Source: Bacillota bacterium
GTDB lineage: Bacteria > Bacillota > Sulfobacillia > JAJZYS01 > JAJYTV01
Assembly (NCBI GenBank): GCA_021799275.1
Contig: JAJZAT010000029.1
Location: 1 to 38,511, forward strand
DNA length: 38,511 bases
Direction: 5' to 3'
The position numbers and the translations under genes are program-made. The first letter of the stretch is position 1. Every line of letters starts with the position of its first letter. Below the pieces are notes generated by a model. It made no database searches. It was not told the origin of the DNA and saw nothing but the letters and a program-made list of their open reading frames with translations. Shown here one piece after another: positions 1 to 38,511 of this stretch.

Positions 1-166
1 CGGCGCTCTTGTACGCTCATCCTGCCTTTCTCCCTGACCTGGTTGCCCTGCCAAGTAGCACGCAGGTCATCGAGAAAGGTTTTACACAGACACCCGATTT
101 ACCTTGCTACCAGTTATGGGAGAACAAGGGCTTTTTCCTATGCCCTATACCTCGCGGAGTTGGACT

Positions 167-559
167 ATGCGTTTATGCAGTCCGCCTGGGCCGCTGAAAA
201 GTCTAAAAGTCCACGAGAGGGTAGTGGACCTAATTGACGGCAAGTGGAAAGTGCTCATTCTTTGGTACTTGAGACACGGTTGCTTGCGTTTCTCCCAGCT
301 ACAGCGCAAGATCCCGCAGGCAACTCGAAAGATGCTTACACAGCAACTGCGTCAACTCGAGACGGCGGGACTGATCAGGCGCGCCGTTTATGCCGAAGTC
401 CCCCCAAGGGTCGAGTATTCACTGACTCAGCAGGGGGAGAGTCTCACAGAACTCCTGTTGAAGATCAACGACTGGGGCGATCTCTACTACGGGCTCAAAG
501 GAGCACTGGTGGAAGACTCACTTCCGAGCCCTCCGCGTTCCAAAGGGAGTAGTAGTTGA
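167..559 (+). CDS. HxlR-family winged-helix transcriptional regulator
   Basis: A 130-residue protein with the HxlR layout. An IDGKWKVLIL segment opens the winged helix, followed by RFSQLQRKI, the recognition-helix region ATRKMLTQQLRQLE, and a wing GLIRR...PPRVEYSLTQQG. The family acts as dimeric DNA-binding repressors or activators, often responding to aldehydes, quinones or oxidants. The ATG at 167 has GGAG seven bases upstream and gives the usual family length with a Cys at residue 4. In-frame ATGs at 140 and 104 would add residues that do not look like the family. No target gene lies beside it. The stretch is less GC-rich than the rest of the window, which suggests a recent arrival. Family assignment is secure; ligand and targets are unknown. 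Confidence 0.85.
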   Translation: MRLCSPPGPLKSLKVHERVVDLIDGKWKVLILWYLRHGCLRFSQLQRKIPQATRKMLTQQLRQLETAGLIRRAVYAEVPPRVEYSLTQQGESLTELLLKINDWGDLYYGLKGALVEDSLPSPPRSKGSSS

Positions 560-738
560 CCGCGATCAACCGGGGGATCCTTCAACCCCCCTCATTCGCC
601 ATAGAAGGAACCGTCCATGCCCCTCTCACTACCACTGGCGCCATTGAACGCCAGGCATGATGTCCAGTAGGACCCTTAAGCAAGCTCTTCCGTGGTCACT
701 TGGCGACGATCATCGACGCGCGGCTTGGAGGGATCAGC

Positions 739-1353
739 TTGGCGCGTACGGCTGAAAAACGAGAGCGGAGTCACCACGAAAAGCGGAATCTGATCTTGCA
801 AACCGCGCAATCGCTGTTTTCCGAAACTGGTTACGCTGCCACAACTATTGCCGAGATTGCCAAATCAGCCGGTGTAAGTTTCGGGAGCGTCTTTAGCTAC
901 TTCGAGAGCAAGGAGGCGCTATTCAAGCAGTCGCTTCTCGAGCCGCTTGAGCAGAATAAGTCGATGTTTCTCAGGTTTACTACGTTTGAAACTCCATCAG
1001 AAACCGTACAGGCCCTGATCCGAATTCACATGGAGTTTGTAGCTCGAAATGCTGCCTTCTTGCGCATTATCCAGCAGGTAATCGCCCAAAGAGCGCAGTT
1101 TCCGGACTTGTTCGAGGAACTGGACAGGTTCAACCATGAATTCCAGGACGCCCTGTGCCCGATCATTCTGCAGGGCCAGGAAATGGGAGAGTTCAGCTCC
1201 GGCGATCCCAACCTCGTGGCAACCTCCTACTTGAGCTTTCTGCTTGGCCTTCGCTTGGCGTATGCGGATCCTCCCGGGCACTCACTGTGGTCGGCGATGA
1301 CCGTGATGGCCTACCGTCTGTTCGGCCCGACAGCGGGACATGGAGAAGCGTAA
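739..1353 (+). CDS. TetR/AcrR-family transcriptional regulator
   Basis: A 204-residue protein. The N-terminal helix-turn-helix is recognisable (RNLILQTAQSLFSETGYAA, then TTIAEIAKSAGVSFGSVFSYF, then ESKEALF). A helical C-terminal ligand and dimerisation domain of about 140 residues follows. TetR proteins usually repress an adjacent pump or catabolic gene until a small ligand binds. I chose TTG at 739 because GGAGGG lies six bases upstream. The longer TTG frame from 700 has no ribosome binding site. No obvious partner gene is adjacent; downstream lies the remnant of an unrelated gene on the other strand. Base composition matches the preceding HxlR gene and is lower in GC than the rest of the window. 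Confidence 0.88.
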   Translation: MARTAEKRERSHHEKRNLILQTAQSLFSETGYAATTIAEIAKSAGVSFGSVFSYFESKEALFKQSLLEPLEQNKSMFLRFTTFETPSETVQALIRIHMEFVARNAAFLRIIQQVIAQRAQFPDLFEELDRFNHEFQDALCPIILQGQEMGEFSSGDPNLVATSYLSFLLGLRLAYADPPGHSLWSAMTVMAYRLFGPTAGHGEA

Positions 1354-2025
1354 CGCATTTTGGAATATGCGCCATTCTCAGCACATTTCGGGGCCTCTTT
1401 CCTGACGCGGACTTGGATGAGGTCTGGATGGACTTGACAGGGTCCGCGGCTTCTGCCCATGAGCACGGCGGACAATGCCCGTCTTCCCCGTCCCGGTTTG
1501 TCCGGACGGCCGGTGCTCCTCCCGCCATCGCCACGCCGCTCACGGGCAGGGGCAGCGCGGGGTTCCCTAAACTTGCCTCAGCGAAGGACTCGCCGCCTAC
1601 TCTCGTGACTTTCCGTCCTCCTACGCCGCCATCGCCCGTGCCGCAAGAAACCCTGCAGCGTTAGCGAACACCGGGTCCTCCACTACCTTGAGGGTCGGGT
1701 GCAGGGCGTGCAGATGCTCACCTAGCAGTAGAGCACGCCGCCGGCCAGAAGCACCGTTCCCAGGCCGGCGAGATGCTTGCCCCAGGCGACGCGCAACTCG
1801 TTTGCAATCTGCCGCGCCGCCGCACGGCCTCCTCTTGAAGCCAGGGGCGCAGATCGATCTCCTTGCCTATATCGAGCAGCATCCCGTCCTGTTCGCGCAG
1901 CGCAGCCTCCACCCGCAAGCTGTCGATCATGTGCCCTGTGGCCGTCTGCGCACGGCGTCGCAGTGCCTCATCGCCGATCGTCCCGGTGTCGAGGCTGCCG
2001 GAGATGGCCTTCACGGGCCGCAGTC

Positions 2026-2031
2026 CGTTGT
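2026..2031. repeat. Left target-site duplication (CGTTGT)
   Basis: The six bases CGTTGT lie directly outside the left inverted end of the insertion sequence and recur at 3886-3891. The next outer base on the right (C) equals the first base of the element, so a 7-bp duplication is also possible. Deleting the element and one copy restores the actin-like reading frame. Confidence 0.8.
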
Positions 2032-2048
2032 CAGACATTTCGCATGTC
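2032..2048 (+). repeat. Left terminal inverted repeat of the IS
   Basis: CAGACATTTCGCATGTC differs from the right end at positions 4 and 7 only. It abuts the CGTTGT target duplication on its outer side. Confidence 0.8.
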
Positions 2049-2160
2049 TCGAGCCGGGAGTAGCAGGATTTCGGTATAGCGCCTAGCGCGTGGCAGTGAG
2101 TGGCAGATTAAGCAGGTCCTGAGCAAGGATTTGGCATAAGTCACGCCGAAGCAGTCGGAT

Positions 2161-2907
2161 ATGGGCGAAGACATCGGCTTCCGGTCCGGGGTTCTCGGTG
2201 TGGTGGGGGCATTGTGCCGCCAGATCGGCCTCGTCGATGTGATCAACGAGGCTACGGAATGGCATCCGCAAGCGAAGATGGGGCCAGGCGAGCGAATCCT
2301 CGCCTTGATCATGTGTATCTTCAGAGATCGGCGGGCGCTTTGGCGGGTGCAAGAGTATTTCGAGGACGAGGACCTGGAGGTGCTCTTCGGTCCTGGGGTG
2401 CGGAGCGACGACTTTAACGATGACGCCTTGGGACGGGCGTTGGACAAGCTGTACGCCGCCGGCGCCCAGGGCGTAATGGCGACCCTGGCGATGCGGGCGC
2501 TTGCGGTGGAGGCGATCCCGCTGGAGGGAGCGCTCAGGGCGGACACGGCGACGGTCTCGGTCTGGGGTGATTATCGCGAGCCGGAGGACGGCGCGATCGA
2601 GATCACCTTCGGGCACGCCAAGGAGAACAACCGGGTGCACTCCAAGCAGCTCCAGCTGGGCGGGGTGAGCGTCGGGCCGGGCATGCCGGTGCTCGGCCAG
2701 GTGCTCTCGGGCAACTCCTCAGACAAGACCTGGAACTTCGAGACGCTGGAGACGCTGTCGCGGCAGCTCGACGCGGCGGACATAGAGAAGCTTGTCTACA
2801 TCGGCGACGCCCAGATGGTCACGGGCCCGAACCTCGATCGCATCGCCGATCTAAACTGGCGCTTCATTTCCCGCCTGCCGAGCATGTACGCCTTGGCGGA
2901 CGGGTGA
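2161..2907 (+). CDS. IS1634-family transposase, N-terminal half
   Basis: This is the 248-residue first half of an IS1634/IS4-type DDE transposase. It begins with an N-terminal DUF4277-like segment (FRSGVLGVVGALCRQIGLVDVINE). The first catalytic Asp is probably in RADTATVSVWGDY and the second in LVYIGDAQMVTGPNLD. It ends at TGA 2905-2907, in the middle of the catalytic core, where intact relatives run on as a single protein. The second half continues one frame away in a GTGA overlap. A one-base insertion in the GGG at 2902-2904 would explain the break. No slippery heptamer typical of programmed -1 shifting is visible. Confidence 0.85.
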   Translation: MGEDIGFRSGVLGVVGALCRQIGLVDVINEATEWHPQAKMGPGERILALIMCIFRDRRALWRVQEYFEDEDLEVLFGPGVRSDDFNDDALGRALDKLYAAGAQGVMATLAMRALAVEAIPLEGALRADTATVSVWGDYREPEDGAIEITFGHAKENNRVHSKQLQLGGVSVGPGMPVLGQVLSGNSSDKTWNFETLETLSRQLDAADIEKLVYIGDAQMVTGPNLDRIADLNWRFISRLPSMYALADG

Positions 2908-3830
2908 AGGCGGTCGCCTTCGCCGAGGGAGAGTGGCTTGAGGTGGGCAGGATCAGCCCGGGCAAGCAGGCAGCCTCCTACCGCGTCCAGGAACGTCCCT
3001 GCGTGATCGACGATCGCCCTTGCCGTCTGGTTGTCACGCAGAGTTCGAGCCTGGAGAGGCGCAAGGCGCAAGCGCTGCAGCGCACCATCGACAAGGAGAG
3101 CGAGGCCATCCTGCAGCAGGCCGCCACCTGGCGCAAGAAGCCGTTCTCCTGCCATGAGGACGCTGCGGCGGCGGCAGCAGCTTTCGCGGCCAAGGTGCCC
3201 CGCTTCTGGGGGATCGAGACCGAGATCCGGGCCGAGGAGGTTCTGCTCAAGCGCGCCCAGCGCGGCCGACCGCGCAAGGGCGAGGAGCCCCCGCGGATGA
3301 CCCGTTACACCATCGAACTCCGGCTTGGGGACCAGAGGAAGGACGTCATCCAGCAGGCGAAGGAGCGCCTCTCCACCTTTGTGTTGATCACCAATGTGCC
3401 GCTGAAGGACCGGTCTGCCGAGGACGTGCTGCGCGACTACCATAGCCAGTTCCTGGCGGAACAGAATTGGCGATTCATCAAGGTGCCGTGGCACCTCTCG
3501 CCCGTCTTCCTCAAGCTGAACCGGCGCGTCGAGGCCTTCGCCTATGTCCTGCCCTTCGCCCTGATCGTCCACCGGATGATCCAGCACCGCGCGAGAGCGT
3601 CGCTCGAGACGTCCAGCCCCAAGAAGATGCTGCTGCCAGGCGGCATCTGGCGTTCGACCCCGACCACCGAGCAGCTGCTCGACATGCTCCCCCGCGTCGA
3701 GATCCGCCTCTCCGTCGACCAGCACGGCGTGCATCACCGTACGTTCTCGCGCCTACGACCGGAGATCCGCCCCATCTTCGAACTCCTGCACCTTGACCCG
3801 CAGATCATCACCCAGCCCCACCCGACGTGA
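2904..3830 (+). CDS. IS1634-family transposase, C-terminal half (frameshifted)
   Basis: This is the 308-residue continuation of the transposase. It carries the IS4-superfamily YREK region with the catalytic Glu: YHSQFLAEQNWRFIK fits Y-(2)-R-(3)-E-(6)-K except that Gln replaces Arg. The tail LRPEIRPIFELLHLD is typical of the family. Its GTG at 2904 overlaps the stop of the first half and has no ribosome binding site, so it is better read as the displaced second half than as a separate gene. In the intact ancestor the two halves form one product of about 555 residues, the usual family length. Confidence 0.82.
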   Translation: MKAVAFAEGEWLEVGRISPGKQAASYRVQERPCVIDDRPCRLVVTQSSSLERRKAQALQRTIDKESEAILQQAATWRKKPFSCHEDAAAAAAAFAAKVPRFWGIETEIRAEEVLLKRAQRGRPRKGEEPPRMTRYTIELRLGDQRKDVIQQAKERLSTFVLITNVPLKDRSAEDVLRDYHSQFLAEQNWRFIKVPWHLSPVFLKLNRRVEAFAYVLPFALIVHRMIQHRARASLETSSPKKMLLPGGIWRSTPTTEQLLDMLPRVEIRLSVDQHGVHHRTFSRLRPEIRPIFELLHLDPQIITQPHPT

Positions 3831-3868
3831 CCTGTAGGCCGCAGAAATTGTGATCATACGGCATTCCC

Positions 3869-3885
3869 GACATGCGAAGTGCCTG
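3869..3885 (-). repeat. Right terminal inverted repeat of the IS
   Basis: Read on the minus strand this is CAGGCACTTCGCATGTC, matching the left end at 15 of 17 bases. Confidence 0.8.
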
Positions 3886-3891
3886 CGTTGT
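3886..3891. repeat. Right target-site duplication (CGTTGT)
   Basis: Second copy of CGTTGT, directly outside the right end of the insertion sequence. On the minus strand it lies in the codons for Asp-Asn in MQRDDN of the interrupted actin-like gene. Confidence 0.8.
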
Positions 3892-4519
3892 CGTCACGCT
3901 GCATGACGAAGTAGTCCGTCGTCCGCCCACCGACGTCGATTACTCCAGTCGGACGCCGCAGAAGCTCTGAGCGCATGCTGCCGTCCGGATTGAGCACCGC
4001 GGCGTAGTAGGCGCCGATCTCCTGCGGTATGCACCAGCACCGAGGAGAAACGCAGATGCACGGGCACCCGCTCGTTGACGGCCACATAGGCTTCCTGTCC
4101 CCTGAGAGCTTCGCGCAACTTCTCCCGCTGCGCCCCGTACACGCCGAGCGGCTGGCCGAGCACGAGATCCACGTCCACGGTCTCCACGGCCGTTATGCGG
4201 ATCAGGGACGCGACCGCCGCCATCACCAGCACTTCGTAGCCCTCTCGTGAGCTGGCCTCCTCCGCCCATGGCCGGGTGGCACCAGGGGCGACAAGCGCCG
4301 CCTGTCCGAAAAGCCATGTCTGCCGCGGAGCTCCGGGTCGATGAATGGTGATGCGCTGCCCCGAGCGCTTGGTCCCCAGCGCGTCGTCAAGCGCCAGGTC
4401 CTCCTCGTCGGGAGCGATCACCGAAGGAAAGAGAGTGCGCTCCCCTCTGCCGGAGAGCGCCTTTACGTCCACGTACCCCACGTCGACCGCAATCCGCTTG
4501 AGCATGTCCACGTTCCCTG

Positions 4520-4777
4520 TCATCTGACGGGGAACTCCCTCCTTTCAGACTCGAACTGGGTGAAGATCCAGGCGACCTCGCCCCCGCCTGTTGCATCAAA
4601 GGTCGCCCACAGGCTCACCGGGACATCTCCGCTGCCCCGTGGGACCGTCCGCGAGTGGACGCTGATACGCCCCAGGAAGTCAGGGTGACGTCTCGAGTAG
4701 TCCTGGGCCGTCTCCATAGGGTCGGCTTCGCGGATCCGCAAAATCACTTCACGGTCGGATCTTGTCTCAATTATCAT
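4520..4777 (-). CDS. Small protein coupled to the actin-like gene (unrecognised family)
   Basis: An 85-residue soluble protein beginning MIIETRSDREVILRIREAD and ending WIFTQFESERREFPVR. It has no transmembrane segment, signal peptide or cysteine, and I do not recognise a family. The reason to call it a gene is context: its stop codon overlaps the start of the ParM-like gene as ATGA (4520-4523), the mark of translational coupling. It may have been the partner of the filament protein, as adaptor or regulator, but this is inference. The start could also be ATG 4783, two codons earlier. GGTGAT at 4787-4782 could serve as ribosome binding site for ATG 4777, although the spacing is short. It remains intact although its partner is broken. 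Confidence 0.55.
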   Translation of the reverse strand: MIIETRSDREVILRIREADPMETAQDYSRRHPDFLGRISVHSRTVPRGSGDVPVSLWATFDATGGGEVAWIFTQFESERREFPVR

Positions 4778-4790
4778 CCCCATCACCGTG

Positions 4791-4822
4791 GAACCCGGGA
4801 GGGCTGCCTCGCGGGTTCTTTT
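4791..4822 (+). terminator. Intrinsic terminator or attenuator ahead of the acyl-CoA ligase gene
   Basis: GAACCCG (4791-4797) pairs perfectly with CGGGTTC (4812-4818). A GAGG/CCTC inner stem lies inside it, and TTTT follows at 4819-4822. The polarity is plus. No plus-strand gene lies immediately upstream, and the next plus start is 66-132 bases downstream. It could attenuate the ligase transcript or stop transcription running antisense through the small minus-strand gene. Confidence 0.5.
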
Positions 4823-4887
4823 GCATAGGCCGGCAGTCGCCACCCGATGACCACCGGCCGCCTCGCGGCATAGACAAGGGCGAAGCC

Positions 4888-6303
4888 ATGTGCGTTGCCC
4901 CGGCCGGCCGCGGCGCGCCCGGTCGGCCCGGGGCAGAACCGGGGGGATGCCAGTTGCCGGATGAGAGCTATCCGAGATCGCCGGACGGACGCTACTACGA
5001 CGAGCGTGAGACCTGGCCACGCGATCGCATGCAGGCGTTCCAGCTCGAGCGCCTGAGGCGACAGGTCGCCCACGCGTACGAGCACACCCTGTTCTACCGT
5101 CGCAAGCTCGATCAGGCGGGCGTGCGCCCGGAGGACATCCAGAGACTCGACGACATCCGCCGCCTTCCCTTCACCACCAAGGAGGAACTCCTTTCAGACC
5201 AGCACAGCTCGCCTCTCTACGGCACGGTCACGGGCGTGCCGCCGGAACTCGCGCAGCGGCTGCACTTCACGTCCGGCACCACCGGCCGCCCGGTCCACGT
5301 CCTCGACACCGGCAACGACTTTCTCGGCTTCTACCGCTCGTACGCCCGTGGCCTCTACGCTATGGGCGTGCGTGCGGAGGACGTCGTGATGTGCGCCTTC
5401 GGCTACGGGCCCTGGATCGGCTACTGGTCCGGGTTCCACGCGGCGCAGGACATCGGCTGTCTCGTGATCCCGGTCGGCGGCATGTCGACGGAACAGCGCA
5501 TCGACATCATCGAGCACTACGGCGTCACGGTGCTCGGCTGCACGCCGTCGTACGCCCTGCATATGGCCGAGACGGCCAGGCGGCTCGGCAAGGACCTCTC
5601 CCGCTCGAAGATCCGCATCACTTGGCACACCGGCGAGGCCGGGGCCGCCATTCCCTCGACGCGGGCCCGCATCGGGGATGCGTTCGGCGCGCGCGTCTGC
5701 GACCTCCCCGGTCTCACCGAGATCGCCGCCTGGGGCTTTTCCTGCGCCGAGGAGTCCGGCCTCGACCATATCCACGAAGACTACGCCTATCCCGAGGTGC
5801 TGGACATCGAAACGGGCGAGCCCGTGGCTCCGGGCGGAACGGGGGAACTCGTCCTGACGTCGCTCTACCGCCAGGCCCTGCCGCTCCTGCGCTACCGGAC
5901 ACGCGACATCGTACGGCTGGCAGACAGGGCCTGCTCCTGTGGGCGCACCCTGCTCTCGATCGAGGGCGGCGTCCTCGCGCGCCTCGACGACATGAAGAAG
6001 ATCCGCGGTGTCGTCGTCTATCCGACGCAGATCGAGGAGGTGGTGCGGCGCTACCCGGAGGTCGCCGAGTTCCAGGTGCGCATCTGGCGCCGGGGCAACC
6101 TCGACGAGGTCACGGTTCTGCTGGACCTCGGCAGGGCGGCCCCGCCCGACGAGGTGCTGAGCCTCGTGGAACGTCTGGCCCATGACCTGCGCCGCTCGGT
6201 CGGCATCCGCGTCGAGGTGCAGTTGGCGGCGCCGAACTCCCTGCCGCGCTGGGACCACAAAGCCCGCCGCGTCCGCGACGAGCGCACGGAGGTGCCTTTC
6301 TGA
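4888..6303 (+). CDS. Phenylacetate-CoA ligase-like AMP-forming acyl/aryl-CoA ligase
   Basis: A 471-residue member of the PaaK branch of the adenylate-forming (ANL) superfamily, which converts an aryl or acyl acid plus ATP and CoA into the CoA thioester. The N-terminus has the PaaK pattern (YYDERETWPRDRMQAFQLERL and HTLFYRRKL). The phosphate-binding loop SGTTGRP is near residue 130. RYRTRDIV and a CSCG pair follow, then the hinge and C-terminal domain (DDMKKIRGVVVYPTQIEE). ATG 4888 is chosen with AAGGG upstream. TTG 4954 behind GGGGGG would give 449 residues, closer to typical PaaK, so the start is uncertain. No other aromatic-degradation gene is adjacent and the substrate cannot be named. It converges on the next gene across a strong hairpin. 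Confidence 0.85.
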   Translation: MCVAPAGRGAPGRPGAEPGGCQLPDESYPRSPDGRYYDERETWPRDRMQAFQLERLRRQVAHAYEHTLFYRRKLDQAGVRPEDIQRLDDIRRLPFTTKEELLSDQHSSPLYGTVTGVPPELAQRLHFTSGTTGRPVHVLDTGNDFLGFYRSYARGLYAMGVRAEDVVMCAFGYGPWIGYWSGFHAAQDIGCLVIPVGGMSTEQRIDIIEHYGVTVLGCTPSYALHMAETARRLGKDLSRSKIRITWHTGEAGAAIPSTRARIGDAFGARVCDLPGLTEIAAWGFSCAEESGLDHIHEDYAYPEVLDIETGEPVAPGGTGELVLTSLYRQALPLLRYRTRDIVRLADRACSCGRTLLSIEGGVLARLDDMKKIRGVVVYPTQIEEVVRRYPEVAEFQVRIWRRGNLDEVTVLLDLGRAAPPDEVLSLVERLAHDLRRSVGIRVEVQLAAPNSLPRWDHKARRVRDERTEVPF

Positions 6304-6308
6304 GGACA

Positions 6309-6343
6309 CGAGAGCTCCGGACCACGGAGGCCCGGAGCTCTCG
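6309..6343. terminator. Hairpin between convergent genes
   Basis: CGAGAGCTCCGG (6309-6320) and CCGGAGCTCTCG (6332-6343) form a perfect 12-bp stem with an 11-base loop. It lies between two convergent stop codons, so it probably ends both transcripts. There is no T-tract on either side. Confidence 0.7.
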
Positions 6344-6355
6344 CGCCATCCCGGC

Positions 6356-7141
6356 TCAGCTCGCGTCGTAGCGGTCGACCATCCCCGAGAACATGCGGTC
6401 GAGGAGGCCGGGCGCGATCCTCGCCATCCAGACGAGGACCCGCGTCTCGACCACCTCCCGGCGTTCCTGTTCAATCGCCCGGGCGATGCGCGCCGCTACC
6501 CGCTCGGGGCTCTGGCGGCGCCGCCGCGTCTTTGGTACCGCGACGCCCTCGCCGCGGATGGTGGTGCGGTCGAAGTCGGTGTCGGTCTCGGGCGCGCAAT
6601 AGTTCACGACGCGGACGCCGTAGCGCCGAAGCTCCATGCGCATGCCGTCCGAGAGCGCGTCGAGCATGCTCTTCGTGCCGGCGTAGGGCGCAAGCAGGGG
6701 CAAGGTGCGCTTCGAGAGTCCCGACGAGACGTTGCAGACGAGGCCTCTGCTCTCCCTTAGGGCCGGCAGCGCCGCCTGCAAGGCGAAGATGGGCCCGTAG
6801 ACGTTGGTGCGCACGAGCCGGTCGAGATCCCCTTCCGCGATCCGCTCAAGGGGACCGAAGTAGCCGACGCCGGCGTTGTTGACGAGGACGTCGATCCGCC
6901 CGAGGCGCTCACCCACCTCGTCGAAGGCACGGTGCACGGCCTCGCGGTCGGCGATGTCCACCCTCACGGCGATGGCCGTCGCCCCCGCCGACGCGAGTTC
7001 TCCCGCCAGTTCCTCGAGCAGTTCGCGGCGCCGGGCCATCAGCGCGACTTTGGCCCCCTTGCCCGCGAGGTGTTTCGCGAGCGAGCGGCCGATCCCGGAC
7101 GAAGCCCCCGTGATGGCGACGATCCTATCGCTGAACTCCAT
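6356..7141 (-). CDS. Short-chain dehydrogenase/reductase (classical SDR)
   Basis: A 261-residue Rossmann-fold oxidoreductase. The cofactor motif TGASSGIG is at residues 11-18. The Arg-rich stretch after the second strand (MARRRE) suggests NADP(H). NNAGVG, the active-site Ser in CNVSSG and the YAGTK (YxxxK) catalytic pair are all present. The C-terminal segment with RIARAIEQ and WMARIAPGLLDRM resembles SDRs that act on lipophilic carbonyls or alcohols. ATG 7141 follows GGGAGGT by five bases; a longer frame to 7213 has no such site. It lies 85 bases downstream of the FGGY kinase on the same strand and could be the last gene of that operon, although the gap allows its own promoter. Confidence 0.88.
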   Translation of the reverse strand: MEFSDRIVAITGASSGIGRSLAKHLAGKGAKVALMARRRELLEELAGELASAGATAIAVRVDIADREAVHRAFDEVGERLGRIDVLVNNAGVGYFGPLERIAEGDLDRLVRTNVYGPIFALQAALPALRESRGLVCNVSSGLSKRTLPLLAPYAGTKSMLDALSDGMRMELRRYGVRVVNYCAPETDTDFDRTTIRGEGVAVPKTRRRRQSPERVAARIARAIEQERREVVETRVLVWMARIAPGLLDRMFSGMVDRYDAS

Positions 7142-7226
7142 GGGAAACCTCCCACGGGTCCGGCCTTCCCCCCGCCGGCCCCCATGGGATGTTCGCCCGC
7201 AGGGCGAAGGCACCTGCGCCCAGGAC

Positions 7227-8807
7227 TCAGTCCCTCGCTGCGTTCAGCCGCCGGTAGATCGGCCGGTTGCGCCGATAGACCTCCCTGAACGCGGCGAACG
7301 CCCGGTCATACGTGGCTCGCGTCTCGGACCTTGGCGTGCAGGAGCGGCCCACCCGCACACGCGAGGCCATCTCCTCGAACCGGGCCCTGCCGAGCGCCAC
7401 GAGGGCGATCGCCCCAGCCCCACGCACGTTCGCCTGCAGCGGCGCCTCGGTCTGGTCGATGCGGCGTCCGAGCACATCCGCCATGATCTGGCACCAGACC
7501 TCGGAGCGCGCCCCGCCGCCGATGAAGCGGATCGGGTCCAGGGTGCGGCCGGTGAAGCCGTCCATCGCCTCGAGGAGCCAGCGGCTGTTGAGCGCGACGC
7601 CCTCCAGCACGGCCCGGACGAACTCGGGCCGCCGTGTCCCGAGCGACACGTTGTAGAAGCCGCCGCGCACCAGGTGGTCCTCGATCGGCGTGCGCTCGCC
7701 GTAGAGCCACGGCGCGAAGAGCACGCCGCCCGAGCCGGGCTCCGCGGCCGCCGCCACCTGGTCGAGGCGCGCCAGCACATCTTCCGGTGCCGGGCCGGTC
7801 TGCAGATCGTCGTCGTGGTACAGGAGGTTGTCGCGCAGGAAGGTGAGACAGGCCCCGGCCGTCTCCTGCTCGTTGGCCACCAGGTAGCGGCCGGGAATGG
7901 CGGAGGGCAGGGTCGCCATGTTGTGCGCGACGTCCGTCTTCTTGCGCGGCACGTGGCAGGTGAGCCAGGAGGAGGTGCCGAGGTAGAGGTGCGGCTCGTA
8001 GTCGCGGGTCGCGCCCGAGCCGACCGCCGCGGACTGGACGTCGGGCGAGCCCCCTGCCACCGGCAGGCCCGGTGGCAGGCCGAGATCGGCGGCCGCCGCG
8101 GGCGAGAGCGTGCCGACGACGTCCGTCGAGGTCGCGAGCGGCGGCAGCTTCTCGAGGTCGACGCCGAGGTCCCGCGCCAGGCCCGGGTCGTAGCGGACAT
8201 GCGCGGGGTCCCGGTTGTCCGTGACCCAGTGCAGGGCGATCGAGTCGAAGGTGGCCGCGAAGCGCCCGGTCAGCCTGGCGTTCAGATAGTCTTTCGGCTC
8301 GAGGAAGCAGGCCGCTTCCTGGTAGATGCGGTGCTCCTCGGACTGCAGGTAGAGGATGTGCGCGACCGAGTCCTTGCCGGACCCCGCTGGAATGCCGCCC
8401 GTGCGGCCGAGCCAGCGCACGAGCTTCAGGGCGCCGTAGCCCGCGACGCGCGGCCAGCCGTCGGTGGCGGCGCGCACGTACGGCGCGCCGCGGGCGTCCA
8501 TCCAGATGATCGCAGGCCGCAACGCACGTCCCTTCCCGTCGACCGCCACCGTCCCGCTCCACTGCGCCGTGCAACCGATGCCGAGCACGTCCCCAGGACC
8601 CGCGGCGCCGCGGGCGAAGAGGGCGCCCGTCGCGGTGCGGATGGCCTCCCACCAGAGTTCCGGGTCCTGCTCGGCGCCGCCGCCCGGCAGGAGCGACAGC
8701 GGGTAGGCCTGCGAGGCGATGTCGAGCACCTCGCCATCCGTCGCGACCAGGGCCACCTTGCAGGCCGACGTGCCGAGGTCGATCGCGAGCACGCAAGATC
8801 TGCCCAC
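7227..8807 (-). CDS. FGGY-family carbohydrate kinase (xylulokinase-like)
   Basis: A 526-residue sugar or polyol kinase of the FGGY family. The first nucleotide-binding motif AIDLGTSACKVALV is at the N-terminus, and the substrate region has TAQWSGTVAVD and AIIWMDARG. The C-terminal adenosine motif is FIGGGARSEVWCQIMADVLG, followed by the family's TEAPLQANVRGAGAIAL. These enzymes phosphorylate a terminal hydroxyl of ketoses or polyols. Xylulokinase is the nearest type, but family resemblance alone does not fix the substrate. GTG 8807 follows GAGGTG by six bases. Only three bases separate it from the stop of the PLP enzyme upstream, so the two are co-transcribed and the kinase product may be the substrate of the lyase. 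Confidence 0.9.
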   Translation of the reverse strand: MGRSCVLAIDLGTSACKVALVATDGEVLDIASQAYPLSLLPGGGAEQDPELWWEAIRTATGALFARGAAGPGDVLGIGCTAQWSGTVAVDGKGRALRPAIIWMDARGAPYVRAATDGWPRVAGYGALKLVRWLGRTGGIPAGSGKDSVAHILYLQSEEHRIYQEAACFLEPKDYLNARLTGRFAATFDSIALHWVTDNRDPAHVRYDPGLARDLGVDLEKLPPLATSTDVVGTLSPAAAADLGLPPGLPVAGGSPDVQSAAVGSGATRDYEPHLYLGTSSWLTCHVPRKKTDVAHNMATLPSAIPGRYLVANEQETAGACLTFLRDNLLYHDDDLQTGPAPEDVLARLDQVAAAAEPGSGGVLFAPWLYGERTPIEDHLVRGGFYNVSLGTRRPEFVRAVLEGVALNSRWLLEAMDGFTGRTLDPIRFIGGGARSEVWCQIMADVLGRRIDQTEAPLQANVRGAGAIALVALGRARFEEMASRVRVGRSCTPRSETRATYDRAFAAFREVYRRNRPIYRRLNAARD

Positions 8808-8810
8808 GGG

Positions 8811-10217
8811 CTACACCTCGTAGAGGACGTCGATGTAGGCTTCGAGGAGTCCCTGCACGAGTTCGCCCGGCGCCATCGCCGCGAGACCATAGAGCGGCGC
8901 CATGCCCTCGTCCGAGGGCGGAGAGTGCCGCACTTCCCCGACCGACGCCGCGAGGTCCGCAAGGAACCGTTCGGCAACGCCGTCCTCGGCGTGGCGCCGC
9001 GTGACCGCGAGATGGAAGGCGGGGGGATGGTGCAGGCCGTTGAGGCTCCAGCCGCGCGCCGTCATGTGGTCCATGACGCGGTAGACGTCGAGGCTTTCCG
9101 ACCCGACCGCCACGACGAAGAGGGGGTCCCCCAGCACCTTGAGCTCCGGAATCGCCCTTACCCCGGCCTTGATGCGGTCGGCGGCCAGGAGGATGTCCTT
9201 GGCGGCCGCCTTGTAGCCCTGCTCGCCCGTCGCGACGAGCGAGGCCCAGGCGGCGGCGATCAGCCCGCCGGGGCGGCTGCCGAGCAGGGTGGACGACGCG
9301 TAGAGCCCCCCGGGCCAGTCGGTGGCCGCGTAGCACTGGTGGTGGAAGAGTTCCTCCGAGCGGTAGAGCACCACGGACGTGCCCTTCGCCGCGTAGCCGT
9401 ACTTGTGCGTGTCCACCGAGATCGACGTGACCCCCGGCAGGCGGAAGTCGAAGGGTGGCACGGGGTACCCGAGCCGCTCGGCCCAGGGCAGGAGGAAGCC
9501 GCCGAGACAGGCGTCGACGTGGCAGCCGATGCCGCGCTCCTCGGCGATGGCGGCGATCTCCGGAATCGGGTCGAGCGCCCCGTGCGGAAAGGATGGGGCG
9601 GAGCCCACAAGAGCCACCGTCGCTTCGCTGACGGCCGCCCGCATCGCCGCGACATCCGCCCTGAAGTTCTCGTCCACCCCAACCTCGACGAGGCGCAGGC
9701 CGAAGTAGTGGGCCGCCTTGCGGAAGGCGGCGTGCGCCGTCACCGGCGCGACCACCTCCGGCTCGGCGATGCCATTCGCCTTGCCCCAGTCGCGGTAGGC
9801 CAGCATCGCGAGCAGGATGCTCTCCGTGCCTCCGGTCGAGACCGCCCCGACCACCTTGGCCCCGCGGCGCCGCCGTCCCACGTCGTCTCCCGAGAGCATG
9901 CGGGCGGTCATCGCCACCACCTCGGCCTCGAACTTGGTGGAACTCGGCCAGAGGTCCGGATGCAAGGGATTGTCCTGCGCGTGCAAGGCGTAGGCCTCGG
10001 CGAGGAAGCGGGCGTGCTCCTCGCCGCCGTGGTAGACGGCCCCCGAGGCGTAGCCGCTACGCCAGCGCGGCTCCTCGCGCCTTGCCAGGGCCTCGAGGAT
10101 GGCGAGCACCTCCTTTTCGCTCCGGCCCTCCACCGGAATGCGGTCAAAGGTCTCCACCTGATCGCGATAGGGCTTGAGTTGACGTTCCAGTTGCCCGAGG
10201 ATGTCCTCTCCGCTCAC
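8811..10217 (-). CDS. PLP-dependent lyase/decarboxylase, sphingosine-1-phosphate-lyase-like
   Basis: A 468-residue fold-type I PLP enzyme of the group II decarboxylase superfamily. The expected marks are [11 protein letters not shown] (phosphate loop, ~127-137), HVDACLGG (Asp pairing with the PLP nitrogen, ~233-240) and [13 protein letters not shown] with the Schiff-base Lys at about 272. The last motif and [10 protein letters not shown]-like segment ([15 protein letters not shown]) are characteristic of sphingosine-1-phosphate lyases rather than glutamate or tyrosine decarboxylases. Those enzymes cleave a phosphorylated 2-amino-1,3-diol into an aldehyde and phosphoethanolamine. The soluble N-terminus has no membrane anchor, unlike the eukaryotic enzyme. 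It overlaps the transporter upstream by ATGA and is followed three bases later by a kinase. Family confident; substrate open. Confidence 0.85.
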
Positions 10218-11410
10218 GAAACTCCTCCTCCAGGTCCTTCAGAGATCGCGGCCGTGAGTCCCGCCCCGGCTTCCTGCCGCCTGGGCAGGAGCCACGCCAC
10301 GCACAGCCCGAGAAAGGCCACGATGGCGACGAAGCCGAGCGCGAGATGCGGCGCCGCGACGAGCGGCGTCATCGCCACCACCAGCACGAAGCCGCCGAGG
10401 TTGCCGGCCAGCATCAGGAAGCCGACCGCCCTCCCCTGCTGGCCCGCCCCGACATGCACCTCCGACCAGTCGAGCACCACCGGCAGGCTCGCGAGCAGCA
10501 GGATGCCCTCGACGCTGAGCCAGAAGCTGAGCCAGAGGGTGCCCTGCCGCCAGTCGATCGCGAGCGCCGTGAGGAGCGTCCAGGCGACGGCGAGCGTCAA
10601 GGTCGTACGGCGCCAGCCCCTGCCGGCCACGATCGGCGGCAGCACGCCAGCGCCGACGATGCCCGTGAGGGTCATCAAGGCGAGCAGGTTGCCGGCCATG
10701 CCGCCGGCGCCGAAGTCTGCGAGAATCGGCTGGAGCCAGGTCGCGAAGGCGTTGTAGATGCCCATGCCGACGAAGAGCAGTCCGCCGAGCTTCCAGAGCA
10801 GCGGCTCCTTGGGCAGCCACATGCCCGCGCCGTCCGACGATGGATCCGCGAACGCCGCCGGACGGCCGAGGCCGAAGACCAGGGTGATGGCACCAGCCGC
10901 GCCGATCAGGGCCTGCACCAGCAGCACGAGGTCGAGTCCCCCCGCGGCGAACAGCACCGGACCAAGGGCCATGGCGATCATGATGCCGAGAAAGAGGGCG
11001 ACCGTGCCGAGTCCGATCGCGAGAGCCCGTTCCGTCGCAGGGAAGTAGCGGGCGGCGAGCTTCGTGATAGCGTTCAGCACCAGCGGCTGACCCGCCGCGA
11101 TCACCACCTGCGCCATGAGCTGCCAGAGAAAGAGGTGCGGCGCAACAAGGCGCAGGAGGCCGCCCGCCCCTGTCAGGACGGCGCCGGTGCGCAGCGCCAG
11201 GTCGAAGCTGCGGTCGAGCCAGCGTCCGGTCGGCAGGGCCAGCACGACATAGATGAGGGGAAAGATGGCTGCCAGGTTGCCGACGGCGGCCACACTGGCG
11301 TGCAGGGCCGGCGCCACCTGCGTCGTGATCGGAGCGAAGGTGATCCAGAGCATCTGGGTAGCGGCGGCGAGCAGACCGTAGGCGGCCAGAATGGCCCAGC
11401 GACCGCGCAT
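10214..11410 (-). CDS. MFS transporter
   Basis: A 398-residue membrane protein with about 12 hydrophobic helices, starting [22 protein letters not shown]. The loop after helix 2 ([15 protein letters not shown]) matches the major-facilitator signature GxLxDrxGrR, and a long loop around residues 190-210 separates the two halves. ATG 11410 is preceded by AGGGAGG at six bases; an upstream frame to 11512 lacks a site. Its stop overlaps the PLP lyase start (ATGA). It is the first gene of an MFS-lyase-kinase operon, so its cargo is probably the compound that the kinase and lyase process. Confidence 0.88.
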
Positions 11411-11654
11411 GACATGCCTCCCTGCTGCATGGACTGGCTCCTGTGCGGCGCACGCCGGCCAGATCCGACAACGCGATCCGCGCAGGACAGCTTCGCGAGA
11501 CCCGCCCGTCATACCTCGTTGCGATATGGGGTAAGAGATCTCGCCTGCCGATCGCCAGGGCAGCCGGTGGCGCGTTCAGCGATTGCGGGCCGCCAAGCAG
11601 GTCCCGGGCAGGTCGATCCCAAATTCCAGGGAGGAGCATTCGCCTGGAAGGAGT

Positions 11655-12908
11655 TTGGTCGCCACGGTCAGCGAAGAGGAATTCAGACCGATTGCGGAGG
11701 TCGCGGTGCAGGTTGGCGTGAACCTGCAGCCGGGCCAGAACGTTATCCTGCTCGCGCCAGCGACACAGGTCGGCGCGGCCAGGGCCGTGGCAAGGGCCGC
11801 CTACGCCGCCGGCGCCCGCAACGTGCGCACCCTGTTCAACGACGAGGTCATCGAGCGCATCGGACTCGAGATGGCGCCGGAGGATGCGCTCGGTGAGTTT
11901 CCGAAGTGGCTCGCCGACGGCCTCCTGCAGGAGGCGGAAGGGAACGCGGCGCTCCTCTCGATCATCGGCGGGGACCCCGAAAACCTGAAGGGCGTCCCGC
12001 CGGCGCGCATCACCGCGGCGCATCGCGGTGCCCAGCAGGCCTTGCAGCCCTTCACGCGCCTGCAGATGGCGCACAAGGTCGCCTGGTCGCTCGTGGCCGC
12101 ACCGTCCCCGGCCTGGGCCCACAAGGTCTTCCCGGATCTCCCGGAGGACGAGGCGGTGGCGAAGCTCTGGCAGGCGATCCTGCGCACCAGCCGCTGCGAC
12201 GGTCCGGACCCGGTCGGCGCGTGGCACCAGCACATCAAGAATCTCCAGGCGAGGCGCAACTGGCTCAATAGCCTCGGCATCCGGCGCCTGCACTACAAGT
12301 CCCCGGTCACGGACCTCACGATCGAACTGCCGAAGACGCACCAGTGGGTCGCGTCGGGCCAGCAGCGGGCGGTCGGCTACCCAACGTCGCCCAACATCCC
12401 GACCGAGGAAGTCTTCACGCTACCGGAGCGGACCGGCGTCAACGGCACGCTGCGCAGCACGCGCAATCTCTCGTACAGCGGCCAGATCATCGACGGCATC
12501 GAGATCACCTTCGCAATGGGCCGCATCGTGGACTTCCACGCCGCCCAGGGCGAAGACGCCCTGCGTCAGGTGATCGAGACCGACGAAGGATCGCACTACC
12601 TCGGCGAGGTGGCGCTCGTGCCGGTGGACTCGCCGATCTCCGAGTCTGGCATCCTCTTCTACAACACGCTCTTCGACGAGAACGCCTCCTGCCATCTGGC
12701 GATCGGCGCCGCCTACCCGACGTGCCTCACCGACGCGGCCGACGTCCACTCCGATGAGGACCTCCTCGCCCGAGGCGGCAACGTGAGCCTCACCCACATG
12801 GACTTCATGATCGGCTCGGACGATCTCGACATCACGGCCGAGACGGCGTCCGGCGCCGAGACCCCGATCTTCCGCGCCGGCCGCTGGGCCGCGCCGATCG
12901 AAGGCTGA
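11655..12908 (+). CDS. M29-family metalloaminopeptidase
   Basis: A 417-residue homologue of the AmpS/AmpT/aminopeptidase II family, which removes N-terminal residues from peptides with two divalent metals. Visible metal and catalytic signatures are NIPTEEVFTLPER (Glu), DEGSHYLGEVALV (Glu, His), FYNTLFDENASCHLAIG (Tyr, His) and LTHMDFMIGSDDLDI (His, Asp). The start is uncertain. TTG 11655 gives the right N-terminal helix (EEFRPIAEVAVQVGVNLQPGQ), but its AAGGAG is only one base away. GTG 11706 has a better GGAGGT but would cut that helix. A 7-bp inverted repeat (TTCCAGG 11624-11630, CCTGGAA 11643-11649) precedes it. It diverges from the MFS operon and ends before a strong terminator. Confidence 0.9.
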   Translation: MVATVSEEEFRPIAEVAVQVGVNLQPGQNVILLAPATQVGAARAVARAAYAAGARNVRTLFNDEVIERIGLEMAPEDALGEFPKWLADGLLQEAEGNAALLSIIGGDPENLKGVPPARITAAHRGAQQALQPFTRLQMAHKVAWSLVAAPSPAWAHKVFPDLPEDEAVAKLWQAILRTSRCDGPDPVGAWHQHIKNLQARRNWLNSLGIRRLHYKSPVTDLTIELPKTHQWVASGQQRAVGYPTSPNIPTEEVFTLPERTGVNGTLRSTRNLSYSGQIIDGIEITFAMGRIVDFHAAQGEDALRQVIETDEGSHYLGEVALVPVDSPISESGILFYNTLFDENASCHLAIGAAYPTCLTDAADVHSDEDLLARGGNVSLTHMDFMIGSDDLDITAETASGAETPIFRAGRWAAPIEG

Positions 12909-12933
12909 GGCGGCCCCGCATCCCGACTGCGCG

Positions 12934-12968
12934 AGCGGCGCGGCACCTTTCCAGGGTGCCGCGCCGCT
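12934..12968 (+). terminator. Strong hairpin after the aminopeptidase gene
   Basis: A perfect 14-bp stem (12934-12947 with 12955-12968) with the seven-base loop TTTCCAG lies 26 bases after the stop codon. Only two T's follow, so it is a hairpin without a long T-tract, but the position fits termination. Confidence 0.7.
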
Positions 12969-12989
12969 TGCTGCGTCGCCAGCCCTCCC

Positions 12990-13007
12990 GCGGTGGCATG
13001 CTACCGC
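12990..13007. promoter_or_regulatory. Near-perfect palindrome before the DUF421 gene
   Basis: GCGGTGGCATGCTACCGC is palindromic at 16 of 18 positions, centred on GCATGC. It lies directly upstream of the GAGGTG ribosome binding site of the DUF421 gene. It could be an operator or a small RNA hairpin; I cannot tell which. Confidence 0.3.
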
Positions 13008-13019
13008 CGAGGTGATCGC

Positions 13020-13484
13020 ATGTCCCCGGCAGAGTTCGTCGGCCGCAGCATCGTGCTGGCCGTCGCCCTCCTCGTCCTGATGCGCATCGTGGGCAAGCGC
13101 CTCGTCGGCGAGGTCACCGCCGTCGATCTCGTCACTGGCGTGTCCGTGGGAACCATCGCTGGTTCGACGGCCATCACGTCGGCGCTTCCGCTCTGGGGCG
13201 GCCTTCTCGCCCTGCTGTCCTGGGGCGCCTTCGAGTGGGTGAGTGTGTACATGGCGTCGCGCAGCCCGTGGTTCGAAAAGCTGATCGCAGGCCGGGCCAC
13301 GGCCCTGGTGGAGGACGGCCGGATCGTACCCCGCAACCTGCGCAACGCCATGCTCTCCGAAAACAGTCTTCGCTCCATGCTGCAGGACCGGCAGATCGGT
13401 GACCTCGCACAGGTCAAGGCAGCCGTGCTGGAGCCCTCGGGCAAGCTCGGGGTCATCAAGCGGCGGCAGCCCGAACCCACCTGA
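13020..13484 (+). CDS. DUF421 (YetF-like) membrane protein
   Basis: A 154-residue protein with two to three N-terminal membrane helices (around residues 7-25, 35-50 and 52-72) and a cytoplasmic domain. The sequence LMRIVGKRLVGEVTAVDLVTGVSVGTIAGSTA is the DUF421 hallmark, and the C-terminal part (ATALVEDGRIVPRNLRNAMLSENSLRSMLQDRQIGDLAQVKAAVLEPSGKLGVI) is the conserved YetF domain. The biochemical role is unknown; homologues occur in several copies in Bacillus and relatives, some under sporulation or stress control. ATG 13020 follows GAGGTG by five bases. It converges on the aldehyde dehydrogenase gene 64 bases away. Confidence 0.87.
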   Translation: MSPAEFVGRSIVLAVALLVLMRIVGKRLVGEVTAVDLVTGVSVGTIAGSTAITSALPLWGGLLALLSWGAFEWVSVYMASRSPWFEKLIAGRATALVEDGRIVPRNLRNAMLSENSLRSMLQDRQIGDLAQVKAAVLEPSGKLGVIKRRQPEPT

Positions 13485-13548
13485 TCCGCGCGGGCGGCCA
13501 CTCGGCCTTGGTCGGAGCCGGGGTCATCAGGCCGTGCCGATGCGGATC

Positions 13549-15042
13549 TCAGAAGAAGGTGAACGGCTCGTCCCCGAGATCCGCGATCACCGTCTTGGTC
13601 TCGAGGTAGCCGTCGAGGGCGTGCGGGCCGAGCTCGCGCCCGATTCCGCTCTGCTTGTAGCCGCCGAACGGCAGGGTCGGCGACAGAAGCTGGTACGTGT
13701 TGAGCCATACGGTGCCCGCCTCGAGCCCCTTGGCCATGCGCAGGGCGCGTTTCACGTCGCGCGTCCAGACGCCGGCGGCCAGGCCGTAGGCGCTCCGGTT
13801 CGCGATCTCGAGCGCGTCCTCTTCGTCGCGGAACGGGATCACCACCGCCACGGGCCCGAAGATCTCCTCCTGCGCGATGCGCATGTCCGGCCGAACCTCC
13901 GCGAACACGGTCGGCTGCACGAAGTAGCCTTTGCCGAGGTCCGAGAGCCGCTCGCCGCCAGTGACGAGCCTCGCCCCCTCCGCCTTGCCCGACGCGACGT
14001 AGCCCAATACGCGCTCCATCTGCCGCGCCGAGACGACCGGCCCGATGTCGGACGAGAAGTCGCTGCCGGGACCGATGCGCAGCCCCTGCACGCGCGCGGC
14101 GAGCGCGTCGAGGAAGCGGTCGAGCGCCGTCTCCTGCACCAGGATGCGGCTGCCGGCCTGGCAGACCTGACCGGCGTTCAGGTAGACGCCAAAGAGGGCG
14201 CCCGCGACGGCGTGCTCGATCTCGACGTCGTCGAAGACGATGTTCGGGGACTTCCCGCCCAGCTCCAGCGTGACCCGCTTGATGCCCTGGGCGCTCGCCG
14301 CCAGCACCTTGGCGCCGGTGGCCGTCTCGCCCGTGAGCGCGATCTTGGGCACCATGGGGTGCGCCACCAGGGCCTGGCCGGCCGCGTCGCCGCCCGGCAG
14401 CACCGCGATCTCCCCCTCGGGCACACCGGCCTCCTGCGCGATGGCCGCAAGCAGCAAAGCGGTCCGGGGCGTCTCGGGCGCCGGCTTGAGAATGGCGGCG
14501 CAGCCCGCGGCCACGGCCGGGGCGAGCTTCCAGGACGGCATCAGCAGGGGGAAGTTCCAAGGCGTGATCAACCCCGCGACGCCCACCGGGGCCCGCAACG
14601 TGAAGGCCAGGTAGTCGCCCTGGGGCCCGGGCAGGGAGAACGGCAGCGTCTCGCCGTGCACCGTCGGCACGAGTCCGGCGAAGTAGTCGAAGACGTCGGC
14701 GGCCATGGGGATCTCGAGCCACTGCGCCATCGAGCGCGGCATGCCGTTCTCGCGCACCATCTCGTCCGCGAGCTCCTCGGCATGGGCCCTGATGCCGTCC
14801 GCCACGCGGTGCAGCACGCGGCTGCGCTCGAGCGGATCCATGCCGAGCCAGCGGCGTTCCCGCATCGCCGCGAGCGCGACCTTGGCCGCCTGTTCGACGT
14901 CGACGGCCGTAGCCTCGGCCGCCTCGGCGAACGGCTCGGCCGTCGACGGATCGATCTGCTCGTAGCGCCCGCCGCCCGCGGGCGGGCGGAAGGCCCCGTC
15001 GACGAAGATGACGCCTTCCTCGATCGTAAGCCGCTCAGGCAT
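13549..15042 (-). CDS. NAD(P)-dependent aldehyde dehydrogenase
   Basis: A 497-residue ALDH superfamily enzyme that oxidises an aldehyde to the acid. It has TPWNFPLLMP with the oxyanion Asn (N163), the general base E260 in ELGGKSPN, the nucleophile C294 in GQVCQAGSR, and EIFGPVAVVIPF. Length is standard. The gene overlaps the upstream alcohol dehydrogenase by eight bases (15035-15042), so the pair is co-translated and probably runs alcohol to aldehyde to acid in sequence. With the SCP2 protein ahead of them this resembles operons for breakdown of primary alcohols or hydrophobic substrates. The actual substrate is unknown. Confidence 0.93.
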   Translation of the reverse strand: MPERLTIEEGVIFVDGAFRPPAGGGRYEQIDPSTAEPFAEAAEATAVDVEQAAKVALAAMRERRWLGMDPLERSRVLHRVADGIRAHAEELADEMVRENGMPRSMAQWLEIPMAADVFDYFAGLVPTVHGETLPFSLPGPQGDYLAFTLRAPVGVAGLITPWNFPLLMPSWKLAPAVAAGCAAILKPAPETPRTALLLAAIAQEAGVPEGEIAVLPGGDAAGQALVAHPMVPKIALTGETATGAKVLAASAQGIKRVTLELGGKSPNIVFDDVEIEHAVAGALFGVYLNAGQVCQAGSRILVQETALDRFLDALAARVQGLRIGPGSDFSSDIGPVVSARQMERVLGYVASGKAEGARLVTGGERLSDLGKGYFVQPTVFAEVRPDMRIAQEEIFGPVAVVIPFRDEEDALEIANRSAYGLAAGVWTRDVKRALRMAKGLEAGTVWLNTYQLLSPTLPFGGYKQSGIGRELGPHALDGYLETKTVIADLGDEPFTFF

Positions 15043-16162
15043 TGGTCCTCGCCCCTTCCTGCGGGAACGTCACGACGCCGCGCGCGAGTTCGCCGCGTCT
15101 CAGGGCGTCGAAGGCCTCGTTGATCTCCTCGAGGTCGTAGCGCCTGGTGATCATGGCGTCGAGGTCCAGCCGTCCCGCCATGTAGAGGTCCAGGATCGCG
15201 GGGATGTCCTCCTCCGTCCTCGCCTGCCCGTACCAGCTGCCCGTCAGGATGCGCGAGGCGGACGGGATCGCGAAGGCGTTCAGGGAAATGTGCTCGTGCG
15301 GCGCGGCGATCCCGACCACCACCGTCATGCCCGCCTTGCGCGTCATGCCGTAAGCCGCCTCGATCGTCGACGGCCTGCCGACCACCTCGAAGGCGTAGTC
15401 GCTGCCGCGTCCCTGCGTCAGGTCCAGCACGGGCGTGACGATGTCGTCGGTGCCGCTCGCGTCGACGACGTCCGTGGCGCCGAGCGATCGGGCGAGATCG
15501 AGCTTCTCCGGCACGCGATCGATGGCGATGATCTGGCCGGCCCCCACGAGCCGCAGGGTCTGGATGACGCTCAGACCGACGCCGCCCAGGCCGACCACCG
15601 CGGCGCTGGCGCCCCTCGGCACCTTGGCCGTGCGCGTAACCGCGCCGTAGCCGGTCGTCACGGCGCAGCCCACCAAGGCCGCGCGGTCGAGCGGCACGTC
15701 CCTGCGGATCGGGATCGCCGCCCGCTCCGCCACCACGGCCCGCTCCGCGAAGCAGGACGTGCCGAGGAAGTGGTAGACCTCCCGGTCATGGTCGTGCAGG
15801 CGCATGCCACCGCCCGGCAGGGAGCCCTGCAGCTGGATCGAGAACGCCTCGTCGCACATGTCCGGCCTGCCGATGCCGCAGTAGTAGCAGCGGCCGCAGC
15901 TGGGCACCCAGGAGAGGACCACGTGGTCGCCCACCTGGACCTGCGTTACGCCTTCGCCCACCGCCTCGACGATGCCCGCGCCCTCGTGCCCGAGCACGGC
16001 CGGCAGCGGTACCGGCAAGGTGCCCTCCATGACGTGGAGATCGCTGTGGCAGACGCCGCTGGCCGCGAGGCGCACCAGGACCTCGTGCGGTCCCGGCCCA
16101 TCGAGCCGCAGGTCCCGGATCTCGAACCGCTCCGCGTCCTCCGCGAGCACGGCCGCCTTCAT
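15035..16162 (-). CDS. Zinc-dependent alcohol dehydrogenase (MDR family, class III-like)
   Basis: A 375-residue medium-chain dehydrogenase. The catalytic-zinc ligands are in GVCHSD and LGHEGAG. The structural-zinc cluster CGRCYYCGIGRPDMC has the normal C-x2-C-x2-C-x7-C spacing. The long insert after it (FSIQLQGSLPGGGMRLHD...YHFLGTSCFAE) and GCAVTTGYGAV are typical of class III and NDMA-dependent types. The NAD site is VVGLGGVGLSVIQ with an acidic residue in AIDR. ATG 16162 overlaps the SCP2 stop as ATGA. An open frame extends to 16345, but that part is the shadow of the SCP2 gene. It oxidises an alcohol whose aldehyde is probably passed to the next gene product. Confidence 0.92.
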   Translation of the reverse strand: MKAAVLAEDAERFEIRDLRLDGPGPHEVLVRLAASGVCHSDLHVMEGTLPVPLPAVLGHEGAGIVEAVGEGVTQVQVGDHVVLSWVPSCGRCYYCGIGRPDMCDEAFSIQLQGSLPGGGMRLHDHDREVYHFLGTSCFAERAVVAERAAIPIRRDVPLDRAALVGCAVTTGYGAVTRTAKVPRGASAAVVGLGGVGLSVIQTLRLVGAGQIIAIDRVPEKLDLARSLGATDVVDASGTDDIVTPVLDLTQGRGSDYAFEVVGRPSTIEAAYGMTRKAGMTVVVGIAAPHEHISLNAFAIPSASRILTGSWYGQARTEEDIPAILDLYMAGRLDLDAMITRRYDLEEINEAFDALRRGELARGVVTFPQEGARTNA

Positions 16163-16578
16163 GCGCCGGCGGACCCGCCGCGCTCGTCCATGAGGGTCCG
16201 GTAGGCCTCGTAGAGCGGCGGCATCATCGGCAGCAGCTTGAGCGCCTTGGCGATGGAGCCTTTGGCCTTGACGATGCCGCGGCCCAGAGCCTGCGGCACG
16301 TCGAGCTTGCCGGTCCAGAACTGGTGGCCGACGTCCGCGGAACACTCGAAGCTGACGTCAGGCGCAGGCTCCTTGGCGTCGAAGCGCATCACCATCGGCG
16401 GCTCGCCGTCGCCCGGCGTCAACCCGTCCATCGTGAGAACTAGGTCCGGGTTGTGATAGACGAACGACACCACCATACCTGCGTCGTGCAGGGCCTTCGC
16501 GGCCTGGCTCGAGGCGGCCCGCTCCGCGAGGATGCCGAAGATCTCCACCATCTCGTCCCTGTCCCGATATGCCGCCAT
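16159..16578 (-). CDS. SCP2 sterol-carrier-like domain protein
   Basis: A 139-residue protein with an SCP2-type lipid-binding fold: an N-terminal helix pair (VEIFGILAERAASSQAAKALHD), strands VVSFVYHNPDLVLTMDG, then PDVSFECSADVGHQFWTGKLDVPQALGRGIVKAKGSIAKALKLLPMM. This last stretch has the pattern of SCP2 domains, where a hydrophobic tunnel holds an acyl chain or sterol-like ligand. ATG 16578 has GGAGGG six bases upstream; ATG 16584 is too close to it. The stop overlaps the alcohol dehydrogenase start. In this setting it may present a hydrophobic alcohol to the dehydrogenases (inference). Confidence 0.78.
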   Translation of the reverse strand: MAAYRDRDEMVEIFGILAERAASSQAAKALHDAGMVVSFVYHNPDLVLTMDGLTPGDGEPPMVMRFDAKEPAPDVSFECSADVGHQFWTGKLDVPQALGRGIVKAKGSIAKALKLLPMMPPLYEAYRTLMDERGGSAGA

Positions 16579-16679
16579 CCCCATCCCTCCGTCCCAGCGT
16601 CTTCCTGACCCTGGCTCATTTCCGCAGGGGACCGCAAGAATCCTATAGGCCACATCGGCCCGACCGAGTCGCTGCAGGA

Positions 16680-17727
16680 TCAGGGCTGACGTCCCGGAGC
16701 CAGCTCCACACGCACCCGCGGCAGACGACCGGGGTGCAGGCCCTGCAGGTAGCGCAGGAGCTCTTCGCGCACCAGCACCATGAGGTCCCAGCGGCTGCCG
16801 GAGTCCCTCGCGCTGAAGAGCGCCCGCATCTGCACCGCACGCTCGTCCATCTGCGTCACCTGCAGGTTCCAGACCTGGCCGTCCCAGAGGTCGGTCCCTT
16901 GGAGGATGCGGTGCAGCTCCCCCCCGCACCTCGCCAACCGGCACCTCGTAGTCGGCGTAGATGTGGATGTAGCCGAGCAGGTTGGCGCTCTTGTAGGTCC
17001 AGTTCTCCACGGGATTCTGCAGGAAGTAGCTGAGCGGCACGATGAGGCGCCTAAGATCCCAGACCCGGATCACGACGAAGGCCACGTCGATCTCCTCCAC
17101 GACGCCCCAGTCGCCCTGGACCACCACGACGTCGTCGATGCGGATCGGCTGCGTCAAAGCGATCTGCAGGCCCGCGATGATGTTGGTCAGGAGTGGCTGC
17201 GCGGCGAGGCCCGCGATCAGGCCGACGATGCCGGCCGACGCCAGCAGGCTCGCTCCGATCGCCCTGGCCTGCGGGAACGTCATGAGCATGGCCGAGGCGG
17301 TGATGACGAGGATCAGCACCACCGCGATGCGCTGCACCACCGTCGCGCGCGTGATGATGGTGCGGGCCCGCAGGTTGTCCGCCACGCCGACGTTCCAGCG
17401 GCTGGCCGCCACACGGGTCGCGACGACGCTCAGATCGATCAGGATCCAGCCGACCACCGCGATCGTGAACAGCGTCAGGACCTCGCCCAGGACCCGATCG
17501 AGCCCTGCCGGCAAGGCGACGGCCGGGTAGGTCAGGAGCAGCGCGACGGCGACCGCCACCCACCTTGTGGAGCGGCGCACCCCCTGGATCAGGCTGAGGT
17601 AGAAGACCGGCGCCTTCCGCCGTCCCATCGTCTCGAGCACCCGCCAGAGCAGCCAGTGGAGTGCGATCGCCAGGAGCGCCACCAGGATGAGCGTAGCGAT
17701 CGCGGGTGTCACCGCGGAGCCGGACAT
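16680..17727 (-). pseudogene. MscS-family mechanosensitive channel, frameshifted at a G7 run
   Basis: ATG 17727 begins a protein with four to five membrane helices. The MscS pore and beta domain follow (ASLLASAGIVGLIAGLAAQPLLTNIIAGLQIALTQPIRIDDVVVV, GDWGVVEEIDVAFVVIRVWDLRRLIVPLSYFLQNPVENWT). The frame runs to YADYEVPVGEVRG. There a run of seven G's on the minus strand (near 16919-16925) shifts it, and the C-terminal domain ELHRILQGTDLWDGQVWNLQVTQMDERAVQMRALFSA continues one frame away to the stop at 16680. With six G's the protein would be 348 residues, normal for YnaI/YbdG-like channels. The shift may be real decay, phase variation or a sequencing slip. All catalytic-core residues are otherwise intact, and there are no other lesions. 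Confidence 0.85.
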
Positions 17728-17758
17728 GGCGAAGACCTCCTTTCTTCAGGTCTTCGCC
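17728..17758 (-). promoter_or_regulatory. Perfect 11-bp hairpin abutting the mscS start codon
   Basis: On the minus strand GGCGAAGACCT (17758-17748) pairs with AGGTCTTCGCC (17738-17728), and the ATG begins at the next base. The nine-base loop and the first bases of the right arm hold the ribosome binding site AAAGGAGGT (17743-17735). Folded RNA would hide half of the site, suggesting control of translation. Confidence 0.5.
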
Positions 17759-17769
17759 TTCGGGTGGTC

Positions 17770-17790
17770 GAGGCCTGTCCGAGAGGCCTC
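17770..17790 (-). terminator. Hairpin after the glpD-like gene
   Basis: GAGGCCT (minus 17790-17784) pairs perfectly with AGGCCTC (17776-17770) over a seven-base loop, about 20 bases after the stop of the glycerol-3-phosphate-dehydrogenase-like gene. No T-tract follows, so termination is plausible but not certain. Confidence 0.4.
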
Positions 17791-17811
17791 CCCGTTGTCC
17801 TTCCGGTCCGC

Positions 17812-19440
17812 TCAGAGGGACAGGCGCCGCAGCTCCTCGAGGCGGTCGAGGTGGGCCTCCCGCCGGCAACCCTCCAACTGGCCTTCCACCTCCTCGGGCG
17901 TCCAGCCGAGGATCGGCGCGACGCGATCGGCCACCGGCCACAGGACCTCCCCGGGCTCCGAAAGGCCACCGAACCAGAGCAGGGCGCTGCGCCGGATCAG
18001 GAGATCCGCGAGCGTGAAAACGTCCTCGCGCTCCGCGAGGTAGTCGATCTCGCCCCAGAGTAGCGGGGCACCCGGTGCCACGGGCTCGAGACCGTCCGGC
18101 CGCCCGGCGGCATAGCGCATCAGCTCGCCGGCCGAGGGTCCGTGGCGCCCGATGATCTCCGCCGCCACCAAGCCGGTCACGGAGTACTCCCGGACAAGAT
18201 CGGCCGCGGCCCGTTCGGGGCTGAAGGCGGCGACGCCTTCCTCGGCTCGCCCACGCGGCGGACGCAGCCCCGCCTCGGCCAGGTGGCGCAGGGTGTCCGC
18301 GGCGACGCTGCGAAAGCCCGTGAGCTTGCCGCCCCTGACGCTGATCAGGCCATCGCGGCGCACCTCGATCGAGCGCTGGCGCGAGAGCTCGCGGGTATCC
18401 GCCTTCCCCTCCTGGGCAACGAGCGGGCGCACTCCCGCATAGACGGCCAAAAGGTCCCTGGGGCCGAGCCCGGCGGCGGGGAAGGCGGCGCGGGCGACCT
18501 GGAAGAGGTAGCGAACATCCTCATCCGGCACTTCCGGAAGTTCCGGGTTGCCGGTGTAGAGGCGGTCGGTGGTGCCAAGGTAGGTCACGGCGCCGCGCGG
18601 CACGGCGAACGTGTTGCCGCCGTCTGGCGCCGGCAGGGCCACCGCGTGCCTGAGCGGCAGCCTATGGTGCGGGAAGACGAGGTGGCAGCCGCGCCCCAGC
18701 ACCACCTCCGTACCTTCGGGATCCACCTCGCCGGTCCAGGGACCGGCGGCATTGATCGCCGCACGCGTACGGACCGTCACGGTATCGCCGGTTTCCCGGT
18801 CCTCGAGGTCCACCCGGCCGCCCTTCGGCGTTAGATCGAGCCGCCCTGCCCGCACGCGGCTCAAAGCGACCGCTCCGGCGGCCCGCGCGGCCTCGACCAC
18901 CGTGTAGACGAGCCGGGCGTCGTCCGTGCGGGCCTCGAAGTAGCGGACGCCCCCCGCCAGATCCTCTGCGGCCAGGCCCCCTTCGAGGGCCAGCACGCCC
19001 TCCGGGCCTAGCATGCGCCGGCGGTGCCGCGGCTCGACACCCGTGAGGTGGTCGTAGAGCCAGACCCCCGCTCCGAGGGCCCAGAGCGGCATGCCGCGCC
19101 TGCGGTAGACGGGGATGAGGAACGGTAACGGCCGCACGAGGTGCGGCCACAGCCGCTCGAGCACTTCCCGTTCGTGCCCGACCTCCCGCACCAGGCGCAC
19201 CTCGCCGTGTGGCAGGTAGCGCAGGCCGCCGTGGACCAGCTTGGACGAGCGTGAGGAGGTGCCGCCGGCCCAGTCCCGTTCCTCGACGAGGAGCGTCGAG
19301 AACCCGTGCAAGGCCGCCTGCCAGGCGATGCCCGCGCCGGTGATGCCCCCACCGATCACGACCACGTCGAAGCCGCCGCCGCGAAGCGCCGCCCAGTCCT
19401 GACGCCGGCGCTGGCGCCAGAGCGGCTCACCGCCGGCCAT
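17812..19440 (-). CDS. FAD-dependent glycerol-3-phosphate dehydrogenase (GlpD-like)
   Basis: A 542-residue flavoprotein of the GlpD/DAO family, which oxidises glycerol-3-phosphate to dihydroxyacetone phosphate and passes electrons to quinone at the membrane. Seen: FDVVVIGGGITGAGIAWQAA (FAD dinucleotide loop near residue 27), GGTSSRSSKLVHGGLRYL (the GlpD signature), INAAGPWTGEV, TYLGTTDR and YAGVRPLV. The C-terminal helical domain (LVREYSVTGLVAAEIIGRHG, EIDYLAEREDVFTLADLLIRRSAL) is typical of full-length GlpD. ATG 19440 overlaps the preceding stop as TGATG. An open frame to 19860 upstream is a shadow of that gene. No glycerol kinase or facilitator is adjacent; its partner is an AGPS-like enzyme. 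Confidence 0.92.
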   Translation of the reverse strand: MAGGEPLWRQRRRQDWAALRGGGFDVVVIGGGITGAGIAWQAALHGFSTLLVEERDWAGGTSSRSSKLVHGGLRYLPHGEVRLVREVGHEREVLERLWPHLVRPLPFLIPVYRRRGMPLWALGAGVWLYDHLTGVEPRHRRRMLGPEGVLALEGGLAAEDLAGGVRYFEARTDDARLVYTVVEAARAAGAVALSRVRAGRLDLTPKGGRVDLEDRETGDTVTVRTRAAINAAGPWTGEVDPEGTEVVLGRGCHLVFPHHRLPLRHAVALPAPDGGNTFAVPRGAVTYLGTTDRLYTGNPELPEVPDEDVRYLFQVARAAFPAAGLGPRDLLAVYAGVRPLVAQEGKADTRELSRQRSIEVRRDGLISVRGGKLTGFRSVAADTLRHLAEAGLRPPRGRAEEGVAAFSPERAAADLVREYSVTGLVAAEIIGRHGPSAGELMRYAAGRPDGLEPVAPGAPLLWGEIDYLAEREDVFTLADLLIRRSALLWFGGLSEPGEVLWPVADRVAPILGWTPEEVEGQLEGCRREAHLDRLEELRRLSL

Positions 19441-20837
19441 CAGTCCGGCCAGAGGGCCCCAGGGTTTAAAAGGCGCCCGGGATCGAGCGCCGCCCGCAGC
19501 CGCTCGAGGAGATCGAGTTCCCCCTGCCGTTCGCGCCAGGTCCAGGTCTGGCGCATCCGTCCGACACCATGGTGATGGCCAACGCTCGCCCCCTCTCGCG
19601 CCACGGCGCTGAGCAGGGCGTCCCAGACGCGGGTCTGGAGTTCCGCCGCGTCGCCCTTGGGCAGCGGGACCGCCGCGAACGTGAAATAGAGGCTCGCGCC
19701 CGTCGCCTCGGCGTGGGCCGCGTGACCGAAGACCGCCACCACCTCCGGTACCGCGCGGACGGCGGCGATCGCGGCCTCGTAAGCCGCCCCGAGCCGGCTC
19801 CAGGTGGCGCCGCACTCGACGGTGTCGACGAGGACGCCTGCGGAGAGATAGCGGTCCCACTCGGACACGTCGTTGCGCGTCTCGAGCCAGTGCCGGGCGA
19901 TCTCGCCGCCAAGGGGCCGGCCACCGAACTCGCGGCCCATCCGGTCCGCCGCCGCAACGCCGCCCGCGGCCACCTCCCCGGGCCCCAGGCAGGAAAGCAG
20001 CAGGAGAGCGCCCACCCCTTCGTCCGGCATGAGACCGGGAAAGCCATGCAGCGCGTCGTCGCGGTCGTAGAGCCGGACCACGCCGAGCGGCAGCCCAGCC
20101 CGCGTCAGCCCCCGCATGGCCTCAAGACCCTGCGCAAAGCCATCAAAGGCGTACGCGCGAAACTTCTCGGCCTCCGGCAGAGGCCACGCGGCGAACGTCA
20201 CGGACGTGAGCACGCCGAGCGTGCCTTCGCCGCCGAGCAGCAAAGGCGCGATCTCCGGACCGAGCGCCCGCCGCGGCGGGCGGCCGAGATGGAGCAGCTC
20301 TCCATCCGCCGTCACCACGTCGAGCCCCACGACCATCTGCTCGATGCTGCCGTAGCGCGTCGAGTACTGGCCGCAGCTGCGCGTCGCGACGAGACCGCCG
20401 ACGCTCGCGAGGCCGATCGACTGCGGATAGTGCCCGGTCGTCAAGCCGTACGAACGAAGCCGCTCCTCGAGCCTTGCGAGGATGCAGCCGGCCTCCACGA
20501 CCACGACACCGCTCTCGACGTCGACCGGACCGATCGCGTCCATCGGGCGCAAGTCGAGCACGATCGCGTCCGGCCCCGCCTCCACGCCGCCGACGACGCC
20601 GGAGCCGCCACCGCGCGCAACCACCTTGAGCCCTCTGCCTGACGCAAACCTCAGGACCGTCTGGACGTCCTGAGGCCTCCGGGCGTGCACCACGGCCGCC
20701 GGCAGAGGCATCGCCTCACCGCGCAGGGCGCGCATCTGCCGCACCGGGCTCAGATCCCCGGCAACCTCCGCCCTGGCGACTTCATCAAGCTCCACCTGTC
20801 CCGGCAGGAGCCCCAGCAGCTCCTCCCTCCACGCCAT
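19440..20837 (-). CDS. FAD-linked oxidase, alkyl-dihydroxyacetonephosphate-synthase-like
   Basis: A 465-residue VAO/PCMH-type flavoprotein. The FAD_binding_4 domain is clear: VVHARRPQDVQTVLRFA, then VARGGGSGVVGG, and the stretch PQSIGLASVGGLVATRSCGQYSTRYGSIEQMVVGL. The triple-His motif GHHHGVGRMR (His 421-423) near the C-terminus is characteristic of alkylglycerone-phosphate synthase (AGPS), which swaps the acyl group of acyl-DHAP for a fatty alcohol to make ether lipids. Related bacterial flavoproteins instead oxidise D-lactate or glycolate, so function is not proven. ATG 20837 has AAGGAGG ten bases upstream. It is coupled to the GlpD-like gene, whose product is dihydroxyacetone phosphate, supporting a glycerolipid role. 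Confidence 0.82.
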   Translation of the reverse strand: MAWREELLGLLPGQVELDEVARAEVAGDLSPVRQMRALRGEAMPLPAAVVHARRPQDVQTVLRFASGRGLKVVARGGGSGVVGGVEAGPDAIVLDLRPMDAIGPVDVESGVVVVEAGCILARLEERLRSYGLTTGHYPQSIGLASVGGLVATRSCGQYSTRYGSIEQMVVGLDVVTADGELLHLGRPPRRALGPEIAPLLLGGEGTLGVLTSVTFAAWPLPEAEKFRAYAFDGFAQGLEAMRGLTRAGLPLGVVRLYDRDDALHGFPGLMPDEGVGALLLLSCLGPGEVAAGGVAAADRMGREFGGRPLGGEIARHWLETRNDVSEWDRYLSAGVLVDTVECGATWSRLGAAYEAAIAAVRAVPEVVAVFGHAAHAEATGASLYFTFAAVPLPKGDAAELQTRVWDALLSAVAREGASVGHHHGVGRMRQTWTWRERQGELDLLERLRAALDPGRLLNPGALWPD

Positions 20838-20854
20838 GGCGGCATCGCCTCCTT

Positions 20855-20874
20855 GCGTACAGAATACTGTACGC
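20855..20874. promoter_or_regulatory. Perfect palindrome upstream of the AGPS-GlpD operon
   Basis: GCGTACAG (20855-20862) and CTGTACGC (20867-20874) are perfect inverted repeats around AATA. The site lies 17 bases before the AGPS-like start codon and 51 bases after the stop of the YhfZ-like regulator gene. TATTCT within it, read on the minus strand, could be a -10 element. It is a good candidate operator for the neighbouring regulator. Confidence 0.6.
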
Positions 20875-20925
20875 TGTCGGCCATGCCTATCGCCTTCCGG
20901 CCCATCCTATGCCAGGGTGTTGCGG

Positions 20926-21861
20926 CTACTCGCTCGGCTCGCGCCGGCCGGACAGCACATCCTCCTGGATCGCCTGGATCCGATCGGGCAAGAGCGCCTG
21001 CCCGAGCAGGGCCCTCGCGGCGCGGTCTTCCGGCCGCAGCAGCAGCACGGCCCGGTCGGCGCCGGCCGGCAGGTCGCGATCGATCGGCAGGAGACGCAGA
21101 CCCGGATGGCCGGGCAGGACATCCTCGGGCCAGACGACGGCGTCCACCTCGCCCGAGGCCACCGCGCCCTGCATGCGCAGGTAGGGCACGTCCACGAACT
21201 CGGCCGTCACCCCCTGCGGCACAAGCTGCCGCGGCAGCTCGGACTGGTCCGTGGAGGTGGGGTCGGTGCCGATGCGAATCTCCTCGGGCCACGGCCGGAA
21301 GTCCTGGCGGACGAGCCAGCCCTGGCCGGCCGCGTAGCTCTCGGGACCGAGCACGCAAAGTTCCTCGCACTCGGCGCCGCGCGCCCGCCCTTCGGCGGCT
21401 GCCAGGGCGGAGACGACGGCGAGATCCGCGCGTCCCGCGCAGAGCGCCTCGATGCGGCTGCGCGCGCCGCGCATGTAGGCAAGGCTATGGTCGACAGGGC
21501 TCTGGCGCAAGAGTTCCGCGAAAGCCGTCGCAAGGCCCATCACACGGCGGGAATAGGGGAAGGGGAGCAGCAGCATCAGTCCGCGGCGACCGGCCGCACG
21601 CCAGAGCGCCGCGGGATCGCAGGCGATGAGGCGACTGGCCGACGGCCCGCGCGCATCGATGGCCAGCCCCGCCTCGGCGCGCAGGAGATCGAGCGCCGCC
21701 TGCACGGTGCCTCGCCCGACCTCGAACCGTGCCGAGAACTGGGCGATGCTGGGGATCTCGTCGCCAGGACTCAGCTGGAGCAGCAGGATGGCCAGCTCCT
21801 GCATGACCTGGCCGCGCTTGAGCAGATAGCTCAGCTTCGGTGGCCCCCTTTCCCTGAGCAT
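20926..21861 (-). CDS. YhfZ-like regulator: GntR-type HTH plus substrate-binding-like domain
   Basis: A 311-residue protein. The N-terminal winged helix reads ELAILLLQLSPGDEIPSIAQF, then SARFEVGRGTVQAALDLL, the GntR/YhfZ pattern. After residue ~90 comes a domain resembling periplasmic binding proteins (GLMLLLPFPYSRRVMGLATAFAELL, ADLAVVSALAA, IRIGTDPTSTDQSEL, EVDAVVWPEDV), as in E. coli YhfZ, so a small metabolite is probably sensed. ATG 21861 gives the normal family N-terminus; the open frame begins earlier at GTG 21951, which lacks a ribosome binding site. It lies 88 bases upstream of the AGPS-like gene on the same strand and probably controls that operon through the palindrome between them. 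Confidence 0.75.
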   Translation of the reverse strand: MLRERGPPKLSYLLKRGQVMQELAILLLQLSPGDEIPSIAQFSARFEVGRGTVQAALDLLRAEAGLAIDARGPSASRLIACDPAALWRAAGRRGLMLLLPFPYSRRVMGLATAFAELLRQSPVDHSLAYMRGARSRIEALCAGRADLAVVSALAAAEGRARGAECEELCVLGPESYAAGQGWLVRQDFRPWPEEIRIGTDPTSTDQSELPRQLVPQGVTAEFVDVPYLRMQGAVASGEVDAVVWPEDVLPGHPGLRLLPIDRDLPAGADRAVLLLRPEDRAARALLGQALLPDRIQAIQEDVLSGRREPSE

Positions 21862-21967
21862 TCGGCCGCTGGGACCTGGGCTCCTCTCGCGCCCGCGGAG
21901 GAGACCTCCCCCCGGCTGGCCAATCCTGTTTGCTGATAGGGAGCCGCCCACGAAGGAGCGTCGGACG

Positions 21968-22702
21968 TTGCGTCACAGCGTATTGATCCCGACCACCCGG
22001 CCCGATCTCCTGCCGCGCGCCCTGAGATCCCTCGAAACGCAGACGGTGGCGCCCGCGGAAGTGCTGGTGCTGCACGACGGCGGGCCGCCGCTCGATCTCG
22101 GCGACTGGCCGTTCCCGGTGCGGAGCTTCGGCGTTCAGCCGCGCCTCGGGCCGTCCCTCGCCCGCAATATGCTGGCGGCGGCGGCCCGCGAGGAGCAGCT
22201 GGCGTTTCTGGATGACGACGACGAATGGCTGCCCCGGCACCTCGCCCACCTGGGCGAAGGAGCCTTGGATGGCCTCGTGTTCACCGACGCCCTGCTGCAG
22301 CACGAGGGCGAAGGCTGGACGCGCCCCTTCGCCTTCCGCTTCACGCCGCAACTTTTGCGCCGCACCAACCCCATCATTCTTTCCACGGTGAGTGTGAGCC
22401 GTTCGGCCTTCTGGCGCGTGGGCGGGTTCGATCCGTCGCTTGGGCGCTATGAGGCCTGGGATCTCTTCCTGCGTCTGCAGGACGCCGGGGTGCCGCTGCG
22501 CCGCAGGGCCGGCGCCGACGTGCGCTACCGCTTCTCGGGGCGTTCCTTGACGGCGGACGACGAGGCCATGGCGGAGGCATTCTCGGCGTTTTGTTTGCGC
22601 CACCAGCTCGAGATCGCCCGCAAGAGCTTCGCGAGCATGCTGGACGATCCGGATCTCTTGCATGTCCGCGACGACGGCGTCACGGAGGACAGCGACCCTT
22701 GA
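21968..22702 (+). CDS. Glycosyltransferase family 2 protein
   Basis: A 244-residue GT-A fold enzyme. SVLIPTTRPDLLPRALRSLETQT is the nucleotide-sugar-binding start. LAFLDDDDEWLPRHL carries the DxD metal motif, and GGFDPSLGRYEAWDLFLRL is the family's acceptor-side motif. It transfers a sugar from a nucleotide sugar to an unknown acceptor at the inner face of the membrane; no membrane segment is visible. TTG 21968 follows AAGGAG by nine bases. The gene diverges from the YhfZ-like regulator and is followed in the same direction by two more genes. Confidence 0.87.
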   Translation: MRHSVLIPTTRPDLLPRALRSLETQTVAPAEVLVLHDGGPPLDLGDWPFPVRSFGVQPRLGPSLARNMLAAAAREEQLAFLDDDDEWLPRHLAHLGEGALDGLVFTDALLQHEGEGWTRPFAFRFTPQLLRRTNPIILSTVSVSRSAFWRVGGFDPSLGRYEAWDLFLRLQDAGVPLRRRAGADVRYRFSGRSLTADDEAMAEAFSAFCLRHQLEIARKSFASMLDDPDLLHVRDDGVTEDSDP

Positions 22703-22773
22703 GAGATGGCATGCGCCGCAGGCCTGGCTGACTCCGTGCACGCCGAAGCTGCCCGGCCGGGAGGAGGATGCTT

Positions 22774-23592
22774 GTGGTCGATTCGGCACTGGCGCGGGCC
22801 GCCGACTTCGTCCGCCGCGCGGGCGGCCCTGCGCAGCGGGCGCGTCTCGAGCATCTCCTGGGCGGTACGCCGCAGGCATCGGACGCGGCGGCACTGCTGG
22901 CGGCAAGCCGGCCCGACGGCGGCTTCGCTCCACCGTGGTCGCCCGACTACAGCAGCGTCGACGCCACCTGCTACCGTCTGGCGCAGGCGGAGGAGGCCGG
23001 TCTCGGGCCGGGCCGGCCGGAACTCTCGGACGTCATGGCGTTTCTCTTGCGCCGACAGCGCGGCGACGGTGCCTGGGAGGAGGATCTCGCGCAGGCGGCT
23101 CGCGCCCCCAGGTGGGCGAAACCGGGAGATGCCATGGCCCGGGCCTACCTGACCGCGAACGCGGGCCTCTGGGTGCTGCGCGGCGGGGCCCAGGACGCCG
23201 CGGAACGGGCGGTGCAATTCCTGAGCGACAAGGTCGATGCGCACGGCGCCATCCCGTCGTTCCTGCACGCCAACTGGCTCGCTGCGGCCCTCTTCTGGGG
23301 CGCAGGTGACCGGGAGACCGCGGAGCGGCTGATGGCGTACCTCCTGCGGCGCATCGCCGACATCTCCGCGAGCGGCCTCGCCTGGATGATCGTCAGCCTG
23401 CTCGGCGTCGGCGTGGGCCACGGCCACCCGCTGATCGCCGAGGCGCGCAGGACATTGTTCCAGTACCAGAGGGAAGATGGCGCGTTCCCGAGCGAAGACG
23501 GCCCGGCGCACGACGTCGACTCCACCCTTGCGGCCGTGCACGCTTTGGCCCTCGCATCACGCCGGCCTGACGGCGCTCCATCTGCACCATGA
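22774..23592 (+). CDS. Prenyltransferase/squalene-cyclase-like alpha-toroid protein
   Basis: A 272-residue protein built of repeats like those of terpene cyclases and protein prenyltransferases: DGGFAPPWSPDYSSVDATCYRL, GDGAWEEDLAQAARAP, DAHGAIPSFLHANWLAAALFW and EDGAFPSEDGPAHDVDSTLAAVHAL. The Gly-rich turn plus following helix is the QW-type unit. It is less than half the length of squalene-hopene cyclase and lacks a clear DxDD cyclase motif, so it is more likely a single alpha/alpha domain of unknown role. GTG 22774 has GAGGAGG six bases upstream; ATG 22768 touches that site. It sits between a glycosyltransferase and a lipoprotein gene in the same direction. Confidence 0.7.
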   Translation: MVDSALARAADFVRRAGGPAQRARLEHLLGGTPQASDAAALLAASRPDGGFAPPWSPDYSSVDATCYRLAQAEEAGLGPGRPELSDVMAFLLRRQRGDGAWEEDLAQAARAPRWAKPGDAMARAYLTANAGLWVLRGGAQDAAERAVQFLSDKVDAHGAIPSFLHANWLAAALFWGAGDRETAERLMAYLLRRIADISASGLAWMIVSLLGVGVGHGHPLIAEARRTLFQYQREDGAFPSEDGPAHDVDSTLAAVHALALASRRPDGAPSAP

Positions 23593-23646
23593 CAGGGCAA
23601 GGTCCCGAAGCGCCACGCACGTCGGCTCGAGAGGGATGGCACAGAG

Positions 23647-23988
23647 GTGGCGAGAACGGCAAGGTTGATGGCGATTCTGCTGCTCGGCGTGCTGCTCGCA
23701 GCCTGCGGCTCGCCTTCCGGGCTGTCGCCCGCGGCGCACCGGCAGCTCGACGGACAGGTTCTTGGCTGGGGACCGTACCTCTACAAGCTGACGACCACGG
23801 TGGTGCCGTCCACGGAACTCGGGAAGAAGCTGGGCAGCGCGGTGTACCACGGGCGGGTGGCCGCCGGGTTCACCATCTACCAGATCAAGGTGCATGGCAG
23901 GGTGCTACGCGACGCTCTGGCCTTCTCCTTCGCCGGTGACGGGCCAGCGTTCAAGGCGGTAAGGGTGCGTGGTCCCACAAGCCCGTAG
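23647..23988 (+). CDS. Small lipoprotein of unknown function
   Basis: A 113-residue protein with a classical lipoprotein signal: a positively charged start (MARTARL), a hydrophobic core and the lipobox LLAAC with Cys at residue 20. The mature part has about 93 residues and includes LDGQVLGWGPYLYKLTTTVVPSTELGKKLG and VAAGFTIYQIKVHG. No family is recognised. The start is GTG 23647, 54 bases after the preceding stop; ATG 23668 would shorten the signal to 13 residues before the Cys. It lies last in the plus-strand trio and converges on a Nudix gene. Confidence 0.7.
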   Translation: MARTARLMAILLLGVLLAACGSPSGLSPAAHRQLDGQVLGWGPYLYKLTTTVVPSTELGKKLGSAVYHGRVAAGFTIYQIKVHGRVLRDALAFSFAGDGPAFKAVRVRGPTSP

Positions 23989-24040
23989 GAATCGCCGACA
24001 GGAGGTACCTGCCTGCGTCCGCCACGCGCGACCGGGTCCG

Positions 24041-24616
24041 TCACTCGGGTGACCGCTCGCCTGCGCAGCGGCAGTCTGTCCCGCTCTTGTATCGGTGCCA
24101 TGCGGCCAGGCTTCCCGCCCGCCGTGGATCGATGGCGGGAAACTCCGCTTCCGCATAGACGCGAACGTTTCCCTCCTCGCTCTGCCGAAGACGGCCGCCA
24201 ACCGCTTGGACGACGTAGAAGAACGTGACGATGTCGCCCGGGTATGCCGCAGCCGCAAGATACCGCCAGCCGAGAAAGCGCAGGATTACCGTATCGAGTC
24301 CCGTCTCTTCCCGGACCTCTCGGATGGCCGCCTCTTCGGGTGACTCCCCGTACTCGACATGGCCGCCCGGTAGCGCAGCCGGGGCATCCACAGGCGCTCC
24401 GGGAGGCAGAAGGGCCACGATGCCGCCGGGGGTGCGCACCACCACGTTGACGCCCATGACGGGCCGGGGGAAGTGTACGAAGCCGCACCCGGGACACGAC
24501 GCGCGCATGATGCCGTCGCTTCCGGCCTTCGCCATAAGAGCCATCCGACAGTGCGGGCAGTACTTGTACCTCAGTTCCGGCAGCAGGCGCGGGTGGTAAA
24601 CGTCCAGGGCTGGCAC
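24041..24616 (-). CDS. Nudix hydrolase with N-terminal zinc ribbon
   Basis: A 191-residue protein. Two CxxC knuckles (YCPHC and SCPGCGF) form a zinc ribbon like those of NADH-pyrophosphatase-type Nudix proteins. The Nudix box follows, with GGHVEYGE, then EEAAIREVREETGL matching Gx5Ex7REUxEExGU. It hydrolyses a nucleoside diphosphate linked to another group, using Mg2+. The C-terminal tail (WHRYKSGTDCRCAGERSPE) has two more cysteines. GTG 24616 touches its GGAGGA, so the start is not fully certain. It is 50 bases downstream of another Nudix gene and probably shares its transcript. Confidence 0.85.
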   Translation of the reverse strand: MPALDVYHPRLLPELRYKYCPHCRMALMAKAGSDGIMRASCPGCGFVHFPRPVMGVNVVVRTPGGIVALLPPGAPVDAPAALPGGHVEYGESPEEAAIREVREETGLDTVILRFLGWRYLAAAAYPGDIVTFFYVVQAVGGRLRQSEEGNVRVYAEAEFPAIDPRRAGSLAAWHRYKSGTDCRCAGERSPE

Positions 24617-24666
24617 TCCTCCTTCACGAGGGTCCGGGTGTGCGCGTCCAAAAGCCGGCGCAGGAG

Positions 24667-25134
24667 TCAGCGGCGGTCCGCGGCGGCTCCTATATGCCTG
24701 ATCGCGAGGGACAGGCCTTCTCTCACCACGTCCGGCAGGCAGACGCGAACCGCATGCTCCGGGTCCGTCCAGATGAAGCGATCATGTTCGGGGTCATGCA
24801 GTTGCACACGAGCGTTCCCGCCGACCTCTGCCACATACACCCGCCAACTCTCCGGGCCATCCGCCACAGGTTGCAGGGCTGCCGCAAGGCCTGCCTCTTC
24901 CCAGAGTTCCCGGCGCGCGCACGCGTCGATGGCCTCCTCGGGTTGCCTCGCGCCAGACGGCGGCGTCCAGGCCCAATCCCCTTCATAGTCCGGACCGTTC
25001 TCGCTTCGGTGCAGCAATAGGATCTCGATGCCGTCGCCTTCCCGGCGGAAGACCACCGCCGTGGCGCCATAGGGAGGCTCGTCAGCTACGGGCAGTCCGT
25101 CCCACGTGGTGAGCGGGCGTTCATCGGCCGCCAT
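24667..25134 (-). CDS. Nudix hydrolase
   Basis: A 155-residue Nudix protein. ATAVVFRREGDGIEILLLHR forms the first strands. The Nudix box reads GARQPEEAIDACARRE followed by LWEEAGL, with all Glu residues for metal binding. It resembles the MutT/ADP-ribose group in length, but the substrate cannot be read. ATG 25134 has GGGGAG six bases upstream and is preferred over GTG 25137. The 230 bases ahead, up to the J-domain gene, contain GC-rich imperfect repeats but no clear gene. It is followed by a second, zinc-ribbon Nudix gene of unrelated sequence. Confidence 0.87.
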   Translation of the reverse strand: MAADERPLTTWDGLPVADEPPYGATAVVFRREGDGIEILLLHRSENGPDYEGDWAWTPPSGARQPEEAIDACARRELWEEAGLAAALQPVADGPESWRVYVAEVGGNARVQLHDPEHDRFIWTDPEHAVRVCLPDVVREGLSLAIRHIGAAADRR

Positions 25135-25338
25135 CACGATCTCCCCTTTCCGGCCCGGGCCCGTTCGCGGGCCTGGGCCCAGGCTGCCAGTCGGCCACCG
25201 GATCCGCCCGGGATGATGATGCAGGTCCGTGAAGGTCCGGCACCATCATACGCCAACGCTGGTGGCCAGCGGCATTAGGGGCTCCTCGTGGCCGGTCCGG
25301 TTGCGCAGGAGCGCACGCAGCGGGAGAAGAAAAGTTCA

Positions 25339-25362
25339 GGACCACCCCTCTGGAGGTGGCCC
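25339..25362 (+). promoter_or_regulatory. Inverted repeat abutting the J-domain gene start
   Basis: GGACCACC (25339-25346) pairs with GGTGGCCC (25355-25362) at seven of eight positions; the last base is followed directly by the ATG. The loop and right arm contain the GGAGGTGG ribosome binding site, so a folded leader would limit initiation. Confidence 0.35.
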
Positions 25363-25665
25363 ATGCCCGATCCCTACCGCGTCCTCGGCGTTCGCCGGGG
25401 AGCCAGCGATGACGAGATACGCAAAGCCTATCGCAAGAAGGCGAAGGCCTATCATCCGGACACCGCCCCGGCAGGGCGTCGTGCCGCGATGCACGAGCGC
25501 TTCCTGCAACTGCAGGAGGCCTATCTCGTGCTGTCCGACCCGGTCCGTCGCAAGGCCCTGGACCTCGAGCTCCAGGCGCGGCGCAGACCGTGGCGGCGCC
25601 GCAAGGACCAGGAAGAGTTCATCGACGACTTCTTCCGCAATCTCCTGCGCGGCATGATGCGCTGA
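25363..25665 (+). CDS. Short J-domain (DnaJ-like) protein
   Basis: A 100-residue protein that is almost only a J domain. DPYRVLGVRRGASDDEIRKAYRKKAKAY leads to the essential HPD (residues 31-33), then helix III (FLQLQEAYLVLSDPVRRKALD). A basic and then acidic tail (RRRPWRRRKDQEEFIDDFFRNLL) follows. J proteins stimulate DnaK-type Hsp70 ATPase and bring it to clients. The Gly/Phe, zinc-finger and substrate domains of full DnaJ are absent. ATG 25363 has GGAGGTG four bases ahead. Only seven bases separate its stop from the convergent ABC permease stop, with no room for a terminator between them. Confidence 0.85.
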   Translation: MPDPYRVLGVRRGASDDEIRKAYRKKAKAYHPDTAPAGRRAAMHERFLQLQEAYLVLSDPVRRKALDLELQARRRPWRRRKDQEEFIDDFFRNLLRGMMR

Positions 25666-25672
25666 GCCGCCT

Positions 25673-26506
25673 TCAGATCTGCCGGCGCCCGACGCCCCAG
25701 ATGCCGAGGCCGAGCACGATGACCGCCCAGACCCCCGCCCAGATCAGGACCGCGGGCGGCTGTGGGTCGAGGGCCAGGAACGGGTTGCCGCCCAAGCCGA
25801 GCCCCTGGGCCGCGGCGATCAGGGAGCCCGGCTCGAGATGGTACTCCGCCGCCTGCCAGAGCGCGTTGGTCGGCAGCAGGATCTTGCCGATCTCGCCGAC
25901 GGTCAGAAGGGTCGGGTACTTGAGCGCGACGCCCATCAGGTCGACGGTGCCGAGCATCCAGGAGAGAAAGAAGGCGACCGTGCTGATGATGGCCGACGTG
26001 ACCGCCGAGAGGCGCGTCGCAAGCGCCAGGCTGAGCGTCATCATCAGGAGCGCCTGCGCCGTGATCAGGGCGAGCGCCGCTACGGGCTGGGGCGGAGCGA
26101 AGGCCGCGACACGGCTGACGATGACGAGTTCTCCCGCGCCGGCCAAGAGCGCGAAGCCGCCGACCACCGCGGCGAGCCCCAGCCACTTGCCGAAGAGGTA
26201 GGCGCTGCGGCGCAAGGGTCGCGCCAGGATCGCCGCCGCCACCCCCGACTCGAGTTCACCCGCCACCGCGGCCGCCGCCGTAAACACCGCCGTCAGGGCG
26301 AGCATGCCGGTGAAGAGCAGCATCAGGAAGAGGAGCAGCAGCGAGAACTGCATCAGCCGCTCGACGCCCTGCAAGGAGCTGAGACGGCTGATCTCCGAAA
26401 ACGCCCAGCCGGTCAGTCCGACGAGCAGGAGCGTCGCGGCGAAGAGCGCGAGCGTGAGGCGCCGGCGCAGGCTCTCGACCACGGTGAGGCGGCAGATCTC
26501 GAGCAT
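25673..26506 (-). CDS. ABC-2 type transporter permease
   Basis: A 277-residue membrane protein with six hydrophobic segments, opening MLEICRLTVVESLRRRLTLALFAATLLLVGL, which is typical of ABC-2 exporters of the NosY type. A cytoplasmic motif AGELESGVAAAILARPLRRSAYLFGKWLG matches the family signature (Es.G.a..iLsrPisR..yllGKwlg). ATG 26506 has GGAGGT six bases upstream and overlaps the ATPase stop as TGATG, so the pair forms one complex. The cargo is unknown. Confidence 0.88.
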   Translation of the reverse strand: MLEICRLTVVESLRRRLTLALFAATLLLVGLTGWAFSEISRLSSLQGVERLMQFSLLLLFLMLLFTGMLALTAVFTAAAAVAGELESGVAAAILARPLRRSAYLFGKWLGLAAVVGGFALLAGAGELVIVSRVAAFAPPQPVAALALITAQALLMMTLSLALATRLSAVTSAIISTVAFFLSWMLGTVDLMGVALKYPTLLTVGEIGKILLPTNALWQAAEYHLEPGSLIAAAQGLGLGGNPFLALDPQPPAVLIWAGVWAVIVLGLGIWGVGRRQI

Positions 26507-27432
26507 CAAGGCACCTCCAGCCAGTCGAGAAAGCGCTGTTCGAGCGACGCGCGGCGACGCGTGACGCCGTGGATCCTGCCGCCGAGCGCGACGAGCTGCG
26601 CCACAAGCTCGGGCACGTCACCCTCCGCCAGCTCCGGGAAGCTTGCGCCGCGCGGCGGTAAGAACGTCCCACCCAGCCGCCGGATCTCCTCCTCGGTGAT
26701 CCCCTCGACCTCCACGTCGACGCCTTTTGCCTGCAGAAGGCTCCCGAGCTCTCCCTGCGCGATCACCCTGCCGTGGTCCAGCACCGCCACCTCGTCGCAG
26801 ACCGCCTCGACCTCCGTGAGTAGGTGCGAATTGAGGAAGACCGTCGTGCCCTTCGCGCGCAGCTGCTGGATGATCGTCCGTACGTCGTGCCGGCCCACGG
26901 GATCGAGGGCGGATGTCGGCTCGTCGAGCACGACGAGCTCGGGATCGCCGAGCAGCGCAACGGCGAGGCCCAGCCTCTGCTGCATGCCTTTCGAGTAAGT
27001 ACCCACCCGCCGCAGCCCCTCGCCGGACAGGCCGACCGTCCCAAGGGCACCTTCCGCCGCCGCGCGGCGCCTGCCTCTCTCCATGCCCGCAAGCGCCGCG
27101 TGCGCCTCCAGCACCTCGCGACCCGTGAGCCATTCCTGATAGCGGAAGAGTTCGGGCAGATAGCCGATGCGGCGCCTGGCCGCCGGCTCCCCCAAGGGCC
27201 GGCCGAGTACCATGCCTTCGCCGGCGGTCGGCTGCACGAGGCCCAGCAGAAGCTTCACCGCCGTCGTCTTGCCGGCGCCGTTCGGTCCAAGAAAGCCGAA
27301 GACGCTGCCCCGCGGCACGACGAGACTGAGGCCGTGCAGGGCAACGTGGCGCCCGTAGCGCCGCTCGAGGAGCTCGGTGCGGATCGCGGCCGGCGGAGTT
27401 CCGCCGGCCGCGGCTTCCTCAGATCCCGTCAC
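26506..27432 (-). CDS. ABC transporter ATP-binding protein
   Basis: A 308-residue ATPase: Walker A GPNGAGKT, Q-loop region in YLPELFRYQEWLTG, signature TYSKGMQQRLGLA (SKGM in place of SGGQ), Walker B LVVLDEPTSALDP and switch LNSHLL. A C-terminal extension of about 90 residues is usual for ABC-2 exporters of the CcmA/NosF class. GTG 27432 follows GGGAGGTG by four bases. It drives the adjacent permease. It lies downstream of the sigma/anti-sigma operon on the same strand, separated by 48 bases, so read-through from that operon is possible. Confidence 0.92.
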   Translation of the reverse strand: MTGSEEAAAGGTPPAAIRTELLERRYGRHVALHGLSLVVPRGSVFGFLGPNGAGKTTAVKLLLGLVQPTAGEGMVLGRPLGEPAARRRIGYLPELFRYQEWLTGREVLEAHAALAGMERGRRRAAAEGALGTVGLSGEGLRRVGTYSKGMQQRLGLAVALLGDPELVVLDEPTSALDPVGRHDVRTIIQQLRAKGTTVFLNSHLLTEVEAVCDEVAVLDHGRVIAQGELGSLLQAKGVDVEVEGITEEEIRRLGGTFLPPRGASFPELAEGDVPELVAQLVALGGRIHGVTRRRASLEQRFLDWLEVP

Positions 27433-27480
27433 AGCGCACCTCCCGTTTGAGGTGGCATTCGCGGCCCTTGGGCCCGCTCC

Positions 27481-28497
27481 CTACTGGCCGAGCTTCATGG
27501 TGCCGTTGTCGTCGCTCGCGGACCTCGGCACAGGCGCCGACGCCACGATCCTCTGGCCGTCCCAGGTGTAGGTGATGTCCTGCGGCGCCAGCGACGGGGC
27601 GACCAGGGGATCCTGCGGCCGGTAGCGCTGGAAGCGCAGCGTGACGTATCCCGTGCCCGAGCCGACGATCTGCAGCTGCGTGACCTCCTGGCCGAGGCTT
27701 GGCAGCTTCGCGAGCTGCATCGAGCCGATCAAGGTCGTGTCGTGCCAGAAGAGGACTATCTGCCCGTACGCGTCGGCCGTCGGCCAGCGCACCATCGGCA
27801 CCGCCGTGAGGGTGCCGCCGAAGCCGTCCGGCACCGTGACCACCTTGCCGAAGGGCTGGAGTCGCTCACCCGTGATGCCCTGCGAGCCATACTCGACCGC
27901 AGACTGCGCCACCTTGAGCACCTGCGCGTGCGTGAGGCCGAGGTATCCCAGACGCATGCCAAGTCCGTTTCCGCTGTCCATCGGCACGGCGGCCGAGGCC
28001 CGAAGGCCCTTCGCGGTCCAGCGATAGGTGACATCCTCCGGGGTCAGGGACGGGGCGTACATGGGGTCGGTCGGCCTGTAGCGCCAGCACCGCACCGTGA
28101 CGTAGCCCGTGCCCCAGGCGACGATCTTGATCTGCGCGGACTCCTCGCCGAGGCTCGGCAGCTTCGCGAGCCGGTCGGAGCCGACGAGGGTCTCGTTATG
28201 CCAGAAGAGCACCAGCTGCCCATAGCCGTCCGCGGTCGGGAACCGGACCGCGGGCACCGCCGTCAGGGTGCCGCCGAACCCGTCGGGCACGCTGACGGTC
28301 TTGCCGGCGATGGCCAGATGCTCTCCTGTCGCCTTGCCATGGCTTGTCTCCTGGGCAGCCGTCAAGACGCGCTGCACCTGGGAGCGCTCAAGGACGTGGG
28401 CGGGGGCGGCCCCTGCCGCCGCGGCGAACGGAAGCGGCTCCAGCACGGCGGCGGTGCCGAGCAGGCCCACGAGCCAGACCTTGCGCGATAGGTTCAA
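27481..28497 (-). CDS. Exported protein with two tandem ~150-residue repeats (LppP/LprE-like?)
   Basis: A 338-residue protein with an N-terminal signal (LSRKVWLVGLLGTAAVLEPLPFAAAAGAAPA). It is followed by two strongly similar units, roughly residues 34-180 and 187-335. Both contain VPDGFGGTLTAVP (at ~70 and ~222), then PTAD-YGQ-VLFWH, LAKLPSLG, GTGYVT and a P-APSL-P-D-TY motif. The VLFWH...LVGS core resembles the LppP/LprE lipoprotein fold, but I hold that loosely. TTG 28497 has AAGGAAGTG seven bases ahead and starts right at the signal peptide; the frame extends further upstream without support. It follows the anti-sigma gene by 38 bases, so it belongs to the ECF operon and may be an envelope sensor or effector. 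Confidence 0.75.
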   Translation of the reverse strand: MNLSRKVWLVGLLGTAAVLEPLPFAAAAGAAPAHVLERSQVQRVLTAAQETSHGKATGEHLAIAGKTVSVPDGFGGTLTAVPAVRFPTADGYGQLVLFWHNETLVGSDRLAKLPSLGEESAQIKIVAWGTGYVTVRCWRYRPTDPMYAPSLTPEDVTYRWTAKGLRASAAVPMDSGNGLGMRLGYLGLTHAQVLKVAQSAVEYGSQGITGERLQPFGKVVTVPDGFGGTLTAVPMVRWPTADAYGQIVLFWHDTTLIGSMQLAKLPSLGQEVTQLQIVGSGTGYVTLRFQRYRPQDPLVAPSLAPQDITYTWDGQRIVASAPVPRSASDDNGTMKLGQ

Positions 28498-28535
28498 GTC
28501 AGGACACTTCCTTGTCGTCGTCGAGTCGGGAAGCC

Positions 28536-29639
28536 TCAGCGCATCGAAGCGGCGATCGAGAGGAGCTCGGCGCGGCTGAGCGTACCGCCCACGCCGTAGA
28601 CGTAGCCGCCACGGGTCCACACGACGCCGCCCACGCCGCCCTGGCCCTGCTGCAGCCAGAGTCCCTGCGCCGAGCCTACCATGGCGGGCTGGGACGTCGC
28701 CTTGCCGAGCGGTACCGGCACCGGCAAGGTGGTGGACGGACTCGCGATCGTCTGGATCTCGGCCGCCACCTGTGGCGACACGCCCGGCAGCGCGAGCAGG
28801 TACCGCTCGATCTCGGCCACCGTCGCGCCGTTCGAGTAGACCTTGGGCAGCGGGGCCTCGGCCACGATGAGCTCCGGCAACCGGTTCGCGTGCTCGAGTC
28901 GGACCGCGGACACGCCGTAGCTCATCACGGCCGCGCGGCCCGTGGTCACGCTGATGACGCTGCCCGAGATGTTCGCCGGCATCGGCGGCAGCTTGACGTG
29001 ATGCGCCGTCGCGTACTCCTCGAGCTTCTGCCCGCTCAGGGTCAGGCTCCGGGTCTGCGCCCCAAGGAAGGCGAAGGTCGGCTGGGGCACGCCTGCCGGC
29101 AGGCTCGCCGGCACCTGCAGGGCGAATCCCACCGCGGACTGCAGCGCCTCGAGATCCGGTTCCGCCGTAAGGGCGGGGGCCGCTGTCGTCCGCAGCGTGC
29201 CGAGACTGCTGAGCTGCAGGATGGTCCTGGCCTGGTCCGGCTTGACGGAAATCGCCTTGAAGTGGACCGGCTCGAAGATCAGCATCAGGTTCCTCGCGTA
29301 CCCCCCGACGGGCGTCGCCGTGACGAGCGCCAGCAGCACGGCGAAGGCCGCGACGCCCGCGGCCCAGCGCCGAGGGGCGTCGAGGCGCGGCCAGGCCAGG
29401 TTTACCCGCGGCTGCCGCCCCTCCGCCTGCAAGGCGCGCTGGCGTGCGAGAGCGGCGGCGGCGTCACCAGGCTCGGCCGCCGTGCCAAGGAGCCGCAGGT
29501 TCTCATCGCGCAGTTCGGCCATCGCCCGCAGCCGCTCCTGACAGCGCCCGCAGCGGGCGACGTGCTGGCGCAGCGGCTCGCCCACCGCCCAATCTTCGTC
29601 GAGGAGCCTGCGCAGGCTGCCGTCATCGGCGTGCCGCAT
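28536..29639 (-). CDS. Membrane-bound anti-sigma factor with zinc-finger domain
   Basis: A 367-residue protein. The N-terminal zinc-binding anti-sigma domain has H26-x3-C30-x2-C33 (HVARCGRC), which holds an ECF sigma factor inactive. One membrane helix is at about residues 92-113 (WAAGVAAFAVLLALVTATPVGG). The outer domain of about 250 residues resembles DUF4367-type sensor domains: VGFALQVPASLPAGVPQP, SGSVISVTTGRAAVMSYGV, and a repeated LPGVSPQVAAEIQTI segment. ATG 29639 follows AAAGGAG and overlaps the sigma gene by 17 bases, giving tightly coupled synthesis. Release of the sigma factor probably follows an envelope signal. Confidence 0.87.
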   Translation of the reverse strand: MRHADDGSLRRLLDEDWAVGEPLRQHVARCGRCQERLRAMAELRDENLRLLGTAAEPGDAAAALARQRALQAEGRQPRVNLAWPRLDAPRRWAAGVAAFAVLLALVTATPVGGYARNLMLIFEPVHFKAISVKPDQARTILQLSSLGTLRTTAAPALTAEPDLEALQSAVGFALQVPASLPAGVPQPTFAFLGAQTRSLTLSGQKLEEYATAHHVKLPPMPANISGSVISVTTGRAAVMSYGVSAVRLEHANRLPELIVAEAPLPKVYSNGATVAEIERYLLALPGVSPQVAAEIQTIASPSTTLPVPVPLGKATSQPAMVGSAQGLWLQQGQGGVGGVVWTRGGYVYGVGGTLSRAELLSIAASMR

Positions 29640-30156
29640 GGTCGATCTCCTTTCTCAGTTGGAGCTCCGCGCGCCGCAGGCGCGTGCCGATCTGGGTCAC
29701 GGGCAGGCCCAGAGCCTGCGCCATCTCGTTGTAGCTGAAGCCGCCGTAGCGCAGGGCCAGCAAGGTCGCCTGCGGTTCCCTGAGGCGCAGGAGCGCTCGC
29801 CGCACCAGCAGCACTTCCTCCCGGGCCGCGACGAGATCGCCGGGATCGGGTGCGCTCCGGGGGGCAAGCCGGGCGTCGCGCTCCTCGCGGAGCCGCCGCC
29901 GGTCCTCGCCGCGCAGGGCATTCAGGGCGCCGTGGGCCACCGCGCGGTAGAGCCACGCACCCGGTCGCTCGGGCAGGCTGTCGCCGAACCGCCGGTAGAA
30001 GGCGAGAAAGGTCTCCTGCGCCACTTCCTCGCTGCGCGCGAGGCTGTGCGTGATCTGCTGCGCGACACCGACGACGCGTGGCCATTCCTGGAGGAACAGC
30101 TCGTCGAACGTCCTGGGTTGCCGCTGGGGCGGCCTGCCGCGATCGTCCAGCGCCAT
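29623..30156 (-). CDS. ECF RNA polymerase sigma factor
   Basis: A 177-residue group 4 sigma factor. Region 2 is TFDELFLQEWPRVVGVAQQI through ARSEEVAQETFLAFYRRFGD. Region 4 is LRLREPQATLLALRYGGFSYNEMAQALGLPVTQIGTRLRRAELQLRKEI, a helix-turn-helix that reads the -35 element. There is no extra C-terminal domain. ATG 30156 has GGAGGT four bases upstream; GTG 30162 overlaps that site. Cognate anti-sigma and a repeat-containing exported protein follow in the same operon. A TGTCACA element 54 bases upstream may be its own promoter. Confidence 0.9.
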   Translation of the reverse strand: MALDDRGRPPQRQPRTFDELFLQEWPRVVGVAQQITHSLARSEEVAQETFLAFYRRFGDSLPERPGAWLYRAVAHGALNALRGEDRRRLREERDARLAPRSAPDPGDLVAAREEVLLVRRALLRLREPQATLLALRYGGFSYNEMAQALGLPVTQIGTRLRRAELQLRKEIDHAARR

Positions 30157-30209
30157 CGACACCTCCGCGGTCGCCCCCCTCCATGCCTAAGCACCGCCGG
30201 GGCGACATT

Positions 30210-30216
30210 TGTGACA
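30210..30216 (-). promoter_or_regulatory. Possible autoregulated ECF promoter (-35 TGTCACA)
   Basis: On the minus strand TGTCACA lies upstream of the ECF sigma gene within a short AT-richer patch (ACCTGTCACAAATGTCG). TGTCACA-like -35 elements are known for some ECF groups. No clear CGTC -10 box is seen at the right spacing, so this is tentative. Confidence 0.3.
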
Positions 30217-30252
30217 GGTTTGTCCGGAAGGCGCCCAGGCGATATCCGAAGT

Positions 30253-31035
30253 TCAGCCTCGCTCGGGCGCCGCATAGACGTGGGCCTGCGCCCAGGTGAT
30301 CTCCTGGAAGCCCAGCTTCGCGACGATCGGCCGGCTCATCGCGCCCGCGTCGATGGTGAGGTAGCGCACCTGGCGACGGAGGGCCTCCTGCACCCGGGCG
30401 GCCAGAAGAGACGTGTAGAAGCCCTGGCCGCGCCGGTCCGGCACGGTGGCGCCGCCCCAGATGCTCGCGAAGCGGCTCCGCACGGGGAAATGGATGCGCC
30501 CGGCCGACACCGGCTCGCCCTGATCGTAGACCGCGTAGACGCTGACCCGGTCCGGATCGGCCCGCAGGAGTTGGGCGAGGCGTTCCTCGAGCCACGGAAG
30601 CTGGCCCGGCCAGACCGCCTCGCGCACCTTCGTCATGTCTTTCAGCTCCTCGGGCGCGGAAAGGCGACGCACCGCCTTGGGCACGGGCCGCAGCAGGACA
30701 GGCGATACCTCCTCGAGGTCCAGCACCATCACCGACTCCCGCTCCTCGGCGAAGAAGCCGTGGTCGAGCAGCCGCCGGTGAAGGTCCTCGGGCCGGTCGT
30801 GGCCGAAGAGCTTCCACTCCAGGACATGACCGAGGTCGGCGAAGTAGCGCATCTCCCGCTCGATCACGGCATCGGCGGTCCTCTCGTCAAGCTCGGAGAA
30901 CACGATCGCGCTTTGCGTGCCCTCGGTATCGACGAGGCGCACCACCCCTGACGCCACCTCGCGCCGCATGGCGAACTCTTCGGTATCCCGGCGCTCGTCG
31001 CGGTCGTAGAGCCTGAGCACCTGGCTGATGTCCAA
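30253..31035 (-). CDS. GNAT-family N-acetyltransferase (two-domain)
   Basis: A 260-residue protein. The C-terminal half is a GNAT domain: VYAVYDQGEPVSAGRIHFP, then the acetyl-CoA loop GGATVPDRRGQGFYTSLLAARV (RRGQGF for Q/RxxGxG/A), then YLTIDAGAMSRPIVAKLGFQEI. The N-terminal half (residues 1-105) looks like a degenerate GNAT-type domain, with ADLGHVLEWKLFGHDRPEDLHRRLLDHGF resembling yrl(D)..p....L...GF. It acetylates an amine of unknown identity. TTG 31035 follows GGAGGT by six bases. It diverges from the cystathionine gamma-lyase gene. Confidence 0.83.
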   Translation of the reverse strand: MDISQVLRLYDRDERRDTEEFAMRREVASGVVRLVDTEGTQSAIVFSELDERTADAVIEREMRYFADLGHVLEWKLFGHDRPEDLHRRLLDHGFFAEERESVMVLDLEEVSPVLLRPVPKAVRRLSAPEELKDMTKVREAVWPGQLPWLEERLAQLLRADPDRVSVYAVYDQGEPVSAGRIHFPVRSRFASIWGGATVPDRRGQGFYTSLLAARVQEALRRQVRYLTIDAGAMSRPIVAKLGFQEITWAQAHVYAAPERG

Positions 31036-31079
31036 GCGAAAACCTCCTGTAGATCTGCACGGCTTTGACTGCTGCAGCG

Positions 31080-31101
31080 CATCCTATTGCGATCATCCTA
31101 T
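31080..31101. repeat. Direct repeat CATCCTAT in a divergent promoter region
   Basis: CATCCTAT occurs at 31080-31087 and 31094-31101, a 14-bp period, in the 178-base gap between the divergent GNAT and cystathionine gamma-lyase genes. It may be a regulator site. The rest of the gap is GC-rich with a 12-bp palindrome (GCCCGGCCGGGC) and matches no riboswitch I recognise. Confidence 0.3.
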
Positions 31102-31213
31102 CATGGGCGGCGGAACTCCCCGGCCTCGGGCAGGGGACTCCCGCGCGGGCGTGGAAGGGACATGCCCGGCCGGGCCAGCCCGGTCCCGACATCGACTGAA
31201 GGCAGGTAGCGTT

Positions 31214-32371
31214 ATGCCTGGTCCCACAAGCCGCTTCGTCCATACGGGTTTCGAGCGCGACCCCGCCACCGGTGCCCTGACGCCGGCGATCTACCGCGCC
31301 GTCAGCTTCCACCACCAGGACCCGGAGCAGCATCTGCGCTGGGACTACTCGCGCTCCGGCAACCCCACCCGCGACGCGCTCGAGGGAGCGATCGCCGAAC
31401 TTGAGGGCGGTGTGCGCGGCTTCGCGTTCGCCTCCGGCAACCAGGCGATCACGGCCGCGTTCCTGCTCTTTGCGGCGGGCGACCACCTGATCGTCACGCG
31501 GGACTGCCAGGGCGGCACGCAGCGACTGGTGCGGGCCGTGCTGGGCCGTTTCGGCCTAGAGGTCTCCTACGTCGACACGGACGATCTGGGCGCGGTGCAA
31601 GCGGCCATACGACCCGAGACCAAGGCCCTCCTCGTCGAGAACTTCTCGAACCCCTTCCTGCGCGTCAGCGACATTCCCGCGCTGGCGGAGCTCGCCCACG
31701 GGCGGGGTCTCAAGCTCATCGTCGACAATACCTTCCTCACGCCATACCTGCAGGCGCCGCTCGGACTCGGCGCGGACCTCGTGCTGCACAGCGCGACCAA
31801 GATGATCGCCGGGCACGGCGACGTGACCGCCGGCCTCGCGGCCACGGCCGACGAGGAACTCGGCCGCTCGCTCTACACCGTGCAGAACGCCACGGGCGGC
31901 ATGCTCTCGCCGGATGACAGCTACCAGGTGCTGCGTGGCCTGCACACCCTGCCGATCCGCATGGAGCGGGCCCAGGCGACCGCCCAGGGACTGGCGGAGT
32001 GGCTCCTGGGACTGCCTGAGGTCACCCTCGTCCACTACCCCGGGCTCAGCGAGGACCCTGGCCGCGAGACGGCGCTCAGGACGGTGCGGGGCTTCTCCAA
32101 CATGGTCACGGTGCGGCTCGAGGACCAGCGTCTCGTGGCGCCGATGGCGCGCCACCTCAGGATGATCAGGGTAGGCGCTGGCTTCGGCGGGCCGGAGACG
32201 ACGATCTCGCTGCCGGAGCTGCACTGCCACGCCGCCCTGACGGCGCCCGAGCGCAAGGAAAGGCGCCTGACGGGCGAGATCCTGCGCTTCTCCGTCGGTC
32301 TCGAGGACCTCACGGACATCGAAGGAGATCTGCGTCAGGCGCTGGACCGGGCGGAGTCCGAGATTCAGTAG
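31214..32371 (+). CDS. mccB: Cystathionine gamma-lyase/synthase-type PLP enzyme
   Basis: A 385-residue member of the Cys/Met metabolism PLP family. YSRSGNPTRDALEGAIAELEGG is the family N-terminal signature. D171 is in IVDNTFLTPYLQ and the Schiff-base K196 is in LHSATKMIAGHGD. The family includes cystathionine gamma-lyase (MccB/MetC-like), gamma-synthase and methionine gamma-lyase. The facing cysteine/cystathionine synthase gene favours a gamma-lyase that yields cysteine from cystathionine, as MccB does in Bacillus. ATG 31214 has AGGT at a fitting distance. Its last seven bases overlap the end of the convergent gene. The gene symbol rests on this pairing and is not certain. Confidence 0.85.
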   Translation: MPGPTSRFVHTGFERDPATGALTPAIYRAVSFHHQDPEQHLRWDYSRSGNPTRDALEGAIAELEGGVRGFAFASGNQAITAAFLLFAAGDHLIVTRDCQGGTQRLVRAVLGRFGLEVSYVDTDDLGAVQAAIRPETKALLVENFSNPFLRVSDIPALAELAHGRGLKLIVDNTFLTPYLQAPLGLGADLVLHSATKMIAGHGDVTAGLAATADEELGRSLYTVQNATGGMLSPDDSYQVLRGLHTLPIRMERAQATAQGLAEWLLGLPEVTLVHYPGLSEDPGRETALRTVRGFSNMVTVRLEDQRLVAPMARHLRMIRVGAGFGGPETTISLPELHCHAALTAPERKERRLTGEILRFSVGLEDLTDIEGDLRQALDRAESEIQ

Positions 32372-33270
32372 ATGTTCTTGCTCAGGTAGCGCTCCGAGCT
32401 GTCGACGAAGATCGTCGCGATGTTGCCGTGCCGCAGCTTTGCGGCCTGGCGCAGCGACGCGACATAGGCGGCTCCCGACGACGAGCCGACGAGCAGGCCG
32501 AACTCCCGGCCGAGCGTCCCGACCGCCGTGAACGCCTCGTCATCCGTCACCGTCTCGATCTCGTCCACCAGCGAGAGGTCGAGCGTCTTCGGCACGAAGT
32601 CGTTGCCGATGCCCTCCACGCGGTGGCTGCCGGCGGGGCCGCCGGCGAAGACCGAGCCCTCCGGCTGCACCAGCACGATCCTGGTCGCGGGACGCTGCTC
32701 CTTGAGATAGCGCGCGACGCCCGTCAAGGTGCCGCCGGTGCCGGCGCCGGCCACGAGGACGTCGACGGAGCCGTCGAGCTGCTCGAAGAGCTCCGGGCCG
32801 GTCGAGCGGTAATGCGCCTCGGGGTTGTCCGGGTTCGCGAACTGCTGCGGCACGTAGCCACCGCACTCCTTCGCGATGCGGTGGGCCTCATCGATGGCCG
32901 CGGCCATGCCGCCCGATCGCGGCGTGTTGACGATCTCGCCGCCCAGGGCGCGCATCAGGTCCTGCTTCTCCCTCGAGAAATGCTCGGGCACCACCAGCAC
33001 CACCTTGATCCCGCGGCCGATCGCGGCCAGGGCGAGTCCGATGCCGGTGTTGCCGGCCGTCGGCTCGATCAGTGTGCCACCGGGCTTCAGGCGTCCGTCC
33101 TTGAGCGCGGTTTCGATCATGTACCTGCCGAGGCGGTCCTTGATGCTGCCGCCGGGATTGAACATCTCGAGCTTCGCGTACAGATGCACGTCGTCGCGGA
33201 GCCCCGCCGGGTGAAGTTCAAGCACAGGAGTTCTGCCGATCAGGTCGAGGACGCTTTGCGCGACGTCCAA
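32365..33270 (-). CDS. mccA: Cysteine synthase / cystathionine beta-synthase family protein
   Basis: A 301-residue fold-type II PLP enzyme. It has K44 in EMFNPGGSIKDRLG, PTAGNTGIGLALAA (substrate loop), the PLP phosphate loop AGTGGTLTGVARYLK, and the Ser near the pyridine nitrogen in LLVGSSSGAAY. The length and HRVEGIGNDFVPKTLDLSLVDEI tail resemble MccA of Bacillus, which makes cystathionine from homocysteine and O-acetylserine. Plain cysteine synthase is the main alternative. TTG 33270 follows GGAGGTG by five bases; the frame continues to 33903 only as a shadow of the MBL gene. It ends seven bases inside the convergent gamma-lyase gene, and together they suggest reverse transsulfuration. Confidence 0.87.
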   Translation of the reverse strand: MDVAQSVLDLIGRTPVLELHPAGLRDDVHLYAKLEMFNPGGSIKDRLGRYMIETALKDGRLKPGGTLIEPTAGNTGIGLALAAIGRGIKVVLVVPEHFSREKQDLMRALGGEIVNTPRSGGMAAAIDEAHRIAKECGGYVPQQFANPDNPEAHYRSTGPELFEQLDGSVDVLVAGAGTGGTLTGVARYLKEQRPATRIVLVQPEGSVFAGGPAGSHRVEGIGNDFVPKTLDLSLVDEIETVTDDEAFTAVGTLGREFGLLVGSSSGAAYVASLRQAAKLRHGNIATIFVDSSERYLSKNIY

Positions 33271-33334
33271 GCCGCCACCTCCAGCATCTTCTGGATCCTC
33301 TGGAGCCGTCCGGGGGAACAGTGCACGCCACCCT

Positions 33335-33363
33335 CGCCTATGATAGCCTGTTTGCCATAGGCG
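33335..33363. promoter_or_regulatory. Inverted repeat between divergent mccA-like and MBL genes
   Basis: CGCCTATG (33335-33342) and CATAGGCG (33356-33363) are perfect inverted repeats with a 13-base spacer. Beyond one mismatch they extend further by CCC and GGG. The site lies in the 120-base divergent intergenic space and could be an operator for either gene. Confidence 0.4.
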
Positions 33364-33371
33364 TGGGACGA

Positions 33372-33390
33372 GCAAGAAGGGGGAACTTGC
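33372..33390 (+). promoter_or_regulatory. Small hairpin abutting the MBL start codon
   Basis: GCAAG (33372-33376) pairs with CTTGC (33386-33390). The GTG start is the next base, and the nine-base loop AAGGGGGAA holds the ribosome binding site. The stem is short, so this may be chance. Confidence 0.25.
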
Positions 33391-34059
33391 GTGCACGTGA
33401 CCTGGTATGGCCAGGCAGCCTTCTTCTTGGAGGCGCCGGAAGGAAAGGTTTTCATCGACCCGTTCGGCGAGATGCCGGCACGTCCCGGCATGGTCTTCGA
33501 CTACCCGCCGTTGCCGCGACTTTCGCCCGACCTCGGGCTGATCACCCACGAGCACTTCGACCATAGTGGCCTTGAGGCGCTCAACGAACCGAAGATGACC
33601 ATTCGCTCGACCGCCGGGCGCTTCGATACGCCGATCGGCGTCGTGCTGGCGATCGCCGGCGAGCACGACGACGTTGCGGGCACGAAGCGGGGTCCGAACA
33701 CCATCTACCGCTTCCAGCTGGGCGGCTTGCGCGTTGCCCACTTCGGCGACTTCGGGCAGAAGGAGCTGCGGGCGGAGCAGTTCGACCAAATCGGTCCCGT
33801 CGATCTCCTCTTCGTGCCGGTCGGGGCCGGGCCGACGATCGGCCCGGAGGCGGCCAGAGCGATCGCGCGGGCGCTCGACGCCCGCTACGTGGTGCCGATG
33901 CACTACCGCACGCCCGCCGTCAACTTCCTGGAACCGCTCGAGCCCTTCCTGGCTCTCTGGCAGGACGTGCGAAGGCTGGACGCCCCGGGCTTCGACACGC
34001 GGGACCTGCCGGAGATCGGCCCGGTGTGCGTTGTGCCCAAGGCGCCGCTCAAGTCGTAA
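33391..34059 (+). CDS. Metallo-beta-lactamase-fold hydrolase (UlaG/YtkL-like)
   Basis: A 222-residue MBL-fold protein. HVTWYGQAAFFLEAPEGKVFIDPFGE forms the first sheet. The metal motif is THEHFDHSG (HxHxDH, residues 52-60), followed by GLRVAHFGDFGQ and the last His in YVVPMHYRTP. Proteins of this branch are metal-dependent hydrolases acting on lactones, phosphoesters or phosphodiesters; the substrate is unknown. GTG 33391 has AAGGGGG seven bases ahead inside a small hairpin loop. It diverges from the mccA-like gene across an inverted repeat and lies 86 bases before pstS. Confidence 0.87.
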   Translation: MHVTWYGQAAFFLEAPEGKVFIDPFGEMPARPGMVFDYPPLPRLSPDLGLITHEHFDHSGLEALNEPKMTIRSTAGRFDTPIGVVLAIAGEHDDVAGTKRGPNTIYRFQLGGLRVAHFGDFGQKELRAEQFDQIGPVDLLFVPVGAGPTIGPEAARAIARALDARYVVPMHYRTPAVNFLEPLEPFLALWQDVRRLDAPGFDTRDLPEIGPVCVVPKAPLKS

Positions 34060-34070
34060 CGCAACAAAGT

Positions 34071-34103
34071 CTTAGGACAAACTTCCCGCGCCCTTAAGCG
34101 GAC
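34071..34103 (+). promoter_or_regulatory. Pho-box-like 11-bp-period direct repeats before pstS
   Basis: CTTAGGAC (34071), CTTCCCGC (34082) and CTTAAGCG (34093) are spaced exactly 11 bases apart, each with three spacer bases. That is the arrangement of PhoB/PhoP/SphR binding sites, tandem half-sites of about 8 bp with an 11-bp period. TACGCT at 34109 could act as the -10 element. The position directly ahead of a phosphate-binding-protein gene supports the reading. Confidence 0.55.
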
Positions 34104-34145
34104 ACTCCTACGCTTCAGCTGAACCGAGCTGAAAGGAGTGTCCGC
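34098..34145 (+). promoter_or_regulatory. Nested inverted repeat containing the pstS ribosome binding site
   Basis: GCGGACACTCC (34098-34108) pairs perfectly with GGAGTGTCCGC (34135-34145), which ends exactly at the ATG and contains the GGAG ribosome binding site. Inside it TTCAGCT (34114-34120) pairs perfectly with AGCTGAA (34127-34133). As RNA this 11+7-bp structure would hide the start region completely. It overlaps the last Pho-box-like repeat, so a role as DNA site is also possible. Confidence 0.55.
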
Positions 34146-35207
34146 ATGTTCCCTGGCAGGAGGCTCTGGGCTGGCGCCACGCTCGCTCTCGTGGCTACCA
34201 TCGGCCTAGCCGGCTCCGCGGCCGCGGGTTCGCTGCAGATTACGGAGACCGGTTCTTCCCTGCTCTTCCCGCTCTTTCAGGAGTGGGCGCCGGTGTATCA
34301 GCACGTGACCGGGGTCGAGATCACCCCGCAGTCGACTGGGTCGGGCACCGGAATTTCGGACGCCGAGAGCGCGACGGTCAACATCGGGGCGTCGGACGCC
34401 TACGTCTCCACCGCCCTCGAGGCGCAGCACCCGAACCTCCTGAACATCCCGCTCGCCGTCTCCGCGCAGCAGATCATGTACAACCTGCCCGGCCTCAACA
34501 AGAAGCACCTGCGCCTGAACGGTCCGGTTCTCGCCGGCATTTACGACGGCCAGATCAAGAACTGGGACGCGCCGCAGATCAGGCGGCTCAACCCCGGCGT
34601 CAAGCTGCCGAACCTGCCTGTGGTGCCGATCCACCGCGCGGACGGCTCCGGTGACACCTTCCTGTTCACGCAATACCTCAGCTTCACGACACCCAGCTGG
34701 AACCACGGTCCGAGCTTTGGCACATCGATCAGCTGGCCCACCGTCCCCGGCAGCGTCAGCGCTGAAGGCAACCAGGGCATGGTCCAAGAGCTCACCGGGT
34801 ACCCGGGCGGCGTGGCCTACGTCGGCATCTCCTGGCTGACGCCGGCGCTCAAGGCCGGACTCGGCGAGGCCGTCGTGGAGAACCGCGCCGGGCGGTTCCT
34901 GCTGCCGACGCCGCAGACCATCGCGGCGGCCGTCTCCGTGATGGCGAAGCACACGCCCAAGACCGAGCGCATCTCGCTGATCTTCTCACCGGGCAAGAAC
35001 TCCTACCCGATCATCAACTACGAGTACGCGATCGTCCCAAGGACGCAACCGAACGCGCAGGAGGCCGCTGCCGTCAAGAAGTTCCTGCTGTGGGCGGCCA
35101 ATCCCAAGCAGGGCAACTCGACGAAGTTCCTCACGCCGGTCCACTTCCTGCCGCTTCCCTCGAACGTGCTCCCCTTGAGCCTCAAGCAGATCAACGAAAT
35201 CAACTGA
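34146..35207 (+). CDS. pstS: PstS-type phosphate ABC transporter substrate-binding protein
   Basis: A 353-residue exported protein with a signal peptide (MFPGRRLWAGATLALVATIGLAGSAAAG). The phosphate-contacting motifs are ETGSSLLFPLFQEW (loop equivalent to GAGATFP), QSTGSGTGISD, and PIHRADGSGDTFLFTQYL with the Arg-Asp-Gly-Ser-Gly cluster; GVAYVGISW follows. No lipobox Cys is present, so the mature protein is secreted or held in the envelope another way. The permease and ATPase genes (pstCAB) are not adjacent, so it is an orphan here. The 5' region carries Pho-box-like repeats and an unusual inverted repeat, fitting phosphate-starvation control. A strong terminator follows. Confidence 0.87.
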   Translation: MFPGRRLWAGATLALVATIGLAGSAAAGSLQITETGSSLLFPLFQEWAPVYQHVTGVEITPQSTGSGTGISDAESATVNIGASDAYVSTALEAQHPNLLNIPLAVSAQQIMYNLPGLNKKHLRLNGPVLAGIYDGQIKNWDAPQIRRLNPGVKLPNLPVVPIHRADGSGDTFLFTQYLSFTTPSWNHGPSFGTSISWPTVPGSVSAEGNQGMVQELTGYPGGVAYVGISWLTPALKAGLGEAVVENRAGRFLLPTPQTIAAAVSVMAKHTPKTERISLIFSPGKNSYPIINYEYAIVPRTQPNAQEAAAVKKFLLWAANPKQGNSTKFLTPVHFLPLPSNVLPLSLKQINEIN

Positions 35208-35220
35208 CCGCGCTGCTTCT

Positions 35221-35258
35221 GGTAGGACCCGGCCGCCAAGGCCGGGTCCTACCGTTTT
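35221..35258 (+). terminator. Rho-independent terminator after pstS
   Basis: A perfect 14-bp stem, 35221-35234 with 35240-35253, surrounds the loop GCCAA. It is followed by G and then TTTT (35255-35258), 14 bases after the stop codon. Confidence 0.88.
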
Positions 35259-35278
35259 GCTCGTGTCGGTGCGAGTCG

Positions 35279-35313
35279 TTGCTTTGATTGCGAGCGCGTG
35301 TATAATTGATGCT
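35279..35313 (+). promoter_or_regulatory. Promoter of the marR-type gene (consensus -10)
   Basis: TATAAT at 35301-35306 is a perfect -10 box. TTGCTT at 35279-35284 is a -35 candidate with 16-base spacing. The predicted transcription start falls at about 35313-35314, on the start codon itself. TTGCTT and AAGCAA (35319-35324) flank the -10 as an inverted pair, possibly an autoregulatory operator. Confidence 0.65.
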
Positions 35314-35781
35314 ATGCTAAGCAAGAGTGATGCCCTTCCGACCGAAGTTCACGCCGTGTTGCGGGCCTACATGGACGGCATCGTCCTGGCCGAGCCCATG
35401 CAGCTCAAAGTGTGGAAGACGGCCGGCGTGACGCTGACCCAGCTGCGGATTCTGCGCGTGCTGCGCGAAGGTCCCTACTCGGCCAGCGAACTCGCCAGTC
35501 GTGCAGGTCTGTCGGCTCCATCGCTGACGCGCGTGCTCGACCGGCTCGAGGAACTCTCGCTGGTCGAGCGCGTGGCGGACCAGTCCGATCGTCGGCGCAT
35601 TTCGGTGCGCATCCTGCCGAAGGGAGAAACGCTTCTGGGTGACCAGAGCATCTGGCAGGGCACGATGTTCGTCGACGCGGTCCGCGCCATGTCGGCAGAC
35701 GAACGTCTCGAGTTCGTGCGCGCGATGCGCAACTTTGTCGTCAAGGTCCTCGACGCGCAGCACGACAAGGTCGAAGGCTAG
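35314..35781 (+). CDS. MarR-family transcriptional regulator
   Basis: A 155-residue winged-helix protein. The sequence VTLTQLRILRVLREGPYSASELASRAGLSAPSLTRVLDRLEELSLVERVADQSDRRRISVRILPKG is a textbook MarR domain with the DRR wing motif. Long helices at both ends form the dimer. ATG 35314 is chosen because the -10 box TATAAT sits only seven bases before it, implying a leaderless message; there is no ribosome binding site. The open frame could begin further upstream, but that part would lie in the promoter. The gene runs into an efflux pump 20 bases downstream, which it probably represses until a drug-like ligand binds. Confidence 0.87.
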   Translation: MLSKSDALPTEVHAVLRAYMDGIVLAEPMQLKVWKTAGVTLTQLRILRVLREGPYSASELASRAGLSAPSLTRVLDRLEELSLVERVADQSDRRRISVRILPKGETLLGDQSIWQGTMFVDAVRAMSADERLEFVRAMRNFVVKVLDAQHDKVEG

Positions 35782-35801
35782 ATTTTCTGGGAGGGCTATC
35801 G

Positions 35802-37568
35802 GTGGTTCAGGAACCGAAGGCAAGCGGTCTCGCCTACAAGTGGATCGCACTTTCGAACACCACATTGGGCGTGCTCATGGCCGCCATGAACGGCACGATC
35901 GTCATGATCTCCCTGCCGGTCATTTTCCGCGGCCTGCACGTGAATCCCCTCGGGGCGGGCCAGACAGGTTTGCTGCTCTGGGTGCTGATGGGGTACAACG
36001 CCGCGACGACGGTCCTGCTGGTGACCTTCGGGCGCATCTCGGACACCTATGGCAAGGTGAAATTCTACAATCTCGGCTTCATCGTCTTCACGCTCGGGTC
36101 CATCCTGTCCGCCTTGACCCCGGGCACGGGCATGGCCGGCGAGATCGAACTCATCGTCTTCCGCATCGTCCAGGGCATCGGCGGCGCGTTCCTCTTCGCG
36201 AACAGCGCCGCGATCATCACGGACGCCTTCCCTGCGACGCAGCGCGGCCTGGCGCTCGGCGTCAACCAGATCGCCGCCATCGGCGGCAGCGTGATCGGCC
36301 TGGTGCTGGGCGGCATCGTGGCCACCTACGACTGGCGCTACGTCTTCCTCGTATCGGTGCCGGTCGGCCTGATCGGGACGATCTGGGCCTATCTGCGCCT
36401 CAAGGAGATCGGGGTGCGCACGCCGCGGCGGCTCGACGGCTGGGGCAACCTCACGTTCGGTCTCGGCCTCACGTCGCTGATGGTGGGTCTCACCTACGTG
36501 CTCATGCCGTACAAGAACGCCTCGATGGGCTGGGGCGATCCCTGGATCCAGGGCGCCATCGCGCTCGGCGTCGTGCTGCTGGTGGCCTTCATCTTCATCG
36601 AGCAGCATGTGCCCGACCCCATGTTCGAACTGAAGCTTTTCCGCATCCGTCCGTTCTGGGCGGGCAACCTGAGCGGGTTCCTCGGCTCCTTGGGCCGCGG
36701 CGGCCTGCAGTTCATGCTGATCATCTGGCTGCAGGGCATCTGGCTGCCGCTGCACGGCGTCAGCTTCGCCCAGACCCCGATGCAGGCCGGCATCGACACC
36801 TTGCCGATGATGGTCGGCTTCGTGATCGCGGGCCCGATCAGCGGCTGGCTCTCGGACCGCTACGGCGCGCGCACGTTCTCGACGCTGGGCATGCTGGTGA
36901 CGGCGGCCGGCTTCTACCTCCTCACCACGCTGCCCGCGGACTTCACGTTCTGGGTCTTCGCGGTCTACCTGCTGCTGATGGGCATCGGCATGGGACTCTT
37001 CGCCTCGCCGAACACCTCGTCGATCATGTCCTCGGTGCCTGCGGAGCACCGCGGCGTCGCCTCGGGCATGCGCGCCACCTTCCAAAACGCCGGTATGGTG
37101 ATGAGCATGGCCGTGTTCTTCACGATCGTCATCTCCGGACTCGCGGTGCACCTGCCGCCCGCGCTGAAGGATGGGCTGACAGCGGCCGGGATGCCGACGC
37201 AACTCGCGGCGCGCATCTCGCAGCTGCCGCCGGTGGCGGCGCTGTTCTCGGCGCTGCTCGGCTACAACCCGCTCGGCAACCTCCTGCCGGCGCAGGTGCT
37301 GCACGCGCTGCCGACCGCCGTGACCGCCAAGGTCCTGGCGCCCCACTTCTTCGCCGAACTGATCTCGCAGCCGTTCAGCGAGAGCCTGCGCACCGTGTTC
37401 TATATGTCGATCGGACTCTCGCTCGTAGCTGCTCTGGCGTCGCTCCTGCGCGGCCGACACTACATCGAGGAGATCCACGGCCCGCAGGGCACGGGCGAGC
37501 CGGACGCGAAGGGCTTCGCACGCAGGGAGGCGGGCACGGGACCCGCGGTGCCCGAATCGACCGACTGA
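35802..37568 (+). CDS. MFS drug efflux transporter, DHA2 (EmrB/QacA) type
   Basis: A 588-residue membrane protein with about 14 helices. Motif A after helix 2 is VTFGRISDTYGKVKFYNLGF, motif B is RIVQGIGGAFLFANSAAII and motif C-like is LGVNQIAAIGGSVIGLVLGGIVA, followed by DWRYVFLVSVPVG. These are hallmarks of drug:H+ antiporters of the DHA2 group. An acidic residue in helix 1 is replaced by Asn (AAMNGTIV where many have LD.TIVN), as in some relatives. A long loop lies near residues 440-500. GTG 35802 has GGGAGGG ahead. It is co-transcribed with the MarR gene and ends before a 10-bp terminator. Confidence 0.9.
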   Translation: MVQEPKASGLAYKWIALSNTTLGVLMAAMNGTIVMISLPVIFRGLHVNPLGAGQTGLLLWVLMGYNAATTVLLVTFGRISDTYGKVKFYNLGFIVFTLGSILSALTPGTGMAGEIELIVFRIVQGIGGAFLFANSAAIITDAFPATQRGLALGVNQIAAIGGSVIGLVLGGIVATYDWRYVFLVSVPVGLIGTIWAYLRLKEIGVRTPRRLDGWGNLTFGLGLTSLMVGLTYVLMPYKNASMGWGDPWIQGAIALGVVLLVAFIFIEQHVPDPMFELKLFRIRPFWAGNLSGFLGSLGRGGLQFMLIIWLQGIWLPLHGVSFAQTPMQAGIDTLPMMVGFVIAGPISGWLSDRYGARTFSTLGMLVTAAGFYLLTTLPADFTFWVFAVYLLLMGIGMGLFASPNTSSIMSSVPAEHRGVASGMRATFQNAGMVMSMAVFFTIVISGLAVHLPPALKDGLTAAGMPTQLAARISQLPPVAALFSALLGYNPLGNLLPAQVLHALPTAVTAKVLAPHFFAELISQPFSESLRTVFYMSIGLSLVAALASLLRGRHYIEEIHGPQGTGEPDAKGFARREAGTGPAVPESTD

Positions 37569-37584
37569 ACCCGGAACATCGCAA

Positions 37585-37616
37585 GGGGGGCCGCGTATGC
37601 GGCCCCCCTCGTCTTT
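37585..37616 (+). terminator. Terminator after the DHA2 pump gene
   Basis: GGGGGGCCGC (37585-37594) pairs perfectly with GCGGCCCCCC (37599-37608) over the loop GTAT, and a T-rich tail TCGTCTTT follows. It separates the pump from the convergent acetate permease gene and may serve both. Confidence 0.85.
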
Positions 37617-37632
37617 GCTTGCTGCCTTCGGT

Positions 37633-38214
37633 TCAGGCGGAGCGGCGGTACGGTCCGACGGGCATGACGACCTTGCCCGAGACGCCGTTCAGCACGCCGG
37701 CGAACGAGGTGTACCAGGCGGCGAGGGCGGTCAGGATGCCGAGGTAGCCGCCGATGATGGTCATGCTCGGGATGCCGAAGGCGCCGATCGTGAGCGTCAG
37801 AAAGGCGAGTGTCAGCAGGACAAACACCACGGTCAGGGCGATGTTGAGGCGGAAGCTGCCGATCATCATGTAGAACGTGAAGATGGTCCAGGCGAGCAGG
37901 AAGAGCGCCACCGAGTTGGGCCCGAGCGCGCTGGCGACACCCGGGAACACGAAGATGCCGGCGAACGCCATCCAGAAGGCGCCGTACGACGAGAACGCGG
38001 TGGCGCCAAACGTGTTGCGGTTGAAGAACTCGAAGATGCCGGCCACGATCTGCGTAGCCCCGCCATAGAACATGGCCACCGGAATGACGATGTTCGGGCC
38101 CGTGCCCTTGAGGATACCGGCGTTCGCAAGGCTCAGCAGGAATGTCGTCAACGCGAAGGCGGCGAGTCCAAGGGGGCCGGGGTCCGCAACGGACAGCGAG
38201 CGGTTCTCAGGCAT
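37633..38214 (-). CDS. Acetate uptake permease (GPR1/FUN34/YaaH, SatP-like)
   Basis: A 193-residue membrane protein with six helices. The N-terminal motif DPGPLGLAAFALTTFLLSLANAG corresponds to the family's NPAPLGL signature, followed by PVAMFYGGATQIVAGIFEFFNRNTFGATAFSSYGAFWMAF, the most conserved stretch. Members (SatP in E. coli, Ato/Ady2 in fungi) carry acetate or succinate with protons. ATG 38214 follows a GGGGGGAG site; the open frame upstream to 38451 is not coding. The divergent gene 205 bases away begins like an acetyl-CoA synthetase, which fits import followed by activation of acetate. The gap between them holds AT-rich promoter-like sequence near 38400-38419. Confidence 0.9.
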   Translation of the reverse strand: MPENRSLSVADPGPLGLAAFALTTFLLSLANAGILKGTGPNIVIPVAMFYGGATQIVAGIFEFFNRNTFGATAFSSYGAFWMAFAGIFVFPGVASALGPNSVALFLLAWTIFTFYMMIGSFRLNIALTVVFVLLTLAFLTLTIGAFGIPSMTIIGGYLGILTALAAWYTSFAGVLNGVSGKVVMPVGPYRRSA

Positions 38215-38419
38215 CGCGCAATCTCCCCCCATGCATGGTGTCGTGGAACTGGCTTCCCTGGTTGCGGCCTCCGAAGCCGACAAGGCGACCGGGATCCAAG
38301 GCTCTGACGGTGCACCTGACATCGGCCCCGTACCAAGCGGACCCGCCGACTGCGACCCTCCACTTCCTACAAGTTGGCAGGTAGGTTCGCCGCCATCAGC
38401 GAATTTCCCTTTATACCAT

Positions 38420-38511
38420 ATGGCAAGGACGGTGGAATCGGTGGAGGTCATTCATCCGTCGGTGAAGCGCGCCATGCTCGAGGCCCAGTCGGATCCTGAC
38501 CGCTACTGGGC
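38420..38511 (+). CDS. Partial: start of an acyl/acetyl-CoA synthetase-like gene
   Basis: Thirty codons run off the window end. The peptide begins MARTVESVEVIHPSVKRAML and continues EAQSDPDRYWA, resembling the N-terminal cap of acetyl-CoA synthetases, where a DPxxYW/DPxxFW motif precedes the first domain. The divergent acetate permease supports this. ATG 38420 is the first in-frame start but has no ribosome binding site, and TATACC lies only a few bases before it. ATG 38474 is an alternative. The assignment rests on a short peptide and on context. Confidence 0.5.
   Translation, partial: MARTVESVEVIHPSVKRAMLEAQSDPDRYW

Follow-up and report, generated by a model that had tools for sequence, protein, structure and literature searches.

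The phosphate-binding protein gene pstS of an uncultured member of the Bacillota is preceded by an inverted repeat at positions 34098-34145 that is real, rare and beyond chance. The gene lies in a 38,511-nt stretch of DNA (the whole stretch analysed, hereafter the window; contig C42 of a 3.1-Mb genome whose closest relatives are metagenome-assembled Bacillota). Because the left arms of the repeat are located 5' of the predicted transcription start, both arms would be present together only in RNA that arrives from upstream. We propose that the promoter of pstS depends on PhoP and also contains a fold-back insulator that silences read-through pstS RNA, and we judge the chances of this reading to be about even. 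The existence of read-through RNA, the exact start site and read-through silencing as the reason for the repeat's retention are all predicted.

The pstS locus and its promoter

The features discussed below are as follows (all on the plus strand).

33391-34059, plus: metallo-beta-lactamase fold hydrolase gene (Pfam Lactamase_B_3), co-directional with pstS and 5' of it
34069-34101, plus: Pho box of three 11-bp units (CTT at 34071, 34082 and 34093), recognized by exact 11-bp steps and by the distance to the -10 in related leaders
34098-34109, plus: outer left arm of the repeat (anti-Shine-Dalgarno), GCGGACACTCCT, between the last Pho unit and the -10, perfect over 12 bp
34109-34114, plus: -10 element TACGCT, placed by the spacing rule (TACACT or TATGCT in congeners)
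34114-34120, plus: inner left arm, just 5' of the predicted start, perfect over 7 bp
34121-34145, plus: predicted 5' UTR of the PhoP-driven mRNA, starting at ~34121, 7 nt after the -10 and placed from the -10 position
34127-34133, plus: inner right arm, perfect over 7 bp
34134-34145, plus: outer right arm, AGGAGTGTCCGC, consisting of the Shine-Dalgarno (SD) AGGAG and the spacer, invariant in the genus
34146-35207, plus: pstS, phosphate-binding protein (NCBIfam TIGR00975, 317 bits vs. a cut-off of 205)
35220-35254, plus: strong intrinsic terminator after pstS, found by terminator scan

The 86 bases from the upstream stop codon to the pstS ATG consist almost entirely of Pho box, promoter and ribosome binding site (RBS). 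The terminator scan gave no terminator-like site between the metallo-beta-lactamase gene and pstS, and the hydrolase gene is the presumed source of read-through RNA. In each of the six genus genomes (G000 to G005), the metallo-beta-lactamase gene adjoins pstS in the same direction and its stop codon is exactly 86 nt before the ATG. MarR and MFS genes are found 3' of pstS.

This gene is the second pstS of the genome and does not adjoin pstCAB. Its paralog on contig C28 heads pstS-pstC-pstA with phoP, phoR, pstB and phoU nearby. A Trans_reg_C response regulator on C28 adjoins a PnpS/PhoR-like kinase, PstB and PhoU, as in a PhoP-PhoR pair; the kinase scores below the TIGR02966 cut-off. In the phoPR cluster, a short PstS-like (PBP_like_2) ORF was also seen between the PhoR-like kinase and PstB (L126, 3463-4197, minus strand), possibly a third phosphate-binding or sensing protein, and beside it a permease-like ORF with weak PstA similarity.

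The original prediction had described three CTT units at exact 11-bp spacing as resembling a Pho box in front of a phosphate-binding protein gene. Both points held up: the protein is a true PstS, and the units were confirmed by their positions and by a comparison of 64 pstS leaders from the class and from Alicyclobacillus. The 11-nt steps between Pho units recur in relatives. Measured between a Pho unit and the -10 pattern TANN[C/A]T, the distance was 16 nt in 18 cases, 27 nt in 10 and 38 nt in 9; shuffled leaders would give 0.13 cases per distance. These counts are not independent, since some leaders enter at two or more distances and many leaders are related. The longer distances equal 16 nt plus one and two 11-bp turns, which places the Pho units on a fixed helical phase relative to the -10 (16 + 11n). 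Across the leaders compared this spacing pattern is unmistakable, and the reading of 34069-34101 as a Pho-box (PhoP/PhoB-type) promoter is confirmed comparatively. A pattern search for other Pho promoters in the genome gave the pstS paralog as the only exact match, and the remaining matches were not above a reversed control. The 16 + 11n nt rule may be used for finding Pho promoters in these uncultured lineages.

This rule fixes the -10 element (TACGCT) at 34109-34114 and predicts the start near 34121, so both left arms would be absent from the own-promoter mRNA and no hairpin would form there. It had been suggested that the repeat hides the RBS of pstS, and also that a start near 34121 would leave the outer left arm out of the RNA. 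The comparative -10 bears out the second statement and extends it to the inner left arm; the pstS mRNA itself is therefore unlikely to conceal its RBS, since the predicted start is downstream of both left arms.

Inverted repeat and its conservation

The inner stem is 7 bp as originally described, while the outer stem is perfect over 12 bp rather than 11. The last base of the outer right arm is the base before the ATG at 34146, so that the stem does enclose the whole RBS and stop at the start codon, as had been noted. The RNA of 34060-34180 is predicted to fold with a free energy of -50.4 kcal/mol; its shuffled versions average -37.8 (z -3.4). Opening of the SD would cost ~15 kcal/mol, a value reached by 0 of 500 upstream shuffles. 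As a background we used ~250 SD-bearing ORF starts from 20 stretches of this genome (~390 kb sampled) plus the window. SD-enclosing stems at these starts were at most 8 bp long, with the exception of a 12-bp stem at window position 6309. The latter is a 12-bp perfect inverted repeat on the minus strand (6306-6346, CGAGAGCTCCGG region) just after the stop codon of a minus-strand gene; its appearance is that of a terminator, lacking a distinct T run, over which a start was miscalled.

The pstS hairpin was also considered as a terminator of the upstream gene and rejected: no T run follows it and the scan finds no terminator there. A search of Rfam for a riboswitch or known leader gave no match at the gathering threshold, only chance miRNA hits (E ~3).

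The five congener leaders align with the window without gaps from the upstream stop codon to the ATG. Within the genus the right arm does not vary, in contrast to the left arm, which has diverged. Over the 48 hairpin bases, G004 matches the window exactly and G003 differs at one, at 72-77% identity of pstS fourfold sites; in G001 the last 32 bases match, at 58% identity of fourfold sites. The hairpin region is thus constrained, and promoter and RBS also account for part of the constraint. In G003, two pstS copies with near-identical leaders were found on contigs C64 and C45 (L036, L065), one leader being identical to that of G004; perhaps this assembly contains mixed strains.

Relative to the window, the left arm carries two to about five changes in G002, G001 and G005. 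Spacer-RBS pairing was compared with shuffled and random spacers in each genome, bearing in mind that the genus variants share ancestry: p was <0.0002 for G000, G003 and G004, ~0.001 for G002, 0.002-0.004 for G005 and 0.009 for G001. In the last three genomes, pairing of the spacer with the RBS block thus remains far stronger than for shuffled or random ones (p 0.0006-0.009). The SD opening cost of G001 is ordinary compared with upstream shuffles (p ~0.2). Fold prediction for read-through RNA gave a mean unpaired probability of AGGAG of 0.003-0.018 in all six leaders. In own-promoter RNA of the six leaders, the SD is predicted to be 0.18-0.60 unpaired, part of it being engaged with the beginning of the coding sequence. 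Dyad symmetry is not maintained across the genus; RNA pairing, with G-U pairs included, has largely been kept.

Covariation had been proposed as a check on the repeat. No compensatory double changes were found among the six genus leaders, and none could appear because the right arm is invariant.

Proposed read-through silencing and its alternatives

The original prediction left two choices, an RBS hidden in the mRNA or a repeat that must act as DNA. The second does not follow, since RNA reading through from upstream would hold both arms and the dyad symmetry is not kept. Silencing of read-through RNA is a third option, and the one we favour. Under phosphate starvation, the three 11-bp units would be occupied by PhoP, with RNA polymerase starting near 34121 and producing an mRNA with a leader of ~25 nt that lacks the left arms and has a comparatively open SD. 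RNA entering from the metallo-beta-lactamase gene would carry the promoter region as RNA; in it, the spacer at 34098-34109 would pair with AGGAGTGTCCGC and block ribosome binding. When phosphate is plentiful, pstS would then not be translated from read-through RNA. Three of the features expected of a read-through hairpin are seen or predicted at the locus: the SD is predicted to be enclosed in the upstream-extended RNA of all six congeners, the gene's own promoter (as judged by the predicted start) is located in or after the 5' arm, and a co-directional gene lies upstream with no terminator before the promoter.

The main rival is an inherited accident. The repeat could be without function, the RBS and the promoter each being constrained separately and the stem being a product of chance or of templated quasi-palindrome correction. 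Its perfect form would then date from the common ancestor of G000, G003 and G004, and related imperfect versions would have been inherited elsewhere. We regard this as possible, at clearly less than an even chance. It would account for the invariant right arm, the drifting left arm, the lack of compensatory changes and the presence of the perfect stem in the closest relatives only. Simulation of neutral spacer evolution from a perfect ancestor gave values of ~0.16 for G002, ~0.3 for G001 and ~0.05 for G005 (0.04-0.08 combined), a borderline result that is suggestive, not decisive, and does not clearly reject drift. The accident would on the other hand have to place a 12-bp stem exactly on the SD, unique among the ~250 starts, keep the spacers of the distant G002, G001 and G005 paired with the RBS far above random, and leave SD occlusion predicted in six of six leaders.

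A DNA operator is improbable. A dimeric repressor binding to the dyad over the -10 and the predicted start would impose a second transcriptional control, and the dyad does overlap both of these elements; its inner part TTCAGCT-N6-AGCTGAA is identical in four of the six genomes. However, only one half of the dyad is conserved: left-half substitutions and a one-base-shorter arm in G005 spoil the symmetry, the inner dyad is out of register in G002 and G005, and the palindrome has no second copy in the genome. The operator is disfavoured because the symmetry is not kept and a second copy is lacking.

Very improbable is a main start upstream of 34098 with the hairpin as a regulated leader (a thermosensor or a ligand or protein switch) on the pstS mRNA, a reading implied by the original prediction, which would suit the very stable fold of this strand but is opposed by the fixed -10 position across the class and in Alicyclobacillus, by the lack of a matching Rfam family and of any sigma-70-like promoter in 33300-35400, and by a stability (~39 kcal/mol) that is probably too high for a thermosensor.

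If the read-through insulator is real, a nutrient-starvation promoter is insulated translationally and its DNA is used twice, as promoter and as antisense arm. Some solution of this sort is needed in compact genomes that have 86-nt gaps and no terminators.

Other pstS leaders and known systems

RBS-hiding folds (SD opening cost with shuffle p ≤0.05) were detected in 11 of 50 other pstS leaders vs. 15 of 251 control gene starts (6%; Fisher p 0.001), the controls being taken from the window's genome only and having p-values close to uniform. After collapsing the leaders to 38 lineages by rough judgement, seven were positive (Fisher p ~0.015). A class-wide feature of pstS leaders is ruled out, most of them being without an SD-hiding fold. 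The orientation of the upstream gene did not separate leaders with a hairpin from those without; the ORF calls used for this were rough and are unreliable in GC-rich DNA.

Two hairpins outside the genus have 9-bp perfect arms. One is in G030 (L013, reverse strand, 1397-1454; GGTGCCCCC and GGGGGCACC), with the left arm 5' of the putative -10, and the other is in Alicyclobacillus fastidiosus (L058, 2748-2792; CCTGACCCC and GGGGTCAGG), with the left arm over the putative -10. The right arms of both reach or cover the SD, as in the window, and the two look independent in origin. In a sister genus (L055, L056, L060 and L066), the first Pho unit with its flank, CAAACGTTAACTC, is nearly complementary to the SD-to-start segment GAGGGTTACGTTTG. 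The pstS promoters of acidophilic Bacillota might repeatedly evolve RBS complementarity, which would make deafness of a starvation gene to read-through a general strategy; we consider this rather doubtful. A PstS with 47% identity to the bacterial one of the window is encoded at 3001-3999 of L064, a contig assigned in binning to a Nitrososphaerales archaeon; either transfer or misbinning would explain it.

A literature search of partial coverage found no description of such a hairpin for pstS. Dual transcriptional and translational control had been put forward as new, whereas the regulatory logic has precedents in phage T4 gene e and in B. subtilis sigG. The predicted insulator would follow a known kind of logic, met here for the first time at a gene of the Pho regulon.

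In T4 gene e, the late promoters are embedded in the DNA for the 5' half of the inhibitory stem; long transcripts started upstream are silent and short ones from the gene's own promoter are translated, as is also the case for soc, 49 and I-TevI (PMC3014915). At pstS, too, the promoter is predicted to coincide with DNA for the 5' arm of a stem that sequesters the RBS. The T4 arrangement serves early/late timing in a phage, whereas the one predicted here belongs to a nutrient-uptake gene on a chromosome, with a promoter of the PhoP type. For B. subtilis sigG (spoIIIG), a large RBS hairpin was proposed to block translation of spoIIG read-through RNA, and transcripts started at PsigG cannot form this hairpin (PMC5942855). 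Both sigG and pstS are chromosomal genes of Bacillota with an RBS hairpin that is absent (for pstS, by prediction) from own-promoter RNA; they differ in that sigG encodes a sporulation sigma factor with a forespore promoter, whereas pstS is a Pho-regulon transporter gene that follows an unrelated hydrolase gene. The promoter itself resembles the PHO boxes of PhoB and PhoP in having direct 11-nt repeat units 5' of the -10 (PMC4415409). Its three units are CTT(A/C)A-like, as compared with CTGTCAT in E. coli and GTTCACC in Streptomyces (PMC4415409).
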